Source: Omphalotus guepiniiformis (taxonomy: Eukaryota; Basidiomycota; Agaricomycetes; Agaricales; Omphalotaceae). Taken from it: a stretch of DNA of 64,000 nucleotides. Position numbers and translations under genes: made by a program. Of this stretch, positions 1 to 64,000 are shown piece by piece; position 1 is the first letter of the stretch; each line of letters starts with the position of its first letter. The stretch covers positions 2,294,001 through 2,358,000 of the forward strand of contig JAQOOI010000021.1 of NCBI GenBank assembly GCA_028554645.1, given 5' to 3'. The notes beneath the pieces are model-generated. The model did no database searches and was not told the DNA's origin. It was given only the letters and a program-made list of their open reading frames with translations.

Positions 1-432
1 CTTCAGGAGCAGTGTCGGACATGTCTTCATGTATCGGTAAAACTCCCGGCATTGTGGAAGTTTGACGAGTCGGAGTTACCGGAGGATTTCGAAAACCAGG
101 CAAATGACCTGGTGAAAATAATGTTGATAAAACCGGAGGTTGTTGAGAAAGGCGTGAGCCTCGGCTTGGTGAGACGAATTTGCTTGCGCGAACTGAGTAA
201 AGACCGGATCTCCGCCGCTCACGAAGAGCATTGGGATCGCGACCTTGGTAAAATGGTGCGTGAGACTGTGAAGCCTCAAGTAAGGGGTTTGTAGGATGTT
301 GTGACATGATCAATAGCAGCACAGAGAAGAGTTTTAAATACTGTTAAGTACGTGCGGACTAGAGACGGTAAGAGTGCGAGGACCTCCGAGGAGGTCCGAG
401 AGAAGGAGTTCGAAAGGAACAAGACAAGATAA
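1..432 (+). CDS. 3' end of an unrecognised spliced gene (partial)
   Basis: The frame is open from the first base of the window to a splice donor (CAA/GTAAGG) at 280. A 45-bp intron (280-324, ending ACAG) rejoins the same phase at 325 and the frame stops at TAA 430-432. Exon 1 gives a charged, helix-rich segment (ELPEDFENQANDLVKIM and onwards); exon 2 adds a basic tail ending EFERNKTR. That a 45-bp intron joins two open frames exactly in phase is the main support. I do not recognise the family. The region is rich in CCGGAG words, so it could be an accessory gene of yet another gypsy family, but I could not align it with the X or Y proteins described below. The 5' part lies outside the window. 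Confidence 0.35.
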
Positions 433-880
433 ACCAGGAGCTCCGAATTGCTCCGGCAACAAGACTTCACCCGGTAGGCAGTATTATTTCGATACTGCCC
501 TCCGTGCTGCACCCGGATTGGAAGTCCGAGGAGAGATGAGAGTTCAGACGAGAAATTCAAGATAGTAGTCCGGAGACTAATTTGATTTAAAACTAAAGTA
601 TATACAGTATAAGCGTGAAGTATTTATATGAGTATTCTACCGGAGATACTCGGAGTAATAAAACAATAGTGTGAGAAGAATGAAACTAAAGAACAATAAG
701 AACATGGAACGTCGGCGACGTTCGGATGTCCGGAGTGGAAAAGAATAATAAAAGCGAATAGGAAAGCGTGAATTTGTAAAGTGAACCATATGGAAAGATT
801 GAATAGATGTCAGGAAGAAGAAATCAAAGAAGTTCTAGAAACCGGAGGTCTGACCCGGAGTTCCGGCGCATAGCCGTAAC
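433..880. other. AT-rich stretch without a recognisable gene
   Basis: No convincing coding frame. CCGGAG-type words recur (near 570, 641, 731, 841 and 853) in otherwise AT-rich DNA. Homology to family B begins abruptly at 881, so 880/881 is an insertion or deletion junction. I see no TG...CA terminus there that would define an LTR. Confidence 0.4.
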
Positions 881-2660
881 ACTCGAGGTGGTTACTTGCA
901 GGAAGTTGCAAAGTCAATAGACAACTTTGAGGACGATTTGCAAGAAGCTCTTGAAGAAGAACATCACTTGAATTCCATTAGAGAGCTGTTAGCAACTCAA
1001 CATCCAGTATCTAACTCGATGTTGCAGTTTGCACAGACCTTGGTTATACCTGAAGGAGGTACTGAATGGAGACATGAACACCCATATAGAGAGGATCACA
1101 GATCTGCATCTACAAAGGAACTGGATGAACAACTAGACCTAATCAAAGATTGGTACCTGCAGGGCAATCAGCCTCTAGCTCACCTAGGTGAGACTGCTAT
1201 GAAAAAGTTCATTTCCAGGGCTGTAAAGTTCTTTGTAGACAGAGATGGTAGACTCTATAGAAGGAATGATGATACAGGAGGCCAGCATAGACTGGTTGTG
1301 CCTAAAGAGAAAAGGATGTACATGATGCATGCTGCTCATGACCATCTGGGACATAAAGGAATGTTTGCAACAAAAGCTCTCATAGAGAAGCGTTTTTGGT
1401 GGCCAGATTTGAATGGAGATGTCAATTGGTTTGTCAAATCCTGCCAAATCTGCCAGAACCGAAAATTAGAATTGTTGAAGATTCCTCCCACTCTTACACA
1501 CACTCCCTCCCTGTTTCAGAAGATTCATGTAGATGTGTTCAAAGTATCACCTCCAAGTAATGGTTGCAAGGATGTTGTACATGGCAGATGTGCACTCTCA
1601 TCCTGGTCTGAGGGAAGAGCCTTAAGATCTGACAATGCTAGATCATTGGGAGAATGGTTCTTTGATGATATTATATGCAGATGGGGATGTCCTGATGAAG
1701 TAGTAACTGATAATGCACCCCAGATGCGAGCTATGCTTAAATGGCTAGAAGATAAATATGGAATTAAAGGAATTACTATATCTCCTTACAATTCCCAAGC
1801 AAATGGCAAGATTGAGAGAGCCCACTTTGACATTAGAACTGCCTTGGCAAAAGCTACAGGTGGAGATCTAAAGAGATGGTGGTGGTTTCTCAAACATGTC
1901 TTCTGGGCAGATAGAATTACAGCTAGAAAAGGACTTGGATGTTCACCATACTTCCTTGTTACTGGAGCTGAACCTATCCTACCCTTGGATATTGTTGAAT
2001 CTACATGGTTAGTAAAACTTCCAGATAGAATCTTGACATAAGAGGAACTCATTGGCTATAGGGCACAAGCTCTAGCTAAGCATAGAACCCATGTGCAGGA
2101 GATGATATCTAGAATTGGTACAACCAAGAAAGAGACTCTTAGACAATATGAAGAAGAATACAGAAATGTTATCAGAGACTTTGATTTCAAACCTGGTACA
2201 CTTATACAAGTCAGAAATACACAAGTTGAGAAGAACTTGGACAGAAAGATGTATCCTAGATACCTGGGACCCATGATTGTAATAAGGAGAACCAAAGGGG
2301 GATCCTACATTGTGGCCCAGATGGATGGTACAGTACTCAGAGAAAAGGGTTGCGGCCTTCAGAGTACTACCCCATGTAGCTAGATATGAACCAATTGAAC
2401 TGCCTGAGAACATTCATGAACTTATAGACTTGACTAGTGAACAGCTAGAAGAGATGGTCAATGATAACAATGAGTTAGACCCTGAACTTGAGAGAGATTA
2501 CATCTTTGACAGTATTCCTCAACTGAGAATTCCTGCTGAAGATGAAGATCTTGATGAGTCCAGTGATGAAGAACTACAATCTGCAAACAATGCAGATGAA
2601 GAAGAACCAGATTGGGACGCTCCAGTCCAGACCAGGTCTCAATCTTCACAAAATAAATGA
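881..2660 (+). pseudogene. pol fragment (RNase H-integrase linker, integrase, C-terminal tail) of element B'
   Basis: This is the integrase half of a gypsy polyprotein, matching element B residue for residue over long stretches. The HHCC zinc domain is visible around 1330-1460 (HDHLGHKG followed by CQICQ). The catalytic core follows, with the first Asp in HVDVFKV, the second in VTDNAPQ and the Glu in NGKIERAHFD. Next come a GPY/F-like module ([17 protein letters not shown]) and an acidic tail. It is dead: TAT to TAA creates a stop at 2039-2041, and one extra G near 2346 (AAAAGGGTTGC against AAAAGGTTGC in B) shifts the frame. Protease, RT and RNase H are absent because homology starts only at 881. 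Confidence 0.92.
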
Positions 2661-2663
2661 TAA

Positions 2664-2861
2664 ACACACTATATTTGAACAAAGTAAGAGATAGACACTG
2701 AAAAGTGACTACCTAACTGCAGATGAAAGTAAAAAGTGGGTAACAGTAGTTTGCACTACTAAGATAAACATAAAGGGTGTTTGAGGATGTCCTATACGAT
2801 GTACCAATACCGTGTAAACTGCCTATAAATGATACTGAGATGGCCAGATGTAACATTAAAG
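2664..2861. other. spacer between pol and antisense gene X in B'
   Basis: Short spacer where the convergent pol and X transcripts must end. No gene is seen. It is nearly identical to the same interval in B (60199-60399). Confidence 0.5.
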
Positions 2862-4264
2862 TCAGAGAATGTCTGCAGATGGAAATGCATGGAAAGGAGC
2901 TGGATCATCAGCAGTACCTGGACCAGACTCCAAGGGACTCTGATTGGCCCTGTAAGCCTTCTCCTTCTGTCTTCGGAGCAATTCCAGACGGGAAAACTCC
3001 TTGTAGGCGAATCTGTACTGAGAGTGATGGTACTGAATGGCATGTTGATGAACACTGAGTTCTGTCTTCAAGAAGTTGGAAATTGATTGAAGAACCTCAG
3101 GAGAGAAGTGGTCCAAGTCCATGAAAGGGAACAAAGCAGTGATACGAGTCACAATCTCTTCTCCACTCTCCCGGAGTTTGCGCTCATCTGCAGGATAATT
3201 GAGTTAGATACTCGAAAAAGCCGCAGATTGGGTGACTACTCACAGTCTGTCTCCTCTCTAAGGTTGACGATTGGGTTCTCAATACGAGGCTTCTTCATGA
3301 CAATCACCTTGTGGGGCTCGGGAATAGGTTCATTCTACACGAACATTTATAGTCAGTACATGAAACTGCATGAATATCTCCAGATGGAACTAAAAACTTA
3401 CATCTTTGGGTCCAACTGAGGTAGCCTGCAAAGTTACCATGGTACATCAGTCTAGAAAAACGAATGAACAGTTCTGAACATAAATCTGCTTACCCTTGGA
3501 GAAGTGATTACTACTTTTTCCTTGGAAGACTTATGAACTGTGGTAGTAGTGGAAGAACCTTTGGTCTTGTCCTTGCTAGAGTCCTTGTTATCCTTATTGG
3601 GAGCGTGGATCGACGCAGAGAGCCCAAGATAAGGTCCATCTGCCATCTGAGAAAAGAAAGACCATGTTGGGATTTGAGTTAGATACTCAGTAACCAAGGA
3701 GTTAGATACTTACAGTAACGTCTCCGTCACCAGTAATGACCTCAATCTCTTCATCGTCATCATCATCATCCTCAATAAGTTCGGGAGTTTTTAGCTGGCT
3801 ACACACCGATAGGCAGTTAGATACTCGAAATGAGAGGGATGGTCAATAAAAACGTACTTTGCACTTCTTAGACCCACTAAGAGTCTCTCTGCGCTTTGCC
3901 AAGTCGTCCCGGAAAGCTTTAATGGCGGAGAAAGTGTCAGGTTCACCTACAGATGGGAACTTCTTGACTGCATCTGCGACCAGATTGACACCTTTGTCGA
4001 ACAAAGTGAACGCTTCCTCGGACTTAGCAACCGCATATGCAGGCAGAGACTTCTTCTGTAATAAGAAATTAAGTTAGATACTGGAGCTGGAATCAAAGAT
4101 TGAACATTTACAAGATGGCTTGCAAGGGCTGTAATAAGCATCCCAAGCAGTTCAGTATCTGCATCTTTGGCCTCCATGGCTCCAGTAGCACGAGAAAGAT
4201 ATCGTTGCGTTGTGGCAACCCACTCAGGACGCTCAGGCCAAGTCTTGGGACCTTTAGGGGCCAT
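2862..4264 (-). pseudogene. antisense accessory gene X of element B' (frameshifted)
   Basis: Copy of the spliced X gene of element B (60400-61793), antisense to pol. The start is MAPKGPKTWPERPEW at 4264; the last exon (3187-2862) carries the conserved core FPFMDLDHFSPEVLQSI. Exons, splice sites and phases can be followed as in B, with introns of about 55-65 bp. An extra T in a T run (3788-3792, five T against four in B) breaks the frame at the start of exon 3, ahead of the acidic EDDDDDDEE stretch, so a full-length product is unlikely. A TATAAAAG box on the - strand (4360-4367) lies about 95-100 bp upstream of the ATG. Several introns contain the word AGTTAGATACT (on the + strand). The function is unknown. 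Confidence 0.7.
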
Positions 4265-4458
4265 AACTGTAAAATATAGAGATAGAGAAATGATAAAAGT
4301 GGAAGGGTTGTAGAACCAAGTGATAGATGGTGCTGAGTCGTTCTGAATCTGCGCTGCACCTTTTATATCTGGTCTACCCCGTCTAAATCTGCAAGTTGGT
4401 CATTACTTCTATGCTGTTCAAACAGGCACAATGAGGCCTAGCCAGCGTAGCAGATTGA

Positions 4459-4500
4459 TCAACAGGGACGTTGAAGTTAATTTTACTTGGGGGGAGAGAG
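4459..4500 (+). promoter_or_regulatory. internal hairpin plus polypurine tract of B'
   Basis: TCAAC (4459-4463), loop AGGGAC, GTTGA (4470-4474) form a 5-bp stem. It is followed by the purine tract ATTTTACTTGGGGGGAGAG (4480-4498). The same hairpin-tract pair stands before the 3' LTR (24140-24173). It lies between genes X and Y, about 200 bp upstream of the X start, so it may be an internal plus-strand primer, part of the antisense promoter, or both. Confidence 0.55.
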
Positions 4501-5084
4501 CACACAAATTTACAAGGCCAAAAATTTTGAATTTTTGAAATTTCAAATATCTCAAATCTGGAGATCTAGACAGCTTTGACCACAGAGGACTTAGCCGAAT
4601 AGCATTGCCGAGTAATCGAAAGCTCTCAACCTTGACAGAAAGGACTTATTAAATTCAATGTATCCTCAAAAAGAAATGATACTTATTGAAAATTGTGGGC
4701 TTAAGTCATTTAAAGAATTGTTTCCCTCTCGAATCGAGTTAGATACTCAATTTGAAGGAGACTCTCAAACTGATTTCTTATGTTTCACACCAGATTCATA
4801 CCAAGAAAAACGAAACCTATATTTTGAGCATGAAAGCTCAGTACTACTATGAAGATACTTCGACCTATACTACTATAAAGTAAGTACAGGGAGTATCTGG
4901 GAAAAAGCGATGTATAAAAATTTTTATATATTTGGGCAACCTGATGTGTTGAACACCAAGGCTACCCGCGACGAAATGCAAATGGATACGGCAGGTCCCA
5001 GCCAAGCGAAGAAAGCGACAGATCTGTGAGAATTGGGCTGAGAGATGGAGAAAGTAAAGGAATAGAGGGGTACAAACTATGCGT
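4501..5084. other. noncoding part of B' between X promoter and gene Y
   Basis: No supported gene. It contains one AGTTAGATACT word (4736-4748) and matches 62027-62612 of element B. Element A inserted at its right end, duplicating GCGT (5081-5084). Confidence 0.5.
5081..5084. other. left target-site duplication of element A (GCGT)
   Basis: GCGT precedes the left LTR and is repeated at 21316-21319 after the right LTR. The empty site in element B reads ACTATGCGTGCACCCG with a single GCGT. Confidence 0.9.
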
Positions 5085-6460
5085 TGATGCGCCGATTTTC
5101 GGCACCTGCATTAAATGCCAGGTGATTAGTCATTTTAGGCATTTGCAGTGAGGTATTAGAGGGTTGAAAGGTGCCCGCCTTGTCAATCAAAATGTGTTGT
5201 GATTTGAGTAATAAAGCATGTTCTATTACCTACGGTACAACATGTGTATCAAGGTTCTAGGCTAGTCAGTACAGTTGTGATGTAGAGAATTGTTCAATAG
5301 CCATCCACTGTTGAATCAGACTCACCCAATCTCGTAACGAGAACTCTGACATCACAACGTCAATTGCATCATATAACTATTAGGGGAACATCTTCCTCCG
5401 GTCAATAAAGAATAAAAACCCGGCGGAAACTAAAAATGGATGGAACGCGAAATAGAGTCGAAATAATGGATCTAGAATAGTTTTGGGGTATTTACTCCTT
5501 AATTAATCGCCAGGAACAAAAGTTGATCGAGGAAATTTGCTTCGATTAATTGTCCGGTGAAAATTGCTTGACAAGAAACCGGTTAGGAGGTGTAAAAACT
5601 CGATCAGTAAAATTTCTCGGAATACTACTGAATTGAAGGAGTTCCTTTAACAAAACAATGTGATACTTTGAGGGGTATAGTTTCTATCAGGTGATTAATC
5701 CTATGGAACCCGGATGCCCGAGAAATGTCAAGGAAATCCGTAAAAATGAAATAAAGGGGCTGAATATTGCCTATAATAAAAATAATGGAATTAAAACGCA
5801 TTTTTGAGGTTTGCCTCATAAAATAGACCTATACAAGTAATAATGGACATACTTGGCACAGATACTTACAACCTACATACACGGATATAGGTATATATAT
5901 AAAACAGGACAGTTTAGCTATAATTTCCGTTTTTATTAATTTTGGACTGGCAGTATGTATAAAAGGGCAGTAACCTGGAGAGAGAAAATCCAGGAGAGTA
6001 CCATAGAGTCACAGGGTCACTGGGGATCGTCTTTATAACGTGAATCGTGCCTGTGAAGGGAAATCCTACCAAAAACATAAAGTTGCCCTGGTCTGTTTAT
6101 AGTCCGGTGTTTATTGCGATATTGTATAAAGATCATTGTTGGTTGAATTGAACTGGTTGTGTTATTGGAATTGGTTGTTTGATCTTGTGGTCAATTGGTT
6201 GTGATTGTGCAGTGAACACCTGTCTTGTTCAAAACCGTCTTGTGCTACTTTTTGCCTTAGTGCATTTTAAAAGCTCAGCTATAAAGTTCTTGTGATAAAG
6301 ATATAAAGTTCTAATAAAGAAGCCATAAGTTTGGTCGTGCGGAACCTTCGACAACGCCCCCTCAGACTCGCACCTTTCGAGTGACTTGGTTGTTTTGGTT
6401 GTTTTTGGGTTTTTGTTCATTAGCCCTTTAGCAGTTCATTTCCCCGATTCATTCTCATCA
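5085..6460 (+). repeat. 5' LTR of element A
   Basis: 1376 bp, TGATGCGCC...TTCTCATCA, directly followed by the primer-binding region. It matches the 3' LTR (19940-21315) with only three differences that I could see: G/A near 5447, 5677 and 5799, two of them in CpG. A TATAAAAG box lies at 5958-5965. CCGG words occur at about 5398, 5423, 5553, 5581, 5711 and 6104. Confidence 0.95.
5958..5965 (+). promoter_or_regulatory. TATA box of element A LTR
   Basis: TATAAAAG followed by GGCAG, about 500 bp before the LTR end. It is the best core-promoter candidate for the genomic transcript and is identical at 20813-20820 in the 3' LTR. Confidence 0.5.
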
Positions 6461-6480
6461 TCTGGAGCCCACCGCGAGGG
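6461..6480 (+). promoter_or_regulatory. putative primer-binding site of element A
   Basis: TC followed by TGGAGCCCACCGCGAGGG immediately after the LTR. The same 20 bases follow the 5' LTR of element B (52630-52649), although the LTRs are unrelated in sequence. A matching primer would end CCTCGCGGTGGGCTCCA-3'. I could not assign it to a particular tRNA. Confidence 0.7.
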
Positions 6481-6634
6481 TCAAAAGTACAAATTGACTT
6501 CGTGAGGGACGAATTCGTGGCTTTCTAACGGAATTTTACCGTTTGAATTACAAGGAGATTTGTGTTGTGCAATAAAGTACTGTTTTGTTCTATACAGTGC
6601 TACATAGAGCTTTTGCTTTAATTTTGGATTGTGA

Positions 6635-8449
6635 AGTTCACTGGTCAAAATTAGTGGACCTAGCAAACCTAAACCAAAACGTCAGACAAAGAATTCCCAA
6701 AGAGCTGGTGAAGAAGTTTTAAACTTTCAATCCAGATCTTCTACAAGAGAAAGAAGTGTTACTAGTTCCGCATCTAAGGGCAAAGGGAAATCAGTACCAG
6801 AGCCTGAAAGTGTTGATCCAGTATTACCTGGTTCTTTTGTTCTGTCATCTGACAATAATTGGGAGTTCATACCCGGTGAATTTGATCGTTTACGTCCGCC
6901 TAAATCTACTGTTGGATTTGGAAAGTCTTATAGGCTACCTGCTTCAGCACAAAAATCTAAAAAGAGTTTCAGAGAAGTTACTACTATGCCTGCTACTAGT
7001 ACTACTGGTGCTGGTCCAAGTAGAGGAGATGATGATATACCCAGAAACAATGATAATACAAGGACAACTTTGGTGGGAGTTCATGAACTTTCCCCAGAAG
7101 CATTGAAGGAAATCCAGAATGATAAGCTTCCTAAGAAATCAAAAATGGCACCTATCTTTGACCATGTAGATCCTGGCAGTTTGATAAGCTGGTTGGAACA
7201 AGTGGAAGAAATATTCCTGAAAATGGGAATTAAAAATGATGCAGCAAAGATTTACTTAGCTACAGACTGGATGACTCATGATATAAAGAAAAGGGTTGAA
7301 GCTTACCCTGAAACAAAAAGTAGAAAGTGGGGAACATTCAAAGATGCTTTGAAACAAAACTTTCCAGAGTCTTCTTTAGAAGAAGGAGGTTCTCTGACCA
7401 AGTTAAGAAAGTTAAATTCAGAGTATGCATATATTCCGTTGAAGAACTTTGATAAGTTCTTCAAGTTCAAAAGGCTGTTTGAATATGAGTATAAGAAAGC
7501 TGCAAAGCCACCTGCTGTTATCTCTAACTTAGAGGCAGTAACTCTGTTTGGCAGATCCTTAGAACCTGCTTTCTGGGATAAAGTAAAGGATAGACTGGAA
7601 AAGACTTATATAGCTACTCCAGATAATCCTAGAAGAAGGGAAGACAAGTATCCTATTGAGGATGTGATAGCTGCTGCTGCCCACATCTGTGAGAATAACA
7701 TGGATGATGGTTTTGCAATAGTCGGCATGTCTCTAGCTTCTGAAACAGAAAGAGAAAGAAGTTACACACCTTTTAATATTAAAAGGGAGAATGTTGAGAA
7801 AAATGAATTTGAAAGAAAGATTGCTGATACAATGGATAGGCATGAAGTTGCCTTGAAACAGGTGCAATCTAGATTTGAAGAGAATCAAGCTACCTTGATC
7901 TCTCAAGTTCAAAAAGTTCTTGCAGAAACATTAGGTGGTAACAATGGTATGAATATACCACACATGCAATCTATTGCTATGGGTCAGAACCGTGGTAATA
8001 GATATGCAAACCCACAAGGACCTACAGAATATTCTTGTTATTTCTGTGGTGAGAAAGGGCATATTGCTACAAATTGTCCTCACCAGAAATCACAGTTTGA
8101 GAAGGGATATTTAGTTAGGAATGCAAGAGGAATGATAGTCATGAAAGATGGACAAGTTGCTCCATCTGGTGATATGAATTCTTCTAGAAAGGACAAAATT
8201 GAAGCTATTGCTAAACAAAAAGGTTGGGATAAGGAAGTTGGCAAAAATGCCTTCATCTTTGCAGAAGAAAGTGACATGGGATATAATATGCCTAGTGGAC
8301 CTTCTGAATCTCAACATAATAGTTTTGATATGTCAGTCTTTACCAACACCTTGTTGAAGATTTCAGAAAGATTGGACAGAATTGAAAATCAGGATAAAAG
8401 CCAGACTTCAAATGGTCAGGCTTCTTACTTGAGCCAGTCGGGAAACTAA
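6635..8449 (+). CDS. gag: gag of element A (capsid/nucleocapsid), with ATG-less N-terminal extension
   Basis: Structural polyprotein that packages the element RNA. The frame is open from 6635; its first ATG is 6986 (487 aa from there). The upstream 117 codons are clearly coding, because LVKIS and TKNSQRAG match LVKIS and TKNSERAG at the same place in element B, yet no ATG in any frame occurs between the LTR end and 6986. Domains from the ATG: capsid-like core (about residues 40-230, with LPKKSKMAPIFD and the region around NFPESS), a linker, and a CCHC zinc knuckle CYFCGEKGHIATNC at 351-364. It ends at TAA 8447-8449, directly preceded by the slippery heptamer GGGAAAC. Confidence 0.9.
   Translation, partial: SSLVKISGPSKPKPKRQTKNSQRAGEEVLNFQSRSSTRERSVTSSASKGKGKSVPEPESVDPVLPGSFVLSSDNNWEFIPGEFDRLRPPKSTVGFGKSYRLPASAQKSKKSFREVTTMPATSTTGAGPSRGDDDIPRNNDNTRTTLVGVHELSPEALKEIQNDKLPKKSKMAPIFDHVDPGSLISWLEQVEEIFLKMGIKNDAAKIYLATDWMTHDIKKRVEAYPETKSRKWGTFKDALKQNFPESSLEEGGSLTKLRKLNSEYAYIPLKNFDKFFKFKRLFEYEYKKAAKPPAVISNLEAVTLFGRSLEPAFWDKVKDRLEKTYIATPDNPRRREDKYPIEDVIAAAAHICENNMDDGFAIVGMSLASETERERSYTPFNIKRENVEKNEFERKIADTMDRHEVALKQVQSRFEENQATLISQVQKVLAETLGGNNGMNIPHMQSIAMGQNRGNRYANPQGPTEYSCYFCGEKGHIATNCPHQKSQFEKGYLVRNARGMIVMKDGQVAPSGDMNSSRKDKIEAIAKQKGWDKEVGKNAFIFAEESDMGYNMPSGPSESQHNSFDMSVFTNTLLKISERLDRIENQDKSQTSNGQASYLSQSGN
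8440..8446 (+). promoter_or_regulatory. -1 ribosomal frameshift site, gag to protease (element A)
   Basis: G GGA AAC read in the gag frame, immediately before TAA. This is a canonical X XXY YYZ heptamer. After slippage the next codon is CTA (8446-8448), which runs open into the protease frame. Confidence 0.75.
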
Positions 8450-9852
8450 GTGTTCCGATGATGGGATCTAGTACTAGAAATATGTACAGTACCGCAAAGA
8501 AGGTCCCTGAGGATAAACAAAGAGTTGGTATTAAAAAGAGAATGGAAGTAGAAATTATAAGGCCTAAAGGATTTGATAAAAGGTTGTATGTACCTCCACC
8601 CTTGAGAATGGAGGAGTTAGAAAAAGAAACCAAGGATAATGAAGAGGCTTTACTAAGAGATCAAGAGGATATAATGGATCCTTCTATAAAGGATATGGTA
8701 ATTCAACCAGGTCAAAAAGAGATTAATGTTGAACCTGCTAAAGAAAGGCCATTTGATAGAGTGGAACCATTACAAAGAGATCCTATTCCTAGTAACCAAG
8801 CTTTGAACAAAGTTAGAAATGAAGTGGTGGAAAAAGCTAGAAATGTTCAGAAAGAAAGTAATAAAGAGAATGCTATAGTCTATAAAGAAACAGCTAGAAG
8901 GATTGGAGATTTTAGACATGCCTCTACTTTATCTAAACCCGGTTTAGAAGAGGAAATGGCAGAAAAGATTTTCAATATGGATATTACTGTTCCAGTTGGA
9001 GACCTTATGGCTGTATCTCCAGGCATTAGAGCTGTCATATTGAGAAAAGCTAGAAATAGAAGGGTTGTTGAGAGAGCAGAGAAGGCTTTCTTGCAGATAG
9101 AACCTAATCAGAATGATTTGAATCCTATTCAAATGGACTCTGAGGTGGAACCAATAAAGAAAGTAAATGTTGAGGATATTTGGTCTTTAAAGGCGACTTT
9201 CATTACATTGACAAAAGATACTGGTGATTTGAAAGCTGGTACTATTGTTCACCAAGATGTAGTTGAGCAATTCCTTAGAGATCTAGGTCCTAACAAGAAA
9301 GATAAAGTTATACTGGTGGCTAGAGAATCAGAAGGACTTAGAGTAGTATTCCCAAAAATCAATAACTCTGAGGAAACTGTGGAAGCTATTCTAGATAGTG
9401 GTTCTCAGATCATATCAATGGATCAAATGGTAGCAATGGGACTTGGAATGTCATGGGATCCTGATGTAGTGATTCACATGCAAAGTGCAAATGGGAGTTT
9501 AAAGCCTACTAAGGGTATGGCTAGAAATGTACCTTTTGTATTTGGGGACTTAACAGTCTACTTGCAAGTTCATATTGTGGAAGAGGCTCCATATCAAGTT
9601 TTACTTGGTAGACCTTTTGATGTAAACACCCAAAGTATAATAAAGAACTTTGAGGATGGAGGTCAAGAGATAACCATAACTGATCTAAATTCTGGCTACA
9701 AGTGTACTATTGGAACCTATCTGAGAGGAAGAGGTGTTAGAATTGAACAGAAGAAAGAAGGATCTACTCTTAAAGAGATTTGTAGACCTCCACCTGTGGT
9801 ACCTAAAGATGTACAAGAAGGGGTTGTAAATTTTCAGACCTCTATGATCTGA
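8446..9852 (+). CDS. pro: retroviral-type aspartic protease domain protein (pro) of element A
   Basis: Cleaves the Gag-Pro-Pol polyproteins in the particle. The frame is -1 relative to gag and is entered by slippage; its first Met is at 8458 (464 aa from there). The N-terminal about 280 residues are charged and lysine-rich. The catalytic motif D-S-G (LDSGSQI) is at residues 313-315, followed by the flap region and the typical LLGRPFDV near the C-terminus. The conserved tail GYKCTIGTYLRGRGV also occurs in B and C. It stops at 9850-9852, shortly after a second slippery heptamer (9828-9834). A separate protease frame between gag and pol is unusual for fungal gypsy elements, which mostly fuse it to Gag or Pol. 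Confidence 0.88.
   Translation, partial: LSVPMMGSSTRNMYSTAKKVPEDKQRVGIKKRMEVEIIRPKGFDKRLYVPPPLRMEELEKETKDNEEALLRDQEDIMDPSIKDMVIQPGQKEINVEPAKERPFDRVEPLQRDPIPSNQALNKVRNEVVEKARNVQKESNKENAIVYKETARRIGDFRHASTLSKPGLEEEMAEKIFNMDITVPVGDLMAVSPGIRAVILRKARNRRVVERAEKAFLQIEPNQNDLNPIQMDSEVEPIKKVNVEDIWSLKATFITLTKDTGDLKAGTIVHQDVVEQFLRDLGPNKKDKVILVARESEGLRVVFPKINNSEETVEAILDSGSQIISMDQMVAMGLGMSWDPDVVIHMQSANGSLKPTKGMARNVPFVFGDLTVYLQVHIVEEAPYQVLLGRPFDVNTQSIIKNFEDGGQEITITDLNSGYKCTIGTYLRGRGVRIEQKKEGSTLKEICRPPPVVPKDVQEGVVNFQTSMI
9828..9834 (+). promoter_or_regulatory. -1 ribosomal frameshift site, protease to pol (element A)
   Basis: A AAT TTT in the protease frame, 16 bases before the protease stop. The pol frame is open from the next codon (TCA, 9834). 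ACCTCT (9838-9843) and AGAGGT (9866-9871) are perfectly complementary and could form a stimulatory stem; the pairing is 5 bp in B and weaker in C. Confidence 0.7.
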
Positions 9853-12800
9853 TTGGCCCTCAGGGAGAGGTAGCTCTAAGAGTTGGCCTGAAAGAAAATG
9901 GTGAATTGTTTGTGGATGGGTATAAACTACCTGATGAAAATGGAACCTTTAAGAAAGAAGAATTGGCAGAAACTTTTGTATTTGCTGCTAAAGAGTATGT
10001 AGAAAAAGATAAAGAAGCGGCAGAAGTGCTAGAAGCTTATATGAACTCCACTGCTATAAAGAGTAGGGGAAAGGATAAGCAAGTGTTCTGTAGTTGGAGA
10101 GAAGAGTTGAAAGAAAAGAAGGATACTATGTTTCAAGAGGAAAATTCTTGTAATATAGAGAAAGAGAAGACTGATAAAGAGTTTGTAGATGTGTATGGAA
10201 AGTACAAATCTGTAAAGGATAAAGTTAGACCGGTTAAAGCTACTTTACCGGCTGAGTTCCGTGTAGAAAGGAATATTTTTGGTGATCCGTTAGCAGAAAT
10301 GCCGGAATTATCTCCAAATCCACCTGAGTTCACACCGGGTGAGAGATACAATGAAGAAAGAAAGAATATCATAGATAAAAATCATGATGAAGGCTTTTTA
10401 TGGCCAGAAGAAATGAAGTTAGTTCATCATTTGATGAAACAACAGGAAAAAGCTTTTGCTTGGGAACCTGCAGAAGGAGGAAACTTTAGAACAGATTTCT
10501 TTCCACCTGTGAGATTTCCAGTCTTACCACATGTACCTTGGGTTGAAAGAAACATTCCAATACCACCTGGTATATTTGATGATGTGTGTAAAATTATAAA
10601 GGCAAAAATTGATTCTGGAGTTTATGAACCTTCAAGTTCTTCTTATAGATCAAAATGGTTTTGTGTTTTAAAGAAAGATGGAAAAAGTTTGAGATTGGTG
10701 CATAGTCTGGAACCATTGAATAAAGTTACTATACAACATTCAGGAATTCCACCAGCTACTGCAGATGTTGCTAGAAACTTTGCAGGAAGAGCATGTCTAG
10801 GAACACTGGACATCTTTGTTGGATATGATGAAAGGTTGATAGATGATGATTCTAGAGACTTAACCACCTTCCAAACACCATTTGGCCCACATAGACTAGT
10901 AAAACTGCCTATGGGTTGGACTAACTCAGTACCTATCTTTCATGATGATGTTACTTTCATTCTAAGAGATGAAATTCCACATGTGACTATACCTTATGTG
11001 GATGATGTACCTGTAAGGGGTCCAGCAACAAGATATGAGTTACCAGATGGCAGATATGAAACTATTCCTCAAAACAATGGTATAAGGAGATTTGTATGGG
11101 AACATATGCAAAATATGAATAGAGTGATACAAAGAATGAAATATGTTGGTGGTACATTTTCTGGTACAAAGGCATTCATTTGTGTAAAAGAAGGCATGGT
11201 TGTTGGTCACCGTTGTTTATATGAGGGTCAAGCACCTTCTAATAAGATAGCAGAAGTGGTTACTACATGGCAAAGATTTGACTCTAAAACAGATGTCAGG
11301 GCTTTCTTGGGTACTGCTGGCCAACTCAGACAATTTATAAAGGATTATGCTAAAATTGCTGCACCTTTGCAATATTTGACCAGAAATGTTCCATTTGAGA
11401 TGAAGGCTGAACAATGGGATTCTGTAGTAGCTCTTAAGGAAGCTATCAGAGTTGCACCTTGTTTGAGACCTATAGACTATATGTCAGAAAATGGGATTAC
11501 ACTTGCTGTAGATACCTCTTGGATGGCAGTTGGATATTATATATACCAAACTGACCCAGAAGATCCTAAGAAGAAGTACTTTAACTACTTTGGTTCAATT
11601 ACATTGAATGAAAGGGAAGCAAGGTTTTCTCAACCAAAGAGAGAGCTGTATGGTCTGAAATTAGCTTTAGAAGCTTCTTATTACTTGATTTATGGGTGTA
11701 GGAATTTGACTGTGGAAACAGATGCTAGCTATATAAAGGGCATGTTGGATCATCCCAGTTCAGGTCCTAATGCAACTATAAACAGGTGGATAGAGGATAT
11801 AAGGAAATATCAGTTTACATTGGTACATGTTAAGGGAACTTTACATGGACCAGATGGTCTATCTAGAAGGGGTCCTGGAGGTATAACAACTGAAAGACCA
11901 CCTGTAAATGAGGAAGACTATGTAGATGAAGATAATGGAGAACCATTACAGTTTAGAATGCAAAATGAAGAAGATGATATACCACTAGACTTTGAGTCTT
12001 TCAGAGATAAAATAGACAATAGAGGTGGTTATCTTTTTGAAATGGCAAACTCTGAAAATGATTTTGAAGATGATTTGCAAGAATGCATAGAAGAAGAAAG
12101 AATTGCAGAATGTTATAGGATTAGAGTTTTAGAAGCTCATGGAATGGTGAAGGGTGCTTTTGCTCAAACTTTAGTAATTCCACCAGGAGATCCAGAGTGG
12201 AGTAATTCTCATCCTTATAGTGAGGTACATAGAAGGGATGAAGGAAAGAAGATGGATGATCTTCTACCTTTAATAAAGGATTGGCATCAAGACAAGAACT
12301 CAGCTGTTATTAAAAGTTTGAATAAAACTGAAAAGAGATCTTTTCTAAGACAAGCTGTTAAGTTCTTTGTTGATAAAGATGGTAAAATGTATAGAAGGAA
12401 TGAAGAACTAGATGGACAACACAAGTTAGTTGTATCTAAGGCAAAGAGAATGTACATGATGCATGCTGCACATGACAATTTGGGTCATAAAGGGATGTTT
12501 GCAACTAAAGCTGTCATAGACAAGAGATTTTGGTGGCCAGATATGGAGAAAGATATTAATTGGTTTGTCCAATCATGTCAGGCTTGTCAGAATAGAAAGT
12601 TGGAACTTCTGAAAATACCACCCACTCTTACTTATACACCTTCTTTGTTTCAAAAGGTTCATGTAGATGTGTTTAAAGTGTCACCACCTAGTAATGGCTG
12701 TTCAAATGTTGTTCATGGTAGATGTGCATTGTCTTCTTGGTCAGAAGGTAGAGCATTGAAATCAGAGACAGCAAGGTTAATGGGTGAATGGTTCTTTGAA

Positions 12801-13778
12801 GACATTATCTGTAGATGGGGTTGCCCTGATGAGGTTATCACTGATAATGCCCCAGCTATGAGAGCAATGTTGAGATGGTTGGAAGAGAAATATGGTATAA
12901 AAGGTATTACTATATCTCCATACAATTCTCAAGCCAATGGGAAGATAGAAAGAGCTCATTTTGATATCAGAACTGCTTTGGCAAAAGCAACTGGTGGAGA
13001 TTTGAAGAGATGGTACTGGTTTCTGAAACATGTCTTTTGGGCAGATAGAGTGACTGTTAGAAGAGGTCTTGGATGTTCTCCATACTTCATAGTTACTGGG
13101 GCAGAGCCAATACTACCTTTGGATATTGTGGAATCAACTTGGTTGGTTAAACCTCCAGACAGAATTCTGACTCATGAAGAATTACTTGGATTCAGAGCAC
13201 AAGCTCTAGCTAAGCATAGAACTCATGTGAATGAAATGAGAGAAAGAGTAGATGAAAATAAAAGAAAAGCTTTAATAAAGTTTGAACAAGAATATGGAAA
13301 TACTATAAAGGACTATGACTTTAAACCAGGAACTCTGGTTCAAGTCAGGAATACTCAGATTGAAAAGAGTTTAGACAGAAAGATGTATCCAAGATATAAG
13401 GGTCCCATGATTGTAATCAGAAGGACAAAGGGTGGATCATATGTTATTGCGGAAATGGATGGGTCAGTGCTCAAAGAAAAAGTTGCAGCATTTAGAGTCC
13501 TACCACATGCAGCCAGATACGAACCTATACAATTGCCAGACAATATTCATGAACTAATAGACTTGGATAGTAAGCAATTGGAAGCTATGATTGAGGATGA
13601 AGATAAAGACTTGGTCAAAAATACAGATTATATTTTTGATGCCATACCCAATCTTAGGCTTGAAGGGGACGATTCTGATGAAGACGACAGTGATTCAGAT
13701 CTTGGGGACAACTTAGAAGACAATGAGGAACCAGATTGGGACGAAAGAGTCAAAACCAGGTCAAAAAGACAGACGTGA
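9834..13778 (+). CDS. pol: pol of element A: reverse transcriptase, RNase H, integrase
   Basis: Copies element RNA into cDNA and inserts it. The frame is entered by -1 slippage from pro; no ATG is needed. Counting from 9906: RT about 200-480 with YVDD at 364-367 (10995-11006); RNase H about 530-660 with AVDTSWMAVGY, E in QPKRELYG and ETDASY; integrase with HHCC domain (AAHDNLGHKG, CQACQ), Asp in HVDVFKV, Asp in ITDNAP and Glu in GKIERAHF; GPY/F-like module [17 protein letters not shown]. The C-terminal tail is acidic with conserved DYIFDAIPNLR and ends EEPDWDERVKTRS. I see no chromodomain. The gene is intact. Codons are strongly A/T-rich compared with the accessory genes downstream. Confidence 0.95.
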   Translation, partial: SDLYDLIGPQGEVALRVGLKENGELFVDGYKLPDENGTFKKEELAETFVFAAKEYVEKDKEAAEVLEAYMNSTAIKSRGKDKQVFCSWREELKEKKDTMFQEENSCNIEKEKTDKEFVDVYGKYKSVKDKVRPVKATLPAEFRVERNIFGDPLAEMPELSPNPPEFTPGERYNEERKNIIDKNHDEGFLWPEEMKLVHHLMKQQEKAFAWEPAEGGNFRTDFFPPVRFPVLPHVPWVERNIPIPPGIFDDVCKIIKAKIDSGVYEPSSSSYRSKWFCVLKKDGKSLRLVHSLEPLNKVTIQHSGIPPATADVARNFAGRACLGTLDIFVGYDERLIDDDSRDLTTFQTPFGPHRLVKLPMGWTNSVPIFHDDVTFILRDEIPHVTIPYVDDVPVRGPATRYELPDGRYETIPQNNGIRRFVWEHMQNMNRVIQRMKYVGGTFSGTKAFICVKEGMVVGHRCLYEGQAPSNKIAEVVTTWQRFDSKTDVRAFLGTAGQLRQFIKDYAKIAAPLQYLTRNVPFEMKAEQWDSVVALKEAIRVAPCLRPIDYMSENGITLAVDTSWMAVGYYIYQTDPEDPKKKYFNYFGSITLNEREARFSQPKRELYGLKLALEASYYLIYGCRNLTVETDASYIKGMLDHPSSGPNATINRWIEDIRKYQFTLVHVKGTLHGPDGLSRRGPGGITTERPPVNEEDYVDEDNGEPLQFRMQNEEDDIPLDFESFRDKIDNRGGYLFEMANSENDFEDDLQECIEEERIAECYRIRVLEAHGMVKGAFAQTLVIPPGDPEWSNSHPYSEVHRRDEGKKMDDLLPLIKDWHQDKNSAVIKSLNKTEKRSFLRQAVKFFVDKDGKMYRRNEELDGQHKLVVSKAKRMYMMHAAHDNLGHKGMFATKAVIDKRFWWPDMEKDINWFVQSCQACQNRKLELLKIPPTLTYTPSLFQKVHVDVFKVSPPSNGCSNVVHGRCALSSWSEGRALKSETARLMGEWFFEDIICRWGCPDEVITDNAPAMRAMLRWLEEKYGIKGITISPYNSQANGKIERAHFDIRTALAKATGGDLKRWYWFLKHVFWADRVTVRRGLGCSPYFIVTGAEPILPLDIVESTWLVKPPDRILTHEELLGFRAQALAKHRTHVNEMRERVDENKRKALIKFEQEYGNTIKDYDFKPGTLVQVRNTQIEKSLDRKMYPRYKGPMIVIRRTKGGSYVIAEMDGSVLKEKVAAFRVLPHAARYEPIQLPDNIHELIDLDSKQLEAMIEDEDKDLVKNTDYIFDAIPNLRLEGDDSDEDDSDSDLGDNLEDNEEPDWDERVKTRSKRQT

Positions 13779-13934
13779 ACTCGAAGTTGCAACTAGTATC
13801 CTTCATTACAAAGTCATCTAGTCACTACACGACTCTGAGTATGAACATAAGGTATAGTAAGGACAGTGTTTAGGTAGATATAATATATGCCGGACATTTA
13901 AAAAGAACGTTGTAAATAAAGTGGTACCAAGGAA
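13779..13934. other. convergent spacer between pol and gene X (element A)
   Basis: AT-rich, with a CCGG word at 13890. pol and X transcripts end toward each other here. Confidence 0.5.
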
Positions 13935-15252
13935 CTACTCGTCAGTGGTCATGTCGGTGGTAGAGGTAGAGTCTACTGAGTCCATGGAGTCATCTCCATC
14001 CACATCGGAACTACCTTTAATGGACTTCTTCTTAATAACTAAGGAAAGATTGTCTGCTAGCTTCTGCATGTCACGATAACGAGCACCGTTGGTTTGAACG
14101 ATGTGTGCGAGGGTAGAACACTCCGTACGAAGGCAATTGTGTATAGCCTTAAGAGATTCGAGCGTGAGCTGGTCGTAATCGTAGTATGGAACGAACGCGA
14201 GTGTCTTAAGAACACTGGTGTGAGCCATATCACGTAGGGCCTTCTCAACTATAAAGAATAATGTCAGAATGTATGTGGAATACTATTAAGTGTGTACTTA
14301 CAGTCAGTTTCTTCACTAAGGTTTGAAACAGCTGTTTCCAACTTAAGTCGTTTTTGGCCGGATGTCGCAAAGCCCTTCAAAATGTAGTGGTTAGCCTTCC
14401 TGTACGCGCCAGAGGATTGATCCAATCCAGGAACTGCTGAGTATGGCATGCTTACAACGGCGTGTTGATTCGCGATAAGTTCTGCTTTACGGAACTAGTA
14501 ACGATTTAATATAGGTCCGGTTGAAAATAATGAGTGACTTACAGTAAGATTCTTGATGGCACTAGCTTCTTTAGCACTGCTAGAGTCCTTGGTACCGTCA
14601 GTCATCTGTAAGAACAATGTGTCCAAAATGTTAGTACAAAGTATTAATTACCGGGTGGAAATTACTTACAAGTGCTTCAGCGACAGTTTTGTCGAGAGGA
14701 GGGGTAATAATGACTTCAACATTGTCGTCGTCGTCACAAACAGCCTTTGACTTGGGAGTTTCCTTCCCCTGGAATAAAGTTAGATAATGAATATAAGTCC
14801 GGTAGATAATCGTACCTTGCGTTTCCGATTGTTACCTTCTTCCTTAGCCTTAGCGACTGCTTCAGCAGCAGCAGCGGCATTCTTCAGGCGTTCTTGAACC
14901 ATACGGTCAAGGTGTTTCTGAAGTCCGGCTACAGAACGAAGAGGCGACATTTGAGGACGAGCCGCCATAACCGCCTGCAGGGCAGTGACGTTGTCTTCAA
15001 ACTTCTTGAAGAGTTTGTCGTCGGCAGCTGTAGTAGCCATATCGAGGGGTTTAACCTTAAACTCGAATTATTATTAAACGCCGGACGGTTATTAAAAATG
15101 AAATAACGTACCAAGAAGTCACAAAGCGTCTTAGCGAATTGGAACATCTCTCCATCGGGAACGTTACGAGCACGAGCACGGTCAAAGGTGCCGCGACGAA
15201 GTTCCAGCAAAGCAAGCCAGTCTTCTTTGATGAAAGAGGGAGTAGGGGCCAT
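13935..15252 (-). CDS. antisense accessory gene X of element A (six exons, 349 aa)
   Basis: Function unknown. Hand-built exons (transcript order): 15252-15112, 15055-14816, 14768-14670, 14605-14543, 14494-14302 and 14248-13935. All introns are about 48-64 bp with GT...AG; the sum is 1050 nt, exactly in frame. Protein layout: N-terminus MAPTPSFIKEDW; a helical, alanine-rich segment and basic patch NNRKRK; an acidic patch CDDDDNVE; then AYRKANHYILKGFATSGQKR, homologous to SYLKAMYYLSVAQDNIAAAN in element C; and a C-terminal core LAFVPYYDYDQLTLESLKAI followed by an H-rich helix. This core matches FPFMDLDHFSPEVLQSI in B and LTPYLELPKLSVEALCSV in C. A TATAAAAG box lies 82-89 bp upstream. No known domain is recognised; the acidic and basic patches suggest a nuclear protein (inference). 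Confidence 0.8.
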
Positions 15253-15333
15253 TGAGAAAGTAAGAGCTTGTGATAACGAGTTATAGAATGAATGAATGTT
15301 GGTTCGATGCAATTTACGATCCTTACATTTGTT

Positions 15334-15341
15334 CTTTTATA
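15334..15341 (-). promoter_or_regulatory. TATA box of gene X (element A)
   Basis: TATAAAAG on the - strand, 82-89 bp upstream of the X ATG. The same box stands at a similar distance in B (61889-61896) and B' (4360-4367); C has TATAAAG at 42326-42332. Confidence 0.55.
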
Positions 15342-15418
15342 GCTGAAAAATGTATTGTACCTGGCGGAAAATTTTTGAGGTTGAAAAATCGTCTTCAAAT
15401 TCTCTTAGGGGTATAATG

Positions 15419-15456
15419 TTCAGCGGGGGCGCTGAAATTTTTTAGTTTGGGGGAGA
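15419..15456 (+). promoter_or_regulatory. internal hairpin plus second polypurine tract of element A
   Basis: TTCAGC (15419-15424), loop GGGGGC, GCTGAA (15431-15436) is a perfect 6-bp stem. The tract TTTTAGTTTGGGGGAGA (15440-15456) is identical over 17 bases to the 3' polypurine tract at 19923-19939. It sits between X and Y, about 190 bp upstream of the X ATG. Confidence 0.65.
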
Positions 15457-15958
15457 GGGTGACAAGAGGGTGACAAGTTCCGGAAAACTTATCAATATAT
15501 TTATTATCCGGTGTATATTCGTCCTTCGAATTAAAAGAAACATAAAGAATAAAAAGAATAATAAAAGCTAAAAGAATGTAATAACGAAGTTGTGGGCATT
15601 TCTTAAAATGGAATTTAAGCGCTGAGTAACAATCCTTCGATTTTGAATTTCAGCCGGACTTCAGAAAGTCAGCTGTGATTTCGATTTCTTAGAGTCTTAA
15701 GGTGTAAAATCCTTCATAATTAAGAAGAGGCACACAATAAAAATGATAAATTTTGTACACTAAGTGTCTACAAGCAATGGGTAGAGCTTAAACTTAGGTA
15801 CAGGCAGCGATAAGGTAATGACAAGGTGTAAAATAAATGTTCGATGCGACGCAGCACGACCTACAAAGAAACGAGACCGTCGAGATAAGCGTAAAGAAAG
15901 TAATTCAAAAGAAGACGCTGGGGCACGAAATAATGAATGAAGGAAGAAAGTCCAGTGC
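15457..15958. other. noncoding spacer between internal tract and gene Y (element A)
   Basis: No supported gene. It contains CCGG words near 15480, 15509 and 15655 and should hold the Y transcript terminator; no clear signal was recognised. Confidence 0.4.
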
Positions 15959-16705
15959 CTAAGCTTCTGGACTTACCTCCTCAGATTCCCCAACGCCTGC
16001 ACTTTGATTAGCGTTTTCTTTGGCCTTATCAAGGTACGCTTGATCCACTGCGATCGGTTCTCCTTGGTCGTTGACGTCGACGGCGCTGTGAAAACGGAAG
16101 TCGTCAACCTTCCAACCGAGCGTGGCAGCCAATAGCTCCATCTGAGTCTTGTTCGCAAGGAAGTCGGCGTCAGGTTCGAGAGAACGAAGGACGCTACGAG
16201 CATCGATGCAAGCATCGCGAAGACGCTGCTGCTCGGTGTGGATTAACGAACTAAGCCGTTTGGCAGACTCGCGTGCTTGATTCGACTGTCGAACCAGACT
16301 ATCGAACTCGGTATGAAGCTGTAGAAGATTGGAAACGTGCGAGTTGATAACTAGAAAGTTATTAGAAAGATATAATGAAAGGAAAAGGATGAGGACTTAC
16401 CTGCAGGGTGTTGACGCCCTTCTTGGTATGCTAGGTCCCGAACCTTCGCCATGCTGTCAAGGGAATACTGGAACGAACATGGGCGTTTCCACTTCTCGCA
16501 GACGCTGCACTTATTATCCTCTCCGTGCCAGACGCACGGTTGACTCAAATTGCCGGTTAAACAGCCAGCGCAGATCGGGTTGAGACTGTAACCCTGGAGA
16601 GACCGATTGACAGAGACGAGGTCCTTGAATTTATGCCGCAAGCCGGTGGGATCGACGAATTGGAAAGGGATAGTGGCAGCGGCAGAGGCGAAACGTGAAT
16701 CTCGT

Positions 16706-16941
16706 TAATAGCAGCGTAATGAGCACTCTAAGACGTAGGAACTCGTCTAAACTCAAAGGTTGCCTTGTAAAAGCGAGTGTAGTCTGGCGTTGGCAAAGAT
16801 TCCGCACGCAGAAAACTGACTAAAGTCGAGCTAGACTGTTGGAAAGACTAACTGAACTGTAAGATCACCGTCTAGACCCTTCGACGAGTACCAGAAACAG
16901 CAAACAGACAGACACAGACAGACAGACACAGACAGACAGAC

Positions 16942-16980
<39 letters not shown>

Positions 16981-18210
16981 GTTCAAACACAACAGATGTT
17001 CAGATATTTAGCACTCTATTAAAGCACTGCAATTCCTAATAGTCCGCCTCTACCAGCTCGAAGAACCGGGGCCTGACGTTCACAATCAAGAGGCCTTCTG
17101 CGATTTAACGCTCTAGAAGATACGTAAAGTTCTCCAATTTGGCGGGCAGTCGTAACCTGGGGCGCTCGACCCTATACATGACAGTATATGTACTCTACTG
17201 CTTGTAAGTATTTCATAAATAGATAGAAAACTGAGTGGAGTAATTAAAAGGAACAGAGGGATAACATCGAGTATAAAATGGATATAAACAGAAACAATAT
17301 GACTGAGTTGGGTAAGTAGGCACGTCTAGAGGGTAATTATGTGCAGTTCTTGGGTATATATGTGTAAGTATTATGTTTTAGTGATGTTTTTGGTACATCT
17401 AGACCCTTCTTATCATGCGCTCGAGCCATTCTAAACGAACTACTCCTATGCATTTCGTTATTATTCATCTTCGTAACTGTTTTACAGTGTACTTATAGGG
17501 GCGCCGAGGGCAGTTTCTAGTCATTTATCCCGTCGGGCTTCCGTATTTTCTCCTATTTCGACATCTAGACCCCATAGCACCTCGTAGATATACCAATATC
17601 CAGCGCTCGAAGGTCAATTCTGTCATTACTTTACTAATAAGTTATTATACAGTCATCGAGACTGATCATTTTCATAGCTTTGACCATCTAGTATCTCGGA
17701 ACGGAATCGTCGATCATATATTTCCGATTATAAAGCGTTATCTCCAGTATATCATCAATCTGCAGGTTCTAGGAGGTCGGCTAAGTTCGAACAAACCATT
17801 TTGATGGCTCGGCGATACCTCTAGCTTTGTCCTTTTGACATTATCGAGGCTCATGAGGCTATTACGCCTGTGTGTGTGTAGTTTCTTCCTTCCTAAGTCC
17901 CGTGGATTACACAGATACTTGAATAGCGACTTCCAGACGAAGGGCTCTTTGCCAGGCAGGGTGGGTCTGACCATACTGTACAGTCTCGCAGCAGGTAGTT
18001 ACTTCGCCGAAGGTCTAGAGGCATATCAGCCATAAGGTCTTGATGCATACTCGTACATCGTAGTCCTTTCACTTCGAGCCTTTAACTATTCGTGTTCTAT
18101 GTTTTAGCTAGCACTATGGGACATAGTCTAGCCCTTTATTCCCATCATATTCACAGTAGAAATCGTTTAATTTCAGGTATTTCAGGTGTGTATGCGTTTT
18201 CAGCGCAACA
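16706..18210 (-). repeat. solo LTR of family C inserted in gene Y of element A
   Basis: 17065-18210 matches the 3' LTR of element C (38139-39287) closely. It starts (element orientation) TGTTGCGCTG at 18210. The last about 360 bp, missing from C's truncated LTR, contain TGCGGAATCTTTGCCAACGCC, similar to the LTR ends of B. TSD is TCGT (16702-16705 and 18211-18214). The far end reads CTATTA instead of the usual CA, so either it mutated or the boundary is off by a base or two. Confidence 0.8.
16906..16981. repeat. CAGA/CACAGACAG microsatellite inside the family C LTR
   Basis: Run of CAGA tetranucleotides with interspersed CACAGA units. It lies in the LTR portion that C's own 3' LTR lacks. Confidence 0.9.
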
Positions 18211-19374
18211 TCGTGTGAGCGATTTTCGGCTTCCAGTAGGCTGTTTTAAAAGGTTAATAAAAGGAAGAAAGATGAAAGAAACGATACTTACTGCGTTGGT
18301 GGTGTAAGTAATCTCGAACGGATTGGCGGTAACAGTGTCGACCACTTCATCGTCTTCACCAGCACTTGCTTCCGTAGCCTAGACAAAGATGAAATAAATA
18401 AAAGGAAAATAAGAGCAGTAAAAAGAATACGGACCTCGGGTTTAATCTTCTTGGGTCTACCACGACCGCGAGCAGGAGCAACCGACTCGGGTTTCCTAGT
18501 TGCAGAACGCGTGACGATCTTGGAAGTAGAAGGAGAAGGGTCGCGTTTCGCCTTCTTTTTAGGAGGGGAAGCGAGCTCGTCTAGCTGCTCGGAATCGTCG
18601 GAGTCGGTGGAAGAAGGCGAGTATTCATCCTCGACCGGCGGATTTTCAGTAAGAACCTTCACAGGAGGCGCAACTGAAGATGTTTCGGTATCGAGAGGAG
18701 CGGAAAACTCAGGCAAGGAATCGAATTGGAAGGAGGCTTCGTTCTTGAAGTCGTAAGAGTCCACGTCCGGTAATTGTCGAGAAAGAGGAAAAGGCTATAA
18801 AGAGAATTAGTAAAGAAAAGGGAAATATAATGAGGGAGCTACCGAAAGTTTCAGCTGGCGAAGTCGTTTCGTAGTCGCTTTTGGGATAACGAGAGGTTCG
18901 AAGTCTTTGTACTCCTTACACTCCTTGTCGCGAAGTAACCAAGCAAGACGGGAAATAGACCACCAGAAGCAACGGGCGTAATAAGGCAGATCCGTCTCGT
19001 TAGCCCAGTCGTCGAAGAAATGAGACTAGAAGGTAGAGATAAAAATATTAATATAAGGAACAAAGAAAATAAAGAAAATGTCTTACCCAGTCGAGGTATG
19101 CGTATGTTAGAGCCTCCAGGACACGGGCACTGGGATAATCGTTCTCGTAGTCCGGAGATTCGAAGTTGGCGATATAAATTTCGGAAAGTTGGGACTGAAT
19201 TTTTGTTAACGACTTTTGTAACATATGGTGTCGAACAAGGGGAAGAGAGACTGGCTCGAAAGAAGGGACAGGATTCTTCAATTTAGCGACGCGTTTTCGA
19301 GAGCTTGTTACTTCGACGGTTGGGGCCGTCTTTTTGCTACCGCGTTTGTCGTCTGTTGGTAGTTTGGGCGCCAT

Positions 19375-19902
19375 TGGAGCAAACGAAGAAGGGAGAGAAT
19401 GAAGCCAACACAAAAGAAGAATAGAACGATTAAAAGAAGTAGAATACAAGTCAGAAGAGAAAGAACGAAGTTCCGGCTCGCTCTGTAAATTTTGAGAGTC
19501 GGAGGGAGAGGAATCATAGGAAGAAAGAAAAAGCGAAGTTGAGCCCATATATAATGAAGTGACGGGCGTGAAAAGCAAAAAGATGTGAATAAAAGACATG
19601 ACAACGTATAAGGTAATAATGACTCACCTATGATGGGAAACAGCTCGTGTTGAGGGCCGATATTCCAGAAAAACTTTAAAATGAGCGAGTTAGGAAAACA
19701 CACTTCTGAGTTCGTGAGGCCAAAGCTGTTTGTATTCAGTTCCGGCAGTTCGGCAAAAAGTCACGTGATCGTGCCATAGCGGCTTTCGATCCGGTGTTTG
19801 AATAATGGAATATTGACCGGATGAATAATGTTGAAGGAAAATTTTATTGAACTCTTAACAACTGCTGTACTATAAAATAAAGTCAGTAGATTGGCTGAAG
19901 AA
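19375..19902. other. 5' flank of gene Y and 3' noncoding end of element A
   Basis: No further gene is seen. TATATAAT-like sequence near 19547-19553 (TATATAT on the - strand) could be the Y promoter. CCGG words occur near 19742, 19792 and 19819. Confidence 0.4.
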
Positions 19903-19939
19903 TTGACCGGGGACGGTCAAGATTTTAGTTTGGGGGAGA
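19903..19939 (+). promoter_or_regulatory. 3' hairpin plus polypurine tract of element A
   Basis: TTGACC, loop GGGGAC, GGTCAA (19903-19920; 6-bp stem), then TTTTAGTTTGGGGGAGA (19923-19939) directly abutting the 3' LTR. The tract position is that of the plus-strand primer of LTR retrotransposons. Confidence 0.85.
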
Positions 19940-21315
19940 TGATGCGCCGATTTTCGGCACCTGCATTAAATGCCAGGTGATTAGTCATTTTAGGCATTTG
20001 CAGTGAGGTATTAGAGGGTTGAAAGGTGCCCGCCTTGTCAATCAAAATGTGTTGTGATTTGAGTAATAAAGCATGTTCTATTACCTACGGTACAACATGT
20101 GTATCAAGGTTCTAGGCTAGTCAGTACAGTTGTGATGTAGAGAATTGTTCAATAGCCATCCACTGTTGAATCAGACTCACCCAATCTCGTAACGAGAACT
20201 CTGACATCACAACGTCAATTGCATCATATAACTATTAGGGGAACATCTTCCTCCGGTCAATAAAGAATAAAAACCCGGCGGAAACTAAAAATGGATGGAA
20301 CGCAAAATAGAGTCGAAATAATGGATCTAGAATAGTTTTGGGGTATTTACTCCTTAATTAATCGCCAGGAACAAAAGTTGATCGAGGAAATTTGCTTCGA
20401 TTAATTGTCCGGTGAAAATTGCTTGACAAGAAACCGGTTAGGAGGTGTAAAAACTCGATCAGTAAAATTTCTCGGAATACTACTGAATTGAAGGAGTTCC
20501 TTTAACAAAACAATGTGATACTTTGAGGGGTATAATTTCTATCAGGTGATTAATCCTATGGAACCCGGATGCCCGAGAAATGTCAAGGAAATCCGTAAAA
20601 ATGAAATAAAGGGGCTGAATATTGCCTATAATAAAAATAATGGAATTAAAACACATTTTTGAGGTTTGCCTCATAAAATAGACCTATACAAGTAATAATG
20701 GACATACTTGGCACAGATACTTACAACCTACATACACGGATATAGGTATATATATAAAACAGGACAGTTTAGCTATAATTTCCGTTTTTATTAATTTTGG
20801 ACTGGCAGTATGTATAAAAGGGCAGTAACCTGGAGAGAGAAAATCCAGGAGAGTACCATAGAGTCACAGGGTCACTGGGGATCGTCTTTATAACGTGAAT
20901 CGTGCCTGTGAAGGGAAATCCTACCAAAAACATAAAGTTGCCCTGGTCTGTTTATAGTCCGGTGTTTATTGCGATATTGTATAAAGATCATTGTTGGTTG
21001 AATTGAACTGGTTGTGTTATTGGAATTGGTTGTTTGATCTTGTGGTCAATTGGTTGTGATTGTGCAGTGAACACCTGTCTTGTTCAAAACCGTCTTGTGC
21101 TACTTTTTGCCTTAGTGCATTTTAAAAGCTCAGCTATAAAGTTCTTGTGATAAAGATATAAAGTTCTAATAAAGAAGCCATAAGTTTGGTCGTGCGGAAC
21201 CTTCGACAACGCCCCCTCAGACTCGCACCTTTCGAGTGACTTGGTTGTTTTGGTTGTTTTTGGGTTTTTGTTCATTAGCCCTTTAGCAGTTCATTTCCCC
21301 GATTCATTCTCATCA
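19940..21315 (+). repeat. 3' LTR of element A
   Basis: 1376 bp direct repeat of 5085-6460, followed by the target duplication GCGT at 21316. Confidence 0.95.
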
Positions 21316-21337
21316 GCGTGCACCCGAGCCTTGAAAG

Positions 21338-23869
21338 TCACTCTGAGAGGGGATCGTCCCTCCCAGCTAGTGGACTGCTTTCTGGCACCAGGACTTTCCC
21401 GGCTGTCTCCTCCTCCAACTCGTCCTCCTTGTCTTCGTCCTCTTCGACCGTTATCTGCGAGGCACTGACCGCCTGAGGCGATTCGTCAATGTCAGCTGTA
21501 GCAACGGGAGTGGAGTGAATATTGGAAGGGCCGGCTTGCTGCTCGACTTCTGGATCCACCACGACAAAACGACCTGCTTCATTCCTAGCGATGTAACTGG
21601 CCCGAGACACCAGATTGATGTCCCAACCGAGCGCGGTAGCTAGCAACTTTAGCTGCTCGTCGGAATAGTCAAACGTTGGGTCGCCAGCCTGAACCTGATG
21701 TAAAACGAGACGAGGATCGCGGCACGAAGCCTTGATGTGTTCTTGACGCTGCAAGATCGTTCGGTGTACTCGTTCCATTGCTCGCATCTGCGCGGAGACG
21801 CTGTTTTGCATGTCTTCGTAAGTGTCAATAAGAATCTGAAGTTGGTCAGCTTCCTGAGCAACAACTAAGAAATGAAGGATCTTTAATAAAAAGATATCTA
21901 GAGAAATGAGAAATGGGCTTACCGGCACTGCCGCTGCGAGCCAACGTGTATGAAAGACAACGAAGCTGATCGCTGCCTTCCAAACCGTAGGACCAGCTGC
22001 AGGTGTGATTGTCCTTCGCGCAAGTCGCGCAGCGCCACTCGAATGTCTTGCTGTTAAGTTGGGGACGGCATTCCCGCCCTTCTGTGTGTGTACCACCGAC
22101 GCAGGCAGCACAAATAGAGTCGCCGAAGAACTAAAGAGTGACGAAAAGAAAATTTAGCGGGTATTAATCTCGAGTCAGAGAGGTACTTACCCTGTCGAAT
22201 GTACGATTAACCGAAACGAGCTGTTGTAAAGTAACAGGACGGCCATAAGGCCATCCAAAAACAACACGGCCTGCAAAGGAGTCGTTAAACAAACGCTAGA
22301 AAAATGAAAACCCAAAAGATACTTACCGGGTACCTCTTCAAAGTCCTCCTTAGCGCGATTTTGAGGCGTTCGTCCATCTGAGCGCTAAAAAGAAGACATT
22401 ATCAGTAAACAAATGCTGCAATAAAGAAGCGATGAGACTTACTTGAAGATTTGGGGCCTCGTAACGAGTGCCCGGAGCAAGAGAAACAGAAGATGTCGAA
22501 AAGTCAGCGCGAGAAGCCCACAAGGGAGCCTCAAAGTCGACATTGAGATTGACGGGGGCCTTAGCACCCTCAGCCTTGACCGCTTTCTCCTCTTCCTTCT
22601 TCTCCTCTTCCTCGTCGCTGGATGCTGGGACTGTGACTGGAGTTGCCTTAGATCGCGTCTTTCGAGACGCTGGTTCATCGATCGGCTCTTCTACCCGCAT
22701 CTTCCAAATCTTCGGTCGTGGCTTGACCACCTGTTTACCCTTGCCCTGTGTAAGAAAACATGAGAAAAGAATAAATAAATCTACAAAGAAAAAACGTACC
22801 TTTGAAGCCGCAGCTGCAGGCTTCTTACCCTCAGAAACGCGAGACTTCTTGACCGGAGGCTCAGAGCTCTCGGACTCGAAGTCAGTATCATTGTTGTCGT
22901 TGTCGCTAAGCTCAGTCGATTCGGCAGTTGCTTCAACGTCGGAAATCTTGCGCTTCATCTAGAAATGATAAGGATAAGAAATGACAACTTCAAACAAAAG
23001 AAAAAGACTTACTGAACGACCCGGTAAGGGCGTTACAGAGGTCTTGGCCTTTGGCTTTGACTTGGGTTTGGAAATAGGAGCCGGTGTCTTTGACGAGCCA
23101 GCGCGAGCGACCTTCGCAGAAGCAGAAAGTGTGGCAAGAGGCGGGAGTAATATTTCGTCGTCGTCATTGTCGTCTTCCAGCTGCGGAGTTTGCTTAAGTT
23201 TTGGAAATGGAGGCAAGGGCTCCCATAAGTTGCGAAGCTGTAAGAAGTTAGCAAAAAGGAAATGAAACGAAGTCTAAACCAATACTTACTGTATATTTGA
23301 GACAGAAGGAATCAAGTTTAGCGCGATTTAGCCCCCAAGGCAGCACGATAAAGGAAGTCGGCTTTGCCTGATGTAGCCATAGTGCAAGGTTGCAGGCTGA
23401 AAGAAAGGAGCCAGTGAAATAGTCGGGGAGATGTGTATGTGCTCTCTGGCAACGATTGAAGGTTAGAGCGACGCGAGTCTGTAAAGATGAGGTTAGCCAT
23501 AACGAAGATGAAAAGAAATAATGCCTACCAAGGCGAGATTCAAGTCGTCGAAGGCGGAGGTAATGGTTTTTAGCCTGAGACCCTTGCCGAACTCCTTAAA
23601 CGATTGGTCTCGTAAACGACGGTCCAAGTCGCCTAGTCTTGAAGTAATAGCGGAAAGTGCCTTGTAATCCTCTTCGTTCATATCTGAGAGCTGTGAGGGA
23701 GAAAAGAAAAGAAAGAGGCCGTCAATTGAGAACGGTTCTCGAATATATATGTGACACAATGTGAAAAACAGCGCGTGAGAGAAAGGAATTAAAAAGGACT
23801 TACCGGTACCTCGGAAGGCTCCCTACTGAGAGTGATAGAGGAAGCCAATTGCCTTGAAAAGTCATCCAT
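21338..23869 (-). CDS. antisense accessory gene Y of element B' (ten exons, 658 aa, open)
   Basis: Exons in transcript order: 23869-23804, 23690-23529, 23478-23290, 23237-23013, 22958-22800, 22745-22443, 22384-22327, 22270-22191, 22130-21923 and 21864-21338. Every junction is GT...AG and in phase, total 1977 nt. Blocks: N-terminal helices (RLGDLDRRLRDQSF); acidic QLEDDNDDDEI; lysine/proline-rich segment; acidic Ser-rich EATAESTELSDNDNND; a further basic-acidic linker; GWPYGRPVTLQQLVSVNRTF (like KFKDLVSVNRSL in A); Cys6 module CAAC...C...CATCAKDNHTCSW; coiled-coil-like helix; LLATALGWDINLVSRAS; acidic C-terminus. Function unknown; a zinc-dependent nucleic-acid-binding nuclear protein is inferred. 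It is intact although pol and X of the same element are broken. Confidence 0.8.
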
Positions 23870-24139
23870 CGGGGGACGAAGTGAGATGTGAAGAGAAAAT
23901 GAGAATCACTGTCTGTTTAAGTCGAAACTTCGACAGAAGTAGATTGCGGGTTTCGCCGAAGTCTGACATTGCCGTCACATGCCGATGTAAATGTATTGAC
24001 TGGCGATCAATCGAGAAAAGTGTTGCCTAAAGGCAGTCCGTGAAACGTGATATTGTGATATTGAACAGTACGAAATGCGCTTCTATGACAAATCTGCTAG
24101 TAATAATTGTATCTAACTCGATTTTGGCCAATCTGGTAC

Positions 24140-24173
24140 GATCGGGGACGATCTTATTTTACTTTGGGGGAGA
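24140..24173 (+). promoter_or_regulatory. 3' hairpin plus polypurine tract of B'
   Basis: GATC, loop GGGGAC, GATC (24140-24153), then ATTTTACTTTGGGGGAGA (24156-24173) abutting the LTR. The tract differs by one base from the internal copy at 4480. Confidence 0.8.
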
Positions 24174-26019
24174 TGTTGCGTCAAAAAGCCTTTCAGTACT
24201 GAAATCTATCAGATTGAAGTAAAAATGGAATGTTCAAGCATTGGAAACTGAACATAAAGGACTAGAGTCACCCCAGACTGCTAGTTAAGACATGAAACAT
24301 ACTTGTAATCACAATGCCTAAGTGTAGTGTTTGCTACAGTACTAAATCTGGTGCTAAGCAACTGTGACCAATGGGTTATACAAAGAGATACTAGTTATGC
24401 CTCTCCAGATGTGTTGGAATTCCAATGTTCCATACTAGATTGAGTTGGTCAGACCCACCCTCTAATAACTAGAGACTCTACCAAGTGTTGTTGACTGTAA
24501 TCCAAGGGGTTGATGGATTTTCACTTCAATTGAACAACTATCTAAGTCCTTTGGGCTGATCAAAAGTCCAGCTGGTCTTGCTAACTAAGTTGGCACTATA
24601 AGATTGAATGCTGAGAATATGGGCAATCTTGAAGATTGTATTACCAGAGAAATATTTGTACATTGAGTACTATGTGAACATAATGTCACTAAGAGAAACT
24701 GCCAATCTGTGTAATAATGGAGAAGTAGATTCAAAGTTACATCTGCACAAATGAGTTAGATACTCAATACTCATGATGGAAGGAGTTAGATACTGAAAAT
24801 GAGTATCTCTCTGGATCTGAGTATCTATCTGAAATTCAGTAACCCTCTGAAATTGATAAAAGACAAAGGCACTCTAATTGGAGGTCTTAGACAAAACTAT
24901 AGGATAGAATACTGTCCTAGAAGAAGCTGAGAGCTATCCTAAACAAGAGATATAACCTGAGTACAAATCTGACCAAAAAGAGATGTATAGGGGTAAAACT
25001 TGAAATAAACAGCTACTGTACCTTACTGTGGCTGATAGAAACAATGAAGCATGGTCTAGATAAGCTCTAGAGCTTCTACACAACTCCTAATGCTGCCCTA
25101 GTAGAGGAGAATGTGCCAATTTTGGAGAAACTTATAGGGGACCAGATTTGCAATGCACTGAGGAGAATGTCACCCGTCATGATACTGGTTGCTATTTACA
25201 TGTTCTGGACCTTTATTTAGATACCCTGGGTACGCCCTAACACACCTAGAACATGGACAAAGCGATATATTTCTGTTTTTATACCAATCTATACCCAAAG
25301 TTCCTACTTTTTGACTATCTAACTGGAAAATTACCTAGAAAACTACCTAAAAAGAATCCAATCTCTGCTCAATTGATACTTACTTACTTTTGACTCATTT
25401 ACTGTTCAGATTACTCTTTTAATTTCGAGATATATGTTTGATTTTATGATTTAGTATATATAGCTTACAGAGTATCTATTTAGATTTTCTTAAGCAAGTA
25501 CTGCCCAAAGCTACAAGCCAAAGCAGGAAACCCTTCTTAGACGGAATATAGCCTGGCTCTTTAGAGTTCAGTTCGAGAAATATCCAGTTGTGAAAACTTC
25601 TGTAAAGTCCCTTGTGGCAGATAAATTGAAAGAGATACTGAATCTTTGCTGAAACTGCTGTTCTGCCTGTGCTGAATCTGCCTGCTGAAACTGTCTGTGC
25701 TGCATCTGAGACTGTTCCCTGCATTGTCTGACCATTGGATCGAGTTTAAACATCGAGATTGATTGTCCTGAATCCCTCCTGAACCCTGAAAACCACCCTT
25801 ACCTTCTGTCTGAATCTTGTGTTTTGAGATACCCTCTGCCATTTTTCACCCAGATTGAGATAAAGACATCTGTAACCCTGCAGATTTGAAGTTCAATTGT
25901 TGCGTCTAACTGTGCGGAATCTCTGACAACGCCAGTCACACCTCACCATACATCATTCTTGATTTGAGTTGGATTGTGCTTATTTGAGTATCTCTCTCGT
26001 TCATTTCATAGTCACTACA
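24174..26019 (+). repeat. 3' LTR of element B'
   Basis: TGTTGCGTCAAAAAGCC...TAGTCACTACA, 1846 bp. It is similar along its length to the 5' LTR of element B (50816-52629), with many substitutions and small indels. It carries two AGTTAGATACT words (24753 and 24783). A direct target repeat cannot be tested because the 5' end of B' is gone. Confidence 0.92.
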
Positions 26020-26677
26020 GCGGGCAAGACGAAGGTGAAATGTATGTTTTACCATGACTTCGACAGTCACATCACAGAGAACCTGGGCATCGTGGTTAGA
26101 AACTGGCCTCTTAGAGTGTTCTGCAGCCCTGCAGACGTGAAGTCGTGTGTCGAACTCGATGTCCTTTACAATGCCTGGGTCTCTGGAACTACACATTTCT
26201 ATCGCATGACAAACGCCAAGTTTGATGCATGGAAGGATCAGCGTTTCGATGCTGCGCTTCGAATCACGTCGCCCGATGCTGGAGACGGGTCTGTGAATTC
26301 CCAGAACGACGCTGACAACAACACAGCCCCCGTCGACCCCGGTATCCCTACTCCTCACCAAGAGTTTGGCCCACCAGCCCCGCCGTCACAACAGTCTGCA
26401 CCCGCTGATACACCAGATCCTGGCCCATCCGAACCTGCGGCACCACTCTTGTCTGACTGTACTTCCATGTTCGTGAACTCCATGAGCGTCACTGGTGCAA
26501 ATGGCGAGATGGTGCTTGTGACGCATTGCAAACGTGCAAAACGATCCGATGCGGGGAAGAAAAGAAAGAGTAAGAACCAGCGTAAGTTCAGTGCTTGTTG
26601 TATACTTCGTTCAAGACTGAAACATTGTGATAGGCTTGGCCAATGCTGAGAATGGCGATGCCGCACCCGTTAATTAA
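26020..26677 (+). CDS. 3' part of a hypothetical basidiomycete-type gene, cut by the B' LTR
   Basis: Coding frame in GC-richer, host-like DNA starting right at the LTR edge: exon 26020-26581, intron 26582-26633 (GTAAGT...TAG), exon 26634-26677 ending ...APVN. The N-terminal part (HITENLGIVVRNWPLRVFC, LYNAWVSGTTHFYRM) resembles a widespread uncharacterised agaricomycete protein type with a pattern of N-x-G-W-P plus a short helical motif (recalled, not searched). A Pro-rich disordered middle and a basic KRAKRSDAGKKRKSKNQ stretch follow. The original start is lost; any ATG inside the LTR would be fortuitous. Confidence 0.5.
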
Positions 26678-27216
26678 TGTTCGTATACATGTTCACGCAT
26701 AGGAATATAATAGATTGCTTTATTTCAATGTCTTCGCGTTCTGTGTAATAATACAACTGTTGTGCTCGTTCAGTGCAGGCAGCGGCAGAAGAGACGGCGG
26801 GACAATGAGCGGGAAGGCTGTATGATAAAAATAAGCGCGTGACGGCGAGCGAGGCTATGACATGTATATATCGCGTGACAAGATGATGACACGAGTTGTA
26901 TTATATAAGTATGGGCGGGACTAAGCGAGGGAGCGTGCGATGGCAAGCGGGAGACAGCGAGCGGGACCTTGGTGATGGTGATGGGCCCCGGCGAGAACGT
27001 TTGCCGACGAGGGAGTGATGGTGGGAAACACTTGGGAGGTGCCGAGAGGACTTGTGTTGACGTCGTCAACATGTGCTATAGACCCTGGGCTGGACTCCTT
27101 CCTGAATAGAAATAATTCACCTTTATTCACGGAATTGTTGGCACTCAGTGAGAATAAACGACTTCTGGTCTTAGATAATTGCCTAACCGGGTGACTTTGG
27201 CAGTCTTATATTAATA
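26678..27216. other. intergenic stretch, GC-rich middle
   Basis: No gene supported. A purine-rich part (26790-27070, GCGAGCG-type words) and a junction to the family D fragment near 27200. Confidence 0.4.
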
Positions 27217-28551
27217 TCAAATAGTGATGTCGAGGTGATCAGGTTTGCAGATTTGTGCTTTGTGCCCAGAAAAGGTAGCACCTGCCAGTTTTACCTGGTG
27301 CATAATACGATGAATGTCTTGTATGTGTTCCCATACAAAACACCAAATCTTGGGATTTTCTGATAGAATCTCAGGTTGTCCATTGCTATCAAGGTATTGG
27401 GTTCTTGGCCCCTTGATTGCAAGATCATCTATAAATATATTGGCAGTATTTGGCACTTCTTCTTGTAGCACAAAGACCATGCATTTTTGGAATTCTGAAG
27501 GAGAGTTGGTGAATCCTGTGGGTAGGAATGTGATCTGAAGCAATCCTAAGGGTGTCATGAATGCAGTTATCTCGCGTGAGGCAGGGTCAATCTTCCTTGC
27601 ATCAAATCCCCAAAACAGATCAAACACAGTATAAATCTCCCATCCAGCAAATCCTTCTACAAAGTCATCTACAATGGGTAACATCCCAGCATCGCGTATA
27701 GCCACTTTGTTTAAAGGTTGTAGATCATGCACTATTCTGAGTTTGCCATTCTTCTTGAGCACACAGAACCATTTCGATCAATATGATGATTCGCTTGGCT
27801 CATATACTCCTGCATCTATTTTTAACTTTAGCACGTCCATGACCTTGGTTAGAATCCTGGGTGGAATTGGTATGTTGCGGTATTCCCAAGGTTTATGCGG
27901 GATTGTTGGTATAACATATGGGGAGAAATAGGAATCCTTCAGTGTACCTCGTTCGGTGTCCTCAAATGCCAATGCTTCATTATTGATGCATAGCATGTGC
28001 TTAATTAAATTTTCCTCTTCATTGGTGAGAAATCCTGCTGGGTTCACATCCAATATGTCCATTCGTTCTCGGGTTATGTGTCCAGTTGGCACAAATTCCA
28101 GTGGTCGCACCGGTAATGCTGTTAATGATAGCATGGGATCCTCGGGTATTCGTCTTCTAACCTTTGAGTCAGGTGGCATCCATGTTGATACTGGTTTTAC
28201 CTTCTTCCATACACGTTTGTAGGCGGTAAAAATCATACCTGCCAACTGTTGGCAGTACAAGGTGTCGGAATTTCGTAATTCTTGTGTACTAGTCAGTAGT
28301 ACCTTGCATTCATCATTTACTGCTAATTGGTGGCAGTGGAGATCATCAGGATCTCTAAATTCTTTGGCGCTAATCAGTAGTGCTTTGTGATCTGCATATG
28401 TTGTCAGTCGGTGACCGCAAAGATATTCGGTATCTTTGTATTCCTTAGTGTTAATTGGTAACACTATGTATTCATCATCATCCTCAGGACGGAATTTGAT
28501 GGTGTCTCCATCAGGGAGAGATAACTGGACAGTACTATATCGCTTGTCCAA
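27217..28551 (-). pseudogene. decayed pol fragment of a fourth gypsy family (D): linker and RT
   Basis: Reverse transcriptase of a gypsy element different from A, B and C. Upstream linker ends IPIPPRILTKVMDVLK..., followed by YEPSESSY; the frame is then closed by TGA (in place of CGA, Arg) near 27778 and resumes SKWFCVLKKNGK. RT motifs: FDLFWGFD, LPTGFTNSP and IFIDDLAIKGP, where Phe-Ile-Asp-Asp replaces Tyr-X-Asp-Asp. It ends abruptly at ICKPD, before the RT C-terminus. The N-terminal linker contains three imperfect repeats of about 27 residues (KEYKDTEYLCGHRL, KEFRDPDDLHCHQL, QELRNSDTLYCQQL). No LTR was recognised. Confidence 0.8.
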
Positions 28552-29098
28552 TTGTAAGCTTCAATTAGCTTTTAACTTCTTCTTGTGCTGAATTTTGTCA
28601 GTTTCCAGCTTCCTTTTCTTGCATCGTACAAGAAAACTTCGATATTCTTGAGTTATTCGTTTTGTGTGAATCCCATTTCCTCTTATACTGTCAGTCCACA
28701 AGTACACTTGGAATGAACTTGTATTCCAACTATGCAAAAGATGATAGCGACTTGTCACCATGGGAAGTAGGATTCTGAAGAAGTGAAAAGGTCTGAGAAC
28801 CCTAATTTGAGTCCAGAGTGAGGATTGGAAAAGCATATAGAGACCTAGAACTGAGTGGGGAGTAATGAGTACAGGAAAGTTCCATAAAACTGAGCAGGGA
28901 GTATTGAGAAAGGCATCATTGGTAGTACATGGAAGGAAGTAAGAATGGAAACAGGTAAGGGCCATAACAAAACCAGAAACTGAGAGGGGATTGATGATGA
29001 TACAGGAAAGAAATCTCCATAAATATAGTGTACAAGATAAACCAGAAGCTGACACCGGGAGCAAAGTCCAGGTCACCTGAAATGTAAGTGCCTTCGGC
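28552..29098. other. AT-rich stretch between family D fragment and CACTA-like element
   Basis: An open frame on the - strand (28561-29076) has hydrophobic, low-complexity content without recognisable homology and is not annotated. The phrase GTTCCATAAAACTGAG and relatives recur loosely. Confidence 0.3.
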
Positions 29099-29165
29099 TC
29101 ACGTTATACCTCACGTTGTACCTCACTATGTACCTCACTATGTACCTCACTATGTACCTCACGGT
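29099..29165. repeat. short tandem repeat, 12-bp unit TGTACCTCACTA
   Basis: About five degenerate copies (TATACCTCACGT, TGTACCTCACTA three times, TGTACCTCACGG). Located about 150 bp upstream of the transposase start, so possibly the subterminal repeats of the CACTA-like element. I found no matching inverted copies on the right side. Confidence 0.6.
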
Positions 29166-29309
29166 GTAGGTCACGGTAGTCTGTTTGTCTTTGTTTTTAC
29201 TGTTTTGTGTTTGTCATCCATCTTTCGTATCATCAATATAAGTCTCAATCTTTACGGGCCTATCTGATCCTGTTGTACTCTTCCATCTTGCTTCATCAAG
29301 TCAAAGCCT

Positions 29310-32300
29310 ATGCAACCCTCTGTAATCTGTATCTGCCACAATTGTAGCAAGCATGTCTGTGAGGACAACGGAACTATGGTGCCTGGGCGTTTAGTCTCTC
29401 CTCAGACCAGAAGAAAACATATGAGGGAACCCAGACCTAAGTCTCCAAAAAAATCTACCAAGGCCAATCATGCCCAAGGAAGCACTCTTTCTCCAAAACC
29501 TGTGGAACTTACTATTCCTGACCTATCCTTAGGTATGTGAAAACAATCTGATCTAATTTGAGCAATTCTCTGTTAACCTTTATCAAGTCCTAGCACCTGT
29601 GTTTAACATGTGTTGTCTGCTAGCTGCTTGGTTAGCTCTCTGTGCTGGTGCTAGTCAGAATACTGTTAGCACTGTGCTCAAATCCCTTCATCTTATCATG
29701 ATCACTTCACTCAAACTCATATATCTTGCACTTCAAGGAGCTGGCTTTCATCTACAAACAACCTCTGTGAAGATTGATCTTCCTTTGGATATACGCACTG
29801 TATATTCTAGAAATGGTCTGGACCCTGACCTTGTGCGCATTTTCTGCTGCCCAAAGTGTTTCATGCAGTACCCTGCTACTACAGCTATCACAAAATGCAG
29901 CTGGCGCAAGTCACCTAGGTCAAGGCCATGTGGAACAGATTTATGGACTACAAAGCACACAGCTCAAGGCTTTAAAAGAGTTCCTAAATGTCTATACACC
30001 ACACAGACATTTAGGTCTTGGCTTCAAAATTTTCTTTCTCGTGCCCACATTGATCAGTGCTTAGCACAAACATTTGCAAAATTTACCAATCCAAATCCTG
30101 TACATCAGGGACGTATGCATGATATACAAGATAGCCCAGCCTGGGAGAGCCTGAGAAGCTTTTTACTTTCTCATTATCATCTGGTATTTTCTGTCTATGT
30201 TGATTGGTTCAATCCTTTTGGAAACAAAACAGCAGGTATACAATAATATTGAAGTATATTCATATTTCTAATAATCATCTTTAGGTAAAACAGTTTCCTG
30301 TGGTGCTATTGTGCTTTATTGCTTGAATCTACCACTTGAAATTCGTTTTCTACCTGAAAATGTGTTTCTTATTGGCATGATGCCAGCACCTGATGGTCCA
30401 ACAGTATGGACTATCCCACATATTCTTGCAATTTTTATAGCAGCTATCATGGAGTTCAATCTTCCAGGTCAGCATATGCCTACCTATACTTATCCAGGTG
30501 GTACTTTGGTTGCAGCAAGAGTTATTCCAGTAATTGCTGATCTTCAAGGAAGTAGAAAAGTGGCTGGATATGGATCAGTCACTGCAGATTTTTACTGCTC
30601 CTTCTGTCTATCTCTAAAAGGTGATATTGAAGATTTGAACTATGCAGGCTGGCAATTACGGGATGGGGCCATTGTGCATGCTCAGGCTATTCAATGGCAG
30701 CATGCTATTACTATTGCTGAAAAAGAACGTCTCTTTAAGCAATCAGGTGTTCGTTGGACTCCAATGCATGATATTCCCTACTGGAATCCAGTACAGCATG
30801 TTGTTCTGGGTTATATGCACAATACTTTGGAAGGTATTCTTGCTTATCAACTCAGGGCACTGTGGGGAATAGGACGCTCAAAAGAGACATTGAAGGAGAT
30901 AACAGAGAATACTTTTGATGAACATTACTCTGATGCTGATACAGTAGAAGCATTATCAGATATAGACAGTCTAGATGAAGAAAGCCAGCAAGGCAGTACT
31001 TCTGGCCTTACAGACATTTTTGGAGATGTAACAATGGAGGATGATACTGTAGCAGAGGAAGATTCAACTCCCACTCCCACTGCCACTCCTACTCCCTTCT
31101 CAAATCTGGACTTTGACAGTGATGAAGAGGATGAAGACTATATGCCTGCAAATCTTGACCATGCATTTGACTTCACTTCAAATCAACTTGCATGTATTAG
31201 ATCTTGTATAGGTGCTATTCTGCTCCCAACTTATATTGAGCGCCCACCTCAAAACCTTGGAGATCCTAAACATGGAAAACTCAAAGCACATCAACTCCTT
31301 ATTCTCTTTACTGTCATCTTTCCACTTGTTATGCCAGAGCTTTGGTGGAATGGCAATGAAACAGAAAGGAGGATGCTACAGAGTTTTTGTGATCTAGTTG
31401 CATCTACCAACATCATTGCTTCATACTCAACCTCAAATCAGGAAGCAGATGCATATATGACACATTTTGTCAAATATCGCTCTTCTATACAACAGCTTTA
31501 TCCAGGTTTCCGATCTATGCCAAATCATCACTTTGCTATGCACAATGCTGAATAGTTGAAATTCTGGGGTCCAGTATCTCTTCTCAGTGAGTTCCCAGGT
31601 GAACAAATGAATGGTGACCTTGGAAAAATAAAAACTAACAATCATTTTGGTCAGTTTAAGTATAATATCTTGAATACTTTAACTAACTTAGCAATATTTG
31701 AATAGGTGATATGGAATACACAATGGTTCGCCAATCAGGCCGTCATGCAAAGCTTAATGCAATTCTTCATGACAGACAATTCTCAAATTCAGCTACCAGT
31801 GAACTGGCCACCCTTCTAGAGCCTAGAAATGTGTATGACTTTTTGCAGCCACCAAAAGTCATGACAGACTTGGAGGTAGCAGAGTTTCTTGCTAAGGGCA
31901 AACTTTTCACTACAGAGGAATACAACTTTCTTCTGCATTACTTGAACAGGACAGGCCAGCAGTATCACTCAGCCAATACTACTATTATTTATCCAAGAGG
32001 CACTCTCATTCTACCAACTAGTGCCCATCAACCAGGAAACTTCAACTTTGATGGAAGGACTTATAGTCATAAGAAATCTAGAGAAGCAAGCAGTCACATT
32101 CACTTCTATTTACCCCAAGGTCATGCATCTACCAGCAGAACTGGTTGCATTGAGGATATTTGGGAGCTTCCCCTTGCAAATATAATCAAGACTTTCTTGC
32201 TTGTCAGAGAACATATGCCTCTCTCTCCAGCACAGCGCCTTAAAAATCCCTATTCTTATAGTCCATGCTCAGCTCTACAGTCTCAATTAGTGAGACAAGA

Positions 32301-32439
32301 GCTTTCTAACATACTGCATGTTGTTGAACCTCGTCATATTATTAGCCATCTTGCTATATATAAGTGTCCTCCAGGCACTTATGGCATACCTCAGGAGACA
32401 ATGGCCATCACCTGGTCATTGAATAGAGGAAGAAGATAG
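29310..32439 (+). pseudogene. CACTA/EnSpm-like transposase (tnp2 type) with one in-frame stop
   Basis: Cut-and-paste transposase. Exons: 29310-29532, 29594-30235, 30285-31649 and 31706-32439 (2964 nt, all phases agree). N-terminal zinc-finger-like C-x-C-x2-C ... H (residues 6-36); second CPKC near 29850; the tnp2 hallmark WFNPFGNKTAGKTVSCGAIV spans intron 2. Next come LPLEIRFLPENVFLIGMMPAP, a CSFCL motif, an acidic linker, and FWGPVSLLSEFPGEQMNG ahead of intron 3. TAG at 31553-31555 interrupts HNAE/LKFWGP, where Gln (CAG) is expected, so the copy is probably inactive. The transposase is otherwise complete at about 987 aa. Terminal inverted repeats were not found by eye. Confidence 0.8.
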
Positions 32440-32812
32440 TTTTTTTTTCCTTTACTTTTTGAATAACTCTGTACAATATACTTCAACAAAATAAATCTTG
32501 ATAGTTACACTAGCTAAAACAAGAAGCACACAAGATGAGGTGAGAAAAACTTGAGGGATGTTGTATGGATGAAGTTATAAATACACGAGCGAGTAATAGC
32601 CCAGTAGAACCTTCGCCTGGATTGTCTGCACCACTCGATGGGGGTGTGGCAAGCAAAGTTCAGTTGCAGTGTCCCTCAGGGCGTGTAACATAAACGCTCG
32701 TTCCTGTGTTTGGTGTGTCTGCAGTGAGAGATGGACGCCCTGCGAGTTCAATTCCTAATAAACGGTTACAATCAGGCATGGCCTTCCCGAAATCAGATGT
32801 TTTTTGAATGAC
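32440..32812. other. noncoding flank of the CACTA-like transposase
   Basis: AT-rich to 32560, then more GC-rich. No gene; the right terminus of the transposon should be here or slightly further right but is not recognised. Confidence 0.35.
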
Positions 32813-33295
32813 TCACTGGGTACTCCGCTGAAGGTGTGTTGGTCGTACAATCGGAAGACGTAGGAGAGTGGCCTGATAATGGATACGCTTGAGTCGTGCC
32901 ATAAGACGAAACTCAGAGGTTTGCTCACCTAGACGAGGGCTCGAAACTGCAGATAGTGGAGACGTGGTGTAGAACGGTGACGGAGGACTTTTAATAGCAA
33001 TGTATGGATCCCGAGATAAAGGAGGTGAGGAGGAAGTGGTTCTGGATGCCGGGCGATTCGGAGGAACGATGGCGAACGAGGAGGACACGCGCAAAGGTGC
33101 CAGTGCCTGATATAACGAAAGCTTCAGAGCAGGACTCGAAGAGGCAAGTTGTTGAAACGAACCTAACGATCCTCTAACCTCAAAATCTGTCAGTTTGAGG
33201 CCAGTCTTCTGTAAATGTACGATTTCGTCCTCAAGCCTCTCTCGACTTCCTAGGCTGTGTTGTCGCAGGTCCTGAGGCAGTAAGAGTGTGCACAC
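32813..33295 (-). CDS. hypothetical Ser/Pro-rich 160-aa frame (doubtful)
   Basis: Single open frame, MCTLLLPQDLRQHSLGSRER at the N-terminus, then a Ser/Pro-rich region with SSSPPLSRDP. No family recognised. It follows the membrane-protein gene on the same strand and could be an unspliced exon of a neighbouring gene or chance in GC-rich DNA. Confidence 0.2.
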   Translation of the reverse strand: MCTLLLPQDLRQHSLGSRERLEDEIVHLQKTGLKLTDFEVRGSLGSFQQLASSSPALKLSLYQALAPLRVSSSFAIVPPNRPASRTTSSSPPLSRDPYIAIKSPPSPFYTTSPLSAVSSPRLGEQTSEFRLMARLKRIHYQATLLRLPIVRPTHLQRSTQ

Positions 33296-33342
33296 TCTGC
33301 TGAATGATACGAGGCTCCATCAAAAAGAAGCCAGTAAACCAT

Positions 33343-34410
33343 CTACCAGTTCATACTGCTCTCCCTCAAGATGGGTGCAGAGATTGCAGCTGGCATGACA
33401 TTCCTCCTTTGCGACATCCCGGTCGGACTCGTCCTCATCGCATCAAAGTGATTTTCCTCGACCCGTTCACCCTGATAGCCTCTCAAAGAATCCTCTGCGA
33501 AATAGAAACTTCTTCTCCTCTGACCACCAACACTATCCTGATCGAATTCGCGGCCTTCAGGTCTCGCGCCAGGGACATTGACCGGGTCGGAGAGACGCCT
33601 GTGAGCAAGCTCTCTTCGGCGTTTGAAGGAACAATAGACCAAGAAACAGAGGACGAGAAGAGCGATTGCACCAAGGGATGTGACAATGCCAGCAAAATCC
33701 TGGGAGGTATCCAAACTATCTTGCGGCAAGATCCTGTAAGGAAGCCCGGCGGGCAGGGTAGGGGTACTTAAAGGAGCCGACGCAACCAGTGTAGTTGACG
33801 CAGATAGAGTGGTCGTCGCCTGGTCCGGATCACTCAGCATTGCAACTGTGGTCGTGGACGGAGTAGATTGAACCACAAGCGATGACTGGGGTAGGATGAA
33901 GGAAAGGTCTGACGCAATTGACACTACTGTAGTAGCAGTGACCACACTGGTGCTCACCGCAGTAGTTACACTTACGTTTGCACTATCAGTAGCACTGAGG
34001 GTACCAGACGGGAAGCTGATCACAACACTGGAGGTTGCAATTGTCGCTGTGTCAGTCCCGTTCGCAGATACAGTGGAGGAAGGCTGAACGTCGGTGATCG
34101 AGACATTAGCAGAGACCGAACTGGGGAAAACGGAAGTCACGGTGCTCGAATTGCCTGAAACAGAAGTCAGAGAAGCGGAGCTTAATACGGAGCTAAACAC
34201 GGAAGATGGAGCAGATGTGATGTCGCTGGTATTGCTTGAAATACCAGACGTAGGCACGGAAGAAGAAAGCACAGTAGTGGGTAAAGATAGCGGCGCTGAC
34301 GTTGCACCCGACACAGACGAAGGAAGGTCCGATGCTCGGCACGTCATCCACCACGATGTCATTTTCTTCTCCTTCAATATCTTCCACGTCGCCTTCAACG
34401 TCGTCACCAA
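33343..34410 (-). CDS. Ser/Thr-rich single-pass membrane protein (host-like gene, 5' end uncertain)
   Basis: About 200 residues of Ser/Thr/Val-rich sequence with many S/T runs, typical of an O-glycosylated extracellular stalk. One hydrophobic helix follows (GIVTSLGAIALLVLCFLVYC), with a stop-transfer KRRR and a hydrophilic cytoplasmic tail of about 95 residues ending SSMNW. This is a common layout of uncharacterised agaricomycete surface proteins. The first residues of the open frame (MVTTLKATWKILKEKK) look out of register, and the true N-terminus with a signal peptide must come from an upstream exon. Codon use is host-like and GC-richer than the retroelements. It is probably one of the few host genes in the window. 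Confidence 0.5.
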   Translation of the reverse strand: MVTTLKATWKILKEKKMTSWWMTCRASDLPSSVSGATSAPLSLPTTVLSSSVPTSGISSNTSDITSAPSSVFSSVLSSASLTSVSGNSSTVTSVFPSSVSANVSITDVQPSSTVSANGTDTATIATSSVVISFPSGTLSATDSANVSVTTAVSTSVVTATTVVSIASDLSFILPQSSLVVQSTPSTTTVAMLSDPDQATTTLSASTTLVASAPLSTPTLPAGLPYRILPQDSLDTSQDFAGIVTSLGAIALLVLCFLVYCSFKRRRELAHRRLSDPVNVPGARPEGREFDQDSVGGQRRRSFYFAEDSLRGYQGERVEENHFDAMRTSPTGMSQRRNVMPAAISAPILRESSMNW

Positions 34411-34867
34411 TATCTTCCATTCCTATGTCTTCGTTGCTATGACCCGGAGAAAGAGGCGGGGTAATAGGAGCGTCGGGAACTATTGCCATCAGAACAGACC
34501 GTGAACCCCGACGAGATGCAATCTCGTTGACCGAACCGCGTGCACTCCGGGATCCAATAGGTACCGATACGTCGAGACTGGATTTTCGACTCTGAAAAGT
34601 CTGTGGTGTAGGATTCGAATGAGGACGGTCAGGAATGGATCCTGAGCGAGGTGTAACAAGAACTGAAGAAACCTGAGAGGGTGTTGTCGTGTTTGTATGA
34701 ATATCCAGTTCAATGACTGTTGGACGAGTGCGAGCTGGAGGCGCTGACCCGGACGCGGTATTGTAAGATGGAGATAAATGCTTGTTCCCGGAAGCTAGGA
34801 AGCGGAGTACTGTATCAGCGGCGTAGACACGCATCCACGATATAAAGCCTGTATCTAGCACGAACAA
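34411..34867 (-). CDS. Ser-rich and acidic coding segment upstream of the membrane protein (exon or separate gene)
   Basis: The open frame 34867-34193 reads ISWMRVYAADTVLRFLASGN, then a Ser/Thr/Pro-rich part, then a strongly acidic run (EDIGDDVEGDVEDIEGEEND). It overlaps the membrane-protein frame in a different register around 34200-34400, so an intron or two separate genes are needed to explain both. No domain recognised. Confidence 0.3.
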
Positions 34868-35528
34868 AAGTGCTTCACTAACTGAGCCTAAGGAACCAGC
34901 CTGAAGTACGTCTGACAGTTTGTGGCCAATTATGGAGGGAAAAGAGCTGTCCTAACTCCGAGGCGCCCAGTCAGCCAGCAGCAGAACCGGACCACTGACG
35001 ACGGCGAACATGAGGAGGAGGTGGTGGTGACGGAGGTGAAGGTGATCGCTGGTTCATGGTTGAGGCGAGCGTATGGAAGGCCCTTGTTTCGTTCGTGACG
35101 GTAAGTTTGAACCTGGCCCATGGTTGGGTGAACAAAAGCACAAAGAGTCGAGCATTGAGCGACGAACGTACCTTTGCGCACCTCTAGACTTATGCCCCAC
35201 CTTCTCCTGCCCGGAACCCCTTCGTTGAACACAATTTTTGGTTGATGAGGGCAAGGATCCTGGATCAGCCAGCGGTGACTGATCGACAGCAGCGTTACCG
35301 CTGTGCCCCACATCATGAACAGCGGCAAGCGCACCAGCATACACTGGTGCACCCTGGATCAGCTATGCAAGCATGATCGACAGCGACGAAGAACGCCGTG
35401 CCAGCTGTTGAGAGAAAAAGAGCTCAGTCATCAGCCACTTATATTCATCAAGTCACATGGCCGCGTACCGAGGTCCGTGCTTATCTGCACTCTCCCGAAA
35501 ACTAGTTTCCTCTCGATCTTGCAATGCC
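34868..35528. other. no assignable gene
   Basis: Frames are open on the - strand in GC-richer DNA (for example 35352-34930) but show no recognisable motif, and their overlapping alternatives look equally good. Possibly the divergent promoter region of the genes on either side. Confidence 0.3.
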
Positions 35529-36767
35529 ATGACACGCTCGCAGCGTACACGAAGGAACCGTCGCGGTAAACCAAGCGAAGAGAAACGCGCGAAGAAAGTC
35601 CAGCAGTGGTTAGCCTGTGGAGGGTACGGGAGAGCTGTTCAGCGAGCCGAACAGGGGTTGAGAGAGCATAGTGAGTCCGTTTTACTTCCTTCCTCTGACC
35701 CTACTCACGAAGTTGGTGGTAGAAACACTTACCACGGACGAGTTTCCGCCGGACTTTGTTGGGGTCTCCAAGCATCAGGCCAACGTCAGGACAGTCACAG
35801 AGACTAATACACCACGGATTACCGGACCTTTCCAACGCTGCAAACAGCAAGCAACATCATCCTCAAAGGCCCTGGAAGCCTTGACCAGAGTTTCCTGCTT
35901 GGCCTTTTCGCCAACGTTGTGTCACCTCGCGCACCGTCCCTGCTCATGAAGAAATGGGTGGCTTTCAATCAGACAAAACCTAAACATTCCGGCTGTGGCG
36001 ACAAAAACAGATCAAGTACACAGGCGTTCCACTTCGGTACCTGGTCGTTATACAGCCCCAAAGCCATGCTGACAGCGGACACAAGACACCAACCCAGTCA
36101 GGCTTGCTTGACGGCCATGGATGAATTCTTGGATGCTGTCAAACTGTTGCTGCTGGCGCCGATGAAAAGGATTCTGATGGAGTATTTCCCGGAAGACTGG
36201 GCTAGACGGCAGAAGTACATTCTTCTTTGTATCTATGCAGTGTTTGAATTATCTAACAAATTCAGAGCTTACGCAGTGTTTGCAAAAGGCCTTCAACGTG
36301 AATACACCAGTCGTCCTGCCACAGACTTTGAAGGTATGGTGCTGTTGTCAATGAAAACATTTGCTAACAGCGAGTGCTTAGGTATCGCTTCAACTATTGC
36401 TGTGAAGGAGGGTGGTTCCGAAATTCCACATACAGATGTCAATGATGCCCGGTATACCAGAACATTTATATATACATTTGGTCACTTTGAAGGTGGGAGA
36501 ACAGTGTTCCCTCAGATTGGCATCACTGTCAAGCCTACCGTACGGCAGTTGCTTGCTGCCAATACCAAGCACTTATCTCATTTCACTGAACCTCCCAAGG
36601 GTCAACGTGTAGTATTGACAATATTCTTTGAACATGTTTTGTTAAAGCGTGCAGGTGGTTTGGAATATATATATATTCATGTAGCGCATACATATATACA
36701 TGGTAGAAACATAGATAGACAATCTTTGAATAGAATTATACAAATTCAGAAAATTTCAGAAAAATGA
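35529..36767 (+). CDS. TET/JBP-like Fe(II)/2-oxoglutarate dioxygenase (exon model partly uncertain)
   Basis: Probably oxidises a base in DNA or RNA, as proposed for fungal TET/JBP relatives. The basic N-terminus MTRSQRTRRNRRGKPSEEKR starts at 35529; a 49-bp intron (35671-35719) joins to KTLTTDEFPPDFVG. A further junction around 35750-35860 is unresolved because the frame changes. The next part runs open from FLLGLFANVVSP through FHFGTWSLYSPKAM. An intron of 48 bp (36334-36381) precedes the catalytic barrel: GIASTIAVKEGGSEIPHTDVNDA (iron ligands His and Asp), FGHFEGGRTVFPQIG, then LSHFTEP (second His) and GQRVVLTIFFE (Arg for 2-oxoglutarate). The order HxD-H-R fits the family. Such genes often accompany fungal transposons of the KDZ type; here a CACTA-like transposase lies 3 kb upstream. 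The C-terminal tail after FFE is probably not original. Confidence 0.55.
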
Positions 36768-36787
36768 AGTAAATTTATGTCGTGGTC

Positions 36788-38135
36788 CTACGCAGTCTCT
36801 TCTTCACCCATAGACTCATCCTCTTCATCTAAGGCATCACTCATGCCACCGTTCTCCATCGCCTCCATCTCTTCTTTAGTTGGAAACTGGTATTGCTTTC
36901 TCACCTCGTCACCGTACTTCTTCATAAACTTTTTGTTACTCATCTTCTTCTTCCAATCATCATTCATTATACGTTTTGCAGCTAGAGGAAGTGCAATAGG
37001 AGAGTCAACGTAACGAGCACGAATATGAGGAGGAAGGGTGTTGAATGCTTCAGGTTCATGCCAATCAAGAGCAACCTCTGGCGAAGGGAGACTGTCTAGA
37101 ACAGACTCCTTACCATCAGGATGTTCAACCCTAGGTATGTGCTTGTACGCATTCTTCTTCTTCTCAACTTTTGCAGCATTCTCTATTCCACCATCAACCT
37201 CACGAACAAATAGATCTGCCTGAGCATTGCGCCTAGGCATAGAGAGGCAATAAAAGGTACCGTCAGGTGCTTCTTCATCATCGGAGTGACATGCTGGTTC
37301 AGAAATAAGATGTTGAACACGGTGAGGCATGTCCAGTTTGCAAAGATATTCTTGACGGAGAAGAGCCCGCTAGATTCAAGTTTTAAAACTAGTGTTGAAA
37401 CAAGAGAACAATGTTCATACCTCTTTTCTCCTCTTGTACATCTTGTTACGAGCATTGTCAGAGGCAACACTTCCCTTCTGTTTGGTTTCCTTTATCATCA
37501 GATTCTTGATACGGGAGTAAACGTAGTTTCTATACAACCGCTGCATGAAATGAGTGTCCTGAACGAGGTTGAGAGGCGGAGACATGTGCAAATAGGCATG
37601 AGTCAGAACCGCTTGTTCAAAAGTCTTGATAGCAATAGCCTCGTGCATTGTGTTATAGAAGGATGTTGGTGTACCATCTAGGATATCAGGGCACCAGGTG
37701 TCAAGACCCATCTCCTGGACACTGCCGAGGATCATACGCAGCTTGTCCTCAGGGATAAGTGCGATATTGGAGACAATGGATCCACCTCGGCGTAAAGCAC
37801 AAACTTGTCGAACTTCCCGTAATTTGGCCAAGACGGTAACACTGTTAGGATTGACAGACTTGAGATTCTCATTCAGAATCTTGTAAGGATCAGCATGTCT
37901 ATCAAATCTTTGCCAGAGTTAGTGATGATATGCAATGATAGTTTAAACACGTACCGCTCCTGGAAAGAGGAGATTTGGCCTGCTGTTGGTGAAGGAGGTA
38001 CAGAATCTGCGTCATATGAGCCACATAAAAGACGTATATGAACTTCCATAGCATTCTATAGTGCTTGCGTAAGAGTAATGTCTAAACAGAAATGTATATG
38101 ATACATACCTTGACCCGCAAAACACCTACATCATC
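36788..38135 (-). CDS. unrecognised spliced gene, 5' end cut by the element C LTR
   Basis: Exons: from the junction at about 38135 to 38109, then 38055-37955, 37907-37421 and 37369-36788, all GT...AG and in phase, giving at least 398 residues. Visible parts: an N-terminal fragment DDVGVLRVK; AMEVHIRLLCGSYDADSVPP; LREVRQVCALRRGGSIVSNI; EMGLDTWCPDILDG; a Lys/Arg-rich stretch; an acidic C-terminus DEEDESMGEEE. I know no family for it. Upstream exons are missing because the truncated LTR of element C begins right there. It could be a host gene or a passenger gene of a DNA transposon. Confidence 0.6.
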
Positions 38136-39287
38136 TGTACCGGGGCCTGACGTTCACAATCAAGAGGCCTTCTGCGATTTAACGCTCTAGAAGATACGTA
38201 AAGTTCTCCAATTTGGCGGGCAGTCGTAACCTGGGGTGCTCGACCCTATACATGACAGTATATGTACTCTACTGCTTGTAAGTATTTCATAAATAGATAG
38301 AAAACTGAGTGGAGTAATTAAAAGGAACAGAGAGATAACATCGAGTATAAAATGGATATAAACAGAAACAATATGACTGAGTTGGGTAAGTAGGCACGTC
38401 TAGAGGGTAATTATGTGCAGTTCTTGGGTATATATGTGTAAGTATTATGTTTTAGTGATGTTTTTGGTACATCTAGACCCTTCTTATCATGCGCTCGAGC
38501 CATTCTAAACGAACTACTCCTAGGCATTTCGTTATTATTCATCTTCGTAACTGTTTTACAGTGTACTTATAGGGGCGACGAGGGCAGTTTCTAGTCATTT
38601 ATCCCGTCGGGCTTCCGTATTTTCTCCTATTTCAACATCTAGACCCCATAGCACCTCGTAGATATACCAATATCCAGTGCTCGAAGGCCAAGTCTGTCAT
38701 TACTTTACTAATTAATAAGTTATTATACAGTCATCGAGACTGATCATTTTCATAGCTTTGACCATCTAGTATCTCGGAACGGAATCGTCGATCATATATT
38801 TCCGATCATAAAGCGTTATCTCCAGTATATCATCAATCTGCAGGTTCTAGGAGGTTGGCTAAGTTTGAACAAACCATTTTGATGGCTCGGCGATACCTCT
38901 AGCTTTGTCCTTTCGACGTTATTTAGGCTCATAAGGCTATTACGCCTGTGTGTGTGTAGTTTCTTCCTTCCTAAGTCCGTGGATTACACAGATACTCAAA
39001 TAGCGACTTACAGACGAAGGGCTCTTTGCCAGGCAGGGTGGGTCTGACCATACTGTACAGTCTCACAGCAGGTAGTTACTTCGCCGAAGGTCTAGAGGCA
39101 TATCAGCCATAAGGTCTTGATGCATACTCGTACATCGTAGTCCTTTCACTTCGAGCCTTTAACTATTCGTGTTCTATGTTTTAGCTAGCACTATGGGACA
39201 TAGTCTAGCCCTTTATTCCCATCATATTCACAGTAGAAATCGTTTAATTTCAGGTATTTCAGGTGTGTATGCGTTTTCAGCGCAACA
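38136..39287 (-). repeat. truncated 3' LTR of element C
   Basis: Begins (element orientation) TGTTGCGCTGAAAACGC at 39287. It is closely similar to 17065-18210 and loses homology at about 38139, where the neighbouring gene starts. CTAGACC words occur at 38473 and 38639. Confidence 0.9.
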
Positions 39288-39322
39288 TCTCCCCCAAACC
39301 AAATCTAGACCGTCCCCGGTCT
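39288..39322 (-). promoter_or_regulatory. 3' hairpin plus polypurine tract of element C
   Basis: On the - strand: AGACC, loop GGGGAC, GGTCT (39322-39307), then ATTTGGTTTGGGGGAGA (39304-39288) abutting the LTR. On the other strand it lies about 490 bp upstream of the Y ATG. Confidence 0.8.
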
Positions 39323-39794
39323 GGTGATCGGTCAGTCATACAGCCAAAGATACATTCTAAAGCTTCGCAGACAGCCTGTTGATTATATAATACTTATTCA
39401 CACACATCTCAGAGTTCGCCGAAGCAGTGGTACACTGTTCATTGCTTTTTGCTGGTCTATGCCGATCATCAAATTTCAAACTCCGACCAAAATACTCTCG
39501 GCCAGCTGTTTGCCTTCGGCAATTGCCGTATGTTCTTTTCAGGCAAGTGACTTTCCGTCTCTTTTCCTCTTTCACATTTCTTATTCAGTTTCTTGCTTCT
39601 CTATTCTTTCTTTTCACGCATCTCTCAGCCTTTCACTGGTCCGTGCGCCGTGGGAACGTGGTCAGGTGAGTCGTTCCATAAGTAAACGGACTTCAACTTT
39701 TCACGCCCATTCTTCCTTTCTCTCTATTTCTCTCTTCAGAGTGGCTCTAGCTCTCCATCTCTCTCTATATATACTTGTTCTTTCTTTACTCCTA

Positions 39795-41679
39795 ATGGCG
39801 CGAACCACGGGCAAAGCTTCCAAAGGGAAGGGCAAGGGTCCGGCCTCAGCAGTGGCTAAGAAAACTCGCGCGGGCAAGAAGAGCGCAAAGCCTCCATCTC
39901 CACACGATCTGGCCAACCAACTGATTTCGGTTCTTAACGATGTGTACCGTCGACAGTTCGATAAACCTCGTCGTAACCCCCCTACCGTTTCCGAAATGGT
40001 GAAGGCGGTTGAAAAGGCGGTCCCCATCATGGTAAGTAGTAATCCGTTTTTAAACTCTTATTATTTTCTCATTATCCTTTCAGGATTCCCTCTTTGAAGA
40101 TGTCAATTTCGAAGTCGACGAGTTTTGCCCCCACGTCCGTGGTGTGTGGCTTGCTCTCCTTCGGCTCTCCCATCCTCTCGAATCTCGTATCTCCGCCCTC
40201 TCTGAATGCGGGTGGTATCTTTCCAAAACCGAACGCCAAGATAAATATGCACTCGAATCAGTAAGTTCAAAATTTCTCTTTAAATCTCTCCCCAGGTCTT
40301 AGTTCTCCATTCTTCAGTTTCATGACTTCAAGACTGAACTAGACGATGTCTGCGATGCTCTTGGTGACGATACTATTCTTGATGTCTCCGATGACGAGTT
40401 CGTCGATGTCTCGGACGATGAATCTGTCACCATTAAGACCGAAGTATGTCTCTCTTATCTTTTATCCACATATTTTCTTACCCTTCTCTTCAGCCTATCC
40501 AGACTTCAAAGAAGTGACGCATTACCGAGATCGACGACGACGACGACTTGTTCTCGTTCAAAAAGACTCGGGCCGCGACACCTTCTGATAAAAAGGTTCG
40601 CGCACCCTCGACTATGCCTAAACCGAAGCCAAGGCCTAAGCCCAAAGTCGAACGCATTCCCTCGCCGTCTCCTAGTGCTGCATCTCAGGTCCCTCCGGCC
40701 GTAGACGAGGCTCCATCTCACCCCAGCGGACAAACTTCAGAACTCGGCACCTTTACTCTTCCTGGGAGCGACCAGGTATTTAATTTGGAGGAGCTTCTGC
40801 AAGCGACGTATACGCTCGACTCGGTAAGCTTCTCTTTTCTCTTTTCTATCTATGATTTATTAATCCCTTTTCCTTAGGTGGTGGGCCATCTTCCTTGTAC
40901 TCGATGTACCGCTAGCCACACCGCTCACCAGTGTGTCGCTCCGCCGAACCCAAGTACGACACACAAGTGTCTGTCCTGCTACAAGGGCAGGCAGCCTTGT
41001 TCCTGGACCCTTTCCCCGGCCAAAGCGAGCGAGATGCGCAATATTCTGCTTGGCTACACTCGTCAGGGCTCGTTGAGTAAGTTCCCCTATTACTTATTTT
41101 ATTTTTCAAGCTAAATTGCTTTCTCTAGATCTGTCTCTTGAGGTCTCCTCACTGGTGGAAAAGATCGCCTCCTACGAGCAGATGCTTCGCAACATTTCGA
41201 GCCTCGTCGACTGTGCTAACGGTCTTCGAGAGTCGATTGGCAAGGACCAGGACCGTCTCCGAAAGGCATCCCCCGACCCTACCATCATTTTCCAAATTCT
41301 TCAGCAACACGACCCCTCGTTCAAAGGCAACCTCGACGAGTTGAAGATGATCGGTGCAGGCTTGGGCTGGAACCTCTCCCTTCTGGACAAAGGCATTGTC
41401 TTGACTAAATCTAGCGCAGGCTTTCAGCTTCAATCCGCGGCGACTCGACAAAGTTCCGACTTTTCGTCTTCAGATTCCCGAGGCCGGATCGAGCGCATGG
41501 TGGCTTCGGTCCTAGGCCCTACTCAAATGCCATCGTCTTCATCCCGTGGGCCAGCGCCTGCTAGTCCTTCCTTTCCCGCGTCCTCTCTTCCAACCTTCAC
41601 CACTCTCGATTCCAATCGTTCCCCGTTGGAGGAGGAAAGGGTGGGACAGCTCTTGGTCGAGGATACTCCGGAGAAGTAG
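39795..41679 (+). pseudogene. antisense accessory gene Y of element C (one in-frame TGA)
   Basis: Exons: 39795-40031, 40084-40260, 40318-40443, 40494-40823, 40878-41076 and 41129-41679, all GT...AG, total 1620 nt (539 aa if read through). Basic N-terminus (KASKGKGKGPASAVAKKTR); helical region; acidic DDTILDVSDDEFVD; Lys/Pro-rich KPKPRPKPK; Cys6 module CTRC...C...CLSCYKGRQPCSW; coiled-coil-like region; LKMIGAGLGWNLSLL; Ser-rich tail. TGA at 40515-40517 interrupts the frame between TSKK and RITEIDDDDD, most simply CGA (Arg) to TGA. It is homologous to Y in A and B. A TATATATA lies only about 25 bp upstream of the ATG, so the promoter may be elsewhere. Confidence 0.78.
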
Positions 41680-42189
41680 GTCCAGGTCATCGTCGAGGCG
41701 TAGTCAACAGTCCACGGACTTAAAATAATCTTTCATTATAGCGCAGCACGGAGTCTCTTTATAGAGCTCCAAAATTACTACATCTAGCAAGGGTTCTCTT
41801 CATAGCGGCCCAAATATCTTTGTTTTCATTTCTTGTACCTTGTACATAGAAATATCGTGGCCTTAGTGCCAAAATAAAGCTTTCATGTTCGTTCTTTATG
41901 TGTGAATTCCTCGTTAAGTTCAAATTTAATTTAATATCTTTAAGATTGCCTTCGTCGAGGCTGTAAGTGTGGACTCGACTTAGAGAAATCCTAGCTCGAA
42001 GGTAATAAGTAGTAACTAGACCCCTTTATTTATAAGTCTCGTGCCCTTACTTATCACTTCTGTGCCTCAGGCACTTATTTGTTCGTTTCAACCACTCTTA
42101 GATGTTGATTTATTGAAATCTAAAACACTTAAGTTTCGTTTTTATGAAATCTTTAGAAATTTCAAAATTCTATGTCCTAGATGGACTCC
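41680..42189. other. noncoding spacer between Y and the internal tract (element C)
   Basis: No gene seen. An AT-rich part from 41700 probably holds the Y transcript end. CTAGACC occurs at 42016. Confidence 0.4.
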
Positions 42190-42226
42190 TCTCCCTCAAA
42201 CCAAAAGAAGTTCAGCGTCCCCGCTG
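42190..42226 (-). promoter_or_regulatory. internal hairpin plus second polypurine tract of element C
   Basis: On the - strand: CAGC, loop GGGGAC, GCTG (42226-42213), then TTTTGGTTTGAGGGAGA (42206-42190). The tract matches C's 3' tract in 15 of 17 bases. It lies about 230 bp upstream of the X ATG, the same position as in A and B. Confidence 0.6.
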
Positions 42227-42436
42227 CATATCTCGGCTAGTCCTTAGTTAAGTCCAGGGTGCCTTAATCCGTTGGGCATGTTACTTCGTCGAAGGGACCA
42301 GGAGTTCCGCTCTCAGTCAGAACAGTATAAAGGAGGGTCGCCGAAGGTGGGTCCAAGTTATCAGTACACTTTAAGACCTTCAACCTGCATTCTCGACCTT
42401 ACTTCCGTCTTCTTCTTGTTCATATCTCATCGTCAC

Positions 42437-43761
42437 ATGGCTCGAGGATCCAACAAGACCTGGCCCGAGAGGGATCAATGGTTAAAGGAGACTCAAGAGG
42501 CCATTACTGCCGCTCAAGCCGTTCAAGCCTTTCCCAAAGCCAGTCCCAAGCTTCTAGGACCAGTCGTGACGGCTCTAGCCGATCATATGGTTTGTTTATT
42601 ATATTCTTCAGGCTTCGTCGAGCTCATATTTCTTCATAGTCCAAGCCTTTAAATGCCAAAGTGGTGGCCAAGGATGATATCGCCTTTGATACCTTCCAGA
42701 AAGGACTCAACACTGTGATAGCTATTACAGAGATTGATGGGGTCAATTGTCCCTACCATCTAAATGGGCTCGAGGAGTTCTTTGCCAAGCTCGAGGTGCT
42801 TCGACAGCCCACTCGTAAGCGCAAGGTAACTCACCTCTTTCCTCATTAATCTTTACAAGCTTCATTGTATACTCTTCGCAGAACGTTAAATCTCCTCTTA
42901 TCATCGAAGACGATGATGAGGATGATGAGATCGAGTTCGTTGGAGGTCGGATTGCTTCTACTCCAGTAAGTATCCATATTTCCTAGGTCGAGACTCCGAC
43001 TTGACCTAGGTTTAGGACTATAAAGCCGGACTCGCAGCCGCCTTGGGTCTTTCTGCATCTATGCATGCCCCTTCTCAAGAATTAAGCCTTCCACCTGGCC
43101 TCAAGTTCAACAAGAAGGTCAGGGTAAGTGCGGTGTCTTCTTATCCATCATATTATAACTTCACCGAACGTTCAGGACGTCGCGAATCGTTCTTCTACTC
43201 TTTCATTGGCCCTCGGCGATGTACCTGGAATGGATGTACGTTCTCGTTCCTACCTCAAGGCCATGTATTACTTATCAGTTGCTCAGGATAACATTGCAGC
43301 TGCCAATGGCAAGCGCATTCGCCTCGAGCAATCCATTTCCGATCTTCGTGAGGATATTGAGGGTAAGTAAGCATGGTTTCTCCCTGTCTCGACCCTACTG
43401 ACCCTATTGATCAGAGGATAAGACCCTTTGAGAGGCCGCCATCGCTACAACTTTCCGCCATATCGCGCTCACTCCGTATCTCGAACTGCCCAAGCTTAGC
43501 GTCGAAGCTTTATGCTCAGTTCTCAATTTCCTTCGTACCGAACAAGTCACTCTTCAGCATGCTGTACATTTCCATGCCAATCAGTACCAGTTCGTTGTTA
43601 AACAGATGGACAACATCCAACGAGAGCAATTTAGTCGTCTCTCAGTCGAGGACAAGCAAACCGCTGATTCTTCATCTTCGGAGACCCCTCAAGATGCTAC
43701 CATGGAGGAGGCTGGGTCTAGCTCAGCTGATACCACAGCTACCAACTCTAGCAGTGCCTAA
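42437..43761 (+). pseudogene. antisense accessory gene X of element C (one in-frame TGA)
   Basis: Exons: 42437-42589, 42640-42825, 42882-42965, 43016-43123, 43176-43362 and 43415-43761 (1065 nt). MARGSNKTWPERDQW at the start parallels MAPKGPKTWPERPEW in B. Then ITALA/VTALADHM-type helix; RKRK; acidic EDDDEDDEIEF; GLSASMHAPS (GLSASIHAP in B); SYLKAMYYLSVAQ; core LTPYLELPKLSVEALCSV; Ser/Glu-rich tail. TGA at 43429-43431 stands where A reads Arg (EKALRDMAH), so CGA to TGA is the likely change. A TATAAAG box at 42326-42332 lies about 105-110 bp upstream of the ATG. Function unknown. Confidence 0.78.
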
Positions 43762-43952
43762 GTAAGTTTCGTCGATCCCCGTAATCTAGTTCTTTCTAAC
43801 TGAATTGTTGTGAGAATAGGCGCTAGACCCTGTATTCAAAGTCTCCAACCTACTTTACACTCCCAACTCATGATATAGTTCATATACCTTCGTACATATA
43901 ACTCTTTTGAGTTTCTTATTACTGTCATTACTTCGAGCCTTCAGAATATCGA
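43762..43952. other. convergent spacer between X and pol (element C)
   Basis: AT-rich; one CTAGACC at 43823. X and pol transcripts meet here. Confidence 0.45.
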
Positions 43953-46900
43953 TTAAGTACCACTTCGACGCAATAGAACAAACTGTTTATTGCTTCTAGT
44001 TCGCACTCCAGTGATCTCTTCAGGTTCTGCGCTTAAATCCCTCTCAGGAGAAGGATGATCATCTTCTTCATCAGAATCATCTTCATATTCCTCATCCCGA
44101 GGCATTCTTAAGTTCGGAATGGAGTCAAAAATGTAATCTTGACTTTGTTCGTCGTAAGTATCCTCATCTTCGTTCACCATACGTTCTAGCTGTTCTGCAG
44201 TAAGGTCTATGAGGTCTAGCACGTTCGTAGGTAGGTCTATAGGCTCATATCTTGCAAAATGCGGCAGTACGCGAAAGGCAGCAATCTTTTCTTTAAGTAC
44301 AGAGCCATCCATTTCAGCAATAATGTAGGCACCACCCTTAGTTCGTCTGATGACAATCATAGGTCCTCTATACCTTGGATACATCTTCCTGTCCAAGCTC
44401 TTCTCAATTTGAGTGTTTCGAACTTGTACTAGAGTTCCAGGTTTGAAATCATAGTCTTTTATTACATGTTCATAATCTTGTTCAAACTTCTTCATAGTTC
44501 TTCTTTTCTCTTCGTCGACCCTGGAAATCATGTCCATAACATGAGTTCTATGTTTTGCCAAGGCTCTAGCCCTGTAGCCGATCAATTCTTCGTAAGTAAG
44601 GACTCTATCTGGTACTTCTACCAACCAAGTTGATTCTATAAGGTCTAGAGGCAGTATTGGTTCTGCTCCAGTTACTAAGAAGTAAGGAGAACATCCAAAT
44701 CCTCTTCTAGTTGTTACTCTGTCTGCCCAAAGCACATGTTTGAGAAACCAGTACCAACGTTTAAGATCACCTCCCGTTGCTTTTACTAAAGCTTGACGGA
44801 TATCAAAGTGTGCTCTTTCAATTTTTCCATTGGCTTGAGAATTATAGGCTGAGATACGAATCCCTTTAATCCCATACTTCTCTTCCAGCCATTTCAACAT
44901 TGCAATCATGCTTCTAGCATTATCAGTTACCACTTCTTGAGGGCAACCCCATCTACATATTATATCTTCAAAGAACCATTCGCCTAAGGCTCGAGCTGTC
45001 TCATCTCTGATTGCTCGTCCCTCTGACCAAGAAGATAAAGCACATCGGCCATGTACAATGTTCTTACAGCCATTACTAGCCGGAGATACTTTGAATACAT
45101 CCACATGTACTTTCTGGAACAGAGAAGGGGTGTGAGTAAGGGTAGGTGGTATTTTCAATAGTGCTAGAGCTCGATCTTGACATGCCTGACACGTTTTCAC
45201 GAACCAGTTGACATCTCGCTCCAGTTCTGGCCACCAGAACCTCTTTTCTATCACAGCCTTCGTAGCATACATTCCTTTGTGTCCCAAATGATCATGAGCA
45301 CTATGCAGGATATACATACGACGTTCTTTCTCAACTATTAGCTGATGCTGTCCACCAACTTCATCATTTCTTCGATACATACGTCCTTTCTTGTCGACGA
45401 AGTATCGAGACGCCTTCAAAAGAAATTTCTTTCGAGCTCGAGCATCCATCTCATCCAGCATATCCGATTCAGGATGCATTAAGAACTCTTTTATTCTCGG
45501 TAGCAGCCGATCTAGCTCAATCCCTATGGTAGTTCTATGTTCTTCCATATAAGAATGATCATGTTTCCATTCCTCTGTTGATTCAGGAGCTACTAGAACC
45601 TGTGCAAACTGGTCTAGAGTCTTTCCTTGTTCAAATAGTATGTGTTCTCGCCAGTAGGTGAATCTTCGTTCTTCTTCAATTAATTCTTGGATATCATCTT
45701 CGAAGTCTTCTACTGACAAGGCTAGACCCTGTAAGTATCCACCTCTAGAGTCTATCTCATGCTTAAAGTCTTCAAAGTCATAAGGGCCCTGCTCATTCTC
45801 ATCTTCCTGACGAAATCGCAATGGTTCCCCATCATCTTCATCTAGATAATCTTCCTCTTCAGCAGGTAATCTCTCTGTTGGTTCACTACCCGGTGGTGGT
45901 CTAGATAGTCCATCAGGTCCATGTATAGACCCCTTGATATGTACCAATTCAAAGTGATACTTTCTTATTTCTTCAATCCAACAATTAATAGTTGCATTTG
46001 GGCCACTACTTGGGTTATCTAACATCCCTTTTATGTAGCTAGCATCCGTTTCTACAGTTAGATCCCTACAACCATAAGTTTGGTAGTAAGTATGGGCTAG
46101 CGCGAGCTTGAGCCCATATAACTCTCTCTTAGGCTGTGAGAACCTTGCTTCTCGTTCATTTAATGTTATAGATCCAAAGTAGTTATAAAACTTCTTTTTA
46201 GGATCATTAGGATCTCTTTGATATAAATAATATCCTACAGCCATCCATGATGTATCCACTGCTAGAGTAATGCCGCTAGACAACGAATAATCAATTGGTT
46301 TCAATGCAGGAGCATTTCTAATGCCTTCTTTTAATAGCTCGACGGCTTCTAACTCTTTTTCTCCTATCTCAAAGGGAACTTGTGAGCTAGTCAACCTCGT
46401 GAGGGGTCTAGCCTTCTTTGCATAGTCTTTAATGAACATCCTGAGTTGTCCTGCAGTCCCCAAGAATGATTTAACGTGTGTACGCTTCGTCCATTGAGTT
46501 GCATCCCATGACAAAATGGTCTTAGCCATCTTTTCTTCCGGTAATTCGCCCTCATACGAGACTCTATGTCCCACAACATTTCCTTCTGCGCAGCAAATGA
46601 ATGCTTTAGGTCCTGAGAAGGTTCCTCCAGCATGTTTCATTTGTTGAACAATTCTATTCATATTTTGCATGTGTTCCCATACAAATCTTCTAATTCCACT
46701 GTTCTCAGAAATTGTTTCATACCCTCCACCTTCGAGCTCATACCTAGTAGACGGTCCTTTCACTGGAACATCATCTATATAGGGTCTCGTTATGTGTGGA
46801 ATTTCTTCTTTCAATATATAAGTGATGTCATCATGATAGATTGGTACTGAGTTAGTCCAACCCATTGGCAGTTTTACAAGTCGGTGAGGGCCAAAAGGAG

Positions 46901-48020
46901 TTTGAAACGTCGTCAAATCCCTAGATCCCTCATCTACGAGCCTTTCATCATAGCCTACAAATACATCTAGCAGTCCAATACAAGATCTGCCTGCAAAGCT
47001 TCTAGCTATGTCAGCTGTAGCAGGAGGTATGCCTGAGTGTTGAATTGTGACCTTATTTAACGGTTCTAGACTGTGTACTAGCCGTAAACTTTTGCCATCT
47101 TTCTTCAAAACACAGAACCATCTGGATCTATAAGAGGAGCTCGAGGGTTCGTAGACCCCAGAATCAATCTTATCTTTAATTATTTTGCATACATCTCCAT
47201 AGATCCCGGGCGGAATAGGTATATTCCTCTCGACCCATGGAGTATGTGGTATAACAGGAAATTTAACAGGTGGAAAGAACTCTGTCTTGAAAGTTCCCCC
47301 TTCTGAAGCTTCCCATGCAAAACCTCTCTCTTGTACCTTCATTAAGTGATGTACTAGCTTCATTTCTTCGGGCCATAAGAAGTCTTCATCATGATTCTTC
47401 TTAATAATAGCTTTTCTTTCTTCATTATAACGTTCTCCAGGTGTGAAGTCCGGTGGATTTGGTGACAAAGTCGGCATCCCCTCTAGCGGGTCACCAGCTA
47501 TGTGCCTTTCTATCCTGAACTCCTCTGGAAGCGTAGTTTTTACTGGTTTCACTTTTATTGCCACAGGTTTATACTTACTGCCAAATACTGCAAACGGTTT
47601 TCGGAATCTAGCCTTACTTCCACGAGGTAGGATCCTACAGTGTAAGTTTGACCTTTGCCGAACCATTTCCTCAGTTCGAGCAGCATTATTGAATACAGTA
47701 GCTGCCTCGAGACCCTCATATGCAGGTCTCGACGGTACTTTCTCATCCTGTACCTTAGCTTCACGCCAAGTACAATATACCTTGCAATTATCTTCGGTTA
47801 TTTCCTTCTTCATGTAGCTTTTAAGCATAAGGGCAGCCTTGGGATCACTCTCTTCAATGCTAGCTCGAGATGCATATACATATGCCTCCGCCTTCTCATT
47901 ATCAGAGAATGTTTCCTCATCAGGCAGTCTATACCCAGTTATTTCATATCTACCATCTTCTCCTAGGCCAATACTTACAGCAACCTCTCCCTGATGGCCT
48001 GTCAGATCTTCAAGGATTGA
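43953..48020 (-). CDS. pol: pol of element C: reverse transcriptase, RNase H, integrase
   Basis: The frame is open from the codon after the AAATTTT slip site (48020); the first Met is at 47828 (1291 aa from there). RT with YIDD at residues 350-353 (46781-46770); RNase H with AVDTSWMAVGY, KRELYG and ETDASY; integrase with HHCC (SAHDHLGHKG, CQACQ), Asp in HVDVFKV, Asp in VTDNARS and Glu in GKIERAHF; GPY/F-like [28 protein letters not shown]; the tail ends VRTRSNKQF and onwards. No disabling change seen in the whole frame, in contrast to the X and Y genes of the same element. No chromodomain recognised. Confidence 0.95.
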   Translation of the reverse strand, partial: SILEDLTGHQGEVAVSIGLGEDGRYEITGYRLPDEETFSDNEKAEAYVYASRASIEESDPKAALMLKSYMKKEITEDNCKVYCTWREAKVQDEKVPSRPAYEGLEAATVFNNAARTEEMVRQRSNLHCRILPRGSKARFRKPFAVFGSKYKPVAIKVKPVKTTLPEEFRIERHIAGDPLEGMPTLSPNPPDFTPGERYNEERKAIIKKNHDEDFLWPEEMKLVHHLMKVQERGFAWEASEGGTFKTEFFPPVKFPVIPHTPWVERNIPIPPGIYGDVCKIIKDKIDSGVYEPSSSSYRSRWFCVLKKDGKSLRLVHSLEPLNKVTIQHSGIPPATADIARSFAGRSCIGLLDVFVGYDERLVDEGSRDLTTFQTPFGPHRLVKLPMGWTNSVPIYHDDITYILKEEIPHITRPYIDDVPVKGPSTRYELEGGGYETISENSGIRRFVWEHMQNMNRIVQQMKHAGGTFSGPKAFICCAEGNVVGHRVSYEGELPEEKMAKTILSWDATQWTKRTHVKSFLGTAGQLRMFIKDYAKKARPLTRLTSSQVPFEIGEKELEAVELLKEGIRNAPALKPIDYSLSSGITLAVDTSWMAVGYYLYQRDPNDPKKKFYNYFGSITLNEREARFSQPKRELYGLKLALAHTYYQTYGCRDLTVETDASYIKGMLDNPSSGPNATINCWIEEIRKYHFELVHIKGSIHGPDGLSRPPPGSEPTERLPAEEEDYLDEDDGEPLRFRQEDENEQGPYDFEDFKHEIDSRGGYLQGLALSVEDFEDDIQELIEEERRFTYWREHILFEQGKTLDQFAQVLVAPESTEEWKHDHSYMEEHRTTIGIELDRLLPRIKEFLMHPESDMLDEMDARARKKFLLKASRYFVDKKGRMYRRNDEVGGQHQLIVEKERRMYILHSAHDHLGHKGMYATKAVIEKRFWWPELERDVNWFVKTCQACQDRALALLKIPPTLTHTPSLFQKVHVDVFKVSPASNGCKNIVHGRCALSSWSEGRAIRDETARALGEWFFEDIICRWGCPQEVVTDNARSMIAMLKWLEEKYGIKGIRISAYNSQANGKIERAHFDIRQALVKATGGDLKRWYWFLKHVLWADRVTTRRGFGCSPYFLVTGAEPILPLDLIESTWLVEVPDRVLTYEELIGYRARALAKHRTHVMDMISRVDEEKRRTMKKFEQDYEHVIKDYDFKPGTLVQVRNTQIEKSLDRKMYPRYRGPMIVIRRTKGGAYIIAEMDGSVLKEKIAAFRVLPHFARYEPIDLPTNVLDLIDLTAEQLERMVNEDEDTYDEQSQDYIFDSIPNLRMPRDEEYEDDSDEEDDHPSPERDLSAEPEEITGVRTRSNKQFVLLRRSGT

Positions 48021-49366
48021 AAATTTCCATCTTGTGGACTTCTTTCCTCTTCTGCAGCTTTTTGGGTAGCTGGTGTAAGGTTTTCATCTCCTTCAGGCTT
48101 CGGTCCAATACCTCTGCCTCGTTCATACGTTCCCATTGTGCAGGTCATGCCAGAATTAGGGTCTCGAATCGTTAATTCTTGACTTCCATCCTTATTTGTC
48201 TTAATATTACTTTCTGTTAAAACATCGAAGGGTCTTCCCAACAGAACTTTGTATGGAGCTTTATCCATCACATGAATCTGCATATAAACGACTATTTCAC
48301 CAAAGGTAAACGGTACGTTCCTAGCTAGACCCCTGGTTGGGCTTAGCTGTCCACTAGCACTTTGCATATGGATAACAGTCTTTGGATCCCAGGCTAGACC
48401 TAGTCCCATTGCTATATCCGTGTCCATTGATACTATTTGAGACCCACTGTCAAGTATACACTCGACTGGCCCTTGTTTATTAATATCAGGAAAGATAACT
48501 CGCAGACTATCACTTGGTCTGGCTACAATGATAATCTTTCCTCGTTCAGACGGCGGAACATCTTCGAGATATTGTTCTACAACATCTACATAGACTAAAG
48601 ATCCTGTTTGCAAGCCGCTCGAGCCTTCGAGGACCTGTACAAAGCAGTCTCCCCATGCTAGATCATCAATATCCACCACTTGAGTGTCATATGGCAAAGA
48701 GATAGAATCCTCAGGTAGATCAGTGTCTTCTGGGTTTTCCTCGTCTCTAATCTCTTGTACAAATGCCTTTAGAGGCCTCTTATACACTCGACTATTCTTA
48801 GTCTTTCTATTCAATATTTTCTGCAAAGTAGGGGAAATAGCAATTACTTCTTCCATACTTATAGGTATTTCACTCTTTAATATCTTTGTTGCAACTTCTT
48901 CCGCAACTCCAGGCCTGTACACGCCACTTTGTAGTTTGTATTCAGGTCCCTTAGGCAAATCAAATGTTACTTTCTTCTTCGCTGAGCCTCGAGACTCTTC
49001 TATATCCACACTAGGTGTTCTAGCGGTCACTGGGGACGTTTCTAGACCCTCTTTTGGTGGTTGGATTCGTCTCTCAATAGGCTTTATGTTATCAAATGGT
49101 CTTTTATTTAAGTTTTTCGTTTCCGGGACGTTATGCGCGGGTGCCTCTTTGCCTAATTCGGGCTCAGGGGTTTCCAACGACTCATCCGTCATGTTTATGG
49201 GTTTATATAAGTGTCGATTAAAGTTCTTAGGACGCTCTAGCACCACTTCGAGGCGTCTAGACGTCTTTCCAGCATTATCTTCCTCCGGAGCTTTGCTGGG
49301 AACAGGGCTAGGTAACTTCTTTGCACCAACTAGCACCTGTTTAAGCTCCTTCATCGAAAGTATTAG
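48002..49366 (-). CDS. pro: aspartic protease domain protein (pro) of element C
   Basis: Frame -1 to gag; the first Met is 49354 (450 aa). Catalytic LDSGSQI with Asp at residue 302; LLGRPFDV and GMTCTMGTYERGRG near the C-terminus. The N-terminal half is charged and of unknown role, as in A and B. Intact. The 49366-49372 slip site leads in, the 48020-48026 slip site leads out. Confidence 0.88.
   Translation of the reverse strand, partial: LILSMKELKQVLVGAKKLPSPVPSKAPEEDNAGKTSRRLEVVLERPKNFNRHLYKPINMTDESLETPEPELGKEAPAHNVPETKNLNKRPFDNIKPIERRIQPPKEGLETSPVTARTPSVDIEESRGSAKKKVTFDLPKGPEYKLQSGVYRPGVAEEVATKILKSEIPISMEEVIAISPTLQKILNRKTKNSRVYKRPLKAFVQEIRDEENPEDTDLPEDSISLPYDTQVVDIDDLAWGDCFVQVLEGSSGLQTGSLVYVDVVEQYLEDVPPSERGKIIIVARPSDSLRVIFPDINKQGPVECILDSGSQIVSMDTDIAMGLGLAWDPKTVIHMQSASGQLSPTRGLARNVPFTFGEIVVYMQIHVMDKAPYKVLLGRPFDVLTESNIKTNKDGSQELTIRDPNSGMTCTMGTYERGRGIGPKPEGDENLTPATQKAAEEERSPQDGNFQSLKI
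48020..48026 (-). promoter_or_regulatory. -1 frameshift site, protease to pol (element C)
   Basis: A AAT TTT in the protease frame (GGA AAT TTT CAA), 18 bases before the protease stop. The pol frame continues TCA ATC CTT and onwards. Same heptamer as A and B. Confidence 0.7.
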
Positions 49367-50815
49367 TTTTTCGAACCTCCAGGAGTGTTTATAGACACTT
49401 GTCCATCAGACAAGGCCTTATACTCAACTCCCATCCTTTCTAGCTGTTCAAGTACTTGTACAGCCAATGTATCAACTTCATTATTTTCCATTCCCAGGGG
49501 GCTAGCTTCGTGCAGCTGCACCTGGTATGCATTTGGCATAGATTCTACTTCATATAAGAACTGATCTGGGTGTACTTCTACATCCCATCCCTTCTCTTTT
49601 GCAATTTTCTCAATCTTTTCCTTTCTAGTTTCTTTATCTCCTTCATTTATCCAAGGAAGTGGTGAACCATCCTTTAGTTCCCATCTATTCCTCGCATTTC
49701 GCTTCATCCATCCCTTACTTACAAAGTGATGTTGAGCTGGACAGTCTTGTGAACCATGTCCTCTGCCTCCACACATGAAACAAGCTAGATCACGGGCAGG
49801 CATAACTCTACTCGTGTCCAGAAGTCCTCTGGTAGGCATAGAAGACATACCAACATTCGTCGAAGACGCTAGACCCATATTTCCAGTGTTTCTACTTGAC
49901 ATTTGTATCATTTTTATCAAGGACTTCATCATCTCTTGATTCTGGTTCGCCATAGTGTCTAGCTTCTGGTGAATGGTCTTAATTTTTGTCTCGTTATCAT
50001 CTACTGTGTACGAAATCTTTCGTTCCCACTCATTCTGTGCTTCCTCCTGCTTTATAGCAGTTAACCTGTCAGTCATAGATGGTCGGCTCGAGAGGGGTCT
50101 AGCTCCAGTGTTTATGACACCTGGTAGGCTCCAACTCGCTCCTACATCATATAACTCCTCAGGAGGAATAGCACATACAGCTTTTGCAGCTTTTACAACT
50201 TGCTCTAGAGTCCAAGGATCATCTCTTCGACGAACCCCTTCTCCAGTACCATTAGTTGATAACTTTCGAATAACTCTCTTTCTAAACTGTTTTTCTAGAG
50301 CAGCTAGATATCCTTGTACTGCCTCGAAGTTCGAGATGACAGCATGTCCACTCATTAACTTCTTTGCTTCAATCTGATACGCCCTCGAGAAGGCCAAAAG
50401 CTTCTCTAGTTGACCAGATGGCACTAGCATGTACTTTTCAATTACACTCATGAGCCTCTGCTTTGAGCCATATCCGTCCTTATCACTAGAATCCGGATAG
50501 CAGTCAAGCAAGGCAACTCTAAATGTTTCCCAATCATCTCCTGAAGCTGCATCAAGCGTAGCTAGCTCCTTTCTCGTCTCATAAGTCATGTATTTCAAGG
50601 CTAGATGGATCTTCGCCATCTCAGATCTGATATTTAAAGTCCTAAAGATTTCCTCTAAGTCCTCGAGCCATCCTGCAAGTTTCTCAGGACGATCTCTATC
50701 AAATATGGGTGCCTTCTTCGAGACTTTCGGTAACTGCTCGTTTTGTACTTCGGCGAGCACCTCAGCAGGTAGCTCTCGTAAGTATGCATCTACCACTTCA
50801 GTTTGTTGAGGTCGG
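49363..50815 (-). CDS. gag: gag of element C, N-terminus removed by insertion of element B
   Basis: The coding frame enters from the B LTR boundary at 50815 with RPQQTEVVDAYLRELPAEVL; the TTG in the LTR that could serve as a start is accidental. LPKVSKKAPIFD and the capsid-like core follow, then CFMCGGRGHGSQDC as the CCHC zinc knuckle (about 49780-49740), and a C-terminal region ending GGSKN. The remainder of gag and the 5' LTR should be found right of element B's 3' LTR. The frame is intact over the part present. Confidence 0.9.
49366..49372 (-). promoter_or_regulatory. -1 frameshift site, gag to protease (element C)
   Basis: TCG AAA AAC TAA: heptamer G AAA AAC directly before the gag stop, the same as in B. 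The first base departs from the strict X XXY rule but allows a G-U pair on slippage. Confidence 0.6.
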
Positions 50816-52629
50816 TGTTGCGTCAAAAAGCCTTTCAGTACTGAAATCTATCAGATTGAAGTAAATATGGAAGGTTCAAGCATTGGAAACTGAACATAAA
50901 GGACTAGAGTCACCCCAGACTGCTAGTTAAGACATGAAACATACTTGTACTCACAATACCTAAGTGTAGTGTTTGCTACAGTACTGAATCTGGTACTAAG
51001 CAACTGTGACCAATGGGTTATACAAAGAGATACTAGTTATGCCTCTCCAGATGTGTTGGAATTCCAATGTTCCATACCAGATTGAGTTGGTCAGACCCAC
51101 CCTCTAATAACTAGAGACTCTACCAAGTGTTGTTGACTGTAATCCAAGGGGTTGATGGATTTTCACTTCAATTGAACAACTATCTAAGTCCTTTGGACTG
51201 ATCAAAAGTTCCAGCTGGTCTGGCTAACTAAGTTGGCACTATAAGATTGAATGCTGAGAATATGGGCAATCTTAAAGATTGTATTACCAGAGAAATATTG
51301 TACATTGAGTACTATGTGGATATAATGTCACTGAGATGAAATGCCAATCTGTGTAATAATGGAAGTAGATTCAAAAGTTACATCTGCACAAAGGAGTTAG
51401 ATACTGAAAATGAGTATCTCTCTGGATCTGAGTATCTCTCTGAAATTCAGTAACCCTCTGAACTTGATGAAAGACAAAGGCGCTCTAATTGGAGGTCTTA
51501 GACGAAACTATGGGATAGAATACTGTCCTAGGAGAAGCTGAGAGCTATCCTAAACAAGAAATATAACCTGAGTACAAATCTGACCAAAAAGAGATGTATA
51601 GGGGTAAAACTTGAAATAAACAGTTACTGTACCTTACTGTGGCTGATAGAAACGATGAAGCAGGGTCTAGATAAGCTCTAGAGCTTCTACACAACTCCTA
51701 ATGCTGCCCTAGTAGAGGAGGATGTGCCAATTTTGGAGAAACTTATAGGGGACCAGATTTGCAATGCACTGAGGAGAATGTCACCTGTCAGGATACTGGT
51801 TGCTATTTACAGGATCTGGACCTTTATTTAGATACCCTGGGTACGCCCTAACACACCTAGAACGCGGACAAAGCGATATATTTCTGTTTTTATACCAATC
51901 TATACCCAAAGTTCCTTCATTTTGACTATCTAACTGGAAAATTACCTAGAAAACTACCTAAAAAGAATCCAATCTCTGCTCAATTGATACTTACTTACTT
52001 TTGACTCATTTACTGTTCAGATTACTCTTTTAATTTCGAGATATATGTTTGATTTTATGATTTAGTATATATAGCTTACAGAGTATCTATTTAGATTTTC
52101 TTAAGCAAGTACTGCCCAAAGCTACAAGCCAAAGCAGGAAAACCTTCTTAGACGAAATATAGCCTGGCTCTTTAGAGTTCAGTTCGAGAAATATCCAGTT
52201 GTGAAAACTTCTGTAAAGTCCCTTGTGGCAGATAAATTGAAAGAGATACTGAATCTTTGCTGAAACTACTGTTCTGTCTGTGCTGAATCTGCCTGCTGAA
52301 ACTGTCTGTGCTGCATCTGAAACTGTTCCCTGCATTGTCTGACCATTGGATCGAGTTTAAACATCGAGATTGATTGTCCTGATTCCCTCCTGAACCCTGA
52401 AAACCACCCTTACCTTCTGTCTGAATCTTGTGTTTTGAGATACCCTCTGCCATTTTTCACCCAGATTGAGATAAAGACATCTGTAACCCTGCAGATTCAA
52501 AGTTCAATTGTTGCGTCTAACTGTGCGGAATCTCTGACAACGCCAGTCACACCTCACCCTACATCATTTTGATTTGAGTTGGATTGTGCTCATTTGAGTA
52601 TCTCTCTCGTTCATTTCATAGTCACTACA
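50816..52629 (+). repeat. 5' LTR of element B
   Basis: 1814 bp, TGTTGCGTCAAAAAGCC...TAGTCACTACA. Related along its length to 24174-26019. It carries AGTTAGATACT (51394 onward) followed by GAGTATCTCTC repeats. Confidence 0.93.
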
Positions 52630-52649
52630 TCTGGAGCCCACCGCGAGGG
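52630..52649 (+). promoter_or_regulatory. putative primer-binding site of element B
   Basis: TC followed by TGGAGCCCACCGCGAGGG, identical to the site after the A LTR. Confidence 0.7.
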
Positions 52650-52802
52650 GTGGCTTTAGACTTGATAATTGAACTATCTGTGTATTTACACGTGTCTGGA
52701 AATAAATCTGGACTTTTTCTGTGTTGAACTTTGCCCTGTTCCTCACTTAGCAACAATTTCCTTGAAGTTGTTGAACCATCTATAAGTTTTATAACTTAGA
52801 GT

Positions 52803-54713
52803 TTGCTTGTCAAAATTAGCAGCTCACAGAGAAACACACGTCCTAGAAAGACTAAGAATTCTGAGAGAGCTGGAACAGAAGAATTGTCACTGAACCAGTC
52901 ATCCAGAAGGAAAAGTTCCAAAGGAAAAGAGAGAGAAGTTATACCTGAACCAGATTCAAGTTCCCTTTCGTCTCTTTCGTCCCTAAGTACGATTCCTGAA
53001 CGGAATACACCTCCAGATTTATCTGAACTCTCAGCTAGATACAAGAAAAATAAGAGGAACTTTGTTAACAGTCCTCAATATTTTGCCTTGACACATAAAA
53101 GAATCCCTGTTAAAATAATAAGGAACCCGAGAAACAATATGTCTACTCATGACAATGCTACTGGGAATGAAGCTCCCCAACAACAAGGACCTACCCAAGG
53201 ACATGTTGAGATGGAAGAGATCTTCATTTTTGGAAATGCAACAGGAATGCAGATTCCTGTTCCTGCAGCTAAAGAGTTGCAAAATGAGAAACTACCTAAA
53301 GTCTCTAAGCAGGCCCCCATCTTCGATAAGAAACATCCATCTGAATTGGTTGCATGGTTGGCAGAGCTGGAAGGCATCTTTGTGTCAACCGGAACTAAAA
53401 CAGATGCGGCTAAAGTGATGTTGGCACTCAGATATATGGAGTTCCATACCCGTGAAGAGTTTCAACGGCTTCAAGCTGTTAAAGATTTGGATTGGGATGC
53501 TTTCAAAGAGGCATTAATGAAAAATTTCCCTGAATCTGCAGATAGAGGACTGGGATCTAGACAAAGATTGTATGCTATCATTGATGCATATAAGCTCATA
53601 GTGCTTGGTGCTATTCAGAAACTAATGGCATTTAAAAGAGAGTATGAGATTGAGTATGAGAAACTATCTTCTGGTACTACACCTGTAGTATCAAACTCAG
53701 AAGCTGTAGCTGGTTTCTTGAGTGCACTAGATGAACCCTTCAGAAGGAAACTTCTGGACCGCTTAGAAAACAAAGTGATCAATGGCCACTTACAAGTTCA
53801 GAGAGAGGATGACCCTTTTACTCTGAAAGATGTAATGTCTGAGGCTGAAAAACTCTGTTCTGTAAAAAGAGCAGGGGGATACAACTTTGGTTTATTCTTG
53901 AATGGTCCAAATCTGGCAGAAGGATACTCTAGGATACTCCCAACAACTGAGCAGAATGCTACAAGGAAGTTATATGATCCTTACCAAGTAGCATCTACTG
54001 TGAAGTCAGAACCAGATCAGTGGGCGATGAAATTGTCTGCAACAGTGGATAGTCACCAGAACCAGTTTAACCAGATTAGACAAGCCCAGGAAACGAATCT
54101 GGCAGCTCTTGCAAAGCTATCTGAGACAGTTGCTAACTTGGCAAAAATGACCCAAGCAACTTCTAGCTCAGTTAGGATGAACATGAATGCTCCAAATTCC
54201 CAATCTGGACCTGGAATGAACTCTAATGGACACAATAGTGTACAAAGATCGTCCCAGATGTCATCTGTGAATAACAATACTCATGCTGACTCCAATTGCT
54301 ATATGTGTGACGAGCCTGGACATAGATCTATGGACTGTCCACATCAACTTAGATTTATCAGGTTGGGGTGGATGATCAAGAATAGTGCTGGTAAATGGGC
54401 ATTGAAAGATGGAGTATATTGGCCAAGAGCTGATCCGTCTGATACTCGGTCTAAGAAAGAGAAGATTGAGGAAATTGCCAAAAGACATGGATGGGAACAA
54501 CCTTCCTCTCATGTTGACCAGAACTTGTATGCTTTTGAAGATGAGGATTCGGCTATAGCAGGTCCCTCTCAAAGTAGTTCATTAGATGCTATCAACAGCC
54601 TTGTTGCTCAATTCAGTCAGGTTTGCAATACTTTGCAGAATCTGGCACCAGCAGCTAAATCTGAAACTAAGCAGATTTTGAAACGAGAAAACAACTCTGA
54701 GTCGAAAAACTAG
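52803..54713 (+). CDS. gag: gag of element B, with ATG-less N-terminal extension
   Basis: The frame opens after TAG 52797-52799. The first ATG is at 53139, preceding GNEAPQQQGPTQ. The 112 codons before it are coding by homology with A (LVKIS, TKNSERAG, then a Ser/Lys-rich stretch and a conserved PEPDS/PEPES). No ATG occurs in any frame between the LTR end and 53139. Capsid-like core with LPKVSKQAPIFD and NFPESAD; CCHC knuckle CYMCDEPGHRSMDC (residues 499-512 counted from 52803). It ends TCG AAA AAC TAG. Translation may begin at TTG 52803 or another non-AUG codon, with the ATG giving a shorter form. Confidence 0.9.
   Translation: MLVKISSSQRNTRPRKTKNSERAGTEELSLNQSSRRKSSKGKEREVIPEPDSSSLSSLSSLSTIPERNTPPDLSELSARYKKNKRNFVNSPQYFALTHKRIPVKIIRNPRNNMSTHDNATGNEAPQQQGPTQGHVEMEEIFIFGNATGMQIPVPAAKELQNEKLPKVSKQAPIFDKKHPSELVAWLAELEGIFVSTGTKTDAAKVMLALRYMEFHTREEFQRLQAVKDLDWDAFKEALMKNFPESADRGLGSRQRLYAIIDAYKLIVLGAIQKLMAFKREYEIEYEKLSSGTTPVVSNSEAVAGFLSALDEPFRRKLLDRLENKVINGHLQVQREDDPFTLKDVMSEAEKLCSVKRAGGYNFGLFLNGPNLAEGYSRILPTTEQNATRKLYDPYQVASTVKSEPDQWAMKLSATVDSHQNQFNQIRQAQETNLAALAKLSETVANLAKMTQATSSSVRMNMNAPNSQSGPGMNSNGHNSVQRSSQMSSVNNNTHADSNCYMCDEPGHRSMDCPHQLRFIRLGWMIKNSAGKWALKDGVYWPRADPSDTRSKKEKIEEIAKRHGWEQPSSHVDQNLYAFEDEDSAIAGPSQSSSLDAINSLVAQFSQVCNTLQNLAPAAKSETKQILKRENNSESKN
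54704..54710 (+). promoter_or_regulatory. -1 frameshift site, gag to protease (element B)
   Basis: G AAA AAC immediately before TAG (54711-54713); the protease frame continues from CTA at 54710. Confidence 0.6.
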
Positions 54714-56119
54714 AGTTTCCAATGAAGGAGATTGGTGAAGAAGCTGTATATACTCAGAATCCTTCTCACAAAACAGGTCAATCTCCTGAGGAAAATAAAC
54801 TTGTAAAGAAAAAGAGAGTTGAAGTGTTACTACCTACACTAAGACCATCTGAAAGGGAGAAATACAGACCCCCTGCTATGAGAAGAGAGCCCGTTCGTTT
54901 TGAACTACCCGTTGATTCTGACACTGAGGAGATTGAATCTCCCTCTGAAAATAACAACGATGTTGCACGGAGAGTATCTAACCGTCCGTTTGATCATGTA
55001 AAGGCAATAGATAGGCCACCTATACCAAAGGGAATGCCTGTAGGGAGCCAGAACAAGTCAAATGAGACTGAAGGAGCTCAATCTGGAACTAAAGATGGAA
55101 TGAATATTGACACAAGGAATGCTATTGTATACACAAAGCCTCCACGTAAATCTGAGCCTGATTTCAAGCTTAGAAACTCACTATTCAAACCGGGTCTAGC
55201 AGAAGAAATTGCAGACAAAATCTTTAGATCTGAGATAGATATAAGTAGTGGGGACCTCATTGCTATATCTCCGGCACTTCAGAAGATTATGCAGAGAAAA
55301 TTGAAGAACAACAGGGTGTATAAGCGGCCTGTAAAGGCTTTTGTTCATGAAGTAAGGGATGAAGATGATCCTGATGGTATTCTACCAGAAGAAGATGTCA
55401 ATCTGGTACAGGCAAATTATATGGTCTTTATTGAAGATATGGCCTATGAAAGGGAAGATGTGTTTATTGTCCTAGATGAAGACACAGATGACCTTAAGAA
55501 AGGCTCAGTGGTACACAAGGATGTTGTGGACCAGTATCAGAAAGATGTACCTCCAGATGAGAGGAACAAGATCATTATAGTAGCCAGCCAGACTGACAGT
55601 CTAAAGGCAATCTACCCAAAGATTAATCACTCTGATCAACAAGTTGAGACAGTAGTTGATAGTGGTTCTCAAATCGTGTCCATGGATACAAGAGTAGCTA
55701 TTGGACTTGGTTTAAGATGGGACCCAGAGACTGTGATCCATATGCAAAGTGCAAATGGTCAATTACAGGCTACTAGGGGACTAGCAAGAAATGTACCATT
55801 TACCTTTGGAGAAATAACTATCTATATGCAGATTCACATAATAGATAAAGTGCCTTATGATGTTCTTTTGGGAAGACCATTTGATGTGTTAACAAGCAGT
55901 GTAGTCAGAAACTTTGAAACTGGAGAACAAGAGATCACCATTACAGATCCAAACAGTGGAATGAAGTGTACAATGGGAACATATGACAGAGGTAGAGGAA
56001 TTAAGGTTAAACCTATTCCTGGTGAACCAAAGCTTGTCCCAGAAACACAGAAATCTGCGAGTGTCCCTGTGAAAAATGAGGGAGACTCTCAAAATTTTCA
56101 TCGGACCTCAATGAACTGA
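54710..56119 (+). CDS. pro: aspartic protease domain protein (pro) of element B
   Basis: First Met 54722 (465 aa). Catalytic VDSGSQI with Asp at residue 313, exactly as in A. LLGRPFDV and GMKCTMGTYDRGRG follow. The N-terminal half is rich in Lys/Glu/Pro with RPFDHVKAIDRPPIPKG, matching RPFDRVEPLQRDPIPS in A. Intact; it lies between two slip sites, in the -1 frame from gag and the +1 frame from pol. Confidence 0.88.
   Translation, partial: LEFPMKEIGEEAVYTQNPSHKTGQSPEENKLVKKKRVEVLLPTLRPSEREKYRPPAMRREPVRFELPVDSDTEEIESPSENNNDVARRVSNRPFDHVKAIDRPPIPKGMPVGSQNKSNETEGAQSGTKDGMNIDTRNAIVYTKPPRKSEPDFKLRNSLFKPGLAEEIADKIFRSEIDISSGDLIAISPALQKIMQRKLKNNRVYKRPVKAFVHEVRDEDDPDGILPEEDVNLVQANYMVFIEDMAYEREDVFIVLDEDTDDLKKGSVVHKDVVDQYQKDVPPDERNKIIIVASQTDSLKAIYPKINHSDQQVETVVDSGSQIVSMDTRVAIGLGLRWDPETVIHMQSANGQLQATRGLARNVPFTFGEITIYMQIHIIDKVPYDVLLGRPFDVLTSSVVRNFETGEQEITITDPNSGMKCTMGTYDRGRGIKVKPIPGEPKLVPETQKSASVPVKNEGDSQNFHRTSMN
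56092..56098 (+). promoter_or_regulatory. -1 frameshift site, protease to pol (element B)
   Basis: A AAT TTT in the protease frame (CAA AAT TTT CAT), 18 bases before the protease stop. ACCTC downstream can pair with GAGGT in the conserved CAGGGAGAGGTAGCT. Confidence 0.7.
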
Positions 56120-59100
56120 TAAGAGATCAGGGAGAGGTAGCTGTTTGTATTGAAATGGATGAAGATGGCAATGCCACAATTGCTGGATATAAGCTGCCAG
56201 ACAATGAATTGTTTTCAGAACCTGAAAAGGCTGAGGCATTTGTGTTTGCAGCTGAATCCATCATAAGAGAAGACGATATAGCGGCTGCAGATTCGGTTAG
56301 ATCGTATTTAAATCGGTCTGTAGACTCAGAAAAGAAACAAGTGTTCTGTACCTGGCGAGAAAATTTAAATTTGAATTCAAAAGAGCACTTAGATACTCAG
56401 AATTCAGACTTAGATACTTGCACGGTACTTAATCACACTTCGGAACCCGCATCTGGAACTGAAAAGAGGATGAATAAGGGTAAAACGGTCAAAAGAGAAC
56501 CGAAACCAGTCCAATCTTCAAGACCCAGATGGAGTAGAGATAAGAATGGCAACAAAATGGCCAGATTGGTGACTGTTTTGGCTTCTAGAAAGTACAAACC
56601 AGTTGCTATTAAGGTCAAACCTGTTAAAGCTACCTTACCTGCGGAGTTCCGGATTGAGAGAAAAATAATTGGAGATCCGTTAAAAGATATGCCTGAGTTA
56701 CCTACTCATCCTCCAGATTTCACTCCTGGTGAGAGGTACTCTCAAGAAAGAAAAGAAATTGTAGACAAGAATCATAATGAAGGTTTCTTATGGCCTGAAG
56801 AAATGAAACTTGTACACCATCTTATGAAAGTCCAAGAAAAAGCATTTGCATGGGAAGCATCTGAAGGAGGAACCTTTAATACAGAGTTCTTTCCTCCAGT
56901 AAAGTTTCCAGTGTTACCACACACTCCTTGGGTAGAAAGGAATATTCCTATACCTCCAGGGATCTATGATCAAGTGTGTAAAATGATTAAGGACAAAATA
57001 GATGCTGGTGTATATGAGCCTTCTAGTTCATCCTATAGATCCAGATGGTTCTGTGTCTTAAAGAAAGATGGAAAAAGCTTAAGATTGGTCCATAGTTTAG
57101 AACCACTCAATAAAGTGACTATTCAACATTCAGGAATTCCTCCTGCAACTGCAGATATAGCTAGAAGCTTCTCTGGAAGAGCATGTTTGGGATTACTGGA
57201 TATCTTTGTTGGGTATGATGAGAGGCTGGTTGATGAAAGTTCAAGAGATCTTACAACCTTCCAAACACCTTTTGGCCCACATAGATTAGTGAAGTTACCT
57301 ATGGGTTGGACAAACTCTGTCCCTATCTATCATGATGATGTTACATATATCTTCAGAGATGAAATTCCACATGTAACTAAACCTTACATTGATGATGTAC
57401 CAGTAAAAGGGCCTGTCAGCAGATATGAAACTGCAGATGGAGGTTATGAAACTATCCCTGAAAATTCTGGCATCAGAAGATTTGTGTGGGAGCATCTGCA
57501 GAATATGAACAGAATTGTGCAAAGAATGAAACATGCTGGTGGTACCTTTGCAGGTACTAAAGCTTTTATCTGTGTAGCTGAAGGAGATGTTGTTGGACAT
57601 CATGTCAGTTATGAAGGAGAAAAGCCAGTGGAAAGGCTAGCTGAAGTTGTCCTGACTTGTGATGCATCAAAATGGTCTGAGAAGAAAGATATCCGGTCAT
57701 TTTTGGGCACTGCTGGTCAGATGAGGATGTTCATAAAGGATTATGCCAAGAAAGCAAAACCTTTGACAATCTTAACTGGAGATGTACCTTTTCAAATGGG
57801 TCCTGCAGAACTGGAAGCTGTAGAAATGATTAAAGATGGGATCAGAAATGCTCTGGCACTTCGTCCTATTGACTATGATTTAAGTACTGGAATCACCCTT
57901 TCAGTAGATACTTCCTGGATGGCAGTAGGTTTCCAACTATATCAGAGAGACCCTGCAGATTCAAAGAAAAAGTTCTACAACTGGATGGGTTCCGTTACTT
58001 TAAATGAAAGAGAAGCAAGGTTTTCTCAACCCAAGAGAGAACTATATGGCTTGATGTTGGCCTTACAACAAACATATTACCAGACATATGGATGTAGGGA
58101 TCTTACTGTGGAAACAGATGCAAGCTATATTAAAGGAATGCTTGACAAACCCAGTAGTGGTCCCAATGCAACTATAAACAGATGGATTGAAGAAATAAGG
58201 AAGTTCCACTTCACCTTGGTACACATCAAGGGCACTGAACATAAGGGACCAGATGGACTATCTAGACCACCTAGAGGAACCATACCAACTGAAAGAGCGG
58301 CATCTAGAGATCCGGATTCATTTGTTGATGAAGATGATGGTCTGCCGGTGAAATTCAGAATGGGAGATGGTGAATCTGAGGTACCCTTTGATTTTGAAGC
58401 CTTTAAAGATGAAATAGATACTCGAGGTGGTTACTTGCAGGAAGTTGCAAAGTCAATAGACGACTTTGAGGACGATTTGCAAGAAGCTCTTGAAGAAGAA
58501 CGTCACTTGAATTCCATTAGAGAGCTGTTAGCAATTCAACATCCAGTATCTAACTCGATGTTGCAGTTTGCACAGACCTTGGTTATACCTGAAGGAGGTA
58601 CTGAATGGAAACATGAACACCCATATAGAGAGGATCACAGATCTGCATCTACAAAGGAACTGGATGAACAACTCGACCTAATCAAAGATTGGTACCTGCA
58701 GGGCAATCAGCCTCTAGCTCACCTAGGTGAGACTGCTATGAAAAAGTTCATTTCCAGGGCTGTAAAGTTCTTTGTAGACAGAGATGGGAGACTCTATAGA
58801 AGGAATGATGATACAGGAGGCCAGCATAGACTGGTTGTGCCTAAAGAGAAAAGGATGTACATGATGCATGCTGCTCATGACCATCTGGGACATAAAGGAA
58901 TGTTTGCAACAAAAGCTCTCATAGAGAAGCGTTTTTGGTGGCCAGATTTGAATGGAGATGTCAATTGGTTTGTCAAATCCTGCCAAATCTGCCAGAACCG
59001 AAAATTAGAATTGTTGAAGATTCCTCCCACTCTTACACACACTCCCTCCCTGTTTCAGAAGATTCATGTGGATGTATTTAAAGTATCACCTCCAAGTAAT

Positions 59101-60198
59101 GGTTGCAAGGATGTTGTACATGGCAGATGTGCACTCTCATCCTGGTCTGAAGGAAGAGCCTTAAGATCTGACAATGCTAGATCATTGGGGGAATGGTTCT
59201 TTGATGATATTATATGCAGATGGGGATGTCCGGATGAAGTAGTAACTGATAATGCACCCCAGATGCGAGCTATGCTTAAATGGCTAGAAGATAAATATGG
59301 AATTAAAGGAATTACTATATCTCCTTACAATTCCCAAGCAAATGGCAAGATTGAGAGAGCCCACTTTGACATTAGAACTGCCTTGGCAAAAGCTACAGGT
59401 GGAGATCTAAAGAGATGGTGGTGGTTTCTCAAACATGTCTTCTGGGCAGATAGAATTACAGCTAGAAAAGGACTTGGATGTTCACCATACTTCCTTGTTA
59501 CTGGAGCTGAACCTATCCTACCCTTGGATATTGTTGAATCTACATGGTTAGTGAAACTTCCAGATAGAATCTTGACATATGAGGAACTTATTGGCTACAG
59601 AGCTCAAGCTCTAGCTAAGCATAGAACCCATGTGCAGGAGATGATATCTAGAATTGATACAACCAAGAAAGAGACTCTTAGACAATATGAAGAAGAATAC
59701 AGAAATGTTATCAGAGACTTTGATTTCAAACCTGGTACACTTATACAAGTCAGAAATACACAAGTTGAGAAGAACTTGGACAGAAAGATGTATCCTAGAT
59801 ACCTGGGACCCATGATTGTAATAAGGAGAACCAAAGGGGGATCCTACATTGTGGCCCAGATGGATGGTACAGTGCTCAGAGAAAAGGTTGCTGCCTTCAG
59901 AGTGCTACCCCATGTAGCTAGATATGAACCAATTGAACTGCCTGAGAACATTCATGAACTTATAGACCTAACTAGTGAACAGCTAGAAGAGATGGTCAAT
60001 GATAACAATGAGTTAGACTCTGAACTTGAGAGAGATTACATCTTTGACAGTATTCCTCAACTGAGAATTCCTGCTGAAGATGAAGATCTTGATGAGTCCA
60101 GTGATGAAGAACTACAATCTGCAAACGATGCAGATGAAGAAGAACCAGATTGGGACGCTCCAGTCCAGACCAGGTCTCAATCTTCACAAAATAAATGA
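56098..60198 (+). CDS. pol: pol of element B: reverse transcriptase, RNase H, integrase
   Basis: Open from the codon after slippage; 1347 aa from the first Met at 56155. An additional Ser/Lys-rich insert of about 60 residues lies near the N-terminus compared with A. It contains two copies of the family word (CTTAGATACT, 56388 and 56410). RT YIDD at residues 411-414; RNase H AVDTSWMAVGF and ETDASY (one Ala/Ser difference, SVDTSW, at the first motif); integrase HHCC, Asp in HVDVFKV, Asp in VTDNAPQ and Glu in GKIERAHF; GPY/F-like [17 protein letters not shown]; tail DYIFDSIPQLR ... EEPDWDAPVQTRS. Intact. Its integrase half is the parent-like version of the decayed copy at 881-2660. Confidence 0.95.
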   Translation, partial: SSDLNELIRDQGEVAVCIEMDEDGNATIAGYKLPDNELFSEPEKAEAFVFAAESIIREDDIAAADSVRSYLNRSVDSEKKQVFCTWRENLNLNSKEHLDTQNSDLDTCTVLNHTSEPASGTEKRMNKGKTVKREPKPVQSSRPRWSRDKNGNKMARLVTVLASRKYKPVAIKVKPVKATLPAEFRIERKIIGDPLKDMPELPTHPPDFTPGERYSQERKEIVDKNHNEGFLWPEEMKLVHHLMKVQEKAFAWEASEGGTFNTEFFPPVKFPVLPHTPWVERNIPIPPGIYDQVCKMIKDKIDAGVYEPSSSSYRSRWFCVLKKDGKSLRLVHSLEPLNKVTIQHSGIPPATADIARSFSGRACLGLLDIFVGYDERLVDESSRDLTTFQTPFGPHRLVKLPMGWTNSVPIYHDDVTYIFRDEIPHVTKPYIDDVPVKGPVSRYETADGGYETIPENSGIRRFVWEHLQNMNRIVQRMKHAGGTFAGTKAFICVAEGDVVGHHVSYEGEKPVERLAEVVLTCDASKWSEKKDIRSFLGTAGQMRMFIKDYAKKAKPLTILTGDVPFQMGPAELEAVEMIKDGIRNALALRPIDYDLSTGITLSVDTSWMAVGFQLYQRDPADSKKKFYNWMGSVTLNEREARFSQPKRELYGLMLALQQTYYQTYGCRDLTVETDASYIKGMLDKPSSGPNATINRWIEEIRKFHFTLVHIKGTEHKGPDGLSRPPRGTIPTERAASRDPDSFVDEDDGLPVKFRMGDGESEVPFDFEAFKDEIDTRGGYLQEVAKSIDDFEDDLQEALEEERHLNSIRELLAIQHPVSNSMLQFAQTLVIPEGGTEWKHEHPYREDHRSASTKELDEQLDLIKDWYLQGNQPLAHLGETAMKKFISRAVKFFVDRDGRLYRRNDDTGGQHRLVVPKEKRMYMMHAAHDHLGHKGMFATKALIEKRFWWPDLNGDVNWFVKSCQICQNRKLELLKIPPTLTHTPSLFQKIHVDVFKVSPPSNGCKDVVHGRCALSSWSEGRALRSDNARSLGEWFFDDIICRWGCPDEVVTDNAPQMRAMLKWLEDKYGIKGITISPYNSQANGKIERAHFDIRTALAKATGGDLKRWWWFLKHVFWADRITARKGLGCSPYFLVTGAEPILPLDIVESTWLVKLPDRILTYEELIGYRAQALAKHRTHVQEMISRIDTTKKETLRQYEEEYRNVIRDFDFKPGTLIQVRNTQVEKNLDRKMYPRYLGPMIVIRRTKGGSYIVAQMDGTVLREKVAAFRVLPHVARYEPIELPENIHELIDLTSEQLEEMVNDNNELDSELERDYIFDSIPQLRIPAEDEDLDESSDEELQSANDADEEEPDWDAPVQTRSQSSQNK

Positions 60199-60399
60199 TA
60201 AACACACTATATTTGAACAAAGTAAGAGATAGACACTGAAAAGTGACTACCTAACTGCAGATGAAAGTAAAAAGTGGGTAACAGTAGTATGCACTACTAA
60301 GATAAACATAAAGGGTGTCTGAGGATGTCCTATACGATGTACCAATACCGTGTAAACTGCCCATAAATGATACTGAGATGTCCAGATGTAACATTAAAG
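60199..60399. other. convergent spacer between pol and gene X (element B)
   Basis: No gene. It corresponds to 2664-2861. Confidence 0.5.
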
Positions 60400-61793
60400 T
60401 CAGAAAATGTCTGCAGATGGGAAGGCATGGAAAGGAGCTGGATCATCAGCAGTACCGGGACCAGACTCCAAGGGACTCTGGTTGGCCCTGTAAGCCTTCT
60501 CCTTCTGTCTTCGGAGCAATTCCAGACGGGAAAACTCCTTGTAGGCGAATCTGTACTGAGAATGATGATACTGAATGGCATGTTGATGAACACTGAGTTC
60601 TGTCTTCAAGAAGTTGGAAATTGATTGAAGAACCTCAGGAGAGAAGTGGTCCAAGTCCATGAAAGGGAACAGAGCAGTGATACGAGTCACAATCTCTTCT
60701 CCACTCTCCCGGAGTTTGCGCTCATCTGCAGGATAATTGAGTTAGATACTCGAAAAAGCCGCAGATTGGGTGACTACTCACGGTCTGTCTCCTCTCTAAG
60801 GTTGACGATTGGGTTCTCAATACGAGGCTTCTTCATGACAATCACCTTGTGGGGCTCAGGAATAGGTTCATTCTACACAAACATTTATAGTCAGTACATG
60901 AAACTGCATGAATATCTCCAGATGGAACTAAAAACTTACATCTTTGGGTCCAACTGAGGTAGCCTGCAAAGTTACCATGGTACATCAGTCTAGAGAAACG
61001 AATAAACAGTTCTGAACATAAATCTGCTTACCCTTGGAGAAGTGATTACTACTTTTTCCTTGGAAGACTTATGAACTGTGGTAGTAGTGGAAGAACCTTT
61101 GGTCTTGTCCTTGCTAGAGTCCTTGTTATCCTTATTGGGAGCGTGGATTGACGCAGAGAGCCCAAGAGAAGGTCCATCTGCCATCTAAGAAAAGAAAGAC
61201 CATGTTGAGATTTGAGTTAGGTACTCAGGAGTTAGATACTTACAGTAACGTCTCCGTCACCAGTAATGACCTCAATCTCTTCATCGTCATCATCGTCATC
61301 CTCAATAAGTTCGGGAGTTTTAGCTGGCTACACACCGATAGGCAGTTAGATACTCGAAATGAGAGGGATGGTCAATAAAAACGTACTTTGCGCTTCTTAG
61401 ATCCGCTGAGAGTCTCTCTGCGCTTTGCCAAGTCGTCCCGGAAAGCTTTAATGGCGGAGAAAGTGTCAGGTTCACCTACAGATGGGAACTTCTTGACTGC
61501 ATCTGCGACCAGATTGACACCTTTGTCGAACAAAGTGAACGCTTCCTCGGACTTAGCAACTGCATATGCAGGAAGAGACTTCTTCTGTAATAAGAAATCA
61601 AGTTAGATACTGGACCTGGAATCAAAGATTGAACATTTACAAGATGACTAGCAAGGGCTGTAATAAGCATCCCAAGCAGTTCAGTATCCGCATCTTTGGC
61701 CTCCATGGCTCCAGTAGCTCGAGAAAGATATCGCTGCGTTGTGGCAACCCACTCAGGACGCTCAGGCCAAGTCTTGGGACCTTTAGGGGCCAT
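60400..61793 (-). CDS. antisense accessory gene X of element B (seven exons, 342 aa)
   Basis: Exons in transcript order: 61793-61641, 61584-61387, 61327-61244, 61184-61032, 60963-60940 (24-nt microexon), 60872-60782 and 60725-60400; total 1029 nt in frame. N-terminus MAPKGPKTWPERPEW, ITALASHL; basic-acidic pair GSKKRK and EDDDDDDEE; GLSASIHAPN; Lys/Ser/Thr-rich segment; KVIVMKKPRIENPIVNLREE; core FPFMDLDHFSPEVLQSI followed by an H/Y-rich helix; Pro-rich tail. Homologous to X of A and C. Four of six introns carry the family word AGTTAGATACT on the opposite strand. A TATAAAAG box sits about 100 bp upstream. Function unknown. Confidence 0.82.
60739..61612 (+). repeat. dispersed family B word AGTTAGATACT in gene X introns
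   Basis: Copies at 60739-60751, 61229-61240, 61343-61355 and 61600-61612, with a variant GAGTTAGGTACTC at 61214. Other exact copies lie at 3201, 3676, 3699, 3814, 4071, 4736, 24753, 24783, 51394 and 62265, all on the + strand and all within family B sequence. Confidence 0.8.
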
Positions 61794-61888
61794 AACTGTA
61801 AAATGTAGAGATAGAGAAATGATAAAAGTGGAGGGGTTGTAGAACCAAGGGATAGATGGTGCTGAGTCGTTCTGAATCTGCGCTGCAC

Positions 61889-61896
61889 CTTTTATA
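61889..61896 (-). promoter_or_regulatory. TATA box of gene X (element B)
   Basis: TATAAAAG on the - strand, about 100 bp before the X ATG; conserved in A, B' and nearly so in C. Confidence 0.55.
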
Positions 61897-61987
61897 TCTG
61901 GTCTACCCCGTCTAAATCTGCAAGTTGGTCATTACTCCTATGCTGTTCAAACAGGCACAATGAGGCCTAGCCAGCGTAGCAGATTGA

Positions 61988-62026
61988 TCAACGGGGACGT
62001 TGAAGTTAATTTTACTTGGGGGGAGA
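61988..62026 (+). promoter_or_regulatory. internal hairpin plus second polypurine tract of element B
   Basis: TCAAC, loop GGGGAC, GTTGA (61988-62003), then ATTTTACTTGGGGGGAGA (62009-62026). Same position relative to X as in A and C. Confidence 0.65.
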
Positions 62027-62633
62027 GAGCACACAAAGTTTACAAGGCCAAAATTTTGAATTTTTGAAATTTCAAATATCTCAAATCTGGAGATCTAGAC
62101 AGCTTTGACCGCAGAGGACTTAGCCGAATAGCATTGCCGAGTAACCGAGAGCTCTCAACCTTGACAGAAAGGACTTATTAAATTCAATGTATCCTCAAAA
62201 AGAAACGATACTTATTGAAAATTGTGGGCTTAAGTCATTTAAAGAATTGTTTCCCTCTAGAATCGAGTTAGATACTCAATTTGAAGGAGACTCTCAATAT
62301 GATTTCTTATGTTTCACACCAGATTCATGCCAAGAAAAATGAAATATGTATTTTTGAGCATAGAAGCTCAGGACTATAATAAGAGATACTTCGACCTATA
62401 CTACTATAAAGTAAGTACAGGGAGTATCTACAGAAAAAGCGAGGTATAAAATTTTTATATATTTGGGCAACCTGGTGTGTTGAACACCAAGGCTACCCGC
62501 GACGAAATGCGAACGGATACGGCAGGTCCCAGCCAAGCGAAGAAAGCGACAGATCTGTGAGATTGGGACTGAGAGATGGAGAAAGTAAAGGGAAAAAGGG
62601 GTACGAACTATGCGTGCACCCGAGCCTTGAAAG
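62027..62633. other. noncoding spacer between internal tract and gene Y (element B)
   Basis: No gene seen. One AGTTAGATACT (62265-62277). It contains the uninterrupted insertion site of element A (near 62605-62620). Confidence 0.5.
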
Positions 62634-64000
62634 TCACTCTGAGAGGGGATCGTCCCTCCCAGCTAGTGGACTGCTTTCTGGCACCAGTACCCTGCCCGTC
62701 GTCTCCTCCTCCAGCTCGTCCTCCTTGTCCTCATCCTCTTCGACCGTGACTTGCGAGGCACCGACCGCCTGAGGCGATTCGTCGATGACGGTAGCAACGG
62801 GAGTGGAACGGATATTGGAAGGACCGGGCTGCGGCTCGACCTCTGGATCCACCACGATGAAATGACCTGCTTCGTTCCTAGCGATGTAGCTGGCCCGAGA
62901 CACCAGGTTGATGTCCCATCCAAGCGCGGTAGCCAGTAGTTTGAGCTGTTCGTCCGAATAGTCGAACGACGGGTCGCCAGTCTGGACCTGATGTAAAACG
63001 AGACGAGGATCGCGACACGAAGCTTTGATATGATCTTGACGCTGCAAAATCGTTCGGTGTACCCGTTCCATCGCCCGCATCTGCGCGGAGACGCTGTTCT
63101 GCATGTCCTCGTAGGTGTCGATGAGAATCTGCAACTGCTCAGCTTCCTGAGAGACAACTAAGAAACGAAGAACCTTTAGTAAAAGATGTCTAAAGAAATG
63201 AAAGGAATACTTACCTGTACTGCCGCTGCGAGCCAATGTGTATGAAAGGCATCGCAACTGATCGCTGCCTTCCAAACCGTACGACCAGCTACAGGTATGA
63301 TTGTCCTTCGCGCAAGTCGCGCAGCGCCATTCGAAAGTCTTGCTGTTGAACTGAGGACGGCATTCTCTACCTTCAGTGTGAGTACCGCCGACGCAGGCAG
63401 CACAAATGGAGTCGCCGAAGAACTAAAAGAGTGTCGAAAAGAAAATTTAGCGGGTATTAGTCTCGAGTCAGAAAGATACTCACCCTATCGAATGTGCGGT
63501 TGACTGAAACGAGTTGCTGTAAAGTAACAGGACGGCCATAAGGCCATCCAAAGACAACACGGCCTGTAAAAGAACCGTTAGACAAACACTAGAAAAATGA
63601 AATAAAAGAGATACTTACCGGGTATCGCTTCAAAGTCCTCCTTCGCACGATTTTGAGGTGTTCGTCCATCCGATCGCTAAGGAAAGGCATGGTCAGTAAA
63701 AGGAAATGAAATAAAAAGAAATGACAAGACTTACTTGAAGATTTGGGGCCTCGTAACGAGTGCCCGGAGCAAGAGAAACAGAAGAAGTAGAGAAATCAGC
63801 GCGAGAAGCCCATAGAGGTGCCTCGAAGTCGACGTTAAGATTGACTGGGGCTTTAGTACCCTCAGTCTTGACTGCTTTCTCATCCTCCTTCTTCTCCTCT
63901 TCCTCGTCGCTGGATGCAGGAACAGTAATTGAAGTCGCCTTGGAGCGAGTCTTTCGAGACGCTGGGTCATCGGCAGGCTCTTCCACACGCATCTTCCGGA
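62634..64000 (-). CDS. antisense accessory gene Y of element B (C-terminal part; continues past the window)
   Basis: Exons seen: from the window edge (64000) to 63735, then 63676-63619, 63563-63484, 63422-63215 and 63157-62634. Lengths are identical to the B' exons except one codon less in the last. Contains the end of the acidic/Lys-rich linker, LQQLVSVNRTFDR, the Cys6 module (CAAC...CATC...CSW), the coiled-coil-like segment, LLATALGWDINLVSRAS and the acidic end DEDKEDELEEETTG. Open throughout the visible part. Same proposed role as the other Y genes; no function known. Confidence 0.8.

Follow-up and report, generated by a model that had tools for sequence, protein, structure and literature searches.

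The choice of one purine tract by reverse transcriptase (RT) is explained mainly by the local hybrid. In retroviruses and Ty1, the polypurine tract (PPT) is associated with a U-box on its 5′ side, a system set beside the Tf elements in the accessible part of PMC10085805. Lentiviruses and Ty1 carry inside the element a second purine tract similar to the 3′ one, referred to as the central PPT (cPPT) and PPT2, respectively. For the PPT and cPPT of HIV and SIV, RNA structure is considered unlikely to modulate PPT use by the authors of PMC3616985 (in the portion available), and the PPT of Ty3 lies in a weakly supported paired region according to the available portion of PMC11381356. As far as the texts were accessible, the word hairpin is absent from the main text of two surveys that include fungal gypsy elements (PMC3248453, PMC2864245) and from a review of plus-strand synthesis (PMC3185511), and the accessible open-licence literature yielded no comparable hairpin ahead of the PPT of a gypsy element.

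The locus described here shares with the U-box systems a T-rich stretch before the tract that adjoins the long terminal repeat (LTR), but differs in that a covarying hairpin is located 5′ of the U-rich stretch, and in that two further families of the same genome, F and G, have the hairpin without a U-box. As in the case of the central PPT and PPT2, a second tract is present inside the element, but each tract has its own hairpin, and the use of these tracts as primers is predicted. This hairpin looks like an overlooked signal for element copying.

The window, that is, the whole stretch of 64 kb analysed, contains nested Ty3/gypsy elements designated A, B, B′, and C, of which A was inserted in a copy of B, named B′. 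Elements A, B, and C belong to the Ty3/gypsy (Metaviridae) group of LTR retrotransposons. RNase H and H2C2 integrase domains of Pfam are present in all three, the best match of A pol among solved structures was Ty3 Gag-Pol (E 4.7e-34), and the LTRs, represented by a pair for A, a pair for B, and one LTR plus a solo LTR for C, are accompanied by a terminal PPT directly before TG. The level of pol identity among A, B, and C was approximately 68–69%. The insertion of B was apparently at the gag end of C, the start of the B 5′ LTR (50816–50826) coinciding with the end of the C gag frame, and a solo LTR of C type (17065–18212; 97.8% identity to the C 3′ LTR) is located inside gene Y of A. A reading frame at 35919–36767 showed a weak, below-cut-off match to the Tet_JBP oxygenase domain (E 2.3e-05).

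Beyond pol, antisense genes X and Y are present in A, B (B′), and C. As compared by matches of exon pieces only, and not of full gene models, X showed 32–42% identity among A, B, and C, and Y showed 25–29% among A, B′, and C (best E 1e-12 in both cases), and the two genes are far more diverged (25–42%) than pol. No Pfam match was detected for gene X in A and B or for two pieces of the C gene Y, no relatives were found by protein searches with X of B and Y of C, and Y of family E gave no BLAST match to other Y. A pattern of C-x2-C ... C-x2-C was noticed by eye in Y, that of family E included.

Table 1. Positions of LTRs, hairpins, purine tracts, and antisense genes in the window
Feature	Position	Strand	Remarks
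A LTRs	5′ 5085-6460; 3′ 19940-21315	+	identity 99.8% (1376 bp); GCGT on both flanks
B 5′ LTR	starts 50816		
C 3′ LTR	39287 down to 38139	-	
A internal hairpin, TTCAGCG(GGGG)CGCTGAA	15419..15436	+	shuffle p 0.001; fold z -2.07
A internal purine tract, GGGGGAGA, then GG	15449..15456	+	
A 3′ hairpin, TTGACCG(GGGA)CGGTCAA	19903..19920	+	fold z -4.20
A 3′ purine tract	19932..19939	+	adjoins 3′ LTR directly
B′ internal hairpin, TCAAC/GTTGA	4459..4474	+	closing pair decayed to A.C; absent from the preliminary description
B′ internal purine tract	4490..4497	+	
B′ 3′ hairpin, GATCG(GGGA)CGATC	24140..24153	+	fold z +0.31
B′ 3′ purine tract	24166..24173	+	LTR begins 24174; B 5′ LTR start alike at 50816
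B internal hairpin, TCAACG(GGGA)CGTTGA	61988..62003	+	fold z -2.26
B internal purine tract	62019..62026	+	
C 3′ hairpin, AGACCG(GGGA)CGGTCT	39307..39322	-	fold z -1.21
C 3′ purine tract	39288..39295	-	LTR begins at 39287
C internal hairpin, CAGCG(GGGA)CGCTG	42213..42226	-	fold z -1.53
C internal purine tract, GAGGGAGA	42190..42197	-	
Antisense gene X of A	13935..15252	-	predicted, intron-containing; matched by exon pieces to X in B and C
Antisense gene Y of A	15950..19374	-	approximate limits; matched by exon pieces to Y in B′ and C
Other X/Y	21342-23869, 39795-41675, 42437-43761, 60400-61793		

A total of seven hairpin–tract units were identified in the window, two each (internal and 3′) in A, B′, and C, and the internal one of B (Table 1). 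Each unit is composed of a stem of 5–7 bp capped by a purine-rich tetraloop (mostly GGGA), a U-rich linker, and a purine tract, which is GGGGGAGA in the window except for the variant GAGGGAGA at the C internal site. The distance from the stem end to the tract end was 19–23 nt in all seven units, and immediately after the tract comes TG at the 3′ ends and G at the internal sites. The 3′ tracts of A, B, and C adjoin the LTR directly, and the LTR start in these elements was confirmed by a second copy. The tetraloop is closed by a G–C pair, replaced by A.C only in the B′ internal unit, and the GGGA loop, as read with this inner pair, fits the GNRA class. Among the copies in the genome the loop varies, being GGGA, GGGG (A internal), AGGA, AGGT, GGAA, AGGG (family G), or a GGA triloop (3′ unit of family E); AGGA, AGGT, and GGAA occur in copies of B, D, and A types. 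All six hairpins listed in the preliminary description were recovered at their positions, and the B′ internal hairpin was added as the seventh. The loop, described there as an invariant GGGGAC, is better regarded as this G–C-closed tetraloop of variable sequence, and the purine tract, placed there within about 2–6 bases of the hairpin, was found in the window at a distance of 11–15 nt, across the U-rich linker.

The specificity of the hairpin was examined by scanning both strands of the 64-kb window for a loop of the class G[RGG(A/G/T)]C with a perfect stem of at least 5 bp. Six hairpins were detected, and all six were the units described above. The same scan of 60 first-order Markov sequences yielded a mean of 0.5 and a maximum of three hairpins, none followed by a purine tract, and an Rfam search of the window at gathering score gave no matches. 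When the best stem within 45 nt before the tract was compared with shuffled sequences, p ranged from <0.001 to 0.082 for the 13 family-level units, and was 0.552 and 0.475 for families H and I, respectively. In single-sequence folding some units were weak (Table 1), and the B′ 3′ unit was no better than its own shuffles; the case for the hairpins rests on covariation and position. The sense strand folded more stably than the antisense strand in 13 of 13 units, for which the G-rich composition is partly responsible. An outer helix between the U-rich linker and bases upstream of the stem, suggested by folding for A 3′, C 3′, and C internal, was dropped after flank swapping, in which 1 to 12 of 12 foreign flanks did as well (shuffle fractions 0.072–0.860).

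The covariation test proposed in the preliminary description was performed on an alignment of 13 family-level units, the hairpin-less H and I being left out of 15 tract sites; in the aligned set E 3′ is out of register, and F/F2 and B/D are close pairs. In three of five measures the alignment exceeded all 500 shuffles, which ignore kinship: paired cells amounted to 87.8% of 90 (57.6 ± 3.7 in shuffles), cells changed on both sides to 30 (11.3 ± 2.2), and the covariation score to 0.786 (0.231 ± 0.047). Slid registers gave a score of 0.170 or less, a control biased in favour of the structure, as this was derived from the same sequences. Changes on both sides were seen in six of the seven pairs, a pair being represented by as many as four types; in the two remaining measures, neither this number of changed pairs (6; 178 of 500 shuffles) nor the number of further pair types (14; 130 of 500) stood above shuffles. 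In the close pairs, the segments at the units rank high, not top, in conservation: 0.95 against 0.80 overall for the F/F2 unit (rank 84 of 3162), 0.85 against 0.63 for B/D internal (rank 110 of 3114), and 0.89 against 0.52 for B/D 3′ (rank 31 of 3258). We have little hesitation in regarding the hairpin as a real, selected RNA structure.

The distribution of the unit was then examined in the source genome (42.5 Mb, 80 contigs), which, judging from its size, introns, and transposons, would be that of a fungus, probably a basidiomycete. The strict hairpin motif gave 149 matches and its reversed control one, while the PPT–LTR junction motif, for which the hairpin was not required, gave 120 and none, respectively. 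In all 30 junctions of the latter type retrieved (L031–L060), the hairpin was visible by eye with at most two pairs changed and, in some, an altered loop. Pairing of internal with 3′ units was counted on 100 listed strict-motif places and 36 listed PPT–LTR places. Among the listed internal units, a 3′ unit was present downstream on the same strand for 23 of 27 of B (22 at 3.3–3.5 kb), and a partner 3′ unit for 16 of 17 of C (15 at 2.9–3.0 kb) and two of five of D. Family E gave 33 internal places (≤3 mismatches) and 33 3′ places, neither with a match in the control, and 30 of the 33 internal units had a 3′ partner within 20 kb, in 26 cases at 2.9–3.2 kb. The A internal sequence had two genome matches within three mismatches, against at least 11 A-type 3′ places among the matches listed.

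Outside A–D, two units of the same kind are carried by family E (L091), with the internal hairpin ACAACTG(GGGA)CAGTTGT and the 3′ hairpin CGACTG(GGA)CAGTCG, while F and G have one unit each, at the 3′ end. For families E to I, the LTR start was placed at the TG that follows the tract, on the evidence of a single LTR. The hairpin of F/F2, ACGATG(GGGA)CATCGT, is enclosed by an outer TTAGG/CCTAA helix that has a single bulged base, adjoins GGAGGGGG, and overlaps the pol stop; 11 nt separate the stem from the likely LTR start, and no gene is present between the pol stop and the LTR. A chromodomain in F/F2 was seen by eye only. The F motif gave 85 genome matches and its control three; of the 85, at least one is unrelated. 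Family G (L093) has a 12-bp stem, TTAGGGTTCTTG(AGGG)CAAGAACCCTAA, which adjoins GAGGAAGATAC and the likely LTR start; its motif gave 28 matches (≤2 mismatches) against none in the control, and 24 of these differ by one base from the copy read. In both F and G, the stem end is 11 nt from the tract end. By eye, one antisense frame with a TATA-like box apparently lies between pol and the hairpin–tract–LTR end of G (L093 1–640). The hairpin is present in both A and F, the pol proteins of which are only 26.7% identical over 445 residues; the unit occurs in distant lineages. Families H (L096) and I (L097) have tract–LTR junctions but no such hairpin, and the claim of a hairpin before every polypurine tract does not hold for them. 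The presence of two units in each element, as also proposed, applies to most listed copies of B, C, and E but not to F and G. For the internal unit of A, only two places were found. The survey of families leaves aside J and K (L061, L094, L098, L099), L092, and L095.

A role in reverse transcription is suggested by two features of the units: within the window they are confined to purine tracts, and they are also present in F, which lacks a gene after pol. The suggestion of plus-strand priming made in the preliminary description agrees with the position before the LTR-adjoining tract, the internal recurrence, and the presence in F, and from these we infer priming. The hairpin is probably a part of the plus-strand priming site. 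Use of the internal unit as a second plus-strand origin is a candidate role that we lean towards on balance, and the whole reading, an RNA structure of the priming site in the sense transcript together with a second origin at the internal unit, is put forward with moderate confidence. An internal copy of the PPT, as in a central PPT, is present both at the window sites and in the genome copies. The module in the sense RNA would consist of the hairpin, the U-rich linker (U-box), and the purine tract; the 3′ module would tag the primer beside the LTR, and the internal one, approximately 3 kb upstream, would serve as a second plus-strand origin, equivalent to a central PPT, in elements measuring approximately 14 kb or more. 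AnTm tracts follow the internal purine tract at a distance of 25–90 nt in B (62049–62073), C, D, and E, and none was found in A; within 130 nt the numbers were three in B, two in C, one in D, two in E, and zero in A, against background probabilities of 0.010 for three or more and 0.051 for two or more. As a candidate termination-like sequence these tracts are suggestive only.

On this priming reading, RT, travelling from the LTR through the tract to the stem, might be paused by the stem, and RNase H would then be placed near the 3′ end of the tract; in addition or instead, the stem could hold the RNA just 5′ of the tract outside the hybrid, and so set the 5′ side of the primer. The pausing step is a guess. 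The active sites of Ty3 RT are approximately 13 bp apart according to the accessible part of PMC5371799, a distance that is only loosely bracketed by the 19–23 nt (A–C) and 11 nt (F and G) from stem to tract end, and therefore pausing fits only loosely. The hairpin-less tracts of H and I count against the priming reading, as do the view on HIV and SIV cited above, the two places only of the A internal unit, the conservation ranks short of the top, and the similar distances to X given below.

Different explanations of the hairpin were considered in the light of these results. Stems of at least 5 bp occur in 14.5% of random 45-nt stretches, and the B′ 3′ unit folds no better than shuffles, as would be expected of hairpins arising by chance, but the combination of covariation, fixed position, specificity of six out of six, and recurrence in E, F, and G makes such an origin extremely improbable. 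The alternative suggestion of the preliminary description, that the hairpin acts at the DNA level in the antisense promoters of genes X and Y, is in line with two observations: all units of A, B, and C lie upstream of such a gene, and the TATA-like box of X is at a similar distance from its unit in the three elements (115, 131, and 136 nt, respectively). The distances to the box of Y, however, differ widely (387 nt in A, and 97 or 479 nt in C, no box being found in B′), F carries the hairpin without an antisense gene between pol and the LTR, and the two arms change together with pairing kept, unlike a protein-binding site; a promoter function is considered unlikely.

Tetraloop hairpins are in general contact sites for proteins and RNA, and the hairpin could be a signal for packaging, export, 3′ processing, or tetraloop contacts that merely lies beside the tract. 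The units are, however, present at both tracts, including the internal one far from the RNA end, and nowhere else in the window, and we give such a signal a small but somewhat greater chance than the promoter. The internal unit might instead be the relic of a former 3′ end, retained through descent alone, with only the 3′ unit at work: it resembles the 3′ unit, and family G, with pol, an antisense frame, and one hairpin–tract–LTR end, is a possible one-unit ancestor. Since no LTR-like sequence but only short chance words follow the internal tract, and the internal unit has been kept in A, B, C, D, and E despite diverged flanks, the relic is as doubtful as the promoter.

Among elements with additional tracts, the plant Ty3/gypsy elements Athila4 and Calypso likewise have a single extra PPT, located between pol and the 3′ LTR, with no hairpin mentioned in the accessible part of PMC2829016. 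In the Sireviruses, as described in the same part of that source, several tracts near AGGGGGAG are also present and a structure borders the terminal one, an inverted repeat with one arm in the LTR and the tract in the loop, the upstream PPTs being without structure; in the elements described here, the tract is preceded by both arms, and this arrangement recurs at internal tracts. An inverted repeat of the Sirevirus type, sought at ten 3′ junctions, was no better than shuffles at all ten (p 0.15–0.985). In plant Retand and Grande as well, pol and the 3′ LTR are separated by a long region that carries antisense genes (PMC11963269, PMC7264820, in the portions available), but X and Y are without Pfam match and each has a hairpin–tract unit upstream. 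With a covarying hairpin fixed 5′ of the tract and repeated internally, the role of RNA structure in primer choice becomes directly testable. Ty3 is said to be without a central PPT in the available part of PMC5371799, and two tagged tracts in gypsy elements would widen the known range of second plus-strand origins.
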